From contig CAIYJU010000011.1 of NCBI GenBank assembly GCA_903926565.1, positions 1 through 64,000 of the forward strand: a DNA stretch of 64,000 nucleotides, in the 5' to 3' direction. This stretch comes from an uncultured Bacteroidales bacterium (GTDB lineage Bacteria; Bacteroidota; Bacteroidia; Bacteroidales; FEN-979). Position numbers and translations under genes: made by a program. Under the pieces are notes generated by a model. That model was given only the letters and a program-made list of their open reading frames with translations. It was not told where the DNA came from and did no database searches. Positions 1 through 64,000 of this stretch are shown here, in pieces. Within the stretch, counting starts at the first letter, position 1. Every line of letters starts with the position of its first letter.

Positions 1-674
1 GTTTTTTTTCCTTTGGTCTGCAAAATATTTTCGGCCGAAAGCCCAACATAATACTTATCAGGTACGCTGTAAAACACACCTAAGCTCATGTCAATTGACA
101 TGTCACTTTTTTTCTCTTTTGGCTGGAGAACAGGATCCTCATCAACAACCGGGTTGTATTTTGATCCGTCGTAGCTGATATTAGACAACGTTCCCTGCAA
201 TCCGAATGACAGGTCGCCCGACCACATCTCCATCCTGTAGGCATATCCAAGTTTTACAATGATATTTTTAAAGGCGCCGATCTGATCCTGTGATATGGAT
301 AAACCAACTCCACCATGAAGCATTTTGATCGGAGAATCAGCAGTAAGTAAAAAAGTCTGTGGCTTGGAATTGGTTATTATGGTATCATCTTTCCATCCCA
401 TCCATTGCTGACGAACCAGGCCTGTAATGTTAATTCCTCCGCTTCCGCCGGCATAAGCAGGATTTGTCGCCATGTTTGTGAACATATAGTGTGTAATGAG
501 CGAAGACTGCTGCCCGAAAGACACACCGGCGTGTAGCGCAAAAACAATGATAAGATATAAAAACCTTATTATATAGTTATGGAAAAACGTACGATTATAC
601 AACTTAAGCAAAGGGTTGTCAGGTTCATTTAAAAATCGGGATAAAAGTACAGTTTTTTTTGATACGCCCGCCAT
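1..674 (-). CDS. PorP/SprF-family T9SS outer membrane protein, C-terminus cut by window edge
   Basis: This frame is absent from the ORF track but reads open from an ATG at 674 to base 1 (about 224 codons). The N-terminus (MAGVSKKTVLL...) is followed by a hydrophobic stretch RFLYLIIVFALHAGVSFGQ, a likely signal peptide with an unusually long leader. The mature start has the family signature: SLITHYMFTNMATNPAYAGG (NPAYAG) and LVRQQWMGWKD. Further on come a membrane-strand-like GLSISQDQIGAF and DKYYVGLSAENIL. PorP/SprF proteins are outer-membrane barrels linked to type IX secretion and gliding; many paralogues exist per genome and often accompany a large adhesin, so this one may serve one cargo protein rather than the core machine. 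It is divergent from the YitT gene. The missing end lies outside the window. Confidence 0.88.
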   Translation of the reverse strand, partial: MAGVSKKTVLLSRFLNEPDNPLLKLYNRTFFHNYIIRFLYLIIVFALHAGVSFGQQSSLITHYMFTNMATNPAYAGGSGGINITGLVRQQWMGWKDDTIITNSKPQTFLLTADSPIKMLHGGVGLSISQDQIGAFKNIIVKLGYAYRMEMWSGDLSFGLQGTLSNISYDGSKYNPVVDEDPVLQPKEKKSDMSIDMSLGVFYSVPDKYYVGLSAENILQTKGKK

Positions 675-807
675 AACGATGCCAATTTAAACTCTGTCAA
701 ATCTGGGGAACACCGTAAAAGGCGCACCCGGGTTGTTATACCAATAAAAATTTGAAATGTTTCAACTATTAACGCACTTTACCGGCCTGCATTGTGTTCC
801 AATCAAA

Positions 808-815
808 TATCTTTG
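808..815 (+). promoter_or_regulatory. Bacteroidota -7 box for yitT-like gene
   Basis: TATCTTTG matches the Bacteroidota sigma-A -7 consensus TAnnTTTG and sits 34 bases before the ATG at 850. It also argues that the gene starts at 850 and not at the upstream ATG at 757, which lies before this box. No clear -33 TTTG is visible. Confidence 0.5.
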
Positions 816-849
816 CACTCTGTCTTCTCTAACCCTTAAAAAAAACGCT

Positions 850-1746
850 ATGCCTTCATTTCTGATCAGGGAAAAGCCCTTCTCCCGCAAATGGATTTTT
901 TCATATTTACTCATAATAATTGGAGCATTCATTCTTGCAACCAGCTTTGTTCTGTTCATCACGCCATATAAAATTGTCCCGGGCGGAGTGTATGGAATTT
1001 CGATTGTTTTGCATTACCTGTTCGGGACACCGGTGGGGCTGGTCGCATTGTGTTTCGACATTCCGCTGACGCTGCTTGGAATTAAATTCCTGGGTCCTAA
1101 ATTCGGGATGAAAACAGTTGTCGGGTTTTCGCTTACCGCGGTATTTACCGATACGCTGACATTATTCTGGGGATTTGAACCACTGGTGAAAGGCGACGCC
1201 CTGCTCTCGTCAATTTTTGGCGGTGTTCTCGCGGGCCTTGGCCTCGGTTTGATCTTCAAGGCCAAAGCCACCTCCGGCGGAAGTGATATTATCGCAATGA
1301 TAATTGCCAAGTATTCCAGGCTTCCCCTTGGCATACTTATGATCTATGTTGATTCGGCAATCGTTCTGATTGGCCTGGCGGTATTCCGGGACTGGAAAAT
1401 CCCGCTCTACTCATGGATTGTCATTTTTATCACCGGGAAAGTGATCGATGTCGTTCTTGAGGGAGTGAGTTACGACAAAAGTGTTTTCATCATTTCAGAT
1501 AAATATGAGGAGATCAGGGATAAGATCATCAACAACCTTGACCGTGGTGGCACCTATCTCGATGTGAAAGGCATGTATAATAATGCCGACCGGCGTATGA
1601 TCCATACTGTGGTAAGCCGGAGAGAATTGGGCATGCTTGAGGAGTATATTCATGACATCGATCCGAAGGCATTCCTTACCGTGACAGATGCCACGGAAAT
1701 ACTCGGTGAGGGGTTCAAATCATTGAAAGAGAAGATTGACAAGTAA
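850..1746 (+). CDS. YitT family integral membrane protein
   Basis: A 298-residue protein when started at the ATG at 850; the ORF track's earlier ATG (757) lies upstream of the likely promoter and adds a non-conserved leader. The first two thirds hold about five or six hydrophobic helices, with glycine-rich segments such as GVLAGLGLGLIFKAKATSGGSD. The C-terminal third is soluble and matches the DUF2179 domain that follows the YitT membrane domain (SVFIISDKYEEIRDKI, RGGTYLDVKGMY, DATEILGEGF). YitT proteins are widespread inner-membrane proteins with no settled substrate. The gene converges with rseP with only 3 bases between the stops. Confidence 0.9.
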   Translation: MPSFLIREKPFSRKWIFSYLLIIIGAFILATSFVLFITPYKIVPGGVYGISIVLHYLFGTPVGLVALCFDIPLTLLGIKFLGPKFGMKTVVGFSLTAVFTDTLTLFWGFEPLVKGDALLSSIFGGVLAGLGLGLIFKAKATSGGSDIIAMIIAKYSRLPLGILMIYVDSAIVLIGLAVFRDWKIPLYSWIVIFITGKVIDVVLEGVSYDKSVFIISDKYEEIRDKIINNLDRGGTYLDVKGMYNNADRRMIHTVVSRRELGMLEEYIHDIDPKAFLTVTDATEILGEGFKSLKEKIDK

Positions 1747-1749
1747 TGA

Positions 1750-3072
1750 TCAACGCCGGAACAACTTCAGAATATCCTGCCCGTTGGCAAAAATCAGGAG
1801 ACCGAAAAGTATGACCATCCCAACGATCTGGGAATATTCCATGAACTTGTCACTGGGTTTGCGCCGGAAAATAATTTCGTACAGCAGGAACATCACGTGT
1901 CCGCCATCGAGTGCCGGAATTGGCAGGACATTCAATATAGCCAGCATGATCGACAGAAAAGCAGTGAGTGACCAGAAAGCACCCCAATCCCAGGTAGATG
2001 GAAAAATGTTTCCAATGGTAATAAATCCGCCAACCGATTCATACGCTTTTTCCTGTGAGAACAAGAGTTTGATAGATTTGATATAATTTCCTGCCTGGTC
2101 AAATGTTTTTACCACTCCGGCCGGGATGGCTGTAATGATACTATAACTCTTTTCCTTGAAAGTGAAATAGTTAGCCGGCCCTTTGGGGAACACTCCAATC
2201 AGGCCTGCGGCAGGAACATTAACCGCCAACCGAACTGTATCTTTACCACGGAGGACCATAACATTCACGGTTTCGTTCTTGTGCTGCTGCACAGTGGCCC
2301 TGAACTGGTCGAAATAGACTAATAGTGAGTCGTTCAATCCAATTATTTTATCATTGATTTTCATCCCTGCTGCTTCAGCCGGTGAGCCAACAGTAAACTT
2401 TCCGGCCTCAAACGGGAATCTCACAGCGATAAAATCGGGCGATTTCTGTTTGATGAGATGGCTGATAAAACCGGCAGGAACAGGCACATCAATCTTTTGG
2501 CTGTCACGAAGCACCTGCACAGACTTAGCCTCTTCAAGAATAATCGTTTTCGGAATGGATGCAAAATCATCTACCTCCTTGTTGTCAACCGAAAGAATGA
2601 AATCACCATTCCGGAGCCCCATTTCAGTCCCCAGAGAATCCACCGAAATTCCATATTTCACTTCGGAAGCAGGAAGATATTGCTCGCCCCAGGCTGCCAG
2701 CATGATGATATAAATTGCAATTGCAAGGAGGATGTTCACCGTCACACCACCCAGCATAACAATCAAACGCTGCCATGCCGGTTTTGAGCGGAGTTCCCAT
2801 GGTTGTGGTGGCAGCTTCATCTGCTCCCTGTCCATCGACTCATCAATCATTCCGGAAATTTTAACATATCCTCCGAGCGGGAGCCAGCCTACGCCATATT
2901 CTGTTTCACCTTTCTTTATTTTAAAAAGAGAAAACCAGGGATCGAAAAAGAGATAGAATTTTTCAACACGGATTTTAAAAACCCGGGCGGCAATAAAGTG
3001 ACCAAACTCGTGAAATATTACAAGAATAGACAAACTGAGTAATAACTGGATAATTTTTATGGCGATTTCCAT
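1750..3072 (-). CDS. rseP: RseP-like site-2 intramembrane metalloprotease
   Basis: The 440-residue protein has the zinc motif HEFGH at residues 21-25 in the first membrane helix, followed by WLPLGGYVKISG, the membrane-associated loop typical of RseP. Two PDZ-like segments occupy the periplasmic middle, one with GSPAEAAGMKINDKIIGLND. The late motif NVLPIPALDGGHVMF supplies the third zinc ligand (Asp in LDG). The family cleaves membrane-anchored anti-sigma factors and remnant signal peptides inside the inner membrane. It lies last in a minus-strand run M23 peptidase-dxr-rseP; dxr and rseP are neighbours in many bacteria. Whether it processes the anti-sigma-like proteins found at 26-30 kb is only a possibility. 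Confidence 0.96.
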   Translation of the reverse strand: MEIAIKIIQLLLSLSILVIFHEFGHFIAARVFKIRVEKFYLFFDPWFSLFKIKKGETEYGVGWLPLGGYVKISGMIDESMDREQMKLPPQPWELRSKPAWQRLIVMLGGVTVNILLAIAIYIIMLAAWGEQYLPASEVKYGISVDSLGTEMGLRNGDFILSVDNKEVDDFASIPKTIILEEAKSVQVLRDSQKIDVPVPAGFISHLIKQKSPDFIAVRFPFEAGKFTVGSPAEAAGMKINDKIIGLNDSLLVYFDQFRATVQQHKNETVNVMVLRGKDTVRLAVNVPAAGLIGVFPKGPANYFTFKEKSYSIITAIPAGVVKTFDQAGNYIKSIKLLFSQEKAYESVGGFITIGNIFPSTWDWGAFWSLTAFLSIMLAILNVLPIPALDGGHVMFLLYEIIFRRKPSDKFMEYSQIVGMVILFGLLIFANGQDILKLFRR

Positions 3073-3092
3073 GCGTTGTTCCTGGTTAAATA

Positions 3093-4259
3093 TTAGTACT
3101 TTTTAAGATGGTTGATAAATTCGTTTGCCAGTTCCATTGTTTCATGATGAGAGCCGACATAGTCGTCATAAACTGGATTTTTAATAAAAGAGGCGGTTTT
3201 CAGGCAATGTTCAATCACTTCAGGTATCGCAAGAAAACCAATACGGTCACTAAGAAAAGCCTTGACGGCGATCTCATTGGCTGCATTCAGAATACAAGGC
3301 ATGTTCCCTCCCAGACGGAGGGCATCATAGGCCAGCGACAAACTTCTGAAAAGTTTCGTATCCGGAGTTTTGAAGGTCATCTGAGGATAGTCGGCAAAGC
3401 TAAACCTGGGAAGGTCAGAGGCTATGCGTGCCGGATAAGACAGCGCATACAATATCGGGAGCTTCATGTCAGGAAGTCCCATCTGAGCTTTCATGGAACC
3501 ATCGATAAATTGCACCATTGAATGGATCACAGACTGCGGATGGATGATCACGTCAATTTGTTCCGGCTGAAGGTTGAAAAGCCAGCGGGCTTCAATCACT
3601 TCCAGGCCCTTGTTCATCAATGAAGCCGAATCGATGGTGATCTTGTCGCCCATTTTCCAGTTGGGATGCTTCAGCGCTGCTTCCTTTGTAATTCCGGCCA
3701 ACTCGTTTTCAGTCTTTCCAAAGAAAGGGCCACCAGAGGCGGTCAGGTAAATTTTCTCCACATATGCCGGCTGCTCTCCGGCAAGGCACTGAAAAATCGC
3801 AGAGTGTTCCGAATCGACCGGGAGAATCATCACATTTTTCCGGCGGGCTTCTGCCATCACAAGGTTCCCGGCAATGACCAGCGTTTCCTTGTTTGCCAGT
3901 GCAATATGTTTTCCTGCATTAATTGCATTGAGGGTGGGTTTCAGTCCGGCATAACCAACCAATGCGGTAAGCACAAGGTCAATCTCATCCATTTCAACTA
4001 TCTGTGCAATGGAATTCTCTCCCGTAAAGACCTTTATCGGGTAATTTTTTAATGCTTCAGCAACTTTTGAATAACAATGCTCACTCCCGATCACAACTGC
4101 GTTGGGAATAAATTCAAGTGCCTGGCTGATCAGCAGGTCACAATTTCCCTGTGCAGTTAAAACCTCAATTCCGAATTGCTCCGGATGGCTTCGCACAACA
4201 TCGAGTGCCTGGGTCCCGATGCTTCCTGTTGATCCGAGTATGGCGAGTTTCTTCTTCAA
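3093..4259 (-). CDS. dxr: 1-deoxy-D-xylulose 5-phosphate reductoisomerase
   Basis: This enzyme makes 2-C-methyl-D-erythritol 4-phosphate from DXP with NADPH, the committed step of the MEP isoprenoid route. The 388 residues match the family length. Visible motifs are the NADPH loop GSTGSIGTQALD at the N-terminus, the metal-binding PVDSEHSAIFQ, the substrate loop ASGGPFFGKT, and HPNWKMGDKITIDSASLMNKGLE. It sits 20 bases upstream of rseP and 15 bases after the M23 peptidase stop on the same strand, so the three are probably co-transcribed. Confidence 0.98.
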   Translation of the reverse strand: MKKKLAILGSTGSIGTQALDVVRSHPEQFGIEVLTAQGNCDLLISQALEFIPNAVVIGSEHCYSKVAEALKNYPIKVFTGENSIAQIVEMDEIDLVLTALVGYAGLKPTLNAINAGKHIALANKETLVIAGNLVMAEARRKNVMILPVDSEHSAIFQCLAGEQPAYVEKIYLTASGGPFFGKTENELAGITKEAALKHPNWKMGDKITIDSASLMNKGLEVIEARWLFNLQPEQIDVIIHPQSVIHSMVQFIDGSMKAQMGLPDMKLPILYALSYPARIASDLPRFSFADYPQMTFKTPDTKLFRSLSLAYDALRLGGNMPCILNAANEIAVKAFLSDRIGFLAIPEVIEHCLKTASFIKNPVYDDYVGSHHETMELANEFINHLKKY

Positions 4260-4274
4260 CTGATCAGCTCATGT

Positions 4275-5165
4275 TTAAAATGTAATATACTCTTTGGGAT
4301 CAACAGCAGACCCGTCACTCCATAATTCGAAATGAAGATGCGGCCCGGTTACGAGTTCACCTGTTTCACCCACAATTGCAATGGGTTCTCCCGCCCTGAC
4401 ATAATCACCCACCTTCTTAAGTATTGCCGAATTGTGCTTATACAACGACACGAGGTTTTGTGAATGCTGAATTCCAATCACATAGCCAGTTTCCAGGGTC
4501 CAATTGTTCAGGATAACCGTGCCATCCAGCACAGCCTTTACCGCTTCATTCTGCTTGGAAACAATATCCACTCCAAAATGTTTTTGAGCAGGATCAAACA
4601 TATTGGTGATGATCCCTTTCAATGGTGTAAAAAAAAGCACACTCCCGATGGAGGATTTTTTCTGGCTGGTGCTTTCAATCGTTTCAATTTTGTACAGATT
4701 GTATTTATTTTGGTTTTCTACTTCAAGACGGAGTAAGGAGTCATCTGCAGATCGTTTCATTTTAATATTCCCATAACGCTTCACAGAGTCCATGGTCAGG
4801 GGTTTGTCTTCCGTCAGATCCTTTCCGTTGATAACATCCCTGATGTTACTGATAAACTGCTCTTTGACAACCAGGTCGCGGGCAATGGAATCTGTTTTCA
4901 GCTGAAGTTTGTACAGTCTCTTGGTCAGGCCGACATTGGTATATCCGGGAATGTATTCGCGCAAAGGCGTAAAAGCGATCAGAAAACTGGTCAGGAAAAT
5001 CAGGACAATGGCAAGTGTCCCAAGGGCAATAAATACATTCATCCTGGAAAGCCTGAAGGTAAACCGTTCCTCCAGGGTATCGTCAGTCATGAAAACAAGG
5101 CGGTATTTATTACGCCATTTTTCAGTCCATTTTCCTTTCTTCCTGTCAATTCTCTCCAAAGCCAT
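4275..5165 (-). CDS. Membrane-anchored M23 (LytM) family metallopeptidase
   Basis: A 296-residue protein with a positively charged cytoplasmic N-terminus, one membrane helix at about residues 45-67 (FIALGTLAIVLIFLTSFLIAF), a helical stalk, and a C-terminal LytM domain. The zinc-peptidase motifs are intact: KHFGVDI (HxxxD) and GPHLHFELW (HxH), with GYVIGIQHSQ between them. Members usually cut peptide cross-links in peptidoglycan or activate amidases. It is the first gene of a minus-strand unit with dxr and rseP and faces away from the porW/sprE-bactofilin genes about 0.3 kb off. M23 peptidases often work with bactofilins in cell shape, so a link to the bactofilin at 8.2 kb is reasonable but not shown. 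Confidence 0.93.
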   Translation of the reverse strand: MALERIDRKKGKWTEKWRNKYRLVFMTDDTLEERFTFRLSRMNVFIALGTLAIVLIFLTSFLIAFTPLREYIPGYTNVGLTKRLYKLQLKTDSIARDLVVKEQFISNIRDVINGKDLTEDKPLTMDSVKRYGNIKMKRSADDSLLRLEVENQNKYNLYKIETIESTSQKKSSIGSVLFFTPLKGIITNMFDPAQKHFGVDIVSKQNEAVKAVLDGTVILNNWTLETGYVIGIQHSQNLVSLYKHNSAILKKVGDYVRAGEPIAIVGETGELVTGPHLHFELWSDGSAVDPKEYITF

Positions 5166-5406
5166 GTTTCACAAACTGATCCTGAAAACGCTGCAAATAT
5201 CGGAAAATTATGCAACAACACAACTCTTATGCCTGATTGCAATTAGCCCGGGCCAGGAAATCATCCGTAAACCCGGATTGAATTCCGGGGCACTGATATC
5301 ATGCTAAGACTGATAAGGGGTGGGTTTCCAATAGTATTTGGTGTGGAGTGAGATGGGACGAAGCATTTTTCAAGGATTACTTTCCTGATAATTCAAAAAT
5401 TTAAAA

Positions 5407-5414
5407 TATTTTTG
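5407..5414 (+). promoter_or_regulatory. Bacteroidota -7 box for sprE/porW-like gene
   Basis: TATTTTTG fits TAnnTTTG, 39 bases before the TTG start at 5454 and 60 before the alternative ATG at 5475. The rest of the 288-base intergenic stretch shows no other clear signal. Confidence 0.4.
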
Positions 5415-5453
5415 TAGAATTATAGTTTATAGTATTCAATTACATCCGGAGTT

Positions 5454-8135
5454 TTGAGATCGACGAAGAAAAACATGCTCGCCGCATTGATTCTGATTTT
5501 ATCAGGATTGTTCATCTTTAGTGCCTGTTCCACCAAAAAAAACACATTTGTCCGCAGGACATATCACAATCTCACCGCGCATTACAACGTATACTGGAAC
5601 GGGATGGATAATCTTCGCCAGGGCCTTAAGGAACAACAGGCCACTTTGAAAGACAACTATGCCCTGGTGCTTCCGGTATTCAATTACGGCGAAAAGTCAG
5701 ATGCAGCAAAAATCTCCCAATACGCTGACATTGCAATCAAAAAAGCCTCAAAGACCATCAATAAACACTCGATGACCTTTAGCAGGAAGGAGTATGTAAG
5801 GTGGATTGACGACAGTTACCTGCTTATCGGCAAGTGCTATTTTTACAAGCAGGATTACACGATGGCAAGACGCACGTTTGAATTTGTGATTAAAACGTAT
5901 AATTACAATGAGATAAAATATGAGGCGATGCTCTGGCAGGCCAATGCCAATATTCAGATAGGCGATTATAACCGAGCCGAGCCGATGCTTGACATGCTGC
6001 AAAGTAAAATTGACAAGGGTGATGCACCTGCAAAACACGAAACCGAACTGAATTTGGTGTATGCCCAGTTTTTTCTGCTTCAGAAAAACTATGAAGGAGC
6101 AGTGCCCTACCTTAACCGGGCACTGGAGCTTAAACCTTCGAAAGCAATGCAAACCCGTGTCAGATTTATTCTTGGCCAGATTCACCAGCTTAACGGGGAG
6201 CTTAACGATGCAGCACAGATGTATGCTTATGCCATTAAACATGCCAAGTCATATGACATGGAGTTCAATGCAAAGATAAACCTGGCACAATGCTATGATT
6301 CAAAAACCGGCAACCGTGAGTTCATCGTCAAGAAATTGATGAAGATGCTGAAGGATGACAAAAACAAAGATTTTCAGGACCAGATCTATTATGCGCTCGC
6401 CCACATATCTATGAAAGATGCTGATTCTGTTGCTGCCATCGAGTTTTATAAAAAATCAGTCAGTACCAGCAAAACAAACAATTATCAGAAGGCAATTTCC
6501 TCCCTTGAACTGGCAGATATTTTCTTCGAAACGCGGGATTACACGACCTCTCAGGCTTATTATGACAGCACCATGCAGTTTTTACCAAAAGACTATCCGG
6601 GCTACAAGGAACTTGCCAAAAGAACCATGACTCTGACAGACCTGGTTAAGAACCTGCAGGTTATCCAGAGGCAGGACAGTTTGCAGAAACTGGCCACCAT
6701 GCCGGAAGATCAGCGGAATAAAATCATCGACCAGATCATTGCCAAACTTGTTGCGGATGAAATGAAAAAACAGATGGAAGAGCAGCTGCTGCGTGAATCG
6801 CAAAGTTTGTACGGAGCACAGGGCGGGATGGGTCAGGACCAACAACCGGGCGGATCGAAAGAAGGGCGATGGTATTTCTACAATCCCACCATCATGTCAA
6901 ATGGTTTTTCAACTTTCATGAGAAAATGGGGCCGCAGGAAGCTTGAAGACAATTGGTTTCTTACCAACAAGGCGACAACCAGCTTTGCCAACGAACCCCA
7001 GGTTACGGATTCTATTCCGGGTGCACCCGGTGACACAACCAAGGGAGGAAAAAAAGGGCTTGCAAAATCAAAGAACCCCAAAGAACGTGCTTACTACATT
7101 CCTGACATACCTTTTACCAAGGAAAAAGTTCAGGTTTCAAACGATATGATTATTGAAGCCTATTACCAGGCAGGGTTTATCTATGTTGAAGGACTCGGTG
7201 ATTATGGCAATGCAACTGAAACGTTCGAAAAATTGCAGGATCGGTTTCCTGGCAATAAGTACAAGATACAAACGGCTTATGAGCTTTGCCAGCTCTATGC
7301 GCATCTTCAAAATCAGCCCAAAAGCGATCAGTATAAAAACCAGATACTTACTTTATACCCTGAGAGCGATTATGCCAAACTGCTTGTGAACCCAAATTAC
7401 TACAAAGAGATCAATGCCAGGCAATCGGATGCATCAAAACTATATAATGACACATACAAGGCATATCTGAATCAACAGTATTACATGGTCATTAACAATG
7501 CTGACATTGCCAGGGGCAAATACAAATCAGACTCTGTACTTATGCCCAAATTCGATTACATGCGTGCAATGGCATTGGGCAAAATTGAAGTTGTTGATTC
7601 ACTGGTCTCTGCAATGAACAAAGTAATTCGCGATTATCCATACAGCAAGGTTAAACCAATGGCCGAAAGTGTACTGGCATTCCTTGGAACACAGAAAGAT
7701 TCAAAAGGACAGCCAATTGCAACAGACTCAGTGACAGTTGCTGACAACACCTCCAAACTGTATACTTTTGATCCCAATGCTGTTCATTTCTATGTTTTGG
7801 TCGTTCGTGATGACATGGTGGATGTGGATGCCCTGAAGGTTAAAATTTCAGACTATAATGCAAAATTCCATGATCTTGAGAATTTGATGGTTAACAGCCT
7901 GATACTCGAAAATGGACGGCAGATGATCACTGTCAATAATTTTGACAACAGTGAAACGGCGATGAATTATTTCCTGGGCATCCTCAACAGTAAATATATT
8001 TTCACCAAACTGGAAAACGCCGGCGAATACTTTAATTTTGTCATTTCTGTTGAAAATTATCCTGTTTTATATAAGAATAAAGACATTCCACAGTATCTTC
8101 GTTTTTTTGAAAAGTATTATCCTGTCCTTAACTAA
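5454..8135 (+). CDS. sprE: T9SS/gliding TPR lipoprotein PorW/SprE-like
   Basis: An 893-residue lipoprotein: signal peptide with lipobox FSAC (Cys25) followed by STKKNTFVRRTYHNLTAHYN, which is the conserved opening of SprE/PorW proteins. The body is mostly tetratricopeptide-like helices (LLIGKCYFYKQDYTMARRTF; MLWQANANIQIGDYNRAEPM; PYLNRALELKPSKAMQTR) with a low-complexity middle (about residues 445-540). PorW/SprE links the T9SS motor to the outer-membrane translocon. The ORF starts at TTG; an ATG lies seven codons later, but that start would leave a signal peptide with no positive charge, so TTG is favoured. It is followed closely by a bactofilin and AtpZ, a gene order common in Bacteroidota. 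Confidence 0.88.
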   Translation: MRSTKKNMLAALILILSGLFIFSACSTKKNTFVRRTYHNLTAHYNVYWNGMDNLRQGLKEQQATLKDNYALVLPVFNYGEKSDAAKISQYADIAIKKASKTINKHSMTFSRKEYVRWIDDSYLLIGKCYFYKQDYTMARRTFEFVIKTYNYNEIKYEAMLWQANANIQIGDYNRAEPMLDMLQSKIDKGDAPAKHETELNLVYAQFFLLQKNYEGAVPYLNRALELKPSKAMQTRVRFILGQIHQLNGELNDAAQMYAYAIKHAKSYDMEFNAKINLAQCYDSKTGNREFIVKKLMKMLKDDKNKDFQDQIYYALAHISMKDADSVAAIEFYKKSVSTSKTNNYQKAISSLELADIFFETRDYTTSQAYYDSTMQFLPKDYPGYKELAKRTMTLTDLVKNLQVIQRQDSLQKLATMPEDQRNKIIDQIIAKLVADEMKKQMEEQLLRESQSLYGAQGGMGQDQQPGGSKEGRWYFYNPTIMSNGFSTFMRKWGRRKLEDNWFLTNKATTSFANEPQVTDSIPGAPGDTTKGGKKGLAKSKNPKERAYYIPDIPFTKEKVQVSNDMIIEAYYQAGFIYVEGLGDYGNATETFEKLQDRFPGNKYKIQTAYELCQLYAHLQNQPKSDQYKNQILTLYPESDYAKLLVNPNYYKEINARQSDASKLYNDTYKAYLNQQYYMVINNADIARGKYKSDSVLMPKFDYMRAMALGKIEVVDSLVSAMNKVIRDYPYSKVKPMAESVLAFLGTQKDSKGQPIATDSVTVADNTSKLYTFDPNAVHFYVLVVRDDMVDVDALKVKISDYNAKFHDLENLMVNSLILENGRQMITVNNFDNSETAMNYFLGILNSKYIFTKLENAGEYFNFVISVENYPVLYKNKDIPQYLRFFEKYYPVLN

Positions 8136-8159
8136 ATATCCGTGTTTAAATCAGTATTT

Positions 8160-8564
8160 ATGTCCAAAAACAGAGAACCTGAAATGCCCACCATCAACAT
8201 ACTTGGTCCGGGCGCAGTTGTTAAGGGTGAAATTCAAGTCAATGGCGATTTCAGGATTGATGGCACACTGAAAGGCACGATCCAGTGTAAAGGAAAAATA
8301 GTGGTTGGCCCCACCGGTAAAATTGATGGCGAAATACAATGCCAGAATGCCGATTTTTCCGGTGAAGTAACGGCGAATGTAAAAGTTACCGACCTTCTTA
8401 CATTAAAGGAGACTGCCCGTTTCAGCGGGGATATCATCACCGGAAAACTGGCGATCGAACCCGGAGCAAAATTCTCCGGGTCCTGCACCATGGAGCAAGC
8501 CGGCTCAAAAGACATTAAGTTTCCTCCGATAGCAAATGAAAACCGACCCACGGAAAAACCTTAA
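8160..8564 (+). CDS. Bactofilin (polymer-forming cytoskeletal protein)
   Basis: The 134-residue protein started at ATG 8160 is a right-handed beta-helix bactofilin: repeated short strands such as GAVVKGEIQVNGDFRIDGTLKGTI, CKGKIVVGPTGKIDGEI and ARFSGDIITGKLAIEPGAKFSG, with short disordered ends. The ORF track's GTG start at 8142 is possible but adds six non-conserved residues. Bactofilins polymerise without nucleotide and position peptidoglycan enzymes or other machinery. It is 24 bases after sprE and overlaps the start of atpZ by 29 bases in another frame, so the three genes are probably translated from one message. Confidence 0.95.
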   Translation: MSKNREPEMPTINILGPGAVVKGEIQVNGDFRIDGTLKGTIQCKGKIVVGPTGKIDGEIQCQNADFSGEVTANVKVTDLLTLKETARFSGDIITGKLAIEPGAKFSGSCTMEQAGSKDIKFPPIANENRPTEKP

Positions 8565-8745
8565 TGATTACGCCCGCTATTCCGGTATGGCTATTCAAAT
8601 GCTGGCAATCATTCTTCTCGGAGTTTTTGCCGGTTACCTGCTTGACAAATGGCTGTATACCAAACCTGTTATGGTTGTAATCCTTTCACTGGCATCTGTT
8701 GGCATCTCTATTTATTCCATCACGAAGGACCTGTTGCGCAAGTGA
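8536..8745 (+). CDS. atpZ: AtpZ/AtpI-family small membrane protein
   Basis: A 69-residue protein with two hydrophobic helices (GMAIQMLAIILLGVFAGYLLDKWL and VMVVILSLASVGISIYSI) separated by a short charged loop. The LLDKW segment and the size are typical of AtpZ, a small partner of F-type ATP synthase encoded at the head of atp operons. Here the expected atpB, atpE and atpF do not follow; only one further membrane protein separates it from pterin genes. The start codon lies inside the bactofilin gene. Confidence 0.85.
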   Translation: MKTDPRKNLNDYARYSGMAIQMLAIILLGVFAGYLLDKWLYTKPVMVVILSLASVGISIYSITKDLLRK

Positions 8746-8769
8746 CAATGCACCAACTTCAATATTGAT

Positions 8770-8777
8770 TACTTTTG
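8770..8777 (+). promoter_or_regulatory. Bacteroidota -7 box immediately before the 134-aa membrane protein
   Basis: TACTTTTG matches TAnnTTTG exactly and ends only 4 bases before the ATG at 8782. Transcripts from this box would begin at or next to the start codon, so they would be nearly leaderless. Confidence 0.4.
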
Positions 8778-8781
8778 CACC

Positions 8782-9186
8782 ATGAAATCAGCCTACATCA
8801 AATATCTCAGACACCTGTTGATCTTTTCTGCCATTCTTGGAATAATTGGCCTGGTAATCAGGTTTACACTTCCAAAGAGCTACCTGTCACCCGCATTCCC
8901 TTTTCTCCTGGTCTTTTTCATATCAACTTCACTGCTATCTTTCTACTACCTGCTTCTCTCCACGCAAAAAAGGTTTATTAAATTCGTCAACACCTACCTT
9001 TTGACCATCATCGTCAAACTATTCCTCTATGCCGGGGTAATGATTGCCTATGCATTTATCAACCGGTTTGATGCGATCCCATTTATGCTGGGCTTCTTCA
9101 TCCTCTACCTTTGTTACACCATTTTTGAAGCAGTCAGTATTGTTAAATACACCCAACCACAGGAGCCGGATTCCAAGGGCCGGTAA
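8782..9186 (+). CDS. Four-helix membrane protein of the atpZ neighbourhood, function unknown
   Basis: A 134-residue protein with about four hydrophobic segments (LLIFSAILGIIGLVIRF; FLLVFFISTSLLSFYYLLL; TYLLTIIVKLFLYAGVMIAYAF; FMLGFFILYLCYTIFEAV) and charged ends. In Bacteroidota a protein of this size and layout commonly sits between atpZ and atpB and may be an AtpI-like assembly factor; that is inferred from position and topology only. Here it ends the group, 33 bases before a pterin synthase. Confidence 0.7.
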   Translation: MKSAYIKYLRHLLIFSAILGIIGLVIRFTLPKSYLSPAFPFLLVFFISTSLLSFYYLLLSTQKRFIKFVNTYLLTIIVKLFLYAGVMIAYAFINRFDAIPFMLGFFILYLCYTIFEAVSIVKYTQPQEPDSKGR

Positions 9187-9193
9187 AAAAAGA

Positions 9194-9201
9194 TATCTTT
9201 G
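9194..9201 (+). promoter_or_regulatory. Bacteroidota -7 box for the PTPS gene
   Basis: TATCTTTG, 18 bases before the ATG at 9220. The ORF track's start at 9199 overlaps this box, which favours the ATG at 9220. Confidence 0.5.
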
Positions 9202-9219
9202 TGTACTAATTCTACCAAC

Positions 9220-9633
9220 ATGGTTTATATTACCCGCCGGGAACATTTTAGCGCAGCACATCGATTGTTTCTTCCGGATTACCAGAATGATGAGAATTTT
9301 GAAATTTTTGGCAAATGCTCCAATCCTAACTGGCACGGACATAATTACATCCTGTTTGTTACCGTAAAAGGTGAACCTGACCCGAAAACCGGGCTGATCA
9401 TCCATTTGCGGCATGTAAGCAAACTCATTGATGATAAAATCCTTAAAAAGGTCGATCATAAAAACCTGAACCTCGAAGTTGATTTCTTAGTCGGAAAAGT
9501 GCCGACCAGTGAAAATGTCGCGATTGGTATATGGAACGAACTGGAAGAAGATATCAGGAACCTGGGCGGCATCTTACATTGTGTACGCCTTGAACAATCA
9601 GAGAATAATATAATAGAATACTACGGTGAATAA
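9220..9633 (+). CDS. 6-pyruvoyl-tetrahydropterin synthase-like protein (PTPS-II type)
   Basis: A 137-residue protein of COG0720. Zinc ligands are visible in FSAAHRL and NWHGHNY. The catalytic Cys lies in CSNPNWHGH, that is C-x5-HGH, the spacing of the biopterin-forming PTPS-II group, as opposed to C-x3-HGH in QueD. The sequence also shares [11 protein letters not shown] and [10 protein letters not shown] with eukaryotic PTPS. The expected reaction is 7,8-dihydroneopterin triphosphate to 6-pyruvoyl-tetrahydropterin. GTP cyclohydrolase I, which makes its substrate, follows 17 bases later, so the pair forms a short pterin operon. A second, QueD-type paralogue is at 25.4 kb. No sepiapterin reductase is in the window, so the end product is unknown. 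Confidence 0.88.
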
Positions 9634-9650
9634 ATTGTAAATTCAACCTC

Positions 9651-10265
9651 ATGGCAATTAAGAAGAAGCTTAACTACGAAAAAGTCGAAGAATTCAATCT
9701 GAATACCACTGACGAACTGGCAGTGCATTACAAGGAAATTCTTCGTCTCATCGGAGAAAACCCCGACAGGGAAGGGCTGGAGAAAACGCCGTTGCGTGTT
9801 GCGAAAGCAATTCAATTCCTCACACAGGGTTATTCCATGGATCCCAAAGAGATTCTGAGTTCTGCAAAGTTCAGGGAAGATTACCGGGAGATGGTGATCG
9901 TAAAAGACATTGAGATATACTCGCTTTGTGAACACCACATGGTTCCATTTATCGGAAAAGCACATGTGGCATATATCCCCGACAAATATATCACCGGGTT
10001 AAGCAAAATTGCCCGGGTGGTCGATATTTATGCCAGGCGCCTTCAGGTTCAGGAGCGCCTGACAATGCAAATCAAGGATGCCATCAATGACACGCTGAAA
10101 CCACTCGGGGTGGCGGTCGTAATTGAGGCACAACATTTGTGTATGGCCATGCGCGGAGTTCAAAAGCAAAACTCTGTCACAACGACATCTGATTTTGTCG
10201 GTGCATTTGAACGGGATAAAACCCGGGCGGAGTTTTTGCACCTTATCAGTACAAAACTGCATTAA
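9651..10265 (+). CDS. folE: GTP cyclohydrolase I
   Basis: The 204-residue enzyme converts GTP to 7,8-dihydroneopterin triphosphate, the entry step to folate, biopterin and queuosine. Motifs: [17 protein letters not shown], the zinc/catalytic [44 protein letters not shown], and [12 protein letters not shown] with the second zinc Cys. All zinc ligands of the Zn-dependent type IA enzyme are present. It follows the PTPS-II gene by 17 bases in the same direction. Confidence 0.98.
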
Positions 10266-10282
10266 AAAACGATGCAGGCAAT

Positions 10283-10319
10283 GTAAACAATGACAACAAG
10301 GTAAACAATGCAAACAATG
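10283..10319 (+). repeat. Short direct repeats in the folE-BI-1 gap
   Basis: Three near-identical 10-base units (gtaaacaatg twice, gcaaacaatg once) lie in the 148-base gap after folE, two of them directly adjacent. The rest of the gap is A/T-rich with attaat-like words. No coding or RNA feature is evident. Confidence 0.7.
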
Positions 10320-10413
10320 TACAGGATGTCAATTTCATTTTTTCATTGTGCGCATTCATTCCATTGCATAAATTCATTAATTGACTAATTAATTAAAAAC
10401 GGAGGATTACAAA

Positions 10414-11151
10414 ATGTTTGAACAGACAAATAACAGAAGCTATATTAATGCCCAGGAAGGCACACAGGATGTGGCCGTAATGAAATCGTTTATGACACAG
10501 GTGTTTGGGTGGATGACCCTGGCCATGTTTGTAACGGCAGTAACTGCATATTGGTTCAGCTCATCCGAATCGCTGATGAGCAGTCTGAGAAATGTAGAAA
10601 CCGGTGGCATGACAGGCCTTGGCTGGATCGTGATGCTGGCACCGATCGGTTTTGTGTTGTTGATGTCGTTTGGATTTCAACGACTTTCACCTGCCGTTCT
10701 GACACTATTATTTATCTCCTTTTCAGTGCTGATGGGAATGAGTCTCAGTTTCATCCTGCTGGTTTATACTGCGGCCTCAGTATATAAGACTTTTGCAATT
10801 ACTGCTGCAATGTTTGGCATTATGGCAGTTACCGGGTACACAACCAAAACAGATCTGACCAAATTCGGCTCAATCATGATGATGGGTATGGTCGGGCTGA
10901 TGGTTGCCATGTTCGTGAATTTTTTCCTGAACAGCGGCACAATGGACTATATCATCAGTGTGATCGGTGTTTTAATTTTTACGGGACTTACCGCTTATGA
11001 TGTGCAGCGTCTTAAAAGGATGGGAGCAGGATCCGGTGAGTATGGTGCGGAAAATACAAGAAAACTCAGTATTCTCGGAGCGCTTACCCTTTATCTTGAT
11101 TTTATCAATTTATTTATGTTCCTGCTGAGATTCCTTGGCGACAGAAAATAG
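10414..11151 (+). CDS. Bax inhibitor-1/YccA family membrane protein
   Basis: A 245-residue protein with seven hydrophobic helices and the family's features: a soluble N-terminus (SYINAQEGTQDVAVMKSFMTQVFGW), LTAYDVQRLK in the sixth-helix region, and the C-terminal LGALTLYLDFINLFMFLLRFLG. BI-1/YccA proteins are proton-gated calcium-leak channels or modulators of membrane proteases such as FtsH. It follows a low-complexity gap, with gaggatta close to the ATG as a possible ribosome site. It is not obviously linked to its neighbours. Confidence 0.94.
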   Translation: MFEQTNNRSYINAQEGTQDVAVMKSFMTQVFGWMTLAMFVTAVTAYWFSSSESLMSSLRNVETGGMTGLGWIVMLAPIGFVLLMSFGFQRLSPAVLTLLFISFSVLMGMSLSFILLVYTAASVYKTFAITAAMFGIMAVTGYTTKTDLTKFGSIMMMGMVGLMVAMFVNFFLNSGTMDYIISVIGVLIFTGLTAYDVQRLKRMGAGSGEYGAENTRKLSILGALTLYLDFINLFMFLLRFLGDRK

Positions 11152-11207
11152 ACCGGGATATAGCGGGTCACAAAACAGCAAAAATTTCACCATTTATTTT
11201 TCAGATC

Positions 11208-12098
11208 ATGAAGGCATACGTTTTTCCCGGGCAGGGCGCCCAATTTGTTGGTATGGGTAAAGACCTGTACGATAATTCTTCAATGGCAAAGGAGATGTTT
11301 GAAAAAGCCAATGAAATTCTCGGATTCCGGATTACCGACCTGATGTTTTCAGGAACAGATGAAGATCTCCGTCAGACAAAGGTAACCCAGCCTGCCATTT
11401 TTCTGCACTCAGTTATCCTGGCTGCCACGCTTGGCAACGATTTTAAACCAGACATGGTGGCCGGCCATTCACTTGGTGAATTCTCAGCACTTGTAGCCAG
11501 CAAGGCTTTGTCATTTGAAGACGGGCTGAGGCTGGTTTCTGCACGTGCACAGGCCATGCAGAAAGCATGTGAAAAAGAGCCTTCAACCATGGCCGCCATC
11601 CTTGGTCTTGATGATGCCAGGGTTGAAGAAATATGCAAATCTATCGAAGACGTTGTTGTACCGGCAAACTATAATTCTCCCGGACAACTTGTCATCTCCG
11701 GAAGTGTCAGGGGTATCGATATTGCCTGCCAACAGCTTAAAGCCGCCGGTGCCCGCAGGGCACTGCCACTCAAGGTAGGCGGAGCATTTCATTCTCCCCT
11801 GATGGAACCGGCACGTGTTGAACTTGCGGAGGCCATCAATGCAACTGAAATCAAAACTCCTATTTGCCCGATTTACCAGAATGCAACAGCCCTTCGGGTG
11901 ACAGATCCGGCACAGATCAAGCAAAACCTCATTGACCAGCTGACTGCGCCCGTTTTATGGACACAGATGGTGCAACACATGATCGCCGATGGTGCTGATA
12001 ATTTTGTGGAAGTAGGCCCCGGGAATGTTTTGCAGGGATTGATTTTAAAAATCGGCCAGGTAGAGACGACGCATGCGTCGTCTCATATCGTAGAATAA
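11208..12098 (+). CDS. fabD: Malonyl-CoA:ACP transacylase with repeat-derived tail
   Basis: The 296-residue enzyme loads malonate onto acyl carrier protein for fatty-acid synthesis. It shows the N-terminal FPGQGAQFVGMG, the nucleophile elbow GHSLGEFSAL, the malonate-binding Arg in SARAQAMQKACE, and the catalytic His in GGAFHSPLM. The normal end of the protein is near LQGLILKIGQV; the last codons (ETTHASSHIVE) are read through a 22-bp perfect palindrome that belongs to the downstream repeat element, so the native C-terminus has probably been replaced. The core is intact and the enzyme should be active. Confidence 0.96.
   Translation: MKAYVFPGQGAQFVGMGKDLYDNSSMAKEMFEKANEILGFRITDLMFSGTDEDLRQTKVTQPAIFLHSVILAATLGNDFKPDMVAGHSLGEFSALVASKALSFEDGLRLVSARAQAMQKACEKEPSTMAAILGLDDARVEEICKSIEDVVVPANYNSPGQLVISGSVRGIDIACQQLKAAGARRALPLKVGGAFHSPLMEPARVELAEAINATEIKTPICPIYQNATALRVTDPAQIKQNLIDQLTAPVLWTQMVQHMIADGADNFVEVGPGNVLQGLILKIGQVETTHASSHIVE
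12063..12084. repeat. 22-bp perfect palindrome inside the fabD 3' end
   Basis: The half-site gagacgacgca is followed by its exact reverse complement. It encodes the last residues of FabD and resembles the palindrome that ends the tandem array 100 bases on (gggacgccgca half-site). Both have the form of the short mobile palindromes scattered in Bacteroidota intergenic DNA. Confidence 0.85.
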
Positions 12099-12104
12099 AA
12101 TTAC

Positions 12105-12211
12105 ATGCACCGGGGGACGCCGCATGCACCCGGGGACGCCGCATGCACCCGGGGACGCCGCATGCACCCGGGGACGCCGCATGCACCCGGGGACGCCGCA
12201 TGCGGCGTCCC
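12105..12211. repeat. Tandem array of five 19-bp units closed by a palindrome
   Basis: Five contiguous copies of atgcacccggggacgccgc occupy 12105-12199; the first differs by one base. The array runs directly into a 22-bp perfect palindrome (12190-12211), so the repeat unit is a partial copy of the palindrome's arm plus a short spacer. It lies between fabD and the convergent rfbB. It could form strong hairpins in RNA from either strand. The minus-strand ORF 11929-12201 is an artefact of this repeat. Confidence 0.92.
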
Positions 12212-12223
12212 TACGAGAATTGA

Positions 12224-13273
12224 TTACCGTTTTGTGTATTGATTATCGTAATATTTCTGATAATCGCCGGTGATCACGTTTTTCATCCATTCATCGTTGG
12301 AGAGGTACCAATCCACCGTTTTTTCAAGTCCTTCCTCGAACTGCAGGCTTGGTTTCCATCCCAGTTCATTTTGAATTTTGGAGGAATCAATGGCATACCG
12401 TAAATCATGTCCGGCACGGTCTTTCACATAGGTAATGAGGTTTTCTGAAGTGCCGGCCGACCGTTTCAGTTTCTGATTCATGATCTTGCAAAGCAGCAGG
12501 ATCAGATCGATGTTTTTCCACTCATTATGCCCGCCGATGTTATAGGTTTCAGCAATTTTACCTTTATGATAGATCAGGTCGATGGCATTGGCATGATCTT
12601 CAACATACAACCAGTCCCGGATATTTTCTCCTTTGCCATAAACAGGCACCAGTTTATTGGTTTTTATGTTGTTTATTGCCAGAGGGATCAGTTTTTCAGG
12701 AAACTGAAAGGGCCCGTAGTTGTTTGAACAGTTGGAAATCACCGCAGGCAAGCCATAGGTATGATTGTATGCCCTTACAAGATGGTCGGAGCTTGCCTTT
12801 GAAGCAGAATAGGGGCTTCGCGGATCATAAGCCGTATTTTCATAGAAAAACCCGGTTGCCCCGAGGGAACCATAAACCTCGTCGGTGGAGATGTGATAGA
12901 ATCTCTTGTCAGTAAAATCCTCCCAAACCGCACGGGCGGCATTCAAAAGGTTTACTGTTCCAAGGATATTTGAATAGATAAACTCCATCGGGCTGCTGAT
13001 GGACCGGTCAACATGCGATTCAGCGGCAAGGTGAATCACGCCGTCGAACCGGTATTTTTTAAAGAGCGCCTTCATCAGTTCACCGGCAGTAATATCCGCT
13101 TTGACAAATTCATAATTGGGCTCCTTTTCGATGTCGCGCAGATTGGCCAGATTGCCTGCATAGGTCAGGTTGTCCAGATTCACAATTTTGTATTCAGGAT
13201 ATTTCTTTACAAACCTTCGAACAACATGGGAGCCAATAAATCCTGCTCCACCCGTGATTAAAATCGTTTTCAT
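12224..13273 (-). CDS. rfbB: dTDP-glucose 4,6-dehydratase
   Basis: A 349-residue extended short-chain dehydrogenase. It has the NAD loop GGAGFIGSHVVRRF, the active-site STDEVYGSLG and YSASKASSD (YxxxK), and HLAAESHVDRS typical of RmlB/RfbB. The enzyme forms dTDP-4-keto-6-deoxyglucose for deoxysugars of surface polysaccharide. It is the last gene of a minus-strand nucleotide-sugar group (wbpE, wbpD, wbpB, galE, rfbB). The other rml genes are not in the window. Confidence 0.97.
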   Translation of the reverse strand: MKTILITGGAGFIGSHVVRRFVKKYPEYKIVNLDNLTYAGNLANLRDIEKEPNYEFVKADITAGELMKALFKKYRFDGVIHLAAESHVDRSISSPMEFIYSNILGTVNLLNAARAVWEDFTDKRFYHISTDEVYGSLGATGFFYENTAYDPRSPYSASKASSDHLVRAYNHTYGLPAVISNCSNNYGPFQFPEKLIPLAINNIKTNKLVPVYGKGENIRDWLYVEDHANAIDLIYHKGKIAETYNIGGHNEWKNIDLILLLCKIMNQKLKRSAGTSENLITYVKDRAGHDLRYAIDSSKIQNELGWKPSLQFEEGLEKTVDWYLSNDEWMKNVITGDYQKYYDNQYTKR

Positions 13274-13298
13274 ATTTCAGTTTTTCTGACTAATAAAA

Positions 13299-13338
13299 CA
13301 CTATTCTTCTATTTGACTATTTTATTATTTTATTATTT
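13299..13338. repeat. A/T-rich simple repeats between galE and rfbB
   Basis: Overlapping ctattt and ttatta words (tattttattattttattat) fill most of the 59-base gap. No terminator-like stem is seen. Confidence 0.5.
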
Positions 13339-14352
13339 CCTATTTGCAAGGGCCAATTCCCATTTCCATGCAGACTCTGTCATTTCATCCAGGCTTTTTT
13401 CTGCCTTCCACCCCAACTCCCGGTTTGCGAATTCTGTATCAGCCCATACCTTGACGATATCGCCCGCCCTGCGCTCCTTGATTTCATAATTTAATTTGAC
13501 GCCAGAGGTGCGTTCAAATGATTTAATAACTTCCAGGACAGACAAACCATTCCCGGTTCCCAGGTTAAAGATTTCAACATTTTGCCTGCATATGCCACCG
13601 GTTAACCGTTCTACCGCAACAACATGGGCTTTTGCCAGGTCGACCACGTGAATATAATCGCGGATAGCGGTTCCATCCGGGGTTTCATAGTCGTCGCCCC
13701 AAACTCTTAAGAACGGCCGCTTACCAATGGCAGTCTGCGTGATGTAAGGCATAAGGCAATTAGGCACACCCAGCGGGAGTTCGCCGATAAAAGCTGTTTC
13801 GTGGGCCCCGATCGGGTTAAAATATCTCAGCAGGACCCCCCTGATGTTGGCAGTGAGGCTTGTATCTGTAATGATCTCTTCACAAATTTGTTTTGTATTT
13901 CCATACGGTGAGACTGCCTTTTGAACCGGGGTATCTTCCCTGGCAGGAAGTTGTTCCGGTTGTCCGTAAACGGTGCAGGAGGAGGAAAACACAATATCCC
14001 GGATGTTGTTTTCGACCATTCCCTGCAGGATATTCACCAGCGACAGCAAATTATTGTGGTAGTATTTCAGGGGATTTTCAACGGACTCGCCAACAGCCTT
14101 GAAGGCGGCAAAATGAATAACCGCACTGATATCGCTGTGCAACTTGAAGAATGCTGATGTTATCACAGGATCTGTGAGGTCGAACTTTTCGAAAAGCGGC
14201 TTTTTCCCGGATATTTTTGCAATATTATCGAGAACGTCAATTGTTGAATTGGAGAGGTTGTCCACAATAATAACTTCGAACCCTTTGGCCTGAAGCTCAA
14301 CTACCGTATGCGAACCAATGTAACCAGTACCTCCGGTAACTAAAATTTTCAT
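13333..14352 (-). CDS. galE: UDP-glucose 4-epimerase
   Basis: A 339-residue GalE: GGTGYIGSHTVVEL at the N-terminus, HFAAFKAVGESVENPL, SSSCTVYG, and the catalytic YGNTK (YxxxK). It interconverts UDP-glucose and UDP-galactose, and possibly the N-acetyl forms. It lies 59 bases upstream of rfbB and 83 bases downstream of the wbpB stop, on the same strand. Confidence 0.96.
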   Translation of the reverse strand: MKILVTGGTGYIGSHTVVELQAKGFEVIIVDNLSNSTIDVLDNIAKISGKKPLFEKFDLTDPVITSAFFKLHSDISAVIHFAAFKAVGESVENPLKYYHNNLLSLVNILQGMVENNIRDIVFSSSCTVYGQPEQLPAREDTPVQKAVSPYGNTKQICEEIITDTSLTANIRGVLLRYFNPIGAHETAFIGELPLGVPNCLMPYITQTAIGKRPFLRVWGDDYETPDGTAIRDYIHVVDLAKAHVVAVERLTGGICRQNVEIFNLGTGNGLSVLEVIKSFERTSGVKLNYEIKERRAGDIVKVWADTEFANRELGWKAEKSLDEMTESAWKWELALANRK

Positions 14353-14435
14353 AAAAAAAAGTTGAAGTTATTAAAACCGAGCCAAGTTAGTAAATATCCT
14401 GAAAAGAACAACAAATTGACGACCAGAACAATTTC

Positions 14436-15434
14436 TTACTGCAAATTCCTGGAAATGGCCTTTAATATTGGATGGTAATCACCTGTTAAACCAATAGGCT
14501 GACTATTCCGGATGTTGTAAACAATATTGATGCTCTGCCTTGCATCCTGCAGACCAAATCCACGGCCGGCAATAATTTCGCGGTATACCTCTGTATGAAG
14601 GTCAGTGAATCCGTCGCTGAACTCAATCTCATGGTCTCCCATAAGAAGCGATCTGTAGGTTCTCTTGCCTGTTTTCCTCACCTCTTCAGGAATGTCATTA
14701 TAATCAATACTTAAAAACCAACGGACCCTGGCATGTTCAAGCAGCAACAGTCCACTGGCCTTATGATCATCCAGAACATGGACGATGTTATCGTTCATCT
14801 TTCCAAAAACCCAGGTTAGCATGTCAAAAAAATGAACCCCGATGTTGGTGGCAATCCCTCCTGATTTGGACACATCGCCCTTCCAGGAGCGGTAGTACCA
14901 GTTTCCGCGGGAGGTGATATAGGTAAGGTCAAGATCATAAACTTTGTTTTTTGGCCCCTTTTGAACCTTTTCTCGTAAGGCAATGATGGCAGGATGGAGT
15001 CTCAGCTGTAAAACCGTAAAGACCTTTTTTCCGCATTCAGCTTCAATTTTACTGAGTGCTTCGAGGTTCCACGGGTTGAGTACAATGGGTTTTTCGCAAA
15101 TGGCATGGGCATCGTTGCGTAATGCCAGGCGTATATGCGAATCGTGCATGTAATTCGGTGAACAGATACTTACATAATCAACCTTCAAATCAACCAGCTG
15201 CTTTTTTGAACTGGCAAGGCGACGCAGCTTGTCGAGGTGTCTGTCAAAACGCTCCGGCTCAATGAAGAAATCAGCGTGAGGAAAATAACTGTCCATCACC
15301 CCAACGCCATCATATGGATCCAGTGCACATACAAGCTGATTGCCCGTATCCTTGATTGCCTTCATGTGCCGTGGGGCAATATAGCCTGCAGCGCCGATCA
15401 GCGCGAAATTAACGGGTCCCTGTTGTTTATTCAT
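14436..15434 (-). CDS. wbpB: Gfo/Idh/MocA oxidoreductase, WbpB/WlbA-like
   Basis: A 332-residue NAD-dependent dehydrogenase. The N-terminus NFALIGAAGYIAPRHMKAI is characteristic of WlbA/WbpB, and CEKPIVLNPWNLEAL is the conserved EKP region. WbpB oxidises C3 of UDP-GlcNAc-uronic acid, giving the 3-keto sugar used by the WbpE aminotransferase. The two downstream pathway partners (WbpE, WbpD) are its immediate neighbours, which secures the assignment. The UDP-GlcNAc 6-dehydrogenase (WbpA) and any C2 epimerase (WbpI) are not in the window. Confidence 0.92.
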   Translation of the reverse strand: MNKQQGPVNFALIGAAGYIAPRHMKAIKDTGNQLVCALDPYDGVGVMDSYFPHADFFIEPERFDRHLDKLRRLASSKKQLVDLKVDYVSICSPNYMHDSHIRLALRNDAHAICEKPIVLNPWNLEALSKIEAECGKKVFTVLQLRLHPAIIALREKVQKGPKNKVYDLDLTYITSRGNWYYRSWKGDVSKSGGIATNIGVHFFDMLTWVFGKMNDNIVHVLDDHKASGLLLLEHARVRWFLSIDYNDIPEEVRKTGKRTYRSLLMGDHEIEFSDGFTDLHTEVYREIIAGRGFGLQDARQSINIVYNIRNSQPIGLTGDYHPILKAISRNLQ

Positions 15435-15443
15435 TGGATTTTC

Positions 15444-16022
15444 TCAAAGTTTAATCACTTTTCCTTCTTTTGTAAGCTCATATTTTTCATGGCTTTCCGG
15501 ACAGACTGCAACCCCTGTTTCATCAAAATGAAGCCGATGGCCATATTCGCTCATCCATCCCACATGGCGGCCGGGGTTTCCAACAATCAATGCAAATGCA
15601 GGAACATCTTTGGTAACAACTGCGCCAGCGCCAATAAAGGCGAATTCGCCAATCTCATTACCACAAACAATGGTGGCATTGGCGCCAATTGATGCGCCCC
15701 GCCTGACCTGCGTTGCCTGGTATTGGTCTTTCCTCAAGATATGACTTCGCGGGTTTATCACGTTGGTAAAAACCATGGACGGCCCGAGAAACACGTCATC
15801 CCCGCAGATTACACCAGTATAAATAGAGACATTATTCTGTACTTTGACATTTCTGCCAAGGACTACATCAGGGGAGATCACAACATTTTGTCCGAGATTG
15901 CAATTTTCACCTATCACACATCCTGTCATGATGTGTGTGAAATGCCATATTTTTGTCCCTTTTCCTATCTTACAGCCATCGTCGATGATTGCTGATTCGT
16001 GGGCATAGTATTCTTTTTCCAT
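15444..16022 (-). CDS. wbpD: Hexapeptide-repeat N-acetyltransferase, WbpD/WlbB-like
   Basis: A 192-residue left-handed beta-helix acetyltransferase. The N-terminus [27 protein letters not shown] matches WbpD/WlbB, which acetylates the 3-amino group of UDP-2-acetamido-3-amino-glucuronic acid. Hexapeptide turns such as [23 protein letters not shown] are plain. The ATG at 16022 is preferred to the TTG at 16028 in the ORF track because it sits 2 bases after the wbpE stop and begins [10 protein letters not shown]. It forms a tight operon between wbpE and wbpB. Confidence 0.93.
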
Positions 16023-16024
16023 AA

Positions 16025-17155
16025 TCAATGTTTGAAAAATTGAAGAACACTGCCGGTGATATACGACAATTGATCCTCCTCCAACTCAGTATGCATTGGC
16101 AGGGAGAAGACTGTTTCAGAGAGATGTTCGGTAACAGGAAAATCCCCTGGCTTATAACGAGGATCAAGGTAGGCTTTTTGCATGTGCAGGGGCACAGGAT
16201 AGTAAATCATGGCAGGGATTTCCTTTGCAGTAAGATACTCGATGAGTGCCTTCCTGTCAACATTTTGTGTTACCAGGGTGTACTGATGAAACACATGGGT
16301 TGACTTGCCGTATCGTGCCGGTGTTTTCAGGTTGGGATGATTTTCGAATGCCTTGTCATAAAAATCTGCAGCAGCGCGACGTTTGGCGGCATACTCATCA
16401 AGATGGGCCAGTTTTACGTTGAGAATCGCTGCCTGGATGCTATCGAGACGGGAATTGACGCCAACATAATCATGGTAGTACCGAACAGTCATCCCATGGT
16501 TTACAACGACACGCATCTGCTTGGCGAGTTCATCATCATTCGTAAAGATGGCTCCGCCGTCTCCGTAACATCCAAGGTTTTTGGATGGAAAAAACGAGGT
16601 ACAGCCGATATGTCCGATGGAGCCTGCCTTTTTTCTGAGACCATCATTGAAAATATAATCTGACCCGATCGCCTGGCAATTGTCTTCTATGACATATAAA
16701 TGGTGTTTTTCAGCAATTTCCATGATCTCCTCCATCGGGGCTGTTTGTCCAAAAAGGTGAACCGGTACGATGGCCCTGGTTTTAGGAGTGATGGCACGTT
16801 CAATGGCCTTTGGGTCGATGTTGAAAGTATCGGGATCAACATCAACCAAAACCGGTGTTAGCTGAAGCAATGCGATCACTTCGGCGGTGGCAATAAAGGT
16901 AAAGGAAGTGGTGATCACTTCGTCGCCAGGCTTTAGGTTTAAAGCCATCATGGCAACCTGGAGGGCATCAGTGCCATTTGCACAGGGAATAACATGCTTC
17001 ACACCAAGGTATTGTTCCAGGTTCTTCTGAAATAATTGAACTGCCGGGCCATTGATAAAAGCACAGGAATCAATTACATCCTGTATTCCCTTGTCAATTT
17101 CAGTTTTGATGCTGAGGTACTGACTGCGCAAGTCGACCATCTGGAGTTTCTTCAT
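16025..17155 (-). CDS. wbpE: DegT/DnrJ/EryC1-type aminotransferase, WbpE/WlbC-like
   Basis: A 376-residue PLP-dependent sugar aminotransferase. The N-terminus [20 protein letters not shown] and the PLP-Lys segment [16 protein letters not shown] are diagnostic. With WbpB and WbpD it makes UDP-2,3-diacetamido-2,3-dideoxy-glucuronic acid. In Porphyromonas gingivalis the WbpE homologue PorR and the Wbp pathway are needed for the lipopolysaccharide that anchors T9SS cargo, so this operon may serve the same purpose here; that is inference from T9SS genes in the window. It leads the minus-strand sugar operon, 39 bases after a -7 box. Confidence 0.94.
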
Positions 17156-17193
17156 CGGAAATCAGTTTATTTTAGTTTGCATTAAAATTAGCG

Positions 17194-17201
17194 CAAAGTT
17201 A
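17194..17201 (-). promoter_or_regulatory. Bacteroidota -7 box for wbpE operon
   Basis: On the minus strand the bases read TAACTTTG (TAnnTTTG), 38 bases before the wbpE ATG at 17155. It is back-to-back with the elbB promoter 27 bases away. Confidence 0.5.
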
Positions 17202-17227
17202 AGTAATTTCCGAATGGACGATTTATA

Positions 17228-17235
17228 TAACTTTG
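17228..17235 (+). promoter_or_regulatory. Bacteroidota -7 box for elbB
   Basis: TAACTTTG, 36 bases before the elbB ATG at 17272. The ORF track's earlier start at 17233 overlaps it and is unlikely. Confidence 0.5.
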
Positions 17236-17271
17236 TCCAATGCAAGATCACACAATTTTATTCTGCCCGCT

Positions 17272-17919
17272 ATGAAAAAATTTGCAATTGTTTTATCCGG
17301 ATGTGGCGTCTATGATGGTGCCGAGATCCATGAAGCTGTACTGACTATGCTTGCAATTGATAAAGCCGGTGCAGCATACCAGTGTTTTGCTCCTGACATC
17401 GCACAGCATCATGTTATCAATCATTTCACCGGAAGTGAGGTGGCTGAAAACAGAAACGTACTTGTTGAATCGGCAAGGATTGCCCGTGGATCCGTTAAAC
17501 CACTCGCGCTGTTCAGTGCTGCCGATTATGATGCCCTGATTTTCCCGGGCGGTTTCGGCGCAGCAAAAAACCTGTGCGACTGGGCTATCAAAGGAGACAA
17601 CTGTACGGTTAACCCCGATGTTGCGGCTGCCGTTAAAGCCATGTCGGAAGCCGATAAGCCCATCGGTGCGATGTGCATTGCTCCGGTCATCCTGGCAAAA
17701 CTCTTTACGGGGGCAAATTTCACGACCGGTAATGATCCTGCATCGAAAGAATTCGTTGAAAGCATGGGGAACAGGTACACGCTTGCCAACCATGGCGATG
17801 TAGTGACAGATCATTCCGTGAAACTATATTCAACGCCCTGCTATATGCTGGATGCTTCGATCAGCCAGATTGCCATTGGTGCAGAGAATATTGTATCGGA
17901 GATGCTGAAGATTATGTGA
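17272..17919 (+). CDS. elbB: ElbB/GatZ-like DJ-1/PfpI family glyoxalase-type protein
   Basis: A 215-residue DJ-1/PfpI-superfamily protein. It opens MKKFAIVLSGCGVYDGAEIHEAVL, the ElbB signature, and has the nucleophile elbow GAMCIAPVI with the reactive Cys, preceded by the conserved acid in GCGVYDGAEIHE. E. coli ElbB has weak glyoxalase activity and was tied to isoprenoid synthesis; the true role is unsettled. The start at 17272 is chosen over 17233 because the family begins there and a promoter box overlaps the upstream codons. It is a single-gene unit. Confidence 0.93.
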   Translation: MKKFAIVLSGCGVYDGAEIHEAVLTMLAIDKAGAAYQCFAPDIAQHHVINHFTGSEVAENRNVLVESARIARGSVKPLALFSAADYDALIFPGGFGAAKNLCDWAIKGDNCTVNPDVAAAVKAMSEADKPIGAMCIAPVILAKLFTGANFTTGNDPASKEFVESMGNRYTLANHGDVVTDHSVKLYSTPCYMLDASISQIAIGAENIVSEMLKIM

Positions 17920-17953
17920 GTAAAAGTGTAAAAACATGCGTTAATAAAGGTGA

Positions 17954-18913
17954 TCACCTCCCCTTTTTAAGCCAGTTTTCAATATCCTGCTGATCTATAT
18001 CCAGGTAATTGATTTTACGATCAACCAACCCCTCTTTCAGGAATAGAATTACCGGAACCTGAGTGCCCGCTATGCTGATAAAATCTCTCTTAAGCATAAG
18101 GCTATGAGGAATATTATAGGATTTCGTTTCAGCCATAAACCGCGGGATGGAAGCAATGGGGCCGGTCAGTATGAAGCAGACCGGGATCGCGGCGCTTTTT
18201 CTTTTAACCAGTTGAAATTTATAAGCCGTCAATATACACGACTCGCATGTAGTGCTCAGGAATACAACAATCTTTCTCCCTCTCTGTAAGTCGAAGGAGG
18301 CCTTGATGGAAGATGAATCTGCATAAAGCAGATTCAGGTTTACTTTACCATCTGCTAAATTCCGGATTGCCTCCCTGGTTACCGCTATGTTTAATGAATT
18401 AACTGTCGCGGGAATGACAAAAGCCACAATGAGTATGCCTGTGACGATCCACACTGGTTTTTTCCATATTATACCTGTCTTGTACCTGATCAGAATAATG
18501 TTGACTGCTATCAGCAAAATATTTTTCACCAATGACTGTGCAGGATTCATGGCAAAAAAGGAACCAAAGCAGTTGCAGTTTTCCTGATTCCCTTTCGAAA
18601 ATAGCACCAGGAGCAGATAAACAGAAAAGCATATCAGCAATCCAAGGGAAAACCATGGTGCAATCTCCTTCAATCTCATATTCAGGAGGAAAAGGACCCC
18701 CAGAAAGAGTTCAACACCAATGATCACCATTGCCATCCAGGGAGCCATATCCCAATTAAAAAACCCTGTTTCTACCAGCGTTAACTCAAAAAAATCAACA
18801 GAAACGAATTTCAGGCAGGCTGATGCAATATAAACGATCCCGAGGATTGCTGAAAGTACAAATAAACAATAATGTCTGGAATGATAATGTTTAATCCATG
18901 AAATATTTCTCAC
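17954..18913 (-). CDS. MauE/DoxX-like membrane protein with thioredoxin-like C-terminal domain
   Basis: A 319-residue protein. The first half has four or five hydrophobic helices in a MauE-like pattern (AILGIVYIASACLKF; WMAMVIIGVELFLGVLFLL; FSLGLLICFSVYLLLVLF) with NQENCNCFGSFFAMNP, a Cys pair often found in this family. After another membrane helix (about residues 155-172), the last third looks like a thioredoxin fold with KIVVFLSTTCESCILTAYKF, a CxxC motif at the helix start. It probably passes electrons to or from exported thiols. It starts with GTG overlapping the stop of the upstream Cys lipoprotein (GTGA), so the two are translationally coupled and that protein is a likely partner. MauE and thioredoxin domains on one chain occur elsewhere; the exact family is uncertain. 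Confidence 0.75.
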   Translation of the reverse strand: MRNISWIKHYHSRHYCLFVLSAILGIVYIASACLKFVSVDFFELTLVETGFFNWDMAPWMAMVIIGVELFLGVLFLLNMRLKEIAPWFSLGLLICFSVYLLLVLFSKGNQENCNCFGSFFAMNPAQSLVKNILLIAVNIILIRYKTGIIWKKPVWIVTGILIVAFVIPATVNSLNIAVTREAIRNLADGKVNLNLLYADSSSIKASFDLQRGRKIVVFLSTTCESCILTAYKFQLVKRKSAAIPVCFILTGPIASIPRFMAETKSYNIPHSLMLKRDFISIAGTQVPVILFLKEGLVDRKINYLDIDQQDIENWLKKGR

Positions 18914-19131
18914 TTGTCAACACAGGACCAGTCCTGTCCTAAAGCACCTCCCTGGCTCTTTAGTTCATCCTCGAAAGATTTCACATCGGATGAGGTACCA
19001 CAATAATCGGAAGTAACACCTGAATGTGCTTCCGTACATGTTACACATTTTTTGCAGCCGGAAGAAAGGCTTAAGGAAACAAGGGCGATACAAAGCACCG
19101 CCAATTTCAATTTCAGGGTAGTGTTTCTCAT
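18910..19131 (-). CDS. Small cysteine-bearing lipoprotein, function unknown
   Basis: A 73-residue protein with a lipoprotein signal peptide ending SSGC (Cys26). The mature 48 residues carry four more cysteines (CKKCVTC, DYC, DWSC). The even Cys number after the lipid Cys fits two disulfides or a redox relay. It overlaps and precedes the MauE/thioredoxin-like gene, so it is a plausible substrate or electron partner of that protein; this is inference from coupling. No known family is recognised. Confidence 0.7.
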   Translation of the reverse strand: MRNTTLKLKLAVLCIALVSLSLSSGCKKCVTCTEAHSGVTSDYCGTSSDVKSFEDELKSQGGALGQDWSCVDK

Positions 19132-19157
19132 ACAAATAGTGTTAGGTTTATTTGCAC

Positions 19158-19165
19158 CAAATATA
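19158..19165 (-). promoter_or_regulatory. Bacteroidota -7 box for the Cys-lipoprotein operon
   Basis: The minus strand reads TATATTTG, 26 bases before the ATG at 19131. Confidence 0.45.
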
Positions 19166-19201
19166 TAAAAAAATCACAATTACAAGGCCTGATCGGTTAT
19201 T

Positions 19202-20278
19202 TTAATGATAAATTTTCACATCCAGTTCTCCACGAACCACCATGAGACCATTAATGGCAAGCGCTTTCATTTCATCTTCTCCCGGATAAATATGGGTGGG
19301 GGCCAATTTATAGATCCTTTCCTGGATCCAGTTTACAAAACCTTTGTCGTAAGCAATTCCGCCTGTAATGAGGATGGCATCCACTTCACATTTTAAAACC
19401 GTGTACATCTCCCCGACATATTTTGCAACCTGGTATGCCATGGCATGGTAGATCAGTTCTGCATAAGCATCACCTGCATCGACCATTTTCTCGACATCAT
19501 AGGCATTGTTGGTGCCGAGGTAGGCAACCAGACCACCCTCACCTTTCACCATCTTCTGAACCTCTTTAAGAGAGTATTTTCCAGAGAAACATAGTCTTAC
19601 CAGTTCACCTACCGGCAAGGTGCCTGTACGTTCCGGGCTAAACGGGCCTTCACCGTCAAGACCCTGGTTGACATCGATAACCCGGCCCTTTTGATGTGCC
19701 CCAATGGTAATTCCTCCGCCCAGATGCACCACGATCAGGTTGAGCTCTTCATATTTACGCCGGATCGACTTTGCGTATTCCCGGGCGACTGCTTTCTGGT
19801 TCAATGCATGGAATATGGAGACACGGGCAAGGAGCGGATGCCCTGAAATTCTTGCAATTTCGTCAAACTCATCAACTACAATCGGGTCTACGATATACGC
19901 TTTTGCCCTGGGTAAGGATTCAACCAGATTATGAGCGATCAAACCACCAAGATTACTTGCATGTTCACCGAAAGGGCTGCTCCTGAGATCTGCAACCATT
20001 GCATCATTCACCTCATAGATTCCGGAAGGAATAGGTTTTAGCAATCCTCCCCTCCCGACCACCGCCTGCAGATCTTCAATATGCATGTCAGCTTCATGCA
20101 GTTGCTGCAGGATGATCTCTTTACGGAACTCAAACTGATCGGTGATTTTCGAAAAGGGGGCAAGTTCCTCTGCCGGGTGTTTAATGTTTTTTAGAAAAAC
20201 AGGTTCAGTATTCTGATAAACAGCAATTTTTGTAGAGGTTGATCCTGGATTGATGGCGAGAACCCTTATGTCATTCAT
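19202..20278 (-). CDS. buk: Butyrate kinase
   Basis: A 358-residue acetokinase-family enzyme: phosphate-binding NPGSTSTKIAVYQN at the N-terminus, VVHLGGGITIGAH in the middle, and ILITGGIAYDKGFVNWI near the end. These are standard for butyrate/branched-chain fatty-acid kinases. It converts butyryl (or isobutyryl/isovaleryl) phosphate and ADP to the acid and ATP. It is in a minus-strand unit ptb-permease-buk, 11 bases after the permease stop. The acyl chain cannot be fixed from the sequence. Confidence 0.96.
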   Translation of the reverse strand: MNDIRVLAINPGSTSTKIAVYQNTEPVFLKNIKHPAEELAPFSKITDQFEFRKEIILQQLHEADMHIEDLQAVVGRGGLLKPIPSGIYEVNDAMVADLRSSPFGEHASNLGGLIAHNLVESLPRAKAYIVDPIVVDEFDEIARISGHPLLARVSIFHALNQKAVAREYAKSIRRKYEELNLIVVHLGGGITIGAHQKGRVIDVNQGLDGEGPFSPERTGTLPVGELVRLCFSGKYSLKEVQKMVKGEGGLVAYLGTNNAYDVEKMVDAGDAYAELIYHAMAYQVAKYVGEMYTVLKCEVDAILITGGIAYDKGFVNWIQERIYKLAPTHIYPGEDEMKALAINGLMVVRGELDVKIYH

Positions 20279-20289
20279 TCGTAATGTTC

Positions 20290-21828
20290 CTATTTAGGCG
20301 TGTTGTTTAATTTCTGTTGTTTACTGTGGTGTATGCCGTAGGTGAAGTAGATCACAAATCCGATGGCCATCCACACGATGAGTCGCAGCCAGGTATCTCC
20401 CGGCAATGCAGCCATCTGAATGAAGCATATCAGCGCTCCCAGGATCGGAATCAGGGGAACCCAGGGAGTACGGAAAGGCCGTTCGATATCAGGCCGGGTT
20501 TTCCGTAAAACGATGATGCTCACGCAGACAATGGCAAAAGCAAGCAGGGTGCCAATGGATACAAGTTCACCAAGGATGCTTATTGGAAGTACACCTGCAA
20601 GAACGATGGCTACACATCCTGTAAGGATTGTACTGACATACGGTGTTTTATATTTTGGATGAACCCTGGAAAAAATTGGTGGCAGTAATCCGTCCTTCGA
20701 CATCGAATAAAAAATTCTGGGCTGACCCATGAGCATGACAAGGATTACCGAACTCAACCCTGCAATCGCTGCAATTTTAACAATCGGCCTCAGCCAGAAC
20801 ATACTCTTGCCCATTGCATCCACACCAACAGCCACAGGATCGGAGACGTTAAGCGTAGTATAACTCACGATTCCGGTCAGGACAATGGCAACAAGAATAT
20901 ATAAGACCGTAGAGATACTGAGTGACCCCAGTATCCCGATTGGCATATCCCGCTGAGGATTTTTCGATTCCTGGGCAGCCGTGGATACCGCATCGAATCC
21001 AATGTAGGCAAAGAAGATAACACCTGCACCACGCAGTACCCCGCTCCAGCCAAAATGCCCCCACTCCCCGGTGTTTTCAGGAATAAACGGGTGCCAGTTT
21101 CCTGCCTGTACAAATGCGATACCAATGGCGATGAACATAATGATTACTGCAACTTTTACAATCACCATGATGTTGTTGAAATTTGCAGACTCCCTGATAC
21201 CGATAATGAGCAGCAGGGTGAGCGCCGCTATGATAAACATTGCCGGAAGATTGATGATTGCAGTAACATGAGGCAGGGAGTCAACACTGATTCCCTGTGC
21301 CAGCAAGCCGGCACTCAGATTCTCAGTCAATTGCTGCCATCCCAGTTTGGGAACCTCTACCAGCACTGAACCGGTAGCTGCTGTAAAAGCAGTAGGAATG
21401 AAAATACCGAAGTCTTTTAAAAAGCTGACAACATATCCAGACCATCCAACCGAGACGGTTGAGGCTGCAAACAGGTATTCAAGTATCAGATCCCAGCCGA
21501 TGATCCAGGCCAGGAATTCACCCAATGTCGCATATGAATAAGTATATGCGCTTCCGGAAATCGGTATCATCGAGGCGAATTCAGCGTAACACAATCCGGC
21601 GAATGCACAGGCAATCCCTGAAATGATGAAAGAGAGTACAATCGCCGGTCCGGCATACTGGGCTGCAGCCTGCCCTGTAAGGACAAAAATTCCGGCTCCG
21701 ATGATGGCCCCGATACCAAGTGTGGTCAGGTTAAGCCCCGTCAGGGTCTTCTTCAATCCCGACTTATTATCATTCGCCTCCTGAAGCAGATCGGTGAGGG
21801 ACTTAGTCAGAAACAGGTTTTTGCCCAT
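20290..21828 (-). CDS. APC-family amino acid permease
   Basis: A 512-residue protein with about twelve to fourteen membrane helices. The start of helix 1 has the substrate-binding glycines GIGAIIGAGIFVLTG, and helix 6 shows FFAYIGFDAVSTAAQESKNPQRDMP, both hallmarks of the cationic/basic amino-acid-transporter-like (CAT/YfnA) branch. Its place between ptb and buk suggests uptake of an amino acid that is fermented to an acyl-CoA, such as a branched-chain residue or lysine; this is inference. Spacings of 11 and 23 bases support one transcript. Confidence 0.93.
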   Translation of the reverse strand: MGKNLFLTKSLTDLLQEANDNKSGLKKTLTGLNLTTLGIGAIIGAGIFVLTGQAAAQYAGPAIVLSFIISGIACAFAGLCYAEFASMIPISGSAYTYSYATLGEFLAWIIGWDLILEYLFAASTVSVGWSGYVVSFLKDFGIFIPTAFTAATGSVLVEVPKLGWQQLTENLSAGLLAQGISVDSLPHVTAIINLPAMFIIAALTLLLIIGIRESANFNNIMVIVKVAVIIMFIAIGIAFVQAGNWHPFIPENTGEWGHFGWSGVLRGAGVIFFAYIGFDAVSTAAQESKNPQRDMPIGILGSLSISTVLYILVAIVLTGIVSYTTLNVSDPVAVGVDAMGKSMFWLRPIVKIAAIAGLSSVILVMLMGQPRIFYSMSKDGLLPPIFSRVHPKYKTPYVSTILTGCVAIVLAGVLPISILGELVSIGTLLAFAIVCVSIIVLRKTRPDIERPFRTPWVPLIPILGALICFIQMAALPGDTWLRLIVWMAIGFVIYFTYGIHHSKQQKLNNTPK

Positions 21829-21851
21829 GATTTAATTTTAAATAAAAATTG

Positions 21852-22778
21852 CTAAATCGCAGCAGCCATCACGATGCTGGCCTGCTTTGACTCCTCGGTG
21901 TCAGAACGGGAAGTCAGTACAATGGGTGCAGCGGCTCCTAAAACGACTGCAGCCAGTTTTGCATTTGATGAAAATCCAAACGCTTTATAGAGGATGTTGC
22001 CGGCTTCAATATCGGGAACAATAAGCAGGTCGGCATCGCCTGCAACATCACTCACAATGCCTTTGTGCTTTGCACTGGCAGCACTCACCGCATTGTCATA
22101 AGCCAGTGGCCCGTCGATGATGCAGTTTTTAATCTGGCCGCGCTGGCTCATCTTCGAAAGCAGGGCGCCATCAAGCGTGGCAGGCATGGATTCGTTAACC
22201 ATTTCCACGGCGGCAAGAACAGCAACCTTGGGTTTTACATAACCCAGCTTGTTCATAAATTCAACAGCATTGGTTGTCAGGGCAACTTTTGTTTTAAAGT
22301 CAGGCGCAGGTATCATCGCTGCATCAGTAAGCCCGAGCAACTTATGATAGGTCGGCACTTCAAACAGTGCGAAATGCGAAAGGACTTCACCTTTACGAAG
22401 ACCATTTTCCTTATCAAGAACCCCGCGAAGAAAAACAGCTGTTGGCACATTGCCCTTCATCAGGATGTCAGCCTCTTTATTTCTTACCATTTTAACAGCA
22501 ATTTTTACCGAATTCGCATCAACTTCTTCGTTGATTATGGTCATTGCACTGACATCCAGGTTCAGCCTGGATGCAATTTCACGTATTTTCTTTTCATTGC
22601 CGACCAGGATAGCTTCCACTATACCCATCCTGTCAACAGCACAAATTGCCTCGAGGCAGTGTTCATCGTGTGCCACAGCCACAGCAAGCTTTTTTTTCTT
22701 CGATTTCCGTGCCAGCTCATTCAGGTCCGAAAGCTTTGTAAGGCACCCATTTCCAGTTGTTCCAGTTGTTGTAGTCAT
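21852..22778 (-). CDS. ptb: Phosphate butyryltransferase
   Basis: A 308-residue member of the PTA/PTB family. It has the conserved VEAILVGNEKKIREIA region, ILMKGNVPTAVFLRGVL, and the C-terminal IVPDIEAGNILYKAF, all typical of phosphate acyltransferases. It exchanges CoA for phosphate on butyryl-type CoA, supplying Buk two genes downstream. The extreme N-terminus is a Thr/Gly run (TTTTGTTGNG) encoded by acaact-type repeats and is probably not conserved. It is the first gene of the operon. Confidence 0.95.
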   Translation of the reverse strand: MTTTTGTTGNGCLTKLSDLNELARKSKKKKLAVAVAHDEHCLEAICAVDRMGIVEAILVGNEKKIREIASRLNLDVSAMTIINEEVDANSVKIAVKMVRNKEADILMKGNVPTAVFLRGVLDKENGLRKGEVLSHFALFEVPTYHKLLGLTDAAMIPAPDFKTKVALTTNAVEFMNKLGYVKPKVAVLAAVEMVNESMPATLDGALLSKMSQRGQIKNCIIDGPLAYDNAVSAASAKHKGIVSDVAGDADLLIVPDIEAGNILYKAFGFSSNAKLAAVVLGAAAPIVLTSRSDTEESKQASIVMAAAI

Positions 22779-22875
22779 ATTGAAATATTAAGAATTAGAA
22801 TTATCTGTCTGTTTGTCCGGTTGTCAGCCTCGCCCTCATCCACCTGTTAACAACTTCACAATCGCTCCCTAGTGG

Positions 22876-22883
22876 CAAACCTA
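22876..22883 (-). promoter_or_regulatory. Possible -7 box for the ptb operon
   Basis: The minus strand reads TAGGTTTG (TAnnTTTG), 97 bases before the ptb ATG. Back-to-back with the tnaA promoter; it may allow shared control of amino-acid fermentation genes. Confidence 0.35.
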
Positions 22884-22938
22884 CGTGATTTTTGGCAAAC
22901 AGACAAGCAGTTACAAAAAAAAAATTGAAATAATATTC

Positions 22939-22946
22939 TACCTTTG
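22939..22946 (+). promoter_or_regulatory. Bacteroidota -7 box for tnaA
   Basis: TACCTTTG, 24 bases before the ATG at 22971. The track's start at 22944 lies within this box and is rejected. The short leader leaves no room for a TnaC-type attenuator peptide after the box. Confidence 0.5.
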
Positions 22947-22970
22947 CGGCAACCATTTAATTTTTACAAT

Positions 22971-24344
22971 ATGGAATTACCCTTTGCCGAGTCCTTTAAA
23001 ATTAAAATGGTCGAGCCGATCCGTAAGAGCAGCCGCCAGGAACGTGAAAAATGGATCAGGGATGCAAATTACAACCTGTTCGGGCTTAAAAGCGATCAGG
23101 TATTCATTGATCTGCTCACCGATTCCGGAACCGGTGCGATGAGTGATCGCCAGTGGTCGGAGCTAATGCTGGGCGATGAGAGTTACGCAGGAGCAACCTC
23201 CTATTTTAAAATGAAAAATGCCATAAAGGATATCCTGGGTTTTGAACACTTTTTGCCAACCCACCAGGGACGTGCTGCCGAGAACGTGCTTTTTTCGGTG
23301 CTTGTCAAAGAAGGCGACATTGTTCCCGGAAATTCTCATTTTGACACCACAAAAGGGCACATCGAATTCCGTAAGGCCTCAGCGGCCGACTGTACCATTG
23401 ATGAGGCCTTTGATACAACGCTGGCACATCCCTTCAAAGGCAATATTGACCCTGCAAAGCTTGAAGCCGTCCTGCAATCCGGGGGAGATCAGATTCCGTT
23501 TATTATTGTCACTGTAACCTGTAACTCTTCAGGGGGTCAGCCTGTTTCCATCGAAAATCTGAAAATGGTGCGGCAGCTTGCCGACAAATACGGAAAGCTG
23601 GTTGTTTTTGATTCTGCAAGGTTTGCAGAGAATGCCTATTTTATAAAATTACGTGAAAAAGGATACCAGGATAAATCAATCCGGGAAATTGTCAGGGAGA
23701 TGTTTTCGCATGCCGATGCGATGACGATGAGTGCGAAGAAAGACGCAATTGTGAACATGGGTGGTTTCATTGCCATGCGAAGCAAAGAACTGCACAGTCA
23801 GGCAAGCGTCTTCAACATCATGTTTGAAGGTTATATAACCTACGGGGGAATGTCGGGACGGGATATGAATGCACTTGCACAAGGGCTGTACGATGGAACT
23901 GATTTCGACTACCTGGAAACCCGGATAAAACAGGTGGAGTATCTTGGCAAACGCCTGATGGATTTTGGAATTCCTGTGCAGCAGCCCATTGGTGGCCATG
24001 CAGTGTTTGTTGATGCGAAACGCTTCCTGCCTCATATTCCCAAAGAAGAACTTCAGGCCCAGACGCTGGCAGTGGAACTTTACCTGGAAGCAGGGGTTCG
24101 GGGTGTGGAGATCGGCACCTTACTTGCCGACCGTGATCCGGTCACAAGGATAAACCGTTACCCGGCACTGGAACTCATGCGACTTGCCATCCCCCGAAGG
24201 GTTTATACAAATAACCATATTGATGTGGTTGCAGTTGCTTTGAAAAACATCTACGACCGCCGTGATACCATCCTGAAAGGCCTTAAAATAGTCAACGAAG
24301 CTCCTATCATGCGTCATTTTACCGTCGCACTTGAACGGGCATGA
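22971..24344 (+). CDS. tnaA: Tryptophanase
   Basis: A 457-residue PLP beta-eliminating lyase that splits tryptophan to indole, pyruvate and ammonia. PLP-binding Lys is in TMSAKKDAIVN; DLLTDSGTGAMSDRQW and FLPTHQGRAAENVLF are family motifs. Two specificity sites favour tryptophanase over tyrosine phenol-lyase: Ile follows Glu in VEIGTLLADRD where the phenol-lyase has Arg, and MRHFTVAL has His where that enzyme has Phe. Start at 22971 is supported by the promoter box and by alignment of MELPFAESFKIKMVEPI with the family. It overlaps the next gene by 4 bases (ATGA) and lies opposite ptb-permease-buk, together suggesting amino-acid catabolism. Confidence 0.96.
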   Translation: MELPFAESFKIKMVEPIRKSSRQEREKWIRDANYNLFGLKSDQVFIDLLTDSGTGAMSDRQWSELMLGDESYAGATSYFKMKNAIKDILGFEHFLPTHQGRAAENVLFSVLVKEGDIVPGNSHFDTTKGHIEFRKASAADCTIDEAFDTTLAHPFKGNIDPAKLEAVLQSGGDQIPFIIVTVTCNSSGGQPVSIENLKMVRQLADKYGKLVVFDSARFAENAYFIKLREKGYQDKSIREIVREMFSHADAMTMSAKKDAIVNMGGFIAMRSKELHSQASVFNIMFEGYITYGGMSGRDMNALAQGLYDGTDFDYLETRIKQVEYLGKRLMDFGIPVQQPIGGHAVFVDAKRFLPHIPKEELQAQTLAVELYLEAGVRGVEIGTLLADRDPVTRINRYPALELMRLAIPRRVYTNNHIDVVAVALKNIYDRRDTILKGLKIVNEAPIMRHFTVALERA

Positions 24345-24814
24345 TAACAACCATGGATTCAGCAAAAAAACACGCCCGATACCAGCGTCTGTTTGAACAA
24401 CTGGAAGGGCTGATGCATAAATCAACTGATCCGGATGCACGTATGGCAACGATTGTGGCTGTTTTGCATCATAAAATGGAGTATTTCTTCTGGACAGGTT
24501 TTTATATGCTCAAATCGGGAGAACTCATTGTGAAAACATACCAGGGACCGCTTGCATGCCAGGTGCTTCAGCAGCATACCGGCGTTTGCTGGGCCGCTGT
24601 TGATCAGATGAAAACAGTTGTGGTGCCTGATGTGCATCTGTTTCCGGGGCACATTGCATGTGATTCCCGTTCACAGTCGGAAATCGTTGTTCCTGTCAGA
24701 ACTTTGGACAGTGAAATAATCGGGGTACTTGACGTTGACAGCGCCGAACCTGGTTCTTTTGATCAGACAGATGCCGAATGGCTTGAAAAAATCACTAATC
24801 TTATCTTCCATTGA
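24341..24814 (+). CDS. msrC: GAF-domain free methionine-(R)-sulfoxide reductase
   Basis: A 157-residue single GAF domain. The three functional cysteines of fRMsr are present: PLACQVLQ, HTGVCWAA and PGHIACDSRSQSEIVVPV. The enzyme reduces free methionine-R-sulfoxide. One difference is Trp after the central Cys (GVCW) where most members have Gly (GVCG). It starts at ATG in the tnaA stop overlap and ends overlapping the mntP start, so tnaA-msrC-mntP are translationally coupled. Confidence 0.92.
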   Translation: MITTMDSAKKHARYQRLFEQLEGLMHKSTDPDARMATIVAVLHHKMEYFFWTGFYMLKSGELIVKTYQGPLACQVLQQHTGVCWAAVDQMKTVVVPDVHLFPGHIACDSRSQSEIVVPVRTLDSEIIGVLDVDSAEPGSFDQTDAEWLEKITNLIFH

Positions 24815-25371
24815 ACCTTACTGAGCTTGTTTTGATATCATTGGGGCTGTCAATGGATTGCTTTGCAGTAGCCCTCTCTTTCGGATTTTCAGGCAAACTG
24901 GTCTGGAAAGATGTGGTTCGGATGGCATTGCTGTTTGGTCTTTTCCAGGGAGTTATGCCACTGCTGGGATGGTTGGCGGGGAACAGCATTCAATCAGTTA
25001 TCTCGCCTGTGGACCATTGGATTGCCTTTGCTATCCTTGCCTCTATCGGGATCAAAATGATATGGCAATCCTTCCCGGTCGGACCGGAAAAAAAATCTGC
25101 CGACATAAGAGACATCAAAGTGTTACTGACGCTTTCCATTGCCACCAGCATCGATGCACTTATTACCGGGGTCGGGTTTGGTTTCATCAGGGCAAATATT
25201 TACGAAGCCGTTGCAATTATTTCGATCATCACATTTTTCGTCTCCGTTCTCGGTGCAAAACTCGGTGAAAAAACGACCTTTATTCCGGCCCGTTATGCTG
25301 AACTGGCCGGAGGTATCGTGCTGGTTGGCATTGGTGTAAAAGTAGTCCTCGAGCATTTGACAGTCATTTGA
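24811..25371 (+). CDS. mntP: MntP-type manganese efflux pump
   Basis: A 186-residue six-helix membrane protein with the two repeated family motifs SLGLSMDCFAVALSFGF and SIATSIDALITGVGFGF, each with the membrane Asp. MntP exports Mn2+. The start codon is TTG within TTGA of the upstream stop; the next ATG would remove half of the first helix, so TTG is favoured. It is in an operon with tnaA and msrC; no yybP-ykoY riboswitch is seen, as there is no leader. Confidence 0.93.
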   Translation: MNLTELVLISLGLSMDCFAVALSFGFSGKLVWKDVVRMALLFGLFQGVMPLLGWLAGNSIQSVISPVDHWIAFAILASIGIKMIWQSFPVGPEKKSADIRDIKVLLTLSIATSIDALITGVGFGFIRANIYEAVAIISIITFFVSVLGAKLGEKTTFIPARYAELAGGIVLVGIGVKVVLEHLTVI

Positions 25372-25399
25372 TTGAATCATCCCAATCAAGGTAATTTCT

Positions 25400-25407
25400 T
25401 ATCTTTG
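25400..25407 (+). promoter_or_regulatory. Bacteroidota -7 box for queD
   Basis: TATCTTTG, 17 bases before the ATG at 25425. Confidence 0.5.
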
Positions 25408-25424
25408 CGCAATACAAAGCAGTC

Positions 25425-25871
25425 ATGAACCAGATCAGGGTAACAAAGGAATTCAGGTTTGAAGCAGCCCATGCCTTGTTGGGATACGATGGTCCATGCA
25501 GGAATGTTCATGGACACTCTTATGAATTATCGGTCACGGTGATCGGTGCACCCATCACAGACGATTCATCGGTAAAGCTTGGAATGGTTATGGATTTCGG
25601 CGATTTAAAAAAGATTATCAAAAAACTGATTATTGATCCACTTGATCATGCACTGGTCCTGAATTCAAAGGTTCCCATCGAGGCAGTGCAAAAACTCGGG
25701 GCACCCTTTACCAACATCGTTGTGGTTCCTTACCAGCCAACCAGCGAAAATTTTCTTCTTGATTTTGCCTCCAGAATAACCTTGTTGTTACCTTCAGACG
25801 TTAAACTGCACAGTATGCGGCTACGCGAAACAGCCAATTCTTATGCTGAATGGTTCGCCACCGATCAGTAA
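25425..25871 (+). CDS. queD: 6-carboxy-5,6,7,8-tetrahydropterin synthase
   Basis: A 148-residue COG0720 protein. Zinc ligands: FEAAHALLGYDGPC and NVHGHSYEL. The catalytic Cys spacing is C-x3-HGH (CRNVHGH), that of QueD, which makes 6-carboxytetrahydropterin for queuosine; contrast with C-x5-HGH in the paralogue at 9.2 kb. A later DFGDLKKIIKKLIIDPLDHALVL carries the conserved Asp-His pair. It is monocistronic with its own promoter. Confidence 0.9.
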   Translation: MNQIRVTKEFRFEAAHALLGYDGPCRNVHGHSYELSVTVIGAPITDDSSVKLGMVMDFGDLKKIIKKLIIDPLDHALVLNSKVPIEAVQKLGAPFTNIVVVPYQPTSENFLLDFASRITLLLPSDVKLHSMRLRETANSYAEWFATDQ

Positions 25872-25911
25872 TTAACTAATCCCGGGTATTTCAACAACTC
25901 CTCTCCTTATT

Positions 25912-26481
25912 TCAATGTTTTGTTTTTTCAATGAGCTGTATTTCAACATTTACATCTTTTCCGTCTATTACGATTAATTTGCAAGAGTCTGATTTTTCAT
26001 CATGTTCATACCAGGATGGTAAGTATTTATCTGATTCGCCGGTAGTTTTATCCGGGGTTATCCGCAACAAATAATTACCTGACCCGATATTTGAAAACTG
26101 AAAGTGTCCGTAATTATCGATCATGGCAGATCGTGAATAAGCAACCGAATCCCAGGGCAGGGTATTGTCTGAAACACAAAAGAGGTCGGCAATGCCATTG
26201 TGCAAACGCGCTTCGCCAGCATATGCATGCCCCCGAACCACTCCATGCTTTCTGGTTCCGATGAGAAATACTGTCAGGATAACACCTGCTGCGACACCAC
26301 CCCATGCCAGGTAAAAACCAAGGGGGCGGGCAGAGAGGTGAAGAAATGCCAAAACACGCGACCACGGGCCTGTCTGGTGCAAATTGCGCTGCACATTTTT
26401 CCACACCCGTGAAGGCGGTTCTTTTTCAAAATCCGAGAACGACGACCTGAACTTATCCTCAATTAAATCCTTTTTTTCCAT
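25912..26481 (-). CDS. Membrane anti-sigma-like protein with extracytoplasmic beta domain
   Basis: A 189-residue protein. About 60 cytoplasmic residues contain FSDFEKEPPSRVWKNVQRNL, followed by a membrane helix (GVAAGVILTVFLIGT) and a periplasmic region with YGHFQFSNIGSGNYLLRI, the pattern of carboxypeptidase-regulatory-like domains. The cytoplasmic segment resembles that of the 470-residue protein at 28.9 kb (EPKPGIWKDISRKL). It follows an ECF sigma gene by 24 bases, so an anti-sigma role is likely; the classic zinc anti-sigma motif (HxxxCxxC) is absent, so the mode would differ. Confidence 0.7.
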   Translation of the reverse strand: MEKKDLIEDKFRSSFSDFEKEPPSRVWKNVQRNLHQTGPWSRVLAFLHLSARPLGFYLAWGGVAAGVILTVFLIGTRKHGVVRGHAYAGEARLHNGIADLFCVSDNTLPWDSVAYSRSAMIDNYGHFQFSNIGSGNYLLRITPDKTTGESDKYLPSWYEHDEKSDSCKLIVIDGKDVNVEIQLIEKTKH

Positions 26482-26505
26482 GATAAGTTGAATAGCAATA
26501 TTGTT

Positions 26506-27042
26506 TTATTTGTTTCTGCTTTCCAAAATTCGTTTTATGGAAGATTTTGCCAGGTGCAATTGCGACTTGGAAGTTCCTACTGAAATGCCAAGTAAATTCG
26601 CAATCTCCTGATGTCTGTAATTTTCGATAACGTACATATTGAATACGGTTCTATATCCTATGGGCAGATTCTGAATAATTTCGAGTAATTCCCGGGTCGT
26701 AATGGCAGAAAGAACATCTTCCTGTATGGCTTCTGCGTCGACAGCTTCTGTCAAATCTACTTCGCGGATAAACTTCAGATTTTTCCTGTAGTAATTTATT
26801 GCTGTAGTGACAAAAATACGATGAACCCATCCATCAAAACTGCCCTCAAACTTAAACTGATGAAGGCACTGGAATAGTCGAACAAATCCAAGCTGAAGTA
26901 TATCCTCTGCTTCCATTTCATCTCCACCATACCGAAGACAAATTCCGTACATTTTTGCTGCAAAACGACGATATAGCTGGTATTCAGCGGCAACCTCCTT
27001 TCTCAGGCACCTGGAAATCAGATCATGGTCTTGATCAATCAA
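26506..27042 (-). CDS. ECF-type RNA polymerase sigma factor
   Basis: A 178-residue sigma-70 family protein with region 2 (EAEDILQLGFVRLFQCLHQFKFEGSFDGWVHRIFVTTAINYYRK) and region 4 (LPIGYRTVFNMYVIENYRHQEIANLLGISVGTSKSQLHLAKSSIK). It pairs with the anti-sigma-like gene downstream. The sequence closely follows the second sigma gene at 30.3 kb in the region 2 core, showing the two are paralogues. No promoter is clear in the short gap upstream. Confidence 0.95.
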   Translation of the reverse strand: MIDQDHDLISRCLRKEVAAEYQLYRRFAAKMYGICLRYGGDEMEAEDILQLGFVRLFQCLHQFKFEGSFDGWVHRIFVTTAINYYRKNLKFIREVDLTEAVDAEAIQEDVLSAITTRELLEIIQNLPIGYRTVFNMYVIENYRHQEIANLLGISVGTSKSQLHLAKSSIKRILESRNK

Positions 27043-27133
27043 GTGTGCAGCTCTTTTTTAAACCGTAAATATAAAGAAACAATTCATGTTGTCATTTTAC
27101 CTTCAGACAATTCAAAAGAAATTTCAGCAAACG

Positions 27134-28906
27134 CTAATATTTCAGCAATTTTTTTACCGCGATTTGCGATCCGTCATTCGCATGGATTACCAACAGATAT
27201 AACCCGGCCTTTATGTTTGAAACGGGGATTGCCACCAGGTTCTGATCCTCCCCGCATTCCCTTGCACCAGACCAAACTGTACCCCCGGTCAGGGTCATGA
27301 TCTGAAATTTCAAGGTGGCCGCCCTTTTTAATCCGATAAACAAATTAATCTCCTCCGAAGCCGGGTTGGGGAATAAATTACCAATAATCACCGACCTCAA
27401 AGAAATTTCATCGGCACCTGTCACATCATAGTCAAAAACCTCCAGTTGCAGGCTGTCAGCAAGCGGTGTTGCAGAATCCAGCCAGACAGCTGTGAACCTG
27501 GAGTATTTGCCGGGATATTCAACATAAAGATAGTATGCGCCGAAAGGCAGGTTATTCAATTCAAACCGACCAGTTTTATCTGAAAAAGTAAATTTGAGCG
27601 GGTTCAGCTGTTCACTGAACAACAGGACTTCACCATCAGGAATTTCCTTAAACCAGCCTTTTGGTTGAGCTCTCACAATGGTACCTGTTATCCGCCCTTC
27701 TCCGGTCAGGGAGTCAGTGGTGGGCAGGAGATGAACATCGGAGAGATAGGCATTTGACTCTGATATATCAACAGAACCCGCATCCTTCCAGTGAAGAGAC
27801 TCGCTGAAGTATGTGGGGAAAAAATCCTGATAGTGAACTGACCCTGGTGTAAGCGCAGCCCGGACATTATAAGAGCCATTGAGAATTCGGGGAAATGCGT
27901 AGTAACCCAATTTTGTAAAATAATTGGTATCACGAGGGACCAGCTTTTTACCGTCATACCGGTAAAGGTATGCAACACCAGTGTCGCCGGTTGAAACAGG
28001 ATTATTGATCGGGTACGATCCGGTAAACAGATGTCCCCCGATATCGAAATACCTGGCCGTTTCAATTGTCTGGCAAAGTGTATCGGCACACCTGATTTCA
28101 CCATTCTCCATCCTTTTGATAATCAGACAGGCCTGGTACACGCCGGGAACCTCGAAATGATGTAAAACATCGCGGGTGTAATAAGTTGCCCCATCATCAA
28201 ATGTCCAATGATACTTGTTTGGATCACCCGTGGAAATGTTATTGAATATAAAAGTATTAGGAACCGTGTTCATGGTGTCGAGTTCACAATGAAACAAAGC
28301 ATGGCACTGGCTCCCGGGCACAATCTCCACTGAATCGCATTTGATGTCGTTGCAAACTCCTGCCGAATCGACATTGTAGGCGGTCAGGCAGACCTTGAAT
28401 TTTCCGAAGTATGGAAACGTGTGAACCGGGTTCCGGTCGTCGGAAACATTGCCGTCCCCAAAATCCCAGTGCCATCGGTTGATGTTTCCGCCCGACAGGT
28501 CCTCAAAATGGATTTTTAAACCGTTACCGGGATCGCTTGTGTATTGATAATCGGCTACACAGGCACCTGGTTCATGAACTGTTAGTGAAATACATTGAAC
28601 ATCATGACAAATATTCAAGGGATCTGTGTTTGAGACGGTCAGGCATACAAAATAGGTTCCCCCGGAGGAATAAGTATGTACAGGGTTTTGCATTGTGGCA
28701 CTGGTGCCATCTCCAAAGCTCCATTGCCATAGTGCAATCTGCCCCTGTGACTGATCCTGAAAATGAAAGATCATCGGATTAACAGGGTCAACATTTGCTG
28801 AAAAAGCGGCATCACAGGAGGTGGTGTTCTCCATACCATCGGTATGTTGTCCCGATGCCTGGCCAAAAACCACCCATAATATTACGATCAGCAGGTTTGT
28901 TCTCAT
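27134..28906 (-). CDS. PKD-domain protein with T9SS C-terminal sorting domain
   Basis: A 590-residue exported protein. After a signal peptide come three PKD domains, each with a W-x-F-G/D-DG core (WQWSFGDGTSAT; WHWDFGDGNVSD; YHWTFDDGATYY) and a Cys cluster near the end (CHDVQC, CNDIKC, CADTLC). Two carboxypeptidase-regulatory-like beta domains follow (GSYNVRAAL; SDKTGRFELNNLPFGAYYLYVEY). The last 80 residues form a T9SS sorting domain with GNLFPNPASEEINLFI and SNIKAGLYLLVIH. It overlaps the 470-residue protein by 4 bases, tying this cargo to the sigma operon. The function is likely surface binding or display. Confidence 0.9.
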   Translation of the reverse strand: MRTNLLIVILWVVFGQASGQHTDGMENTTSCDAAFSANVDPVNPMIFHFQDQSQGQIALWQWSFGDGTSATMQNPVHTYSSGGTYFVCLTVSNTDPLNICHDVQCISLTVHEPGACVADYQYTSDPGNGLKIHFEDLSGGNINRWHWDFGDGNVSDDRNPVHTFPYFGKFKVCLTAYNVDSAGVCNDIKCDSVEIVPGSQCHALFHCELDTMNTVPNTFIFNNISTGDPNKYHWTFDDGATYYTRDVLHHFEVPGVYQACLIIKRMENGEIRCADTLCQTIETARYFDIGGHLFTGSYPINNPVSTGDTGVAYLYRYDGKKLVPRDTNYFTKLGYYAFPRILNGSYNVRAALTPGSVHYQDFFPTYFSESLHWKDAGSVDISESNAYLSDVHLLPTTDSLTGEGRITGTIVRAQPKGWFKEIPDGEVLLFSEQLNPLKFTFSDKTGRFELNNLPFGAYYLYVEYPGKYSRFTAVWLDSATPLADSLQLEVFDYDVTGADEISLRSVIIGNLFPNPASEEINLFIGLKRAATLKFQIMTLTGGTVWSGARECGEDQNLVAIPVSNIKAGLYLLVIHANDGSQIAVKKLLKY

Positions 28907-30315
28907 GGGCTTGTCGTTTTTTGTCCGAAGTTGAACTGAAGTCCAACACCCAGGCCAATCGCCCAGGGTGCCTTGAATTTGACATTTTCCCCGGTGGCAA
29001 CGGGATTCAAATAGTATTTGAACGATGGGTCAAGGTATAAACTTAATTTTTTATTCAACCTCATCTCAAAGTACAGGTTTGTCCATATTTGCCAGTTGGT
29101 CTGAACCCGCGACGGCGTTTGATTCTCCATGGAGACCACCCTGCCATTGGAATAGACCATGTCAGGTTCGGGAGTGTGGGAGCCCAGAAGCACGGAGATT
29201 GCGGGGCCAGCCTGAAAGGTCAGGCTGACCTTATTGGACACAAACAACTGGTAGCCAAGCAATAATGGAACCTGCAAATAGGAATACCTGTTTTTCATGT
29301 AGGGGTTGTCAAGGTGGTATAAACTATCATAAACATTAACCGTTTGCGTATTGTATGTAATTTCGTTGTTGTTCCCGATGGAGTAAGAAGTTACATTGTT
29401 GTAATATCCCACACTGTCGTTACTGATATACTCCACATGGTATTTGCCTTCATCAAAAACGTAGCCCAGTCCGATCCCTGACGCAACGGAAAAGCGGGAA
29501 ATATGATAAGTTATCCCTGCATTTACCCAATAATTAGCCTTTGTCAGCGCTGCCGGTTCTGAATAAACCGCTAACTCAGGCACCAGCCCTAAATTGATGG
29601 AGAAAAACTGAGCCGCTTCCGGTTTTGTTTTCCTGACTTTTACGACCCCGGTCGGATTGCTGAACGTGATAATTGTGTCAGACCCCGGAAAAACTGGAAG
29701 CAAGGCTGTTTCAATTGGAACAAGTGAATTTATCTCTGCCAAAGAAACGGGCTGAGGCACCTGAATTGTTGAAACAGATTTTTCATTGAAGCTGTGGATC
29801 CCCTGAAGATCCTCTTTTGCAAACTCTGCACCATGTACTCTTTGAAAATTTGCAGCCTGAACGATTGGTTTGTTGCTTACATCCGATTCTTTTGTTTCAT
29901 GCAAACCGCCAGCCTCCGGGCTATCCGCCTGATGTGAAGCGGTCATTTTCTTGTTTCTGTCCTGACTGGGATTGAGGAGTGCGCCTGCAGTGGGTTTAAC
30001 ATGAGGGCTCGCGGCAGTAAAACTTACCTGTGCGGATTTTCCAACAGGGTGGGATGCTGTTTTATCCGGTGAGTCAACATGAAACCCAACATAAAGTCCT
30101 GAGACAATGGCCAGTAAACCAATGGTTGCAGTAATCCATATTTTCGGGGAAAGATTGGTAAAGTCGAAACGAAGAAATTCCTTCCATAACAACTTTCGGC
30201 TGATGTCTTTCCAGATGCCGGGCTTGGGCTCAACACGATGACCCGACATGGTCCCGCGTAAAAACTGGTCGGCCCCGCCATCCTCAAAAGCCTTAAAATC
30301 TATTTTTTCACTCAT
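28903..30315 (-). CDS. Inner-membrane-anchored anti-sigma-like/outer-membrane-barrel-like fusion
   Basis: A 470-residue protein with an unusual layout. Residues 1-55 are soluble and contain EPKPGIWKDISRKL, like the anti-sigma-like protein at 25.9 kb. A membrane helix follows (KIWITATIGLLAIVSGLYVGF), then about 150 residues of low-complexity polar linker, and from about residue 240 a set of alternating aromatic beta strands (FSINLGLVPELAVY, YWVNAGITYHISRFSVASGIGLGYVF, LSLYLDPSFKYYL, WAIGLGVGLQFNFG) resembling outer-membrane beta-barrel domains. It overlaps the upstream sigma gene by 8 bases and the PKD gene by 4, so the three form one operon. An anti-sigma that reaches the envelope is one reading; its topology needs proof. 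Confidence 0.75.
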   Translation of the reverse strand: MSEKIDFKAFEDGGADQFLRGTMSGHRVEPKPGIWKDISRKLLWKEFLRFDFTNLSPKIWITATIGLLAIVSGLYVGFHVDSPDKTASHPVGKSAQVSFTAASPHVKPTAGALLNPSQDRNKKMTASHQADSPEAGGLHETKESDVSNKPIVQAANFQRVHGAEFAKEDLQGIHSFNEKSVSTIQVPQPVSLAEINSLVPIETALLPVFPGSDTIITFSNPTGVVKVRKTKPEAAQFFSINLGLVPELAVYSEPAALTKANYWVNAGITYHISRFSVASGIGLGYVFDEGKYHVEYISNDSVGYYNNVTSYSIGNNNEITYNTQTVNVYDSLYHLDNPYMKNRYSYLQVPLLLGYQLFVSNKVSLTFQAGPAISVLLGSHTPEPDMVYSNGRVVSMENQTPSRVQTNWQIWTNLYFEMRLNKKLSLYLDPSFKYYLNPVATGENVKFKAPWAIGLGVGLQFNFGQKTTSP

Positions 30316-30880
30316 TGACCGGTGATATATTTTTCATAAGATTGTGTTCTACCAACTTTTTACGCAACATCCTGCGCGCTTTAAGCAATTGGGTTTTCGA
30401 TGTATTTTCGGAGATGCTGAGCTCCCGTGATATCTCTTTATGGCTATATTCTTCAAACACATAAAGGTTAAAAACCATGCGGTAACCGGGAGGCAGCATT
30501 TGAATAAGTGCAGTCAGCTTGTCGGCGGATATTGGCGCATGAACACCAGACTGATCCTCGTTTTCCATGATTTCTGTTTCATTGATGCTCTCAATATCTT
30601 CAAGAAATGGCAACTTTCTGTTTTTCCGGTAATAATTAAGGGCATGATTGATCATGATTCGTTTCATCCATCCTTCAAACGATCCCTCCTTCCTGTACGA
30701 ACTGATGTTCTGGAATATTTTAAGGAACGCTTCCTGAAGAATGTCTTCAGCCTCATCATGATTTTGGGCATAGCGCAGGCATATCGCCAACATTACCGCA
30801 GCAGATTTACGGTAAAGGGCGCTCTGGGCACTGCGCTTTCCGGCTACGCAACCCTCGATTATGGAATCGTCAATGAGCAT
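30308..30880 (-). CDS. ECF-type RNA polymerase sigma factor
   Basis: A 190-residue sigma factor with region 2 (DEAEDILQEAFLKIFQNISSYRKEGSFEGWMKRIMINHALNYYRK) and region 4 (LPPGYRMVFNLYVFEEYSHKEISRELSISENTSKTQLLKARRML). It heads an operon with the barrel-fusion protein and the PKD T9SS cargo. It is a paralogue of the sigma at 26.5 kb, sharing EGSFxGWxxRI and NYYRKN. Confidence 0.95.
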   Translation of the reverse strand: MLIDDSIIEGCVAGKRSAQSALYRKSAAVMLAICLRYAQNHDEAEDILQEAFLKIFQNISSYRKEGSFEGWMKRIMINHALNYYRKNRKLPFLEDIESINETEIMENEDQSGVHAPISADKLTALIQMLPPGYRMVFNLYVFEEYSHKEISRELSISENTSKTQLLKARRMLRKKLVEHNLMKNISPVNE

Positions 30881-30997
30881 CCAATAGTAACTATTAAGCA
30901 GACGTAAATCAAGAAATTAGGTTGCCTGATGGGTGTAAAAATACGAAAAAAGCGGACAGATGGAGAGGCCGGCAAAGGAAACCTGAGTGTTCCCGGC

Positions 30998-31621
30998 TTA
31001 TGGGAGTGTGGCTTTGAATTTGGCGAAGTTGTTCTCAAAAAAAGTGCGGCCTTCATGGCTGAGTATTCCCTGAAGATGGTACACGAATACTTCATGAAAC
31101 ATTGTAAGAGAAGCAAGTTCCTCGTATGTGAACATGTCATTTTCAATTAAATTCTCACTTCTGAAAACATGTAGTTTAGATATGATTTCAGAATTGAGTT
31201 CTTTGCGATAGAGTCCTTCTTTTTTTCCCTGGTCCAAATTGTTTGTAACCGATTTCAACATTCGCTCGCGTCGCACTTCCCGTATCTTCAGAAAAAGGCC
31301 CGGGTAATATTTCCTGATGTCATATTCCATGGAAGGATTAAATTCAATCAACATGGAATTTATTACCTTGTAAAACTCAAACAACGCTTCAATTGCGTTG
31401 AGTTTCTTATTTTCAATGCTGGCCAGAAATCCGCATCGGTGGTCATGCTCATACAGCAGTACCTGCTTAACCAGGTCCTCCTTATCACTGAAGTATTCGT
31501 AAATGGTTTTCTTTGAAATACCCAGATGACTCGCAACATCATCCATTGTCACGCTTTTGATTCCGTAACGGTGGTAGAGTTTTCCAACTTGCTCAAGAAT
31601 GCTGATTGCTTTATGATCCAT
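30998..31621 (-). CDS. TetR/AcrR-family transcriptional regulator
   Basis: A 207-residue regulator with an N-terminal helix-turn-helix (HRYGIKSVTMDDVASHLGISKKTIYEYFSDKEDLVKQVL). It is divergent from the RND adaptor gene, 132 bases away, and so is probably its repressor. The Bacteroidota -7 box for this gene ends 4 bases before its ATG. The ligand domain is not recognisable. Confidence 0.93.
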   Translation of the reverse strand: MDHKAISILEQVGKLYHRYGIKSVTMDDVASHLGISKKTIYEYFSDKEDLVKQVLLYEHDHRCGFLASIENKKLNAIEALFEFYKVINSMLIEFNPSMEYDIRKYYPGLFLKIREVRRERMLKSVTNNLDQGKKEGLYRKELNSEIISKLHVFRSENLIENDMFTYEELASLTMFHEVFVYHLQGILSHEGRTFFENNFAKFKATLP

Positions 31622-31625
31622 CCTG

Positions 31626-31633
31626 CAAAAATA
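31626..31633 (-). promoter_or_regulatory. Possible -7 box abutting the tetR start
   Basis: The minus strand reads TATTTTTG and ends 4 bases before the ATG at 31621, which would give a nearly leaderless message. Confidence 0.35.
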
Positions 31634-31692
31634 AACAAAAGAGACATGGAAACGATTTTCGATTGAAAAGTTTTTTGCATTACGAAAAATTC

Positions 31693-31700
31693 TATCTTTG
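31693..31700 (+). promoter_or_regulatory. Bacteroidota -7 box for the RND operon
   Basis: TATCTTTG, 53 bases before the adaptor ATG at 31754. An upstream TTTG at 31674-31677 may be the -33 element, though the 15-base spacing is short. Confidence 0.5.
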
Positions 31701-31753
31701 CTCTTCAGAATTCCTGCTTAAACAGCGACATTTTTATCAATATAATTTCAGCT

Positions 31754-32872
31754 ATGAAACACATTTTTCTTGTTACGGGTATTTTATTAATTCTTGCCGG
31801 CTGCGGCGGCAAGGGACTGGATAAAAAAGCCCGCCTGGACCAGCTTAAAAAAGAACACGACAAGCTGACTGTAGAGATCATGACACTTGAAAAAGAGATT
31901 GCTCCTGCCTCTTCCGTTTCTTCTACCCTTGTAAAAGTCGAACTTGTCACAAAAAAACCATTTGACCACTATGTTGAGGTTCAGGGGAGAATTGACGGCA
32001 ATGAGAACATTGCCGTCAACCCGCGAAACCAGGGCGGCATGGTCACCAGGATTCTTGTCCACCAAGGCGATGCAGTTACCAGGGGCCAGGTTCTTGCAGA
32101 ACTTGATGCCGATGTTTTAAAACAGCAACTGACTGATCTGAAAAACAAACTGGCGTTCGTCACTGATCTCTATAACCGTCAGAAAACCCTTTGGGATCAA
32201 AAGATAGGATCAGAAATGCAATACCTGAAGGCAAAAAACGATATGGAGTCAGTCCAGAACGGCATAGCCACACTGGAAGAGCAGATACAAATGTCGGTCA
32301 TCATGTCACCCATCAACGGCACTGTTGAGGATATCCCGATAAAAGTCGGGCAGCTGGCCTCACCGGCCTCACCGATTCCTGCATTCAGGATTGTCAACTT
32401 TTCAAAGGCCAAAGCACTTGCAGATGTTGGTGAAGCCTATTCATCACAGATTAAAACAGGGGACCAGGTGAAAATTTTCCTGCCCGACCTCAACAGGGAA
32501 TTTACCCAGCAAATCACATTTTCAAGCAAATATATAAATCCAACCAACCGTACGTTCCTCGTTGAAGCCGCATTGCCCGGTTCCGATATTGTTTTTCGTG
32601 CCAACATGATTGCGGTTCTGCGGATCAAGGATTATTCAAATCCTGCAACCGTTGCAATACCTCAGAACTATATTCAGAATTCCAGGGATGACGGCCAGTT
32701 TGTGTTTGTGGCTGTTGAAGAAAACGGAAAAAAAATTGCACGGAAACGTACCATTACATCTGGTGTTTCTTATAATGGTCTCACAGAAATTGTCAAAGGG
32801 CTCAGTGAAGGTGATAAAATCGTTACCGCAGGGTACAAAGATCTTTACAATGGCCAGCCCATCGACTTCTAA
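31754..32872 (+). CDS. RND efflux periplasmic adaptor lipoprotein
   Basis: A 372-residue membrane-fusion protein. Lipobox LAGC (Cys17), then a predicted coiled coil (LDQLKKEHDKLTVEIMTLEKEI) not usual at this spot in AcrA, a lipoyl/barrel-sandwich half (GGMVTRILVHQGDAVTRGQVLAELD), a helical hairpin (about residues 115-175) and the returning lipoyl half (MSVIMSPINGTVEDIPIKVGQLAS). The beta-barrel and membrane-proximal domains end the protein. It bridges the inner-membrane pump and TolC. The RND pump gene follows after 12 bases. Confidence 0.95.
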   Translation: MKHIFLVTGILLILAGCGGKGLDKKARLDQLKKEHDKLTVEIMTLEKEIAPASSVSSTLVKVELVTKKPFDHYVEVQGRIDGNENIAVNPRNQGGMVTRILVHQGDAVTRGQVLAELDADVLKQQLTDLKNKLAFVTDLYNRQKTLWDQKIGSEMQYLKAKNDMESVQNGIATLEEQIQMSVIMSPINGTVEDIPIKVGQLASPASPIPAFRIVNFSKAKALADVGEAYSSQIKTGDQVKIFLPDLNREFTQQITFSSKYINPTNRTFLVEAALPGSDIVFRANMIAVLRIKDYSNPATVAIPQNYIQNSRDDGQFVFVAVEENGKKIARKRTITSGVSYNGLTEIVKGLSEGDKIVTAGYKDLYNGQPIDF

Positions 32873-32884
32873 TCTGAACCGGAA

Positions 32885-35800
32885 ATGAAAGAAAAACAAC
32901 ATAAACTTAAAGAGTTTTTTGCAACAAGCTGGTCTATTGACAACAAGGTGAGCATCTACGTGCTTACAGTCATTATTACCACCCTCGGGCTCTTATCATA
33001 TTTCAGCATACCGAAGGAACAGTTTCCCGAAATTGTAATTCCAACAATCCTTGTAAACACGGTCTATCCGGGAACTTCCCCCGAGGACATGGAAAACCTG
33101 GTGACCCGCCCGATTGAAAAACAGTGCAAATCGCTTGCTGATGTAAAAAAGATTACCAGTAATTCTATCCAGGATTTTTCCACCATTGTTGTTGAGTTTA
33201 ATCCCGGCATAGAAGTATCAGAAGCCAAACAGCGGGTGCGGGATGCTGTTGACAAGGCAAAGGCCAACCTGCCGAACAACCTTCCGAAAGACCCTGATAT
33301 CAAAGAATTCGATATCGCTGAAATCCCCATCATGAACATCAACCTTGCCGGTGATTATGATCTGCAGAGGCTGAAAAAATATGCGGAAGATGCCCAGGAC
33401 AAAATTGAAACGCTGAAGGAGATTACCCGGGTTGACATCGTTGGCGCCCTGGAACGTGAAATACAGATCGACGTGGATATGTATAAAATGCAGGCAGCCA
33501 GTGTCTCATTTCGCGACATTGAATCGGCCGTATCGGCAGAAAATGTAACTGTCTCTGCAGGTACGATCACCTCATTCGGAACAAAATACACCATTCGGCT
33601 GGCGGGCCAGTTCAAATCGCCCGATCAGATTAAAAACATCATGTTGAAATCGGCCAGCGGTGCCATCGTATATATTCAGGACGTTGCCGATGTCAAGGAT
33701 TCATTCAAGGAGCAGGAGAGTTTCGCCAGGCTTGACGGGAAGAATGTCATTACGCTCAATGTCATCAAAAAAAGTGGTGAAAATCTGATCAATGCCTCTG
33801 ACAAAATAAAGGAGATCATGGATTTGATGAAGAAGAACTCATATCCGCCAGATCTGAATGTACATATCACCGGCGATCAGTCGCGTTTTACAAAAAGCAC
33901 CCTGGAAGAGCTGAACAATACGATCATCATCGGGTTTATCATGGTGATTGTTGTGCTGATGTTCTTTATGGGCTTTAACAATGCCTTTTTTGTCGCATTG
34001 TCTGTTCCTCTCTCCATGTTTGTTGCCTACCTGATCATGCCCAGCCTTGGTTTCACCATGAACATGATTGTGATGTTCGGATTCATTTTTGCGCTCGGGA
34101 TCATCGTAGATGATGCGATTGTGGTAATTGAGAACACCCATCGGCTGCACCGGGATCAACCGGATATTGTCAAGGCGGCGAAAAACGCCGCAGGTGAAGT
34201 CTTTCTCCCCATCCTTTCAGGAACGCTCACGACACTGGCACCTTTCTTCCCGCTGGCATTCTGGCCCGGAATTGTCGGGAAATTCATGCACTACATGCCT
34301 GTCACCCTGATTCTGACCCTGTTTGCCTCCCTCTTCGTGGCCTACATTATCAACCCGGTGTTCGCAGTCACCTTCATGAAGCACGAATATGATGAAGTAG
34401 AACACAAAGTCAACCGCAAAAGATTACTTATCACCAGCGGGCTGTTTCTGCTACTTGCCATATTTTCGTATGCAGGCGGAGGCTTTGCCTTCGGGAATAT
34501 CTTCATTTTTATCATGCTCCTGAATATTTTCTACAGGCTCGTGCTTAAAAGTGCCATTATCAGCTTCCAGACAGTTGCCTGGCCATGGGTGCTTAACATG
34601 TATGAACGAACACTGTACTTTGCACTGAAAGGCCGCCATCCATGGTATATCCTCATCGGAGTCGTCTCATTGCTGTTTTTCAGCTTCTGGCTAATTGGCG
34701 TGGTTAAACCACCGGTGCTGTTCTTCCCGAATAACAATCCGACCTTTGTGAATGTCTTTATCAAAATGCCGGAAGGAACAGATCAGAATGTAACAGATTC
34801 CGTAACCACACTTGTTGAAAAACGGGTGGCCGGTGTGCTTGGGGAAAAGAATCCTGTTGTTGAGTCAATCATCACCAATGTTGGATTCGGAGCAGGAGAT
34901 AACATGTTCGACCGCTCCGTATCTTCCAACAAAGGGAAGATTACTATCAATTTCACTGAGAGCAAGTTCCGTAATGGTGTTTCAACACAGGCCATTATGG
35001 ATAACATCAGGGCCAATATCAAAAACATCCCCGGTGCTACCATCAGTGTGGAAAAAAACAAGATGGGACCTCCTACAGGCAAGCCGATCAGTATCGAAAT
35101 CAACGGTGAAAACATGGAGGACCTGATTGCCACATCCATTCAGTTCAAATCCTATCTTGACTCCTTAAGAATCCCGGGGATTGAACAGCTTAAATCGGAT
35201 TTTGACATGAACAAGCCCGAAATCATCATCGACATTGACCGGGTTCGTGCAAACCGTGAGGGGTTATCTCTTGGCCAAATCGGCCTTGAACTGCGTACCG
35301 CCATTTTCGGAAAAGAGATCTCAAAATACAAGGAAGACGAAGATGAGTATCCCATTCAACTGAGGTATTCGGAAAAAGAGCGTACCAACATCAATCAGAT
35401 CATCAATGCCAAAATCACCTACCGGGATATGAATTCAGGCCAGTTAAGGCAGATTCCGATCTCTTCTGTTGCCTCCATTCATTATAAGGATACATATGGC
35501 GGGGTCAAACGTAAAAATCTCAAAAGGGTGATAACACTGTCTTCTGAGGTTCTCTCCGGATACACCGCCAACGAGGTTGTTGCCATGATTAACCGGTCGT
35601 TGACAGGTTATAAACTGCCCAAAGGAGTGGAAATCAGCCTCACCGGCGAAAAAGAAGACCAGGCAGAAACAATGGCCTTCCTGATAAAAGCGATGATGAT
35701 TGCCATTGGATTGATCTTCTTTATCCTGATTACTCAGTTTGGCTCACTCAGCAAATCATTCATTATTTTAAGCGAAGTCATCTTTAGTGTGATCGGCGTA

Positions 35801-36274
35801 CTGCTTGGCATTGCCATATTCGGCATGTCGATAAGTGTGATCATGACAGGACTCGGTGTTGTAGCCCTGGGAGGTATCGTAGTGCGGAACGGGATCCTGA
35901 TTGTTGAATTCGGTGATGAACTTAAATCACGCGGGGTAAAGACGAAGCAGGCCATTATCCAGGCAGGAAAAACCAGGATTACTCCTGTTGTACTTACTGC
36001 AACCGCCACAATGCTTGGCCTGGTGCCGCTTGCAGTAGGTATGAATATCAACTTTGTAACCTTGTTTACTGAACTGAATCCCCACCTCTATTTTGGAGGA
36101 GACAATGTCGCTTTCTGGGGTCCGTTGTCGTGGACCATCATTTTCGGATTGAGTTTCGCAACATTCCTCACGCTGGTATTCGTGCCGGCGATGGTGCTGA
36201 TTGATGCGCAGATGATTGCCGGGATCAGGCGGAGAAGGTCAAACCGTATTGCAAGGAAACGTGCAAAATTGTAA
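32885..36274 (+). CDS. RND-family multidrug efflux transporter (AcrB-like)
   Basis: A 1129-residue inner-membrane pump, longer than the usual 1030-1060. The N-terminal membrane helix is followed by porter subdomain PGTSPEDMENLVTRPIEKQ. The proton-relay region in helix 4 is GIIVDDAIVVIENTHRL with the paired Asp. In helix 10 GGIVVRNGILIVEF has Arg at the site of the AcrB relay Lys, next to the conserved Asn. A long loop at about residues 490-580 adds extra hydrophobic segments. The C-terminus is a short basic tail (RRRRSNRIARKRAKL). It converges with the TolC gene, leaving 29 bases. Confidence 0.96.
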   Translation: MKEKQHKLKEFFATSWSIDNKVSIYVLTVIITTLGLLSYFSIPKEQFPEIVIPTILVNTVYPGTSPEDMENLVTRPIEKQCKSLADVKKITSNSIQDFSTIVVEFNPGIEVSEAKQRVRDAVDKAKANLPNNLPKDPDIKEFDIAEIPIMNINLAGDYDLQRLKKYAEDAQDKIETLKEITRVDIVGALEREIQIDVDMYKMQAASVSFRDIESAVSAENVTVSAGTITSFGTKYTIRLAGQFKSPDQIKNIMLKSASGAIVYIQDVADVKDSFKEQESFARLDGKNVITLNVIKKSGENLINASDKIKEIMDLMKKNSYPPDLNVHITGDQSRFTKSTLEELNNTIIIGFIMVIVVLMFFMGFNNAFFVALSVPLSMFVAYLIMPSLGFTMNMIVMFGFIFALGIIVDDAIVVIENTHRLHRDQPDIVKAAKNAAGEVFLPILSGTLTTLAPFFPLAFWPGIVGKFMHYMPVTLILTLFASLFVAYIINPVFAVTFMKHEYDEVEHKVNRKRLLITSGLFLLLAIFSYAGGGFAFGNIFIFIMLLNIFYRLVLKSAIISFQTVAWPWVLNMYERTLYFALKGRHPWYILIGVVSLLFFSFWLIGVVKPPVLFFPNNNPTFVNVFIKMPEGTDQNVTDSVTTLVEKRVAGVLGEKNPVVESIITNVGFGAGDNMFDRSVSSNKGKITINFTESKFRNGVSTQAIMDNIRANIKNIPGATISVEKNKMGPPTGKPISIEINGENMEDLIATSIQFKSYLDSLRIPGIEQLKSDFDMNKPEIIIDIDRVRANREGLSLGQIGLELRTAIFGKEISKYKEDEDEYPIQLRYSEKERTNINQIINAKITYRDMNSGQLRQIPISSVASIHYKDTYGGVKRKNLKRVITLSSEVLSGYTANEVVAMINRSLTGYKLPKGVEISLTGEKEDQAETMAFLIKAMMIAIGLIFFILITQFGSLSKSFIILSEVIFSVIGVLLGIAIFGMSISVIMTGLGVVALGGIVVRNGILIVEFGDELKSRGVKTKQAIIQAGKTRITPVVLTATATMLGLVPLAVGMNINFVTLFTELNPHLYFGGDNVAFWGPLSWTIIFGLSFATFLTLVFVPAMVLIDAQMIAGIRRRRSNRIARKRAKL

Positions 36275-36303
36275 TTGAAACCTGTTGATCCCGTTTCGTG
36301 GTA

Positions 36304-37671
36304 TCAATATTTTTCCAGCAGTTTATTAAGTCTTATTTTTTGACTTAACACGGTATATATTGACTGAAAGTATTCACTGTTTGTTACCAGGAACTGGTTG
36401 TAACGCTGATTCAGGTCTGTACTGCCAACCATGCCCTGCTTATATTTCGCCAGGGTTTTTTCATAAATCTTCAGCGCTGTCTGAAATCCTTTGACCTTGT
36501 TCTGATATATCGCATAAGCATTGCTGAAATCGGTCTTTGCAGTTGCAACCTGCAATTCCAGTCCCACTTTCATTTTCTCATCAGTTACTTTGGTCTTCTC
36601 TACATTAAGCCTCGCCTGATCAACAGCATACTTGCGACTGCCACTGCTCCATATTGGAATTTGCATGGAGACACCAAAGATGGCCGTCGGGTACCAACTC
36701 TCCTTGGTATTGAAAAAATTCCATTCATTTCGCTGGGCAGCAGTCGATCCGGATAAAAACCCGCTCAGCGTCGGCTGATAAGACGTTTTTGACAGCTTAT
36801 ACTGCATCAGTGTAAGATAATCTGCCTTTTTCAAAAGCACATAATCAAGATTAGAATTGTAATCAAACTGCTGATTTACCAAGGCATCACGGTTTACCTG
36901 CGCAAGAAAAAAATCGAGATTGTCTGTCAGAACCAACTCCTGGTTATCTTTCAACCCAATTATAAATTTGAGGGTGGCATACCCGACGTTTCTCAGGTTC
37001 CTGGTATAGGTGATGGTCGCTTCAAGATTTGACTTGTTCAGGTCGGCCTGGTCAACATCAATGTCTTCGATCAATCCTGCCTGGTAGCTCTTCTGTGCCT
37101 CTTCAACCAACTTGCTTACCACCGCATAAGTAGAATCAAGAATTTTAATTCCTTCGTCAACCACGAGGAGGCGGATGTATGCATCAGCAACCTGGTCGCG
37201 AACTTCTACCTTGTCCCTGACATTTTTCTGTTTGGAAGTTTCCAGGAAAGCCTTGGCCGTTTGTAAACCAACGAGGTACTGACCGCTGTATATTAGTTGC
37301 GTGATCGTAGCTTTGAGACTCGCATTAAACGGTGTGCCAAACTGTACAGGGATATAAGTACCCGCCGGTTTATTCTGGATCTCTCCAGGCAGCATGGTGG
37401 TTGGGATCACCAGGTAATTTGTATAATCAATATTCCCACTGACCTGCGGCAATCCGATTGCGGTATTTTGCTTCACCATCCTCCTGGCTATCTCCACATC
37501 AGTCGAGGAGTTTTTCAGATCATAATTATTCTCAGAGGCATAAGTCTGGGCTTGCTCAAGAGAAAATTTCACAACTTCTTTAACCTGCCCCGCAGGAGCA
37601 TTTTGCGCAAATAATTCAATACGCGCACTGAGCTGTAAGAGGATAAATAACAGGAATATCCGGTAGTTCAT
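36304..37671 (-). CDS. TolC-family outer membrane efflux protein
   Basis: A 455-residue exported protein: signal peptide ending ELFAQ, then long alpha-helical arms in two repeats (FSLEQAQTYASENNYDLKNSSTDVEIARRM and IYEKTLAKYKQGMVGSTDLNQRYNQFL) typical of TolC outer-membrane factors. Its gene is on the opposite strand to the adaptor and pump, converging with them, and is preceded by its own TetR gene 5 bases upstream. The three proteins likely form one tripartite pump under two regulators. Confidence 0.94.
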   Translation of the reverse strand: MNYRIFLLFILLQLSARIELFAQNAPAGQVKEVVKFSLEQAQTYASENNYDLKNSSTDVEIARRMVKQNTAIGLPQVSGNIDYTNYLVIPTTMLPGEIQNKPAGTYIPVQFGTPFNASLKATITQLIYSGQYLVGLQTAKAFLETSKQKNVRDKVEVRDQVADAYIRLLVVDEGIKILDSTYAVVSKLVEEAQKSYQAGLIEDIDVDQADLNKSNLEATITYTRNLRNVGYATLKFIIGLKDNQELVLTDNLDFFLAQVNRDALVNQQFDYNSNLDYVLLKKADYLTLMQYKLSKTSYQPTLSGFLSGSTAAQRNEWNFFNTKESWYPTAIFGVSMQIPIWSSGSRKYAVDQARLNVEKTKVTDEKMKVGLELQVATAKTDFSNAYAIYQNKVKGFQTALKIYEKTLAKYKQGMVGSTDLNQRYNQFLVTNSEYFQSIYTVLSQKIRLNKLLEKY

Positions 37672-37676
37672 TTGAA

Positions 37677-38303
37677 TTAATTAAATTTTTTAAAGTTCAC
37701 TTTTCTTTTTTGCTTTTCATAATAGTCAATCCCGTTCTTATTGGCAATGCCGCGGATAAAATTGTCGAACATGACATCGAATAAGGTTTGAAACGAGAAT
37801 TTATCTGCCGGGAAAAATTCCGGATTATGAAGGTCAATCAATCTCCTGATATATAACCTTGCCACCAATTCAATGCTGAGATCATCACGATACATTCCCT
37901 GACTGATTCCCTTCTGGAGATTTATCTGTATCTTATTGTATATAAATTCGATACGATCATCAATGTGTTTATGATAAATATCAGGATAATATTTTTTCAA
38001 ATCAAAAGTCATCGACGGACTTACATCACGAAACCGATCACCAAGGTCACGGCTTACAATAAGCAGGATATCTATGGCATTGACACCTTCAAAATTATGA
38101 TGATCAAAAATGATTTCAAAATTCTGGCGCTCGAGTTCCAGCAACTTTGAAACCAATTCAGTTTTGCTGACAATGTGCTGATAAAGCCGCTTTTTCGACA
38201 TTCCGAGATCCCTGCAGATATCATCAACAGAAACACTTCTGACACCATATTTATAAAAGAGTTCTCTGACTCTTTCCAGAATGTCAACCAATGCTTTATC
38301 CAT
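37677..38303 (-). CDS. TetR/AcrR-family transcriptional regulator
   Basis: A 208-residue regulator with the N-terminal DNA-binding domain RELFYKYGVRSVSVDDICRDLGMSKKRLYQHIVSKTELVSKLLE. It shares its overall design, including DLKKYYPDIYHKHIDDRIE, with the regulator at 31.0 kb (DIRKYYPGLFLKIREVRRE), so they are paralogues. It is 5 bases upstream of the TolC gene and co-transcribed with it. Confidence 0.93.
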   Translation of the reverse strand: MDKALVDILERVRELFYKYGVRSVSVDDICRDLGMSKKRLYQHIVSKTELVSKLLELERQNFEIIFDHHNFEGVNAIDILLIVSRDLGDRFRDVSPSMTFDLKKYYPDIYHKHIDDRIEFIYNKIQINLQKGISQGMYRDDLSIELVARLYIRRLIDLHNPEFFPADKFSFQTLFDVMFDNFIRGIANKNGIDYYEKQKRKVNFKKFN

Positions 38304-38371
38304 TTGCTCTTCTTAATTAATCATTTCCTGCCATCATCCCCACCATTCATGAGAAATTTTTGCCGGGGAGA

Positions 38372-38379
38372 CAAAGGTA
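38372..38379 (-). promoter_or_regulatory. Bacteroidota -7 box for the tetR-tolC operon
   Basis: The minus strand reads TACCTTTG, 68 bases before the ATG at 38303. Confidence 0.45.
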
Positions 38380-38435
38380 GGAATATTCCGAAAACAAGAA
38401 ACAAAACAGAGGTAAAAAGTTTCTGGATATCCTGA

Positions 38436-39995
38436 TCAGTTAACGACCATCTTCCGCTTCAGCGCGACCTCATTGCTGGTAAGCGAAAAATAGTAAACCC
38501 CGGGAGAAAGTCCATATTCACGCGGATTGAACTCTTCAATATGCTTTCCAAATGACATCAAAACATCTTTAACAATGGTTGCCACTTCATGTCCGTAAAT
38601 ATCATACACCTGCAGGCTGATATATGCGGGAGCAGGAAGTTTGAATGAAAAACAGGTGATGCCGCTTGCCGGGTTCGGATAGTTCTGTTCCAGGGAGAAT
38701 GGCACTAACTGTTCCTTCTCCGGGCTGATTCCGGTGAAAATGCTGTCTACCAGTGCCGTCATTACACTCAGTGCAGCATTATCCAGACGGGTCCAAATCG
38801 GGCGGACAACGTTGTTGTATGCGGCAATGTTTGTGTAGTCGCCAAAAAACACCCCGGAATTGGGATTGAATGGAGTTTCACTTACTTTAAAGTTGATGAA
38901 ATTTTCCCCGCCATCTTTCGAAACAGCCATGTAAACATCAGTAAGATTATCCTGGTAATTACGCCTGTCATAAAAAACAGCGTATATGTACCCTGTTTTC
39001 TGATCAATGGTCATCCATGTGAAAAACTGCTGATGTCCGGCAGGGTCGTCATTGACCCTCTTCGGAGAAGACCATGTCGAGCCTCCATCAGTTGATTTAA
39101 CCATCCAGATGTCTGTGTCATTCTCTCCATTCCGCTGATCCGACCAGTTGATGTAAATAGTTCCGCGGTGAGGTCCATTGCTTAAATCACAAAGGGTAAC
39201 CGGCAGCCCATTGGCGCGGTAAATTCCGGGAACACCGAAATCCCAGCCTCCGGGGATGTCTGTGATAGTCAGATTGTCCATGGGCCAGGAATTGCCTCCG
39301 TCTGTGGATTTTGTGAACACCAGTCCCAACGGGCCCGCCCAGGAAACATAGATCTCCCCGTTTGGTCCCACAGCCGGAACTGCCCCCTCAACCGTATTGT
39401 CCATGTCGAGACAATCCCCTGCCCTTTGGTTAATCCGTTTGGTATTGCTCCAGGTCATCCCGCCATCCGGCGAACTGCTGAACAGGATATTAGAACTGTC
39501 TTGCGGAGCTGAACTGTTATATGTATCAAACTGTGTCCAGCAGGCGTATATAGCGTTGTTAATGGGATCAACAACCGCCCACTCCTTGTCCTGGTTTTTT
39601 GCTCCGTTCAACCCCATAAAAGAACCATTATTCCAAGTTTGTCCTCCATCGACCGACTTTTGGCATACAATCCTGTCGAGCCATTGCGGCCACGACGGAA
39701 CAGAAAGATGAAAAAACAAGAAATTACCTGCGGTATCGGCAATCACGACAGGGTCTCCCCAAACTCCAAAGCTGGAGGTAAGCACTCCTGAATTCCAGGT
39801 TAACCCTCCATTCGAAGAATAATGGTAATTATCGGTATTTGACCCGGCAACCATCTGGTTTGGATCTTTTGGATTGATACAAATAGAAGGCTCGTTCGGT
39901 TCATTGTCAACGGTGACGAGGATATTCGGGTACTGGGCATTCAGCCCTGATGAAATTATGACCAGGAGCAGGATACAGAGGAGTTTTATTCTCAT
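38436..39995 (-). CDS. Secreted Asp-box (BNR/sialidase-like) protein with T9SS sorting domain
   Basis: A 519-residue exported protein. After the signal peptide there are six Asp-box motifs (SSNGGLTW, SVDGGQTW, SPDGGMTW, STDGGNSW, STDGGSTW, SKDGGENF) spread over the first 380 residues, fitting a beta-propeller. The catalytic residues of true sialidases (the Arg triad, FRIP) are not evident, so it is probably a binding or structural propeller. The last 80 residues are a type-A T9SS sorting domain (FSLEQNYPNPASGITCF; YDIYGHEVATIV; GLSPGVYYFSLTS; KRKMVVN). It is divergent from the M14 peptidase gene. Confidence 0.9.
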   Translation of the reverse strand: MRIKLLCILLLVIISSGLNAQYPNILVTVDNEPNEPSICINPKDPNQMVAGSNTDNYHYSSNGGLTWNSGVLTSSFGVWGDPVVIADTAGNFLFFHLSVPSWPQWLDRIVCQKSVDGGQTWNNGSFMGLNGAKNQDKEWAVVDPINNAIYACWTQFDTYNSSAPQDSSNILFSSSPDGGMTWSNTKRINQRAGDCLDMDNTVEGAVPAVGPNGEIYVSWAGPLGLVFTKSTDGGNSWPMDNLTITDIPGGWDFGVPGIYRANGLPVTLCDLSNGPHRGTIYINWSDQRNGENDTDIWMVKSTDGGSTWSSPKRVNDDPAGHQQFFTWMTIDQKTGYIYAVFYDRRNYQDNLTDVYMAVSKDGGENFINFKVSETPFNPNSGVFFGDYTNIAAYNNVVRPIWTRLDNAALSVMTALVDSIFTGISPEKEQLVPFSLEQNYPNPASGITCFSFKLPAPAYISLQVYDIYGHEVATIVKDVLMSFGKHIEEFNPREYGLSPGVYYFSLTSNEVALKRKMVVN

Positions 39996-40017
39996 TATGC
40001 CGGAAATTATTGTAAAA

Positions 40018-40025
40018 CAAAAATA
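40018..40025 (-). promoter_or_regulatory. Bacteroidota -7 box for the Asp-box protein
   Basis: The minus strand reads TATTTTTG, 22 bases before the ATG at 39995. Confidence 0.45.
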
Positions 40026-40069
40026 GACAATAATGAGCCCTGAACAGCCTGAAGAACCAATTTTTTATG

Positions 40070-40077
40070 TATGTTTG
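40070..40077 (+). promoter_or_regulatory. Bacteroidota -7 box for the M14 peptidase
   Basis: TATGTTTG, 21 bases before the ATG at 40099. It lies inside the ORF track's upstream extension, which argues for the start at 40099. Confidence 0.5.
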
Positions 40078-40098
40078 ACCGCTAAGTCAAATTTTATT

Positions 40099-41883
40099 AT
40101 GAAAAGATTTTACATGTTCATCCCTGCAATGCTGTGCATCCAGTTCGCAATGGCGCAAACCACAGATTGGCAAACTTATTATGAAAAATCCGGGAAGATT
40201 GAAACACCAGGGTACCAGGAAACAATTGACTATTGCAATCAGCTTGCGTCAGGATCAAAGATGATCACCTTTACCTCTTTTGGCAAAAGTGCTCAGGGCA
40301 GGGAACTTCCTTTGCTGATCCTTGACAGGGAGGGCCTGAGTAATCCGCAGGCTATTCACGCTTCCGGCCGGACAATTGTACTCATTCAGGCATGCATCCA
40401 TGCCGGCGAGTGCGAGGGAAAAGATGCCGGATTGATGCTTTTCAGGGATTTGGCTGTTAAAAATATCAATTCCAAAATATTGAAAAACGTGTCCATCCTC
40501 TTTATACCTATTTTTAACACGGATGGTCATGAACGATTCGGTCCGTTCAACCGCATCAACCAGAATGGACCAAAAGAGATGGGTTGGCGAACCACTGCCA
40601 ATAATCTCAACCTCAACCGTGATTACCTGAAGGCCGACTCCCCTGAAATGCAGGCCTGGTTAAGGATGTTCGACAAATGGATGCCCGGTTTCTTTATAGA
40701 TTCGCATACCACCGACGGGGCAGATTACCAGTACGTCCTTACTTATCTGATGGAAATTTATGGCGACATGGATGCGGGTTTGACTGGCTGGACAAAGAAC
40801 ACCTTTGTTCAGCAACTGGAGACACATCTGAATGCTGGCGGATACCCGGTATTCCCCTATGTTGGATTCCGCAACTGGCATGATCCGCGCAGCGGTCTTA
40901 TTACGGAAGTTGCGCCACCCATGCTTTCCCAGGGTTATACCGCCCTCAGGAACAGGCCGGGTCTTCTGATCGAAACACACATGCTCAAACCATATCCTCT
41001 GCGGGTAAATGCTACGTATGAATGCATGCTAGCCACACTTGAGATCCTTAGCAACGAGTCGAAAAACCTGAACTCACTGATATTTAAAGCAGATCAGTTT
41101 GTCTGCAGTGATTCCTTTTTAAACACTCCCTTCCCTCTCCGGTTTGAAACCAGTTTGAAAGACAGTGCCATGGTCAGCTTCCTCGGGGTGGAATACAATA
41201 ATGTCAAAAGTGATCTGAGCGGAGGCGACTGGTTTCAGTACAGCAAAATTCCGGCAACACTGAACATCCCCTATTTTTCCACTGCCAACCCGTCTGTGTC
41301 TGTTAAGCTGCCTTACGCTTATATCATTCCGGCAGAGTGGACCACCGTGATTGACCGATTAAAAACACATGGAATCAAGGTTTCAGAACTTCCCAGGACC
41401 ACCAAAATAAAGGTCAAAACCTGCCGTTTCAAAAATCCAAAATGGCAGCAGAATCCTTATGAAGGACGTCATCCAATGACAAATATCGAATTCGACGATA
41501 TTGAAGAGACCCGCTCCTACTCTGCCGGCTCTGTCGTGGTTGAAGTAATGCAGCAGGCCGGGCGCATCATTCCTCACATTTTGGAGCCAAACGGCAACGG
41601 ATCTTTTGTGTATTGGGGATTCTTCGATGCCACCTTTGAGCAGAAAGAGTATGGAGAGTCTTATGTAATTGAGACAATGGCCAGAGATATGCTGGCCCGG
41701 GATCCGGCATTAAAACAGGAATTTGAGTTGAAGAAAGCCGGGGATACTGCTTTTGCAAAAAACCCTCAACTGATCCTTAACTGGTTTTACAACAAATCAC
41801 CCTATTTTGACAACCGAAAAGGAATCTATCCGATAGGCAAAATATTCGATCTGAAAGTACTTGAATCGATCAGATCAGAATGA
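40099..41883 (+). CDS. Secreted M14-family zinc carboxypeptidase
   Basis: A 594-residue exported enzyme. The signal peptide ends FAMAQ; the start at 40099 is chosen for this reason and because of the promoter box. The zinc site is CIHAGECEGKD (HxxE at residues 101 and 104) and the later FFIDSHTTDGADY His; GLLIETHMLKPYPLR holds the catalytic Glu region. The C-terminal half is a further beta-rich region. There is no T9SS sorting domain or lipobox, so it is probably periplasmic or released. The stop overlaps the convergent desulfurase-SelD gene by 14 bases. Confidence 0.93.
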   Translation: MKRFYMFIPAMLCIQFAMAQTTDWQTYYEKSGKIETPGYQETIDYCNQLASGSKMITFTSFGKSAQGRELPLLILDREGLSNPQAIHASGRTIVLIQACIHAGECEGKDAGLMLFRDLAVKNINSKILKNVSILFIPIFNTDGHERFGPFNRINQNGPKEMGWRTTANNLNLNRDYLKADSPEMQAWLRMFDKWMPGFFIDSHTTDGADYQYVLTYLMEIYGDMDAGLTGWTKNTFVQQLETHLNAGGYPVFPYVGFRNWHDPRSGLITEVAPPMLSQGYTALRNRPGLLIETHMLKPYPLRVNATYECMLATLEILSNESKNLNSLIFKADQFVCSDSFLNTPFPLRFETSLKDSAMVSFLGVEYNNVKSDLSGGDWFQYSKIPATLNIPYFSTANPSVSVKLPYAYIIPAEWTTVIDRLKTHGIKVSELPRTTKIKVKTCRFKNPKWQQNPYEGRHPMTNIEFDDIEETRSYSAGSVVVEVMQQAGRIIPHILEPNGNGSFVYWGFFDATFEQKEYGESYVIETMARDMLARDPALKQEFELKKAGDTAFAKNPQLILNWFYNKSPYFDNRKGIYPIGKIFDLKVLESIRSE

Positions 41884-44074
41884 GTGGTTCTCCATTTTCG
41901 ATTCTGCCAATAATGGCTGCAACCGTATTGCCGGCATCATGAAGACGGTTTACAAATTCCGATGCCTGTTCCGCTGGCATTGAAACAAGCAATCCACCTG
42001 ATGTTTGGGCATCTGCAAGGATGAATTTCAACAGCTCCGGCGTGTTTTCACTCCATTTAACAAATTTCCCGGCATACTCCAGGTTGTTTCGGGTCCCTCC
42101 GGGAATAGCCCCTGCCGCCGCATACTCCCAGGCAGCGTCAAAGACAGGGATCTGATCCGACAATAAAACAGCCTGCACCCCGGCCCCGCAAACCATCTCC
42201 TTTAAATGCCCCAGCAATCCAAACCCGGTGACATCGGTACATGCGTTCACTGAAAATTCAACCATGATTTCTGCTGCTGTCTTGTTCAGCTCAGCCATTA
42301 CATGCATTACCAGGTCAATGGATACAGAATCAGCCAGACCCCGCTTGATGGCAGTGGTTATGATGCCGGTGCCAAGAGGTTTGGTCAGGATCAGCACATC
42401 GCCCGGTTTGGCCGTGGAATTCCTCAGAATTTTTCCCGGATGAACCACACCTGTCACGACCAGGCCGAATTTTGGTTCACTGTCTTCAATACTATGCCCC
42501 CCGATAACCTGAATACCCGCCTCTGCAACTTTATCATTCGCCCCCTTCAGAATTTGCTGCAACACTTCGATGGGTAATTTCCTGTCGGGAAAGCCTACAA
42601 TGCTGAGCGCAAAAAGCGGTTTCCCTCCCATGGCATATACGTCACTTAAGGCATTTGCTGCTGAGATTGCTCCATACATGTAAGGATCATCCACAACGGG
42701 AGGTATAAAATCCACGGTTTGAACGATTGCGGTATGCTCATCGATCATATAAACTGCTGCATCATCTGCAGTTTCATGGCCGACAAGAATTGCAGGATTA
42801 TTTTTGCCCGGAATCTCCTTTAAGATCTTTTCCAGCAGCTGGGGCCTGATCTTACATGCACATCCGAGGGCATGGGTATATTCTGTCAGGCGGAAATCCG
42901 ATTTTGCATTTTGCTGTCTGCTGTCTGAATTTTGAATTCCCCCTTTCAGCCTCCGATACGCTTCAACAATAATGGGTATTGTACGTTCGATTTCCTCCGT
43001 TGTGGTCATCCTTCCAACTGAAAAACGGACGGTTCCGATGGCAAAATCCCTGGGAACATGCATCGCGGAAAGCACACCCGACAGTTCGGCCTGATCTGCA
43101 TGACATGCAGCGCCAGCAGATGCAGCCACACCTTTTATCTCATCCAGCAATGCGGAGGCTTCAACTCCGGGAAATCCCAGGCTCAGGGTATTTGGCAATC
43201 TCAGGCTGGTGTGTCCATTCAGGCGAACTTCAGGTATCTCAAGGCGGATGCCTTCATGCAACCGATCACGCAGGTCACCCATGGCATTGAAAGAAGCTGC
43301 GTTTAACAGTTGCTGTGCCACCTCTGCTGCTTTTCCCAATCCGACGATTTCAAGGACGTTTTCAGTTCCGGCGCGAAGGTTTGATTCATGGTCTGCGCCA
43401 TGCATCAACTTCTCCAGTTTCACTCCTCTTCGGATATATAGGGCACCGACTCCTTTCGGAGCATACAATTTATGGCCGGCAACAGAAAGCAGATCAACAT
43501 GAAGCTGCTCCACATCAACAGGGATTTTCCCAACCGACTGTGCCGCATCCGAATGAAAAAGAATCCCATGGGCCCTGGCAATTTTGCCAATTGCCTCAAC
43601 AGGCTGAACCGAACCAGTTTCATTGTTTGCGTGCATGACCGTGATCAAAATTGTTCCCGGGGTTATTGCAGAGCGGATATCTTCCGGATCAACAACTCCT
43701 GATTCATCTACAGGTATTAGTGTAATTTCAAAGCCGTTTTTTTCCAGGTACGTACAAACTTCTCCAACGGCAGGGTGTTCAATGCAGGAGGTAATGATAT
43801 GGTTTCCTTTTGACTTGTTGGCCAGCGCTACCCCTTTGATAGCGAAATTATTTGATTCCGTCCCCCCGCTCGTAAAAACGATTTCGTCAGACCTGGCATT
43901 CAGCAGGGAAGCAACCTGCCTGCGGGCGTTTTCAACAGCAATTTTTGATTGTACTCCATAGCTGTGAATGCTGGACGGATTCCCGTAATGCTGCTCAAGA
44001 AACGGGCGAATAGCTTCAACTACACGTGGATCAACCGGTGTTGTGGCATTATAATCAAGGTATATCGTTTCCAT
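41870..44074 (-). CDS. selD: Cysteine desulfurase-selenide water dikinase fusion
   Basis: A 734-residue two-domain enzyme when started at 44074 (METIYLDYNATTPVD). Residues 1 to about 380 are a NifS/IscS-type desulfurase: PLP-Lys in SVAGHKLYAPKG, catalytic Cys in ASAGAACHAD. Residues from about 395 to the end are SelD, with its nucleophile loop in THALGCACKIRP, GHETADDAAVYMI, and KPLGTGIITTAIKRG. The fusion can release selenium from selenocysteine and make selenophosphate. The domains are joined by a Gln/Ser-rich linker (NSDSRQQNAKSD) encoded by simple DNA repeats. The start overlaps the end of the selenouridine synthase by 20 bases, so both are co-expressed. Confidence 0.95.
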   Translation of the reverse strand: METIYLDYNATTPVDPRVVEAIRPFLEQHYGNPSSIHSYGVQSKIAVENARRQVASLLNARSDEIVFTSGGTESNNFAIKGVALANKSKGNHIITSCIEHPAVGEVCTYLEKNGFEITLIPVDESGVVDPEDIRSAITPGTILITVMHANNETGSVQPVEAIGKIARAHGILFHSDAAQSVGKIPVDVEQLHVDLLSVAGHKLYAPKGVGALYIRRGVKLEKLMHGADHESNLRAGTENVLEIVGLGKAAEVAQQLLNAASFNAMGDLRDRLHEGIRLEIPEVRLNGHTSLRLPNTLSLGFPGVEASALLDEIKGVAASAGAACHADQAELSGVLSAMHVPRDFAIGTVRFSVGRMTTTEEIERTIPIIVEAYRRLKGGIQNSDSRQQNAKSDFRLTEYTHALGCACKIRPQLLEKILKEIPGKNNPAILVGHETADDAAVYMIDEHTAIVQTVDFIPPVVDDPYMYGAISAANALSDVYAMGGKPLFALSIVGFPDRKLPIEVLQQILKGANDKVAEAGIQVIGGHSIEDSEPKFGLVVTGVVHPGKILRNSTAKPGDVLILTKPLGTGIITTAIKRGLADSVSIDLVMHVMAELNKTAAEIMVEFSVNACTDVTGFGLLGHLKEMVCGAGVQAVLLSDQIPVFDAAWEYAAAGAIPGGTRNNLEYAGKFVKWSENTPELLKFILADAQTSGGLLVSMPAEQASEFVNRLHDAGNTVAAIIGRIENGEPLILI
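42901..42938. repeat. Simple repeats encoding the desulfurase-SelD linker
   Basis: Overlapping direct repeats lie here: attttgcattttgc, a tandem pair of ctgtctg (42914-42920 and 42921-42927), and gaattttgaatt. They encode the interdomain linker and resemble low-complexity intergenic DNA. Confidence 0.7.
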
Positions 44075-45104
44075 ACTCGCAGTATTTATAAGCAAATTCA
44101 ATGATTCGTCCGGCTTCTTCAACCAGGTTCTCCCCGAAAATGGGAAACTCATGTATTTTTTTACTCTTTCTTCTGGCCATCGAAAAGAGGTATGCCTTGT
44201 CGTAATAAGAGAGTGCGATCGCGGCTACCTCTGCAAATCGTTTGTTCTCCAGGGCCGAAAGCGCTTCTTTGGTCCTGCTGCCACCCAACCGTTCTCCTAT
44301 CCTGGTGATCGCATCAGCCAGCGACTGAGGATCAAATCCGGCATACTCACGAACCATGCGGTTAATACGAACCGTGATATCCATTTCAATTTTTATCAGC
44401 ATACCATTGCTGATGTGCTCAACTGTCGGATCAGGCAGCGTAACCCGGCCAATCATCCTGCTTTCGTCTTCCACCCATACCAATCCGGAGAGGTCAAGTT
44501 CCGACCACCTTGAGTACAGACTATTTTCAAATTGTTCGTTGGACGGTTGAGGCGGTTGTCCCAATGCACCGAAAACAGAGCCTTTATGGCTGGCCAGCCC
44601 TTCAAGGTCAATTACCTGTTCTCCCTTTTCTTTAATTGCATGGAGCAGGTCTGTTTTCCCGCTCCCGGTAAATCCGCCTAAAACGACAATATTTGCCTTC
44701 GCAGAAAGGCTCTCGCGGATAAATCTCCTGTATGCCTTATAACCACCATTTAACAATTCTACATCATAACCTGCTTTATTGAAAACTTCAGCCATCATTG
44801 CACTGCGCAAACCACCCCTCCAGCAATGAAGCAAAATATTTCCCGGCACAGCTATCTTTCGCAGAGTTTTGAGATACCAACCGGTTTTAGACAATCCGAA
44901 ATCCAATCCTTTCTGTATGGCATCTTCTCTTCCGGACTGAACATATAAAGTTCCGACCACAGCCCGCTCGGCATCGGTGAAAAGCGGGATATTACATGCC
45001 CCGGGGATGTGACCCTGGGCAAATTCTCCCGGCGACCGGACATCAATAACAGGAAATTGTTTCACCTTATTCAGAAACTGCGGTGGGTCAATGGGTCGGA
45101 TCAT
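44055..45104 (-). CDS. mnmH: tRNA 2-selenouridine synthase
   Basis: A 349-residue enzyme that swaps sulfur for selenium in the wobble 2-thiouridine of tRNAs for Lys, Glu and Gln, using selenophosphate. The N-terminal rhodanese domain has VIDVRSPGEFAQGHIPGACNIPL and the catalytic Cys in LLHCWRGGLRSAMM; the C-terminal P-loop domain has VVLGGFTGSGKTDLL. The ATG at 45104 is preferred to that at 45164, which extends towards the divergent gene. It overlaps the selD fusion. With no SelA or SelB nearby, the module serves tRNA selenation at least. Confidence 0.96.
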   Translation of the reverse strand: MIRPIDPPQFLNKVKQFPVIDVRSPGEFAQGHIPGACNIPLFTDAERAVVGTLYVQSGREDAIQKGLDFGLSKTGWYLKTLRKIAVPGNILLHCWRGGLRSAMMAEVFNKAGYDVELLNGGYKAYRRFIRESLSAKANIVVLGGFTGSGKTDLLHAIKEKGEQVIDLEGLASHKGSVFGALGQPPQPSNEQFENSLYSRWSELDLSGLVWVEDESRMIGRVTLPDPTVEHISNGMLIKIEMDITVRINRMVREYAGFDPQSLADAITRIGERLGGSRTKEALSALENKRFAEVAAIALSYYDKAYLFSMARRKSKKIHEFPIFGENLVEEAGRIIEFAYKYCEYGNDIP

Positions 45105-45174
45105 CGTACGGCATGGAGTATGCGTCAAATTTAGAGTGGTTTTCTCATCTAAACAAGGGATCATTAATAATTTA

Positions 45175-45182
45175 TACCTTTG
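45175..45182 (+). promoter_or_regulatory. Bacteroidota -7 box for the purF-like gene
   Basis: TACCTTTG, 23 bases before the ATG at 45206. The upstream extension of the ORF (start 45083) is therefore unlikely. Confidence 0.5.
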
Positions 45183-45205
45183 CAGTCCAAATAAAACTCA
45201 TTCCA

Positions 45206-47107
45206 ATGAGCGATTCCATCCATCATGAATGCGGTATAGCAATGGTCCGCCTGCTTAAGCCACTTGAATTCTACCTGGCCAAGTACGGAACTGCATTCTA
45301 TGGTTTACATAAACTGCATCTCCTGATGCAAAAACAGCATAACCGCGGACAGGACGGGGCAGGAATAGCAAGTATCAAATTTGACCTGGAACCCGGGACC
45401 AGGTTCATCAACCGTATCAGATCGGTTGACAACGCCCCGATCCAGGACATTTTCAACAAAGTGAGCCTGGGCATTAAAGACATTGAGGAAAGGCACCCAC
45501 AGCGGCTGAATGATGTAGAATGGTTGAAACGTAAGGTAGACATGCTTGGCGAACTGTACCTGGGCCATTTGCGCTATGGGACATATGGAAAAAACGGAAT
45601 TCTCAGCATCCATCCATTTATCAGGGAAAACAACTGGATGACCAAAAACCTTGTGGTTGCAGGTAATTTCAATCTCACCAACGTTGATGAGCTTTTCGAA
45701 AAACTGATCGACCTGGGGCAATATCCTGTTGAAACCAGCGACACGATAACAATCCTTGAAAAAATGGGTCATTTCCTTGACGAGGAAAATGAAGACTTAT
45801 ACCAGAAATTCAAAAAGAAAGGCTTTCCAAAAAGGGATATCACATTTCAAATTGCCAGGCACCTAAACATTCAGAAAATCCTTCGCGGAGCAGCAAAAAC
45901 ATGGGACGGAGGATATGTCATTGCCGGTATGTTCGGGCATGGAGATGCCTTTGTGATGCGTGACCCATCTGGTATCCGGCCGGCTTATTATTACCAGGAT
46001 GAAGAAATTGTGGTCGTTGCCTCAGAGCGGCCAGTCATTCAGACTGCCTTGAATGTGTCGTTCGAGACTGTTCACGAATTGTCACCAGGGCATGCGCTGA
46101 TTATCAAGAAAGATGGCAAGGTAACTGAAAAAGAGTTCTCCAGGCCCCTGGAAAGGAAGCCATGCTCGTTCGAGCGGATTTACTTCTCACGAGGCACAGA
46201 TAAAGAGATCTACCGCGAACGCAAAAATCTTGGGAGGCTGCTCGCTCCGGCTATCCTGAAGGCCATCGACCATGATGTGGAACATTCCGTATTTTCGTAT
46301 ATTCCAAATACCGCCATCGATGCCTATTACGGATTGATTGAAGAGATGGATGCTTTTTGTGACAGGATCAAAATTGACCGGATTCTGGGTGCCGGTAAAA
46401 CACTTAATGAAGAGAAGCTGAAAGCCATCTTTCAATTGAAACCCCGCGCTGAAAAAGTTGCAGTGAAGGATGTTAAATTGCGCACCTTCATTACCCGTGA
46501 TTCCCAGCGGGACGACCTAGCTGCCCATGTTTATGATATCACTTACGGCAGCATCAAACCCGGGGTTGACAATCTTGTTGTACTGGATGATTCCATTGTA
46601 AGAGGAACGACATTAAAACAAAGCATACTGCGGATCCTTGACCGGCTTGGGCCCAGGAAAATTGTGATTGCCTCCTCTGCTCCTCAAATCCGCTATCCCG
46701 ACTGCTACGGTATCGACATGGCCAAGATTACCGATTTTATTGCATTTAAGGCAGCCATCGAATTGCTTAAAGAGACACACCAGGAGCACATAATCAACGA
46801 AGTTTATATCAAGTCAAAAGCACAGGAAAAACTCCCAAAGGAGAAAATCATCAACTATGTAACAGAGATATACAAACCTTTTACTGCTGAACAAATTTCT
46901 CAGAAAATTTCCGAACTCTTAACACCTCCTTCCTGCAAAGCCAGCGTTCAGGTCGTTTATCAAACAATTGACGATTTGCATGAAGCCATTCCAAACCATA
47001 CCGGTGACTGGTATTTTACCGGAAATTATCCAACTCCCGGTGGGAACAAGGTCGTTAACCGTGCTTTTATCAACTATATAGAGGGAAAAAATGTCAGGGC
47101 ATATTAA
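45206..47107 (+). CDS. PurF-like amidophosphoribosyltransferase, long form
   Basis: A 633-residue protein, well above the roughly 470-510 of ordinary PurF. An Ntn-type Cys lies in HHECGIAMVRLL after an eight-residue leader, and HNRGQDGAGIASI, GHLRYGTYG and DPSGIRPAYYY are glutaminase motifs. The phosphoribosyltransferase loop is VVLDDSIVRGTTLKQ. Insertions and a C-terminal extension (about 100 residues, including HTGDWYFTGNYPTPGG) separate it from canonical PurF. Bacteroidota often encode such a long paralogue beside the standard enzyme, so its role in purine synthesis is not certain. It converges with the HIT gene, overlapping its stop. Confidence 0.85.
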   Translation: MSDSIHHECGIAMVRLLKPLEFYLAKYGTAFYGLHKLHLLMQKQHNRGQDGAGIASIKFDLEPGTRFINRIRSVDNAPIQDIFNKVSLGIKDIEERHPQRLNDVEWLKRKVDMLGELYLGHLRYGTYGKNGILSIHPFIRENNWMTKNLVVAGNFNLTNVDELFEKLIDLGQYPVETSDTITILEKMGHFLDEENEDLYQKFKKKGFPKRDITFQIARHLNIQKILRGAAKTWDGGYVIAGMFGHGDAFVMRDPSGIRPAYYYQDEEIVVVASERPVIQTALNVSFETVHELSPGHALIIKKDGKVTEKEFSRPLERKPCSFERIYFSRGTDKEIYRERKNLGRLLAPAILKAIDHDVEHSVFSYIPNTAIDAYYGLIEEMDAFCDRIKIDRILGAGKTLNEEKLKAIFQLKPRAEKVAVKDVKLRTFITRDSQRDDLAAHVYDITYGSIKPGVDNLVVLDDSIVRGTTLKQSILRILDRLGPRKIVIASSAPQIRYPDCYGIDMAKITDFIAFKAAIELLKETHQEHIINEVYIKSKAQEKLPKEKIINYVTEIYKPFTAEQISQKISELLTPPSCKASVQVVYQTIDDLHEAIPNHTGDWYFTGNYPTPGGNKVVNRAFINYIEGKNVRAY

Positions 47108-47496
47108 ATTGCTGCAGAGATCTTTTCAGCAATCCGGGTGAACTCTTCCGGGGTAAAGGAAAGTTTGGGGTTTCTGAAGTCCATGTCGTGCATGGAATTC
47201 AAAGGGATCAGATGAATATGTGCGTGAGGGACTTCCAATCCGATCACAGTGATGCCAATGCGTTTGCAGGGAACAACCTTTTCAATTGCCTTGCCGATTT
47301 TCTTTGCAAAATTCCATAATCCGGCATGAAGTTCATCCTCTACATCAAAAATGTAATTCACCTCCGTTTTAGGAATCACCAGGGTATGACCTTCCTTCAA
47401 CGGGTTAATATCCAAAAAAGCAAGATAATCTGCATTCTCAGCAACCTTGTAACAAGGAATTTCACCATTTACAATGCGGGTGAATATTGTTGACAT
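47104..47496 (-). CDS. HIT-family (Hint-like) nucleotide hydrolase
   Basis: A 130-residue HIT protein: FTRIVNGEIPCYKVAE and DINPLKEGHTLVIPKTEV at the start, and the catalytic histidine triad HAHIHLIP. Family members hydrolyse nucleoside phosphoramidates. It follows greA by 2 bases on the same strand. Confidence 0.95.
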   Translation of the reverse strand: MSTIFTRIVNGEIPCYKVAENADYLAFLDINPLKEGHTLVIPKTEVNYIFDVEDELHAGLWNFAKKIGKAIEKVVPCKRIGITVIGLEVPHAHIHLIPLNSMHDMDFRNPKLSFTPEEFTRIAEKISAAI

Positions 47497-47498
47497 AA

Positions 47499-47981
47499 TT
47501 AACTGTTTTGTCTTATTATCTCAATAATCTCAAAGGTGATTTTCCCGGCAGGCACGGTAATTTCCACAGTTTGTCCGATACTTTTGCCGAGCAAACCTTT
47601 GGCAATTGGTGAACTGACAGATAACTTCCCAATTTTTATATTAGCCTCATTTTCCGGTACCAGTGTATAAATGACATTGGCATTATTCTGTGAATTACGC
47701 AATGTAACAGTGGAAAATATAAGAACTTTTGTATTATCCAGCTTTCGTTCATCTATGAGCCTGGCATTGTTAAGAACTTCCTGAAGCTTTGAAATCTTTA
47801 ATTCAAGCATGGATTGAGCTTCCTTCGCTGCAGCATATTCGGCATTTTCCGACAAATCACCCTTATCTCTTGCCTCAGCAATCTGCCGTGAAATTGATGG
47901 CCGCTCAACAGTTGTCAAGTGGTGTAAATCCTCTCTCAGTTTTTCTAAACCTTCAGGGGTATAATATTTGATATCTGACAT
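47499..47981 (-). CDS. greA: Transcription elongation factor GreA
   Basis: A 160-residue GreA/GreB protein: N-terminal coiled coil with the acidic tip (ARDKGDLSENAEYAAAKEAQ) that stimulates RNA cleavage in backtracked polymerase, and the C-terminal FKBP-like domain (LLGKSIGQTVEITVPAGKITFEIIEI). The pair Asp/Glu at the tip is intact. It leads the greA-HIT operon. Confidence 0.97.
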   Translation of the reverse strand: MSDIKYYTPEGLEKLREDLHHLTTVERPSISRQIAEARDKGDLSENAEYAAAKEAQSMLELKISKLQEVLNNARLIDERKLDNTKVLIFSTVTLRNSQNNANVIYTLVPENEANIKIGKLSVSSPIAKGLLGKSIGQTVEITVPAGKITFEIIEIIRQNS

Positions 47982-48013
47982 TTTAATGATTGTATTTCAT
48001 GTTATAATAAGCC

Positions 48014-48039
48014 AAAAGACCCTATGTCAGGGTCCTTTT
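48014..48039 (-). terminator. Hairpin terminator after the PorV/PorQ-like gene
   Basis: aaaagaccct and agggtcctttt pair with one bulged base around a 5-base loop. The stem ends with an A-run and a T-run on opposite sides, so it could stop transcription from either direction. On the minus strand it lies after the PorV/PorQ-like stop at 48083 and before greA. Confidence 0.7.
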
Positions 48040-48082
48040 GCTTAAAGAAAACGAAGTTAATTATAAAAGTTGTACCGAAGTG

Positions 48083-49156
48083 TTAAAAGTTAAATTTAAT
48101 CCCAACACTATGTGTTCCTGAGAACGGATTCGTTGCCCTATAGGAGTAATCTATCGCCAATCCGGTCTCCTTTTCTTTGTTAAATGGCACGGAAACAGTA
48201 AAACCAGCACTGGGACCTGTGAAAACGGTACCCCTGTCGGCAACATTGCTGTTAAACATACCACTCTGATAGGTATAACCAGCTCTTAACTGCAAATAAT
48301 ATTTTAATGCATATTCAACTCCTAAAATAAACTGGTCTTTTGAAAACGAATTTGAATTAAAATTTCCGGCAACCGTAATCCTGTGCATGTCGGCGATATA
48401 AAAATCATACGAAGCACCAATGCGTAACGTTGCTGGCAATTCATAAGTAGCTGACCTTTGTTCTACCGTAAACTGGTCATTGTTGTCACCATGGGTTGGA
48501 ATAATTCCACGGAAAGATAATCCATCTCCGCTGAAATGCATTGGTGCTCCAACATTTTTAAGCGCAATGCCGAATTTGATCTGTTCCTTTTCCCCGGTTA
48601 CGTATTGGATCCCTGCATCAATGGCAAGCGCTGTTGCACTGGCATCAGAAATGGATTCCGTAATCAGTTTAACGGCGATACCTCCATAAATACTATTAGA
48701 GAAGGCTTTGGCATAGCCAAGGTTGATATTCATATAATTAGGCTTAAAAACGCCTGCACCTTCCGGTAATGCCACCGTGGTGACCTGGATTTCCCCGAAA
48801 GTCATAGACATCACGGCAGCAGTGAGAACACCACCGTTTTGCCCTAGTTTCTGACTGATTCCGAAGGCCATCAAATTGACATCAGAGCCCTTTAACCAGT
48901 TGGTATAGGAAAAAATAATGTCAGTTCCTTTGGTAAAACCTGTTCCGGCAATGTTGGTGAATAAGCCCTCGAGCCCATGTGTGCACGAAGTGCCTACTCC
49001 TCCCCACCCGGAACTTCTTGCCCATGGGTTGATCAACAATTCTGCAGCACCTGCCTGACCAGAACGGTCTTTGTTTCCGGCCGTTACCGTATCCATGGGT
49101 AAGAACACCATCCCCATCAGGAATATTGCAACTAAGCAGCTATATATATTTTTCAT
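48083..49156 (-). CDS. PorV/PorQ-family outer membrane barrel protein
   Basis: A 357-residue protein started at ATG 49156 (MKNIYSCLVAIFLMGMV), with a signal peptide ending near AGNKDRSG. The family opening is AAELLINPWARSSGWGGVGTS followed by FTNIAGTGFTKGTDIIFSYTNWL, and the rest is alternating strands ending VGIKFNF, a typical barrel C-terminus. PorV receives T9SS cargo at the outer membrane and PorQ is a paralogue; this copy is a member of the family with a dedicated cargo gene upstream. It is third in a minus-strand unit with the TonB receptor and the large cargo protein. Confidence 0.82.
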   Translation of the reverse strand: MKNIYSCLVAIFLMGMVFLPMDTVTAGNKDRSGQAGAAELLINPWARSSGWGGVGTSCTHGLEGLFTNIAGTGFTKGTDIIFSYTNWLKGSDVNLMAFGISQKLGQNGGVLTAAVMSMTFGEIQVTTVALPEGAGVFKPNYMNINLGYAKAFSNSIYGGIAVKLITESISDASATALAIDAGIQYVTGEKEQIKFGIALKNVGAPMHFSGDGLSFRGIIPTHGDNNDQFTVEQRSATYELPATLRIGASYDFYIADMHRITVAGNFNSNSFSKDQFILGVEYALKYYLQLRAGYTYQSGMFNSNVADRGTVFTGPSAGFTVSVPFNKEKETGLAIDYSYRATNPFSGTHSVGIKFNF

Positions 49157-49203
49157 AATCCTGGAATTTTGTTTTGTTATCATGTTGAAAATCGCAAATG
49201 CCA

Positions 49204-52200
49204 TTATAATGAGTTCAAGTCGACAGGACGTAATATCCCGAACCATTTGATCGTACGTTCTCCGAGTCCATCGGCTTTAACATGAATCAGATAGACCCCT
49301 CCCGCAATCGGAATCCCGGCAAAATTTTTGAGGTCCCAATCCACAGAAGTCTTTGCATCAGTATTCAATCCGGCATTTGAGGATTCCCTTGGAACTTTGA
49401 CTTTGGAGAAATTAAGATTGAACTGGCGTATCAGCGTGCCACTCATGTCAAATATGGTAACAACACAGGCATTAGGCAGGTTAACGATTTTAACTCTGTT
49501 ATCAAGCTGATTCCTTTCATAGTCATCGTAGGCAAAATATGGATTTGGTACCACATTGATTTTATCAAGATCAGAAACTGACTTTTCCTGATTATTCTGT
49601 GCGGTTGTTATTGAATTTGTATTGAAAGTGTACATAGGATAATTGTTGTTGACAGTATCCTTGGCACCTGGAGATCCATAAGAATAGTACCGTTGATATG
49701 GTTTGGAAACCCGGATCTTTGTTGTTACAGCATTACTTAACCAAGGCTGACCCTGTACCGCAAGTGGAACGTTCACATACATGGCAGTTGAAAATGCCAG
49801 ATGTTTATATGTTGCACTTTTCTTCATTTGGGTCATGAGAACATAACCGCCGTCATAGGCAGGAAACTCTACTTTAATATCTTTAACATAAGAGTGACCA
49901 AAGACGTATACATAATGTTGCCCTCCGAACACAGGGGTCCCGGCTTCATTGTAAGTACGGCTGGAAGGGTTCCACAACATATCCCGACCATTGTCCTCCA
50001 CGAGCCATGAATTCTCTCCAAACATGATGTTCAGCCTTTCGCCTGTTTCAATATTAATTGCATAACCGGGAAACCAACCCATCCCCGTGGCACTGATATA
50101 ATTCGAGTTGTACATAGGATCAGGAGAGGAGACCGCGCTGTCGCCGTCAACATTGACAGAAGCTGCTAAACGGGGCTCATATAAACGTGCTCCGCCTTGT
50201 GCAAGTTTATAATCTATGCCCATTTCAAGAACAGGACATCTTGTCCATAACTTCTTATCAGGGGTAATGACGATATCTACGCTGGAAATATTATACAGCT
50301 TTGTGTTGTCTTTTGATTTCTTTGAAAATGCAGGGCCAACGGTAGTTTGACCGGCAGTCGGGATGATGCTGATTTTATCATCAATAAATGCACGGGTAGC
50401 AGACAAAATATAGGGGGCCCATACACCAGTTTGAATTTTCTGGAAATTCTTATTAGGGTCAACCGGTTTATTCACAGATAAATCCCAGTCATAATATGCA
50501 GCTTCAGAACCCTTATAAGTTCCTGATCGTATCCAGTTTTCGGGGGAATCCGGAAGGTCACTGTCCTGAACGCCGGTAAGCCACCTTTTTGTACTATCGG
50601 CGAAAATCGGAGGAGACGCATATAACAAACCATTGGTCGGTGTCAGGTTACTGAGAATGGAGTCGCCGGGATTTGGCACCTGATAAATGGTCAATGCAAT
50701 ACCTAGATCCAGGAAACACTGTTCATACTGATAAATGGTTGTTGTATCAGATCTGTAAGATTTGCCGGTCGTATTATTTGTCAATGTCCATTTTCCAAAC
50801 TGGATACGATCTTTAACCGTAAAAGGATTGTTTGTTAATACAGTATACATGGAATCAAATCTCACAGTATAATCCCCTTTTACCACATTCAAAGGATCGA
50901 TAACCTTAACCTGTAGTGGTCCTTTGCCAATCTGATAAGTAGGTTTATAGGCGATTGGATAATCTGAGTCTCCAAATTTGGTAACAGAACTGTCTAACAG
51001 TGGTTTTAACATAATTTCGCTGATCGTTTCTTCAGAAAAATCAAGGATCATTCCTCCGTTCCCCTGACCCTGGATTCTTGTTATTACAGGACCCTGACCA
51101 TAAGTTGAATTTGTCACAACTCCAAGCGGGATATGAGGTATTGCAGTATATGCCCGGATATTGTTACGTCCACGCAGGTAAGGTTTTTTCTGACCATCCC
51201 GGTAAGTAGGGTCATCCTGAATATACTTTTTATACTGATTAAATCCGTAGGCCACAACCGTGTAGTAGTATTGTTTGTGATTGATAAGCCGGTCGTCACC
51301 AGTTGCAAACAAATCTTTGGTGAACACAAAGGAATGATTAATCCCTTTATTCTCGCCAGTAGTCATAACCTGTCCAACATTCCCTCCAAGGGTCTGATCA
51401 AAGGTCCAGTTAACTAATTTGGAAACACTGTTTTGTACATCACATTCAGCAACCAGACGAGCTTTACTCAGGTCATCAAGGTCTGCAGCGGATACACTGG
51501 CATCTTTCAGCTGGTATATCTGATAACCTTCAAAAACATATAATGAGTCCTTATTCTTTATGGTTGGATCAACTTCCTTGTATTTTTCATTAAAATTATT
51601 TCCCAAATCGTTAATCTTGCGGTTCGACAGGTACAAAATCAGTGAATTCGGCAACTCCTCGATCGTCAGATCAGGTGCATTCGGTCCGTTTAATACGGCA
51701 AAACAGTTGTCGAATAAACTTTGTGCTTTATCATCAGCCTGTTTCAATAAAATGACTGACTCCTCCGGTGTTCCGGAAACAGTGCGTGCCCAGGGGATAC
51801 CAACCGTAATATAGTTACATGCACCCGGCAACAAAGTAAAAGGTCCGGCCGACTGCATAAAACGACGGTCATAAGGATTGTTACCTGCAGTAACTTCTGT
51901 CCACTTCTTTGGACCGTTGGGTGGTTGGCCACCAGTTCCCCAATTACATTCATCAGATTCGTCAGGAAACATAAAATCACACTCAGGCCCATATCCTCCC
52001 CCGGGGTTCACATGCGCATTTCCCCCATAGATCATCGGTTGATTGTCTTTCCAGATACCTTTCAGGAAAAGATAATATTCCGGTGCCTTACCAGGGTCGG
52101 TCATATAATCTCCACTTGTACCACCTGTGTTGTCATGATAGACAAAACGGCGCATTCCAAATCGTTCATTGTCCACCACACCATCTCCAAAATTCACTCC

Positions 52201-53538
52201 GTTGATGGCTTCAGCTCGGACCAGAAAATCGGCTGAATCTTTTCCACCAATGCCATATTTCATGTTCTTTTTTATCTGCCCGTCTTCATCCACAATATCA
52301 CATGGTCTGGGATAGGAAGCAAAAGAGGGACCCTTTAAAGAATTTCCCTTAAAGGAAGGGTTATCATAATTGTCCGGATCCATATAAGGACCCTGAAAAA
52401 AGTCAACACCAATCGCTGGTGGATGTGCTCCGTAATTAAATATCTTTCCGGTTCCGTCAATTGCCTTTCCATTGTAGCAGTAACCTAGTCCCCTGTTAAC
52501 ATCACAACCGACGTAATCGTCATCAGAGGCACCCAGATCCGGGTCAACCCACTGGCTGAAATAGGTCTGGGTTAATGTATAGGTTGAACGATTGATCAGC
52601 TCATAAGAATAAAAAGTCATATTGTTGATGTCGTCGTTGGTGGCAAAGGCAAAATACTGGGCACGAATTTCCATTCCCAGCGGTTCACCGGTAGTTTCAG
52701 AATGGTAACTGCCTTTATCGTTATAAACACTCCACAGCGTCTGGTCTCCTTTTAAAACCTGGTCTACCAGAATTCCCATGGTATCAGTTTCAATGCCGTT
52801 GATTTGCCCGCCATTTTTAATTTTTGCACGAGCGAGGCGTTCACCTGGTTTCATCATAGACGGACAAAGCCTGTTGGATAAATCATAGTATGGATAGTCC
52901 CCTGATTTGGGATCATAGTTTCCATCTCCGTCTGCATCAAAGAAGGGTGCCAGGTAATATGCCTGACCTTTTGATTTGTTTCCATGTGCAGGCCACTCCA
53001 TGATTGATTTAGGAATAGAATAATTCGGGTATTCTGCCTGATTTTCCCACCATGCCAGAAATTCCTGAACTTCAGCACGGGTAATGGGGAACAATTTGTC
53101 ATATTCGGCACAAGTTTCAGAGCTGACAGCTGCGGTTCCGTCGATAGTCAGAGGCCCGGGCCAGAAATCATTTTTTGTGTGGGCAGTTCCACTTGTTCCC
53201 TGGCCATAGCGATATGCAGCCAGTTTCAAATTGTTGTTGACATCAATACCCCCGATCCAAAGGGAGAAGGAGAACATGGAGGTCTTCTTGGATCCTTTGG
53301 GAATCTCATACTCGGCATTTTCAAGAAACCAGCCATTACCATAAGAATAGCAAAGGGTTCTGACATTATTGATATCAAGATATTTATAGCTTGATCCGGA
53401 AGCACATCCGGCAGCTGTTTCCTTCAGGTTGTTGGTGCTTTTTGTGCCACCCACCATGTGGAGCTCTTCTGCAAGAGTCACATTTGAGAACACCATCAAA
53501 CAGAGTGCAATCAGCAAAAAGCGAAAGATATTTTTCAT
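49204..53538 (-). CDS. Large T9SS cargo-like surface protein
   Basis: A 1444-residue protein started at ATG 53538 (MKNIFRFLLIALCLMVFSNVTLAEE), with a signal peptide. The region FSFSLWIGGIDVNNNLKLAAYRYG at residues about 80-105, followed by FWPGPL and DADGDGNYDPKSGDYPYY, is a recurring feature of a Bacteroidota T9SS cargo family with calcium-like Asp-rich loops. The last 100 residues (INVVPNPYFAYDDYERNQ; VKIVNLPNACVVTIFDMSGTLIRQF; AGGVYLIHVKADG) form a sorting-domain-like beta sandwich. The catalytic role is unknown. It lies 5 bases beyond the TonB receptor stop and 47 bases before the PorV-like start; the upstream ATG of the ORF is not favoured. Confidence 0.85.
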   Translation of the reverse strand: MKNIFRFLLIALCLMVFSNVTLAEELHMVGGTKSTNNLKETAAGCASGSSYKYLDINNVRTLCYSYGNGWFLENAEYEIPKGSKKTSMFSFSLWIGGIDVNNNLKLAAYRYGQGTSGTAHTKNDFWPGPLTIDGTAAVSSETCAEYDKLFPITRAEVQEFLAWWENQAEYPNYSIPKSIMEWPAHGNKSKGQAYYLAPFFDADGDGNYDPKSGDYPYYDLSNRLCPSMMKPGERLARAKIKNGGQINGIETDTMGILVDQVLKGDQTLWSVYNDKGSYHSETTGEPLGMEIRAQYFAFATNDDINNMTFYSYELINRSTYTLTQTYFSQWVDPDLGASDDDYVGCDVNRGLGYCYNGKAIDGTGKIFNYGAHPPAIGVDFFQGPYMDPDNYDNPSFKGNSLKGPSFASYPRPCDIVDEDGQIKKNMKYGIGGKDSADFLVRAEAINGVNFGDGVVDNERFGMRRFVYHDNTGGTSGDYMTDPGKAPEYYLFLKGIWKDNQPMIYGGNAHVNPGGGYGPECDFMFPDESDECNWGTGGQPPNGPKKWTEVTAGNNPYDRRFMQSAGPFTLLPGACNYITVGIPWARTVSGTPEESVILLKQADDKAQSLFDNCFAVLNGPNAPDLTIEELPNSLILYLSNRKINDLGNNFNEKYKEVDPTIKNKDSLYVFEGYQIYQLKDASVSAADLDDLSKARLVAECDVQNSVSKLVNWTFDQTLGGNVGQVMTTGENKGINHSFVFTKDLFATGDDRLINHKQYYYTVVAYGFNQYKKYIQDDPTYRDGQKKPYLRGRNNIRAYTAIPHIPLGVVTNSTYGQGPVITRIQGQGNGGMILDFSEETISEIMLKPLLDSSVTKFGDSDYPIAYKPTYQIGKGPLQVKVIDPLNVVKGDYTVRFDSMYTVLTNNPFTVKDRIQFGKWTLTNNTTGKSYRSDTTTIYQYEQCFLDLGIALTIYQVPNPGDSILSNLTPTNGLLYASPPIFADSTKRWLTGVQDSDLPDSPENWIRSGTYKGSEAAYYDWDLSVNKPVDPNKNFQKIQTGVWAPYILSATRAFIDDKISIIPTAGQTTVGPAFSKKSKDNTKLYNISSVDIVITPDKKLWTRCPVLEMGIDYKLAQGGARLYEPRLAASVNVDGDSAVSSPDPMYNSNYISATGMGWFPGYAINIETGERLNIMFGENSWLVEDNGRDMLWNPSSRTYNEAGTPVFGGQHYVYVFGHSYVKDIKVEFPAYDGGYVLMTQMKKSATYKHLAFSTAMYVNVPLAVQGQPWLSNAVTTKIRVSKPYQRYYSYGSPGAKDTVNNNYPMYTFNTNSITTAQNNQEKSVSDLDKINVVPNPYFAYDDYERNQLDNRVKIVNLPNACVVTIFDMSGTLIRQFNLNFSKVKVPRESSNAGLNTDAKTSVDWDLKNFAGIPIAGGVYLIHVKADGLGERTIKWFGILRPVDLNSL

Positions 53539-53594
53539 AGTTGCATTATTTATAAACATATCGGAACTTCTACTAATAAATATTGTCAAACATC

Positions 53595-56500
53595 TTAGAA
53601 ATTGAACATCAGACCTAATCTGATGGTCCTGGGCGAACTATAGCGATACGGGTTATTCATCTGGATTGCGTACAAATCGCGATACGACTGTGGATCAACC
53701 TGTTGATTTATCGCATTTTGCCATTCCGGCGCAGTAAGAAAACCGTCGTCAGATGCACTTCCGGTACCCGGGTAAACAGCGGTAACATTCTGCGTATTTA
53801 ACAAATTGGCGAATTCAATATAAACATTGATGGTACCATCTTTCTTTTTGTTGAGCGCAAAATTAAAATCTTTGTCAAACCGGGCGCTGATGAGAAATTG
53901 CCAGGGCAGACGAGCTCCGTTGATGCTCCCCTTGATTGGCCCCATGGCTCCGTAAGGAAGAATTTTACTTGTCTGGGTATAAGGGGTTCCGGAACCACCG
54001 GTGAGGGTAAGGTTCGCGCCAAGGTTCGACAGAAACTGCACGGGAGCTTTACCGCTTTTCGTACGGTTGATTACCGGACCGTTATAATCTTTTCCACTGC
54101 CCCAACGATAGTCAAAGCTGATGTTGAACTGGTGACGACGGTCAAAATTCAGTGGGTTCAGGGTACGAAGGTTTGGCTGATCAGAACGAATAATGGAACT
54201 TGCAGCATCAGGATCAGAACCAGTTCCGTCAGCAAATTGCAAAGTATAGTTAAAACGCAGTCTTGCATTACCCGAGCGACGGAGGTCATAGGTGAGGGTC
54301 AATCCTTTGACAGTTCCAAAGTCAATATTTGTATAAGAATAATATGTTTTAGGATAGGCACCGGTTAAACGGTACTGCTGGATCTGGTCGCGCATTTCCC
54401 GATAGAACACCGCTAATTTAAGTGAGGATGAATTGTTGATCTTCTGCTGGAATCCCAGCTCATAGTCAATGGTCTTCTCTGGTTTCAGATTCGGATTGTT
54501 AATTGTACCTGATGAACCGGTTACGCCGATATAATAATAACTGATTGGTTGAATCTGGACTTCTGCAGATGACGGACGCTGAGTTAAAATATCATAATGG
54601 GCATAGAACAGCGCATCATCACTAATAGGGAAAGAGAAAGAGATACGAGGCATCCAGTTGGTCTGTGGGTCATAGTCTTTGAAGGCAATGGACCTCGGGG
54701 CAGCACCAATCGTGTCAACAGCCGGATAAAGGAGGTATGGCTGGATTCCGCTTCCTGACGCAAGTAAACGTACCGGATCAGTGATCGGTGTGCCGTCCTT
54801 ATTAAACCAATTGTTTTCGGAACGATAACCGGTAATTTTTGTCGGATCCCTTGAATCATCAACATAAACCACATAGTCACTGCCCACTGTGCTGGGATGA
54901 TCAACAGCAACGCCATTGATTTCTGACACTTCACCAACAGTTTTCGCAGGATAAAATAAGTAAGGATCTTTCAGTACCGGCTGATTTGCATCAAAACGGT
55001 CAACACGAACACCGATGTTAAAAATCAAATCTTTAAATGCAAATTTGTCCTGAATATAACCTGCAATATAAATTGGCTGATAGGGTCCGATGGCCCTGGT
55101 ATAATTACCGCTGGCATCCTGTTGTGAGAAGAAATCATCAAAACTTACGCTGCCGGACATTTTTTTACCGGTATAGTCATATCCATAATATCCAACTATG
55201 GGGGAACCATTATTTAAAACTTCCTCTGCACTGAACATATCCATGGTTAACAATTGACCACCTGCAGATACGGTATGCAGTTGCATGTTATTATCATAAT
55301 AGTTGATTGAATTGTTTGCAAAATCATATGAATACATATCAATCCAGTCACTGCCATCAATGGGAAGTCCAAGTTTCTTGCGAAGGTTAACGTCAAAATT
55401 ACGTTGAAGTGTAGGAACATAATTACGGAAGTAATTAATCGTATCCATAAAAACCCCGTTGCGATAAACGGGCTGCGGGTTATCCAGGTTCAAATCCTGT
55501 AACTGGGCATTTGTCAATCCCTTCATGGCATCCCAAAGCAGCGAACCGCTGTTGGCATAGCCTGAACTTTTCCGCTGCTGGTACTGCAAACCCAGCTGGA
55601 TCTCATGATTGCCAAAGTCGGCGGCAAAGGAAGCATTAACAGCAATCTGATCACTTTGGGATTCGTTGTAGGTATTTGGCCTGTTGCCAACACCTGCAAA
55701 CATATTGTAAGGACCAATTGGTTCCATTCCATTAATCAAACCTTTACCGGAGATGATCTGGTTTACATTCTCATAATGTCCGGTCGGATCATCATAGAAT
55801 CCATAATACTGCTGGGTCCAGTTAGATGATTCAGGATTTAGATCTGAACCTTTATATATTACGATGGTGTCCCTTGTCCCATTCTGTAAATGGCCCCAAA
55901 GTTTCAGCACAGAGTCATAAGCAAGGTTCGGTGTATATGCACGAATGGACTGAGTAGAAAAACTGCCTACATATCCATATTCAAAAAAGTTGTCTTTGTG
56001 GTCTGCATCTTCAGTTTTGGCAAAGCTTCTTGTAAAGTCGGCACCAATGGAATAATAAACATTTTTAACAAAGCTCTTGCTATCGGGTCCTGTCGGGAAA
56101 CGCTGGGTAAACCTCCCGTTTACACGCCATGTGTAGCCATTTGAGTGAGAATTGTTTTGCCAGTTCATCAGGGAATTTGCCAGGCTGAAATTACGGCTGT
56201 CAAACCATTGAAAGGTTCCGCCAAAGGAGAGGTTGATAGTTGGTGCAACCCTGAAATCAAGCTTTCCGGAAATATTGATGTTTGTTCCGGCAGAATTCAG
56301 GGTAGTTTTAGTCTTTTGCATGTCATTATAAGTCAGAAACTCTGAACTGTAAAACACGGTATTATTTTCACCATACAGACGCAACGGGCTGGTTGACAGC
56401 CTGTTTTTAACATCATCAGTTACCCGGTAGTTAGGGAAGGCAGCAGGAGCTCCGTCTTTTTGATAGATAAGGTCACCTGCAACAAAAAAGCCCATGATCG

Positions 56501-57329
56501 GGGTTTTATACCCACGGACAGTATCTTTTTTGGACACCAGAGGCCCGGTAAAGTTCAATCCCAAACGGTTGTAGCCAAACGCGTCAAGATATTGCGAAGT
56601 TTGGAGGTCAACTCCTCCGGAGAAATCCTTGGAAGGGCCTTTTGTAGTAACATTGATGATACCACCGGTTGCATCCCCGTAAGCAGCAGGGGTTCCTCCC
56701 AGGATAACTTCAACCTGCTCAATAGCGCTCTGAGGCAGGGCGTTACCTCCTGTAACACGCATACCGTCAATAAAATAAACAGTACCGGAAGAGCGTTGTC
56801 CACGCATACTGGTAATATTGCCATTGGCATCTGTTGATACACCACCCACTGTGGTAGCAACTGCAGAAGCCGATTTATTGGCCATTTTTGAAATTTCTTC
56901 TGATGTGACCGTACCACCGGATGTGGTCTGGTCCTTTGAAATCAGCGGAACCTTATAATCCACAACTTCAATTTCATTGAGGGTGGTTGTGGAGGCCTCC
57001 AGTTCAAGATTCTGGAAGGTAATTTTATCCGGTGAAACATAAATGCCCCGGTACATAAAGGGTTTATATCCTACAAAGCTGGCCTTCAGATCAACTTTTC
57101 CGGGAGGAATTGGCTTTATTGTGAAGTTTCCATCGAAATCGGAGGTTGACCCCCCTACCTGAACACCTCCAACCTCAATAACAACGTTGGCAAATGAGAT
57201 CGGTTCTTTGGTAGCCTTATCAATGATCTTACCCTTGAGCGTACCCGACCCGGTTTGTGCGAATACCAACATGCTTGTTGCCAGTACAAAACCAATAGTA
57301 AACAGTAAATTTCTTAACATACCATACAA
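53595..57329 (-). CDS. TonB-dependent outer membrane receptor with CarboxypepD-like N-domain
   Basis: A 1244-residue receptor. Signal peptide (LFTIGFVLATSMLVFAQ), then a carboxypeptidase-regulatory-like domain (GSGTLKGKIIDKATKEPISFANVVIEVGG), a plug domain (SASAVATTVGGVSTDANGNI; GTVYFIDGMRVTGG; YGDATGGIINVTTKG), and about 1000 residues of barrel ending SPRTIRLGLMFNF. No SusD partner is adjacent; instead a T9SS cargo gene follows by 5 bases, making a TonB receptor/cargo/PorV-like unit. Substrate unknown. A second in-frame Met three codons downstream is an equally good start. Confidence 0.94.
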   Translation of the reverse strand: MYGMLRNLLFTIGFVLATSMLVFAQTGSGTLKGKIIDKATKEPISFANVVIEVGGVQVGGSTSDFDGNFTIKPIPPGKVDLKASFVGYKPFMYRGIYVSPDKITFQNLELEASTTTLNEIEVVDYKVPLISKDQTTSGGTVTSEEISKMANKSASAVATTVGGVSTDANGNITSMRGQRSSGTVYFIDGMRVTGGNALPQSAIEQVEVILGGTPAAYGDATGGIINVTTKGPSKDFSGGVDLQTSQYLDAFGYNRLGLNFTGPLVSKKDTVRGYKTPIMGFFVAGDLIYQKDGAPAAFPNYRVTDDVKNRLSTSPLRLYGENNTVFYSSEFLTYNDMQKTKTTLNSAGTNINISGKLDFRVAPTINLSFGGTFQWFDSRNFSLANSLMNWQNNSHSNGYTWRVNGRFTQRFPTGPDSKSFVKNVYYSIGADFTRSFAKTEDADHKDNFFEYGYVGSFSTQSIRAYTPNLAYDSVLKLWGHLQNGTRDTIVIYKGSDLNPESSNWTQQYYGFYDDPTGHYENVNQIISGKGLINGMEPIGPYNMFAGVGNRPNTYNESQSDQIAVNASFAADFGNHEIQLGLQYQQRKSSGYANSGSLLWDAMKGLTNAQLQDLNLDNPQPVYRNGVFMDTINYFRNYVPTLQRNFDVNLRKKLGLPIDGSDWIDMYSYDFANNSINYYDNNMQLHTVSAGGQLLTMDMFSAEEVLNNGSPIVGYYGYDYTGKKMSGSVSFDDFFSQQDASGNYTRAIGPYQPIYIAGYIQDKFAFKDLIFNIGVRVDRFDANQPVLKDPYLFYPAKTVGEVSEINGVAVDHPSTVGSDYVVYVDDSRDPTKITGYRSENNWFNKDGTPITDPVRLLASGSGIQPYLLYPAVDTIGAAPRSIAFKDYDPQTNWMPRISFSFPISDDALFYAHYDILTQRPSSAEVQIQPISYYYIGVTGSSGTINNPNLKPEKTIDYELGFQQKINNSSSLKLAVFYREMRDQIQQYRLTGAYPKTYYSYTNIDFGTVKGLTLTYDLRRSGNARLRFNYTLQFADGTGSDPDAASSIIRSDQPNLRTLNPLNFDRRHQFNISFDYRWGSGKDYNGPVINRTKSGKAPVQFLSNLGANLTLTGGSGTPYTQTSKILPYGAMGPIKGSINGARLPWQFLISARFDKDFNFALNKKKDGTINVYIEFANLLNTQNVTAVYPGTGSASDDGFLTAPEWQNAINQQVDPQSYRDLYAIQMNNPYRYSSPRTIRLGLMFNF

Positions 57330-57477
57330 TTTTATGTTAGATTATAATTGCGCTTTAAAAGGGCGTAAATGTAATAATTATTTAAAATCAAACTGAAATT
57401 TTTTAATTCGTGATTCAAATATATAACCATTCTAAATTAGTCTGAAGCCAAATATGTAAACAGTTTCAAACGATCTG

Positions 57478-57501
57478 TCAACCCTGTTTGGGAGGGGTTG
57501 A
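57478..57501. terminator. Hairpin downstream of the small basic protein
   Basis: tcaaccc and gggttga form a 7-bp perfect stem with a 10-base loop, nested inside a second 7-bp pair gtttcaa/ttgaaac. It lies just after the stop of the minus-strand 84-residue gene. There is no U-run, so terminator function is uncertain. Confidence 0.35.
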
Positions 57502-57511
57502 AACAGAATAT

Positions 57512-57766
57512 TTAATATTTAAGCGGTGTTGCCTTTTTGGCTGCTTTTTTTGTTTTTTTCATACTTGCCCTGGTGGACTTAGACTGCATTTTGTTATGCC
57601 GTTTAACAGCCTGGTCGTAATCCCTCTCAGACTGTTTCTGTTTTTTCTCCCGGTCCTTTTCAATCTTCTTCTGATTTACCTTTGCCTCCTGGGGTTTAAG
57701 AGAAAGCAAAACAGGCATCAATGCAATAATAAAGGAGATCCACAAAATCTTTTTTCCTGACATCAT
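57512..57766 (-). CDS. Small exported, highly charged protein, function unknown
   Basis: An 84-residue ORF. The first 25 residues look like a signal or anchor segment (MMSGKKILWISFIIALMPVLLSL); the rest is extremely polar and basic (VNQKKIEKDREKKQKQSERDYDQAVKRHNKMQSKSTRASMKKTKKAAKKATP), likely a helix or disordered. This size and composition recur as short hypothetical proteins in Bacteroidota. The coding strand is favoured over the overlapping plus ORF (57488-57760) because of its export signal and sensible start. No family is recognised. Confidence 0.6.
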   Translation of the reverse strand: MMSGKKILWISFIIALMPVLLSLKPQEAKVNQKKIEKDREKKQKQSERDYDQAVKRHNKMQSKSTRASMKKTKKAAKKATPLKY

Positions 57767-57826
57767 ATAAAATCAATGCTTTTATAATATATAATGCAAA
57801 TCAAACGTTAAAATTACGAATTTTGC

Positions 57827-58276
57827 ATGATGGAAGATCAAATAAGAATAAAAAAAATGAGATTCTTACTGCTGCTGACCCTGTTCCTCATGGGCACCTT
57901 TTCCTGTAAGAAGGAGGAACAGGCTCCTGAGATTCCTTACGTATATGTGAATTTCACACTCAACCCAAACGGAACACAATACATCAACCTCAATGTTGTG
58001 AATGGCTGGGAAACCGTTACCGGGGGATATAACGGCATCCTCATCTTCCGCAAAGCCATCAGTGAGTTTGCTGCATTTGAAAGAGCGTGTCCTTATGATC
58101 CGACAACAGCAGGTGCACAGGTCAGGGTTGACCTGTCGGGAATTACCTGTACATGTCCGGTGTGCGGTTCAAAGTATATCATGGTGGATGGTACTCCTTA
58201 TGAAGGCCCCTCACACTACCCGCTCAAGCCGTATACCACCTATTATGACGGGGCAATGCTCTATATTTCAAACTGA
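57827..58276 (+). CDS. Lipoprotein with Rieske-like layout but altered ligands
   Basis: A 149-residue lipoprotein; the lipobox is MGTFSC. The globular part follows a Rieske ferredoxin layout: FERACPYDPTTA in the position of the first ligand loop, TCPVCGSKYIMVDG for the second loop, and GPSHYPLKPYTTYYDG after it. In canonical Rieske proteins the loops are CxH and CxxH; here they are CPY and CPVC, so both histidines are missing and Cys is in one of their places. It might bind another metal or none. The exact start among three nearby ATGs (57827, 57830, 57857) is not certain. Confidence 0.75.
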   Translation: MMEDQIRIKKMRFLLLLTLFLMGTFSCKKEEQAPEIPYVYVNFTLNPNGTQYINLNVVNGWETVTGGYNGILIFRKAISEFAAFERACPYDPTTAGAQVRVDLSGITCTCPVCGSKYIMVDGTPYEGPSHYPLKPYTTYYDGAMLYISN

Positions 58277-58355
58277 GGCGTGTGCCGGTAAAAAAGTAAA
58301 CGGGTAAACAGGACTCTGTGTGCTCCCGTTTACCCCTTTAAAGGTTTACTCAATT

Positions 58356-59777
58356 TTAATATCGATAATGTTCCGGCTTGTATGGACCGTCGGGGTTAAC
58401 ATTAAGATAATCTGCCTGTTCTTTTGTGAGTTTCGTCAATTTCACGCCGATTTGCTCCAGGTGCAGGCGGGCAACCTCCTCATCCAGTCTCTTTGGCAGG
58501 CGATAAACAGCCACTTCATAATTGTGCTGCCATAAATCCAGCTGTGCCAGTGTTTGATTGGTGAACGAGTTCGACATGACGAACGACGGGTGTCCGGTTG
58601 CACATCCGAGGTTGACCAGGCGTCCTTCGGCGAGCAGGTAGATACACCTGCCGTCAGGGTAAACATACTTATCAACCTGTGGCTTGATATTGATCATTTT
58701 GATACCAGGCCAGTTGGTAAGTTGTTCCACCTGGATTTCATTGTCGAAATGTCCGATATTGCAAACAATAGCCTGGTCTTTCATCTGCGAAAGATGTTTC
58801 GCTGTGATGACATCTTTATTGCCGGTGGTTGTAACATAAATGTTGCCTTCGGCAAGCGCATCTTCGATCGTGCTGACCTCAAATCCTTCCATCGCAGCCT
58901 GAAGGGCGCAAATGGGATCAATTTCGGTAACGATCACGCGTGCTCCGTAGGAACGCATTGAATGGGCACATCCTTTGCCAACATCACCGTAGCCCAGTAC
59001 CACCACGACTTTTCCGGCAATCATCACATCGGTTGCGCGTTTGATTCCATCAGCAAGTGATTCGCGGCAACCATACAAGTTGTCGAATTTCGATTTAGTT
59101 ACAGAATCATTCACATTGATGGCGGGTACAAGCAAGGCTCCCTTTTCTTTCATCTGGTACAAACGATGCACACCGGTGGTTGTTTCTTCAGAAACCCCTT
59201 TCCATTCTGCAACTGTTCTGCTCCACCTTGTTTTATCTTCGACATAAATCTCCTGCAGTTGTTTCATAAAAGCCTTTTCATCGGCATTTTCAGCAGGAAT
59301 TTTCAGCAATTCAGGGTTCTTTTCAATCTCAAATCCTTTGTGGATCATCATGGTAGCATCACCACCATCATCAACAATCAGGTTCGGTCCTTTACCTTCA
59401 GGAAAACAAAGCGCCATATTGGTACACCACCAATATTCATCAAGGGTCTCCCCTTTCCATGCAAAAACCGGGATTCCTTTTGCAGCAATGGCAGCAGCAG
59501 CATGATCCTGTGTAGAGAAAATATTGCAGCTGGCCCAGCGAACATCGGCACCAAGTTCAATTAAAGTCTCAATAAGCACTGCAGTTTGGATTGTCATATG
59601 CAGCGAGCCACTGATACGCGCTCCTTTCAAAGGCTTTTCAGCCGAATATTTTTTACGGATTGCCATGAGTCCAGGCATCTCCTTTTCGGCAATTTCAATC
59701 TCTTTTCTGCCCCATTCTGCAAGGGACATATCGGCAACTTTATATTTCATACTGGCCGTCATTGCAATGTTTTCCAT
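58356..59777 (-). CDS. ahcY: Adenosylhomocysteinase
   Basis: A 473-residue enzyme that hydrolyses S-adenosyl-L-homocysteine to adenosine and homocysteine. Motifs: [27 protein letters not shown], the NAD-binding [18 protein letters not shown], and the C-terminal [30 protein letters not shown] with [12 protein letters not shown]. Its product homocysteine is the substrate of MetH encoded 0.8 kb away on the other strand. It is monocistronic with a -7 box 52 bases upstream. Confidence 0.98.
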
Positions 59778-59829
59778 GTTTCCGGATGTTAGTTATGATG
59801 CGTAATAGTCATTCCACTTAATTGGGCGG

Positions 59830-59837
59830 CAAAAGTA
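59830..59837 (-). promoter_or_regulatory. Bacteroidota -7 box for ahcY
   Basis: The minus strand reads TACTTTTG, 52 bases before the ahcY ATG. No SAH or SAM riboswitch fold is evident in the leader. Confidence 0.5.
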
Positions 59838-59905
59838 CGAAAAATATCAATATCAGGATGTGTTATTGTCGTATTTTTGTCCCGAATAAAAAACAATCAG
59901 CATCT

Positions 59906-60544
59906 ATGCCCTTTTTACGGGAAATCACGCCTGGTATCGGAATCCGCGCTGGAATCTGGCAAATCACAGAGTCCGAAGAGACCCTGCTGGGCATGGTAAA
60001 CTTAAGCTCATCAGAAACAGCAACTTACGCCTCTTTTGGCAATGAATTACGGAAAAGGCAATGGCTGGCTTATCGCATTTTACTTAAACATTTGCTGACA
60101 CCCCAATCATCTGATATCATATATGATTTACATGGCAAACCATTTCTCAGGTCAGGGAGTCACTGCATTTCGGTATCCCATGCCGGCGAACTGGCTGCCG
60201 TGGTTTGCAGCCCGCTGCATCCTGCGGGTATCGATATTGAAAAAATAAAAGATCGGGTCATACGTGTAAAAGAGCGGTTTCTCCAGGAAAAAGAGTTAAA
60301 GGTTCTCCCGGCAGAGAACCATCTTGAACAATTGTATGTATACTGGGGCGGAAAGGAAGCTCTCTACAAACTACATGGCAAACCGGATGTTGATTTCAGA
60401 AATGACATCTATATTCATCCATTTGATTACCTTTGCATTACCAATAAGCATGGCAGGGCGACGTTAACAGTTGGCAGTCACTCAAAAGATTACGAACTGT
60501 TTTATCAGAAAATCGGCGAATACATGCTGGTTATAGCATATTAA
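59906..60544 (+). CDS. 4'-phosphopantetheinyl transferase superfamily protein
   Basis: A 212-residue protein when started at ATG 59906 (MPFLREITPGIGIRAGIW). The family motifs are ISVSHAGELAAVVCS, GIDIEKIKDRVIRVKERFL (Mg-binding Asp/Glu) and YWGGKEALYKLHGK in place of the usual W-x-x-KEA. It transfers phosphopantetheine from CoA to carrier proteins. The ORF's upstream extension from 59822 is A/T-rich and non-conserved. It is followed 10 bases later by metH, so they are probably co-transcribed. Confidence 0.9.
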   Translation: MPFLREITPGIGIRAGIWQITESEETLLGMVNLSSSETATYASFGNELRKRQWLAYRILLKHLLTPQSSDIIYDLHGKPFLRSGSHCISVSHAGELAAVVCSPLHPAGIDIEKIKDRVIRVKERFLQEKELKVLPAENHLEQLYVYWGGKEALYKLHGKPDVDFRNDIYIHPFDYLCITNKHGRATLTVGSHSKDYELFYQKIGEYMLVIAY

Positions 60545-60554
60545 ATGAAATATA

Positions 60555-63500
60555 ATGACGAATGATATTTATCAAACGATTAAATCAAGGGTTCTTGTAC
60601 TTGACGGTGCGATGGGAACCATGGTTCAACGTTACAAGCTGGATGAGTCGGATTTTCGGGGTGAACGGTTCAAAGCATTCCCTTATAACCTGAAGGGGAA
60701 CAATGACCTTCTGGTTCTGACAAAACCGGAAGTTATCCGCGAGATCCACGAAGCATACCTTGAAGCGGGGGCCGACATCATCGAAACGGACACGTTCAAT
60801 GCAAACCGGATTTCTCTTTCCGATTATCATCTTGAGGATCTGGCATATGAGCTAAACCTTGCTGCCGCCATTCTGGCAAAGGAAGCAACTGCTAAATTTA
60901 CCCGGTTAGCTTCTGACAAGCCACGCTGGGTTGCAGGATCAATTGGCCCCACAAGCAAGACAGCTTCAATGTCGCCTGATGTTCAAAACCCCGCATTTCG
61001 GGCGGTAAGTTTTGACAATCTTTATCATGCATACCGCGAACAGGCCAGGGGTCTCCTGGATGGTGGTGCCGACATACTGATGGTTGAAACCATTTTTGAC
61101 ACCCTGAACGCCAAGGCCGCCCTGATCGCCGTTTTTGACGAAATTGCAGAAAGAGCCGGCTCCAATTTCCCCGATCCTGCATCACGGATTCCTGTCATTG
61201 CCAGTGTCACTATTTCCGACAACAGCGGACGTACCCTTTCCGGTCAGACACTCGAAGCATTTCTGTTTTCCATCATTCATTTCGATCTCTTTGCTGTTGG
61301 AATCAATTGTTCATTGGGCGCAGAAGAACTCAGGCCTTATATTGAAGAATTGTCAGCGAAGGCACCATTTCCGGTTATCGCTTATCCCAATGCAGGTTTG
61401 CCGAACCAGTTTGGTGAATATGATCAATCACCAACCGAAATGGCAGGGTATATTAAAGATTTTCTGGAGAACCGTTTTGTCAACCTTGTTGGTGGTTGTT
61501 GCGGTACAAATCCGGAGCATATCCGCAAATTTGCAGACCTTGCAAAAAATGCGCCGGTCCGTCTTGTTCCGGAAAGGGCCCACGAACTGAGGCTGAGCGG
61601 ACTTGAACCCCTGACCATATTCAAAGGGAGTAATTTTATCAATATCGGGGAGCGCACCAATGTAAGTGGCTCAAGAAAATTTGCGAGGCTGATCAAGGAA
61701 GATAAATATGAAGAGGCGTTGTCTGTTGCCCGGCAACAGGTGGAAAGTGGTGCCCAGGTAATTGACATCAGCATGGATGAAGCCATGCTGGATGCAGAAA
61801 AAGCAATGGTGAACTTTCTCAACATGGTGGCATCCGACCCTGATGTATCGAAAGTGCCTATCATGATCGACTCTTCAAAGTTTTCGGTTATCCATGCAGG
61901 ATTAAAATGTATTCAGGGTAAGCCGATCGTTAATTCGATCAGTTTGAAGGAGGGAGAGGATGCATTCAGGGAACACGCCACCCTTTTGCGCAAATTCGGA
62001 GCAGCCACTGTGATCATGGCCTTTGATGAAGAAGGTCAGGCCACGACACTCGACCGTCGTATCGCCATCGCCTCCCGGGCATACCGCATCCTGACCCGGG
62101 AATTGAATTTTCCACCCGAAGATATCATTTTTGATCCCAACATCCTTACGGTAGCTACCGGAATTGATGAGCATTCCAACTATGCTGTTGAATTTTTACA
62201 TGCAGTTAAATGGATCAAAGAAAACCTTCCGTATGCCCATGTCAGCGGAGGTATCAGCAACCTCTCCTTCTCATTTCGCGGCAATGACCCGCTGCGTGAA
62301 TCGATGCATTCTGCATTTCTTTATCATGCCATTAAAGCAGGGCTGGATATGGGTATTGTGAATGCCGGGGCACTGCCCGTATATGATGAAATTCCGAAGA
62401 TGCTCCTGAAACTGGTGGAAGATGTCATCCTGAACCGCCGGAAGGACAGTACCGAGCGTTTGCTTGCTTATGCAGACCAGGTAACTGATTCAGGAAAAAA
62501 GGTGGAGACAGAGGCAGAATGGAGGGCACTTCCGGTTGTGGAGAGACTCAGACATTCACTGGTAAAAGGCAATGCAGAATTCATTGACCAGGACATTGAC
62601 GAAGCCATGCCGCTGTTTAACCTCGCCCTGAAGATCATTGAAGGCCCGCTGATGGATGGAATGAACCAGGTAGGCGACCTTTTTGGAAGCGGCAAGATGT
62701 TTCTTCCCCAGGTAGTTAAAAGTGCGCGGGTGATGAAGAAGGCAGTTGCCAGGCTTACCCCCCGGCTCGAGGCAGAAAAAGCAGAACTGAAAGGATCTCC
62801 GAGGAATAACGGGAAAGTTCTTCTTGCAACCGTAAAAGGGGATGTCCACGACATTGGCAAAAACATCGTCGGCGTAGTGCTCGCCTGCAACAATTACGAG
62901 GTGATTGACCTGGGCGTGATGATCCCTGCCGACAAAATTCTTGCTGCCGCCCGTGAACATCAGGTTGATATTGTAGGCCTCAGCGGCCTTATCACCCCTT
63001 CTCTCGAGGAGATGGTACATGTGGCCAAAGAGATGGAGCGCCAAAAATTCACGATCCCTTTGCTCATCGGCGGAGCAACCACTTCCGACATCCATACGGC
63101 AGTCAAAATTGAGCCGTTCTATTCTCAGTCAGTGATTCATGTAAAGGATGCTTCCAAAGCTGTCGGAGTGGTATCAAACCTGCTTTCGGCGGAAGTTAAG
63201 AAGGATTTTACCGAATCCATCAGAAAAAAATACGAGGGAATCCGCAACACGTATGATAAAAAAGCTGATTATTCCTATCTGCCGCTGCAGGATGCCCGTA
63301 AAAACAAATTGAAAATCGACTGGGCGGCTACTCAAATTTACAAACCCCAATTCACCGGGAGCAAAGTGTTTTTTGATTATTCCCTGGAAGAAATCGCAAA
63401 ATACATTGACTGGACCTTCTTTTTCCATGCCTGGAAAATGAACGGTAAATACCCGGCAATCCTTACAGATCCTGTCAAGGGAGCCGAGGCGACAAAGTTA

Positions 63501-64000
63501 TTCAATGATGCCGGGCGTCTTCTCAAAGAAATCACCGGAAAGAAGATGCTGATTGCCAGAGGAATTATCGGTATTTACCCTTGTAATTCAATCGGTGATG
63601 ATATTGAAGTATATGATGATGAGAAATGTACGAACCTCTTAACCACCTTTCGGTTCCTTCGCAACCAGCAACTAAAAGATCCCGGTCAGCCAAACTTGTG
63701 CCTGGCCGATTACATTGCACCGAAGGGATCGGGACTGGTGGATTATATCGGAGGCTTTGCTGTGACCGCCGGCCTGGGTGTTGAAGAATGGGCCAATCGA
63801 TTCGAACGGGAGCTGGATGATTACAATGCCATTTTAATTAAAATTCTTGCAGACCGGCTTGCAGAAGCATTTGCGGAACTGATGCATGAGCGGATCCGCA
63901 AGGAATTCTGGGGCTATGCCAAAGATGAACAACTCGATGTGTTTTCGATGATTCGCGAAGAGTACCAGGGCATCCGGCCTGCACCCGGATATCCCGCCTG
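60555..64000 (+). CDS. metH: Cobalamin-dependent methionine synthase, C-terminus cut by window edge
   Basis: About 1148 codons are present; the usual length is about 1220, so roughly the last 80 residues are missing. The frame is open to the window edge and not listed in the ORF track. Domains in order: homocysteine-binding barrel with zinc cysteines ([12 protein letters not shown] and [12 protein letters not shown]), pterin-binding barrel ([18 protein letters not shown]), the cap and B12-binding domain with [11 protein letters not shown] (DxHxxG) and [13 protein letters not shown], and the start of the AdoMet-reactivation domain. It remethylates homocysteine from AhcY using methyl-tetrahydrofolate. 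No cobalamin riboswitch is visible in the 10-base gap upstream. The start ATG at 60555 gives [21 protein letters not shown]. Confidence 0.97.

Follow-up and report, generated by a model that had tools for sequence, protein, structure and literature searches.

A probable Dma-type anti-sigma factor predicted to cross both membranes, and its secreted PKD-domain neighbour, in an uncultured Bacteroidales bacterium

Can a single polypeptide reach from the outer membrane to a sigma factor at the inner membrane, and if it does, what might its outer end be sensing? The question is raised by one open reading frame in a stretch of 64,000 nucleotides from an uncultured Bacteroidales bacterium (the window), for which a preliminary description had proposed a cytoplasmic anti-sigma-like segment, a membrane helix, a linker and barrel-like strands, joined in a chain that would carry signals across both membranes without a separate receptor. 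FecR and RseA are, as is predicted for the protein considered here, membrane-bound inhibitors of ECF sigma factors, but they differ from it in ending in the periplasm and depending on separate outer-membrane receptors or sensors. An anti-sigma layout spanning two membranes has already been published and is known from gut Bacteroides, the Dma family of B. thetaiotaomicron being reportedly the subject of a 2024 PNAS paper by Pardue. We conclude that the protein in the window is very probably an anti-sigma factor of Dma type, acting on the ECF sigma factor whose gene lies directly upstream, where “Dma-type” is used by architecture and gene order and sets the protein beside Dma1 and Dma2 of B. thetaiotaomicron by description only.

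Predicted architecture of the 470-residue protein

The features of the locus and the evidence on which each was delimited are collected in Table 1. The cytoplasmic head contains two conserved helices (residues 14-23 and 32-49 in the AlphaFold2 model) and an alignment consensus around DxLxRxTxxGHRVEPxPxLWKGISRKLL, and it matched no named family model in Pfam or NCBIfam; the AlphaFold2 run used a 33-sequence alignment only and modelled this part at modest confidence. The membrane helix claimed earlier is borne out by the agreement between the predicted helix (57-77) and the hydropathy peak, and the linker, put at about 150 residues, is indeed 157 residues long here (median 157 and range 117-212 among homologues). 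Most of this tether (residues 79-213) is predicted to be disordered, with pLDDT <50, and a short conserved hairpin (215-228) lies at its barrel-proximal end.

The barrel-like strands correspond to an 8-stranded barrel predicted with confidence, its eight long strands running from 236 to 463 with pLDDT mostly >90. The Pfam family OMP_b-brl_2 matches residues 318-428 (E=1.8e-7, above the curated cut-off) as well as 27 of 27 aligned homologues, and the best folds returned by Foldseek against the PDB were outer-membrane barrels, namely OmpA, Ail, NspA (target TM-score 0.76), OmpX and OmpW; a sequence search for solved relatives gave nothing convincing. The modelled barrel has an even number of strands, with its two ends on the periplasmic side, as a tether arriving from the inner membrane requires, and the last barrel strand is the end of the chain, Pfam detecting no C-terminal peptidoglycan-binding OmpA domain after it. 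Conservation, expressed as JSD, is 0.57 in the head, 0.44 in the membrane helix, 0.26 in the tether and about 0.6 in the strands, and the long loop 2 of the barrel, at 0.573, is conserved to strand level. Pfam, AlphaFold2 and the homologues together confirm the observation of an inner-membrane helix and a barrel-like domain joined in one frame, and model and sequence support the view of a single chain predicted to cross both membranes and to restrain a sigma factor.

Table 1. Features of the locus, with positions in the window
Feature	Position	Strand	Basis or remark
tetR gene	30998..31621	-	
ECF-type promoter-like site GGCAAC-N17-GTCT	30900..30926	-	19 bases before sigA start codon
Cognate ECF sigma gene, sigA	30308..30880	-	Overlaps Dma start by 8 bases
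Dma-type anti-sigma gene, 470 aa, ATG start	28903..30315	-	ORF, Pfam, alignment, AlphaFold2, Foldseek
Conserved cytoplasmic head, presumed sigma-binding, residues 1-56	30148..30315	-	Alignment, conservation, related short anti-sigma head
Inner-membrane helix, residues 57-78	30082..30147	-	AlphaFold2 helix 57-77, coinciding hydropathy peak
Tether, S/P/A/T-rich, residues 79-235	29611..30081	-	AlphaFold2, conservation
8-stranded outer-membrane barrel, OmpA/NspA/OmpX type, residues 236-463	28927..29610	-	Pfam, AlphaFold2, Foldseek
Long extracellular loop 2 of barrel, residues 290-340	29296..29448	-	AlphaFold2, conservation
PKD-domain protein gene, type IX secretion tail, presumed co-regulated cargo	27134..28906	-	Start codon overlaps Dma stop
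Second ECF sigma gene of the row, sigB	26506..27042	-	
Short anti-sigma gene, 189 aa	25912..26481	-	Dma-like head, membrane helix, cargo-like beta-sandwich; without tether, without barrel
RseP-type site-2 protease gene (Peptidase_M50), candidate for last cut	1801..3045	-	

Gene order, homologues and a promoter-like site

The gene row reads tetR, sigA, Dma, PKD protein, sigB and short anti-sigma factor, all on the minus strand, and the sigA product matches the general ECF model, with a match to TIGR02985 that falls below the cut-off. The tetR gene, which precedes sigA in almost all loci of the family, is here transcribed away from an RND-type efflux gene pair (31754-36274, plus strand). Homologues of the Dma-type protein occur in 46 of 61 related genomes and, order-wide, in 108 of 149 genomes, a count that takes in head-only and barrel-only matches; full-length homologues of the same layout across family and order rule out a chance reading frame. 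An ECF sigma gene lies directly upstream at every locus considered, whether related (36/36), among the best order-wide loci (29/29) or remote and lower-scoring (20/20), and a PKD-type gene lies directly downstream at 35 of the 36 related loci and at 27 of the 29 best order-wide ones. Of the downstream proteins, all nine sampled and 13 of 15 aligned have a type IX secretion tail; the genome of the window holds at least 150 such tails. This constant pairing, within the subfamily, of a sigma-Dma module with a secreted PKD surface protein is what is new here.

Farther away the pattern changes. Among the 20 lower-scoring loci a barrel was recognisable in 10 and the PKD protein model matched instead in 8, and a cargo-like neighbour accompanied only one to three of the 10 remote barrel-type relatives; the head is thus combined with different outer parts, and the cargo link is particular to the window's subfamily. 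A cargo link as a rule for all barrel-type anti-sigma factors was rejected on the last of these counts. Anti-sigma factors that share this head are, judged from their sequences, a modular family.

Several individual loci deserve mention in their own right. At L122, L123, L125-L129 and L133 the same head follows an ECF sigma gene and a match to the PKD protein model replaces the barrel. The same genome as the window has, on contig C191, a second complete sigma-Dma-PKD module (L031), whose Dma protein of about 500 aa is 21% identical over the alignment. Loci L024 and L055, both from one MAG, have head and barrel in separate frames, through a frameshift or sequencing error, and L045, on a contig labelled Alphaproteobacteria, carries the operon in its usual Bacteroidales form; it is nearly the same as L046 and likely comes from a mislabelled MAG.

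The promoter-like pattern GGCAAC-N17-GTCT is present in 36 of 48 sigA-type loci and in none of 34 sigB-type loci, counts that cover loci with enough upstream sequence and that come from related loci, so that the events are not independent. The site is conserved far more strongly than the sequence around it, and its spacer varies freely among distant loci. A further copy precedes the second cargo gene of L043, L054 and L057, and L092 has one ahead of its cargo gene. Genome-wide, the pattern was found 9 times against 8 for the reversed control, which is no enrichment; a wide regulon was rejected on this comparison, and with the genome count at background the operon itself is the only supported target. 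Single matches to the pattern stand 66-240 bases before gene starts at L114, L115 and L118, within a total count at background, and in a few sigB-type genes, as in L031, the site takes variant forms, among them TGCAACC and GGCAACC, and its -10-like part differs.

A sister anti-sigma factor with a cargo-like domain

The short anti-sigma factor at the end of the row has a head that matches the Dma head in profile comparison (95.6%, 1.2e-8), followed by a membrane helix (54-75) and then by a beta-sandwich. The best fold matches of this sandwich include pilin CnaB-like and transthyretin-like domains, and it shares homology with the middle domain of the PKD protein from the same operon (97.4%, 1.5e-11); a model built on the sandwich matches this middle domain in the cargo proteins of nearly all loci. 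This cargo domain in a second anti-sigma factor suggests, without showing, that the secreted protein is the signal of the barrel.

How the short protein may have arisen can be read in part from the sigma tree, in which sigB genes with short partners form one clade (97/82), with the partnerless L039 and L040 included; in the sister of that clade (96/88), and in the neighbours beyond it, the partner is a full-length barrel protein. Read most simply, tether and barrel were lost once and the cargo domain was gained. When the short protein was used as the query, the only full-length proteins to match were the sigB-linked ones in L061-L063, and domain scores were higher for sigB-linked cargo (median 34.5 bits) than for sigA-linked cargo (24.1 bits; p=9e-4, computed on non-independent sequences). 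The domain tree indicates one origin (100/99), its columns being too few to place the source, and the PKD-bearing anti-sigma factors (L122 and others) were rejected as that source, having no match to the domain model. At L039 (11405-11950) and L040 (7456-8004) the sigB-type genes have no recognisable anti-sigma gene behind them and are apparent orphans.

Mechanism and candidate signals

Published relatives give these predictions a context. Dma1 and Dma2 of B. thetaiotaomicron are anti-sigma factors by genetic evidence, and their published description gives Dma2 an anti-sigma domain, a membrane helix, a disordered tether and a barrel, places it next to a putative ECF21 sigma factor and leaves open the substrate that it senses (PMC13088901). 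The protein in the window resembles Dma2 in having a head, membrane helix, long disordered tether and C-terminal barrel in order and an adjoining ECF sigma gene; where the Dma2 operon has BT_1557, its row holds a PKD protein with a type IX tail and a second sigma/anti-sigma pair. M0N98_03760 of P. vulgatus, also an anti-sigma factor by genetic evidence and of the same layout, belongs to a pair that has been likened to an oxidative-stress ECF sigma/anti-sigma pair of B. fragilis and whose response to an antibacterial toxin is likely mediated by envelope stress (PMC9308784). Like the protein here it is predicted to span the periplasm and to end in an outer-membrane barrel, and it is encoded downstream of its own sigma gene; for M0N98_03760 only, envelope stress from the toxin is the likely trigger and a longer O-antigen is one output. 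The conserved helical head and these genetically defined relatives of the same layout support the anti-sigma-like segment of the preliminary description. A likeness of another kind is offered by PorA-PorXY-SigP of Porphyromonas gingivalis, in which an ECF sigma pathway is influenced from the cell surface by a protein bearing a T9SS C-terminal domain, but that route is a two-component system and the one here is a barrel-bearing anti-sigma factor.

By analogy with such relatives, the protein would restrain its sigma factor, and we infer that release comes about by cutting of the chain. The head would hold the sigma factor at the inner membrane; a barrel that is bound, misassembled or disturbed would pass a change along the tether or expose it there; and the chain would then be cut, with RseP, encoded by the only RseP-type Peptidase_M50 gene found in the genome, as the candidate protease. 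The freed sigma factor would fire promoters of the GGCAAC-N17-GTCT type, that of its own operon first, and so yield the type IX-secreted PKD-domain surface protein. The direct two-membrane signalling proposed earlier finds support in the layout and in the overlap with the sigma gene; its further element, that no separate receptor chain takes part, is less secure, the secreted neighbour leaving room for a second surface chain.

Alternative arrangements of the chain fare poorly. That the C-terminal part folds as a soluble periplasmic beta domain, the outcome against which structure prediction had been proposed as a check, is very improbable: the neighbouring anti-sigma factor of the row does have a soluble beta-sandwich, but the domain here has eight confident long strands, an OMP_b-brl_2 match shared by all aligned homologues and outer-membrane barrels at the head of the Foldseek list, and the soluble fold was rejected on the AlphaFold2 structure and Foldseek. 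Scarcely any credence can be given to FecR-type cell-surface signalling, where the signal would reach a periplasmic anti-sigma domain from a separate TonB-dependent receptor. An ECF sigma factor is paired with a membrane-bound regulator, as that scheme has it, but regulator and barrel form one polypeptide, and searches with Pfam and NCBIfam matched neither a FecR domain in the 470-residue protein nor a TonB-dependent receptor among the six genes searched, so that the scheme was rejected for this gene row. A chain made whole and cut early, leaving barrel and head to work separately in the outer and the inner membrane, is a better but still improbable reading, to which a long, disordered and unconserved tether, easily cut, lends something; yet head and barrel are fused in one frame in the homologues, the MAG with L024 and L055 excepted, and fusion would hardly be maintained in a chain that is always cut.

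As to the signal, published work on proteins of the same layout proposes glycan (Dma) or envelope stress (P. vulgatus) (PMC13088901, PMC9308784). That the protein is an outer-membrane stress sensor, in which failure of barrel folding or damage to the envelope opens the tether to proteases and frees the sigma factor, has in our estimate somewhat less than an even chance. The P. vulgatus relative answers an antibacterial toxin, with induced genes that overlap the BamA-inhibitor set (PMC9308784), and the RseP gene lies within the same window; on the other side, loop 2 is conserved like the strands, for which a pure folding sensor would have no use, and the gene row encodes a surface protein, not folding factors. 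The reading that we prefer, though we give it clearly less than an even chance, is that in this subfamily the barrel, by its conserved loop 2, may sense the type IX-secreted PKD protein of its own operon, or the export state of that protein, in a two-membrane feedback loop of which the short anti-sigma factor would be a trace. Counted in favour of cargo sensing are the downstream gene at 35 of 36 loci, the type IX tails, the cargo-homologous domain in the second anti-sigma factor and the example of PorA in P. gingivalis, T9SS-tailed itself and feeding a sigma pathway; counted against it are the confinement of the cargo link to this subfamily and the other signals proposed in print. A ligand is favoured by the conservation of loop 2 and by the linked cargo gene, envelope stress by the P. 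vulgatus data.

The neighbour gene, conserved as it is, and the sister anti-sigma factor that lacks a barrel provide a concrete candidate signal, and the locus extends the Dma design to uncultured environmental Bacteroidales.
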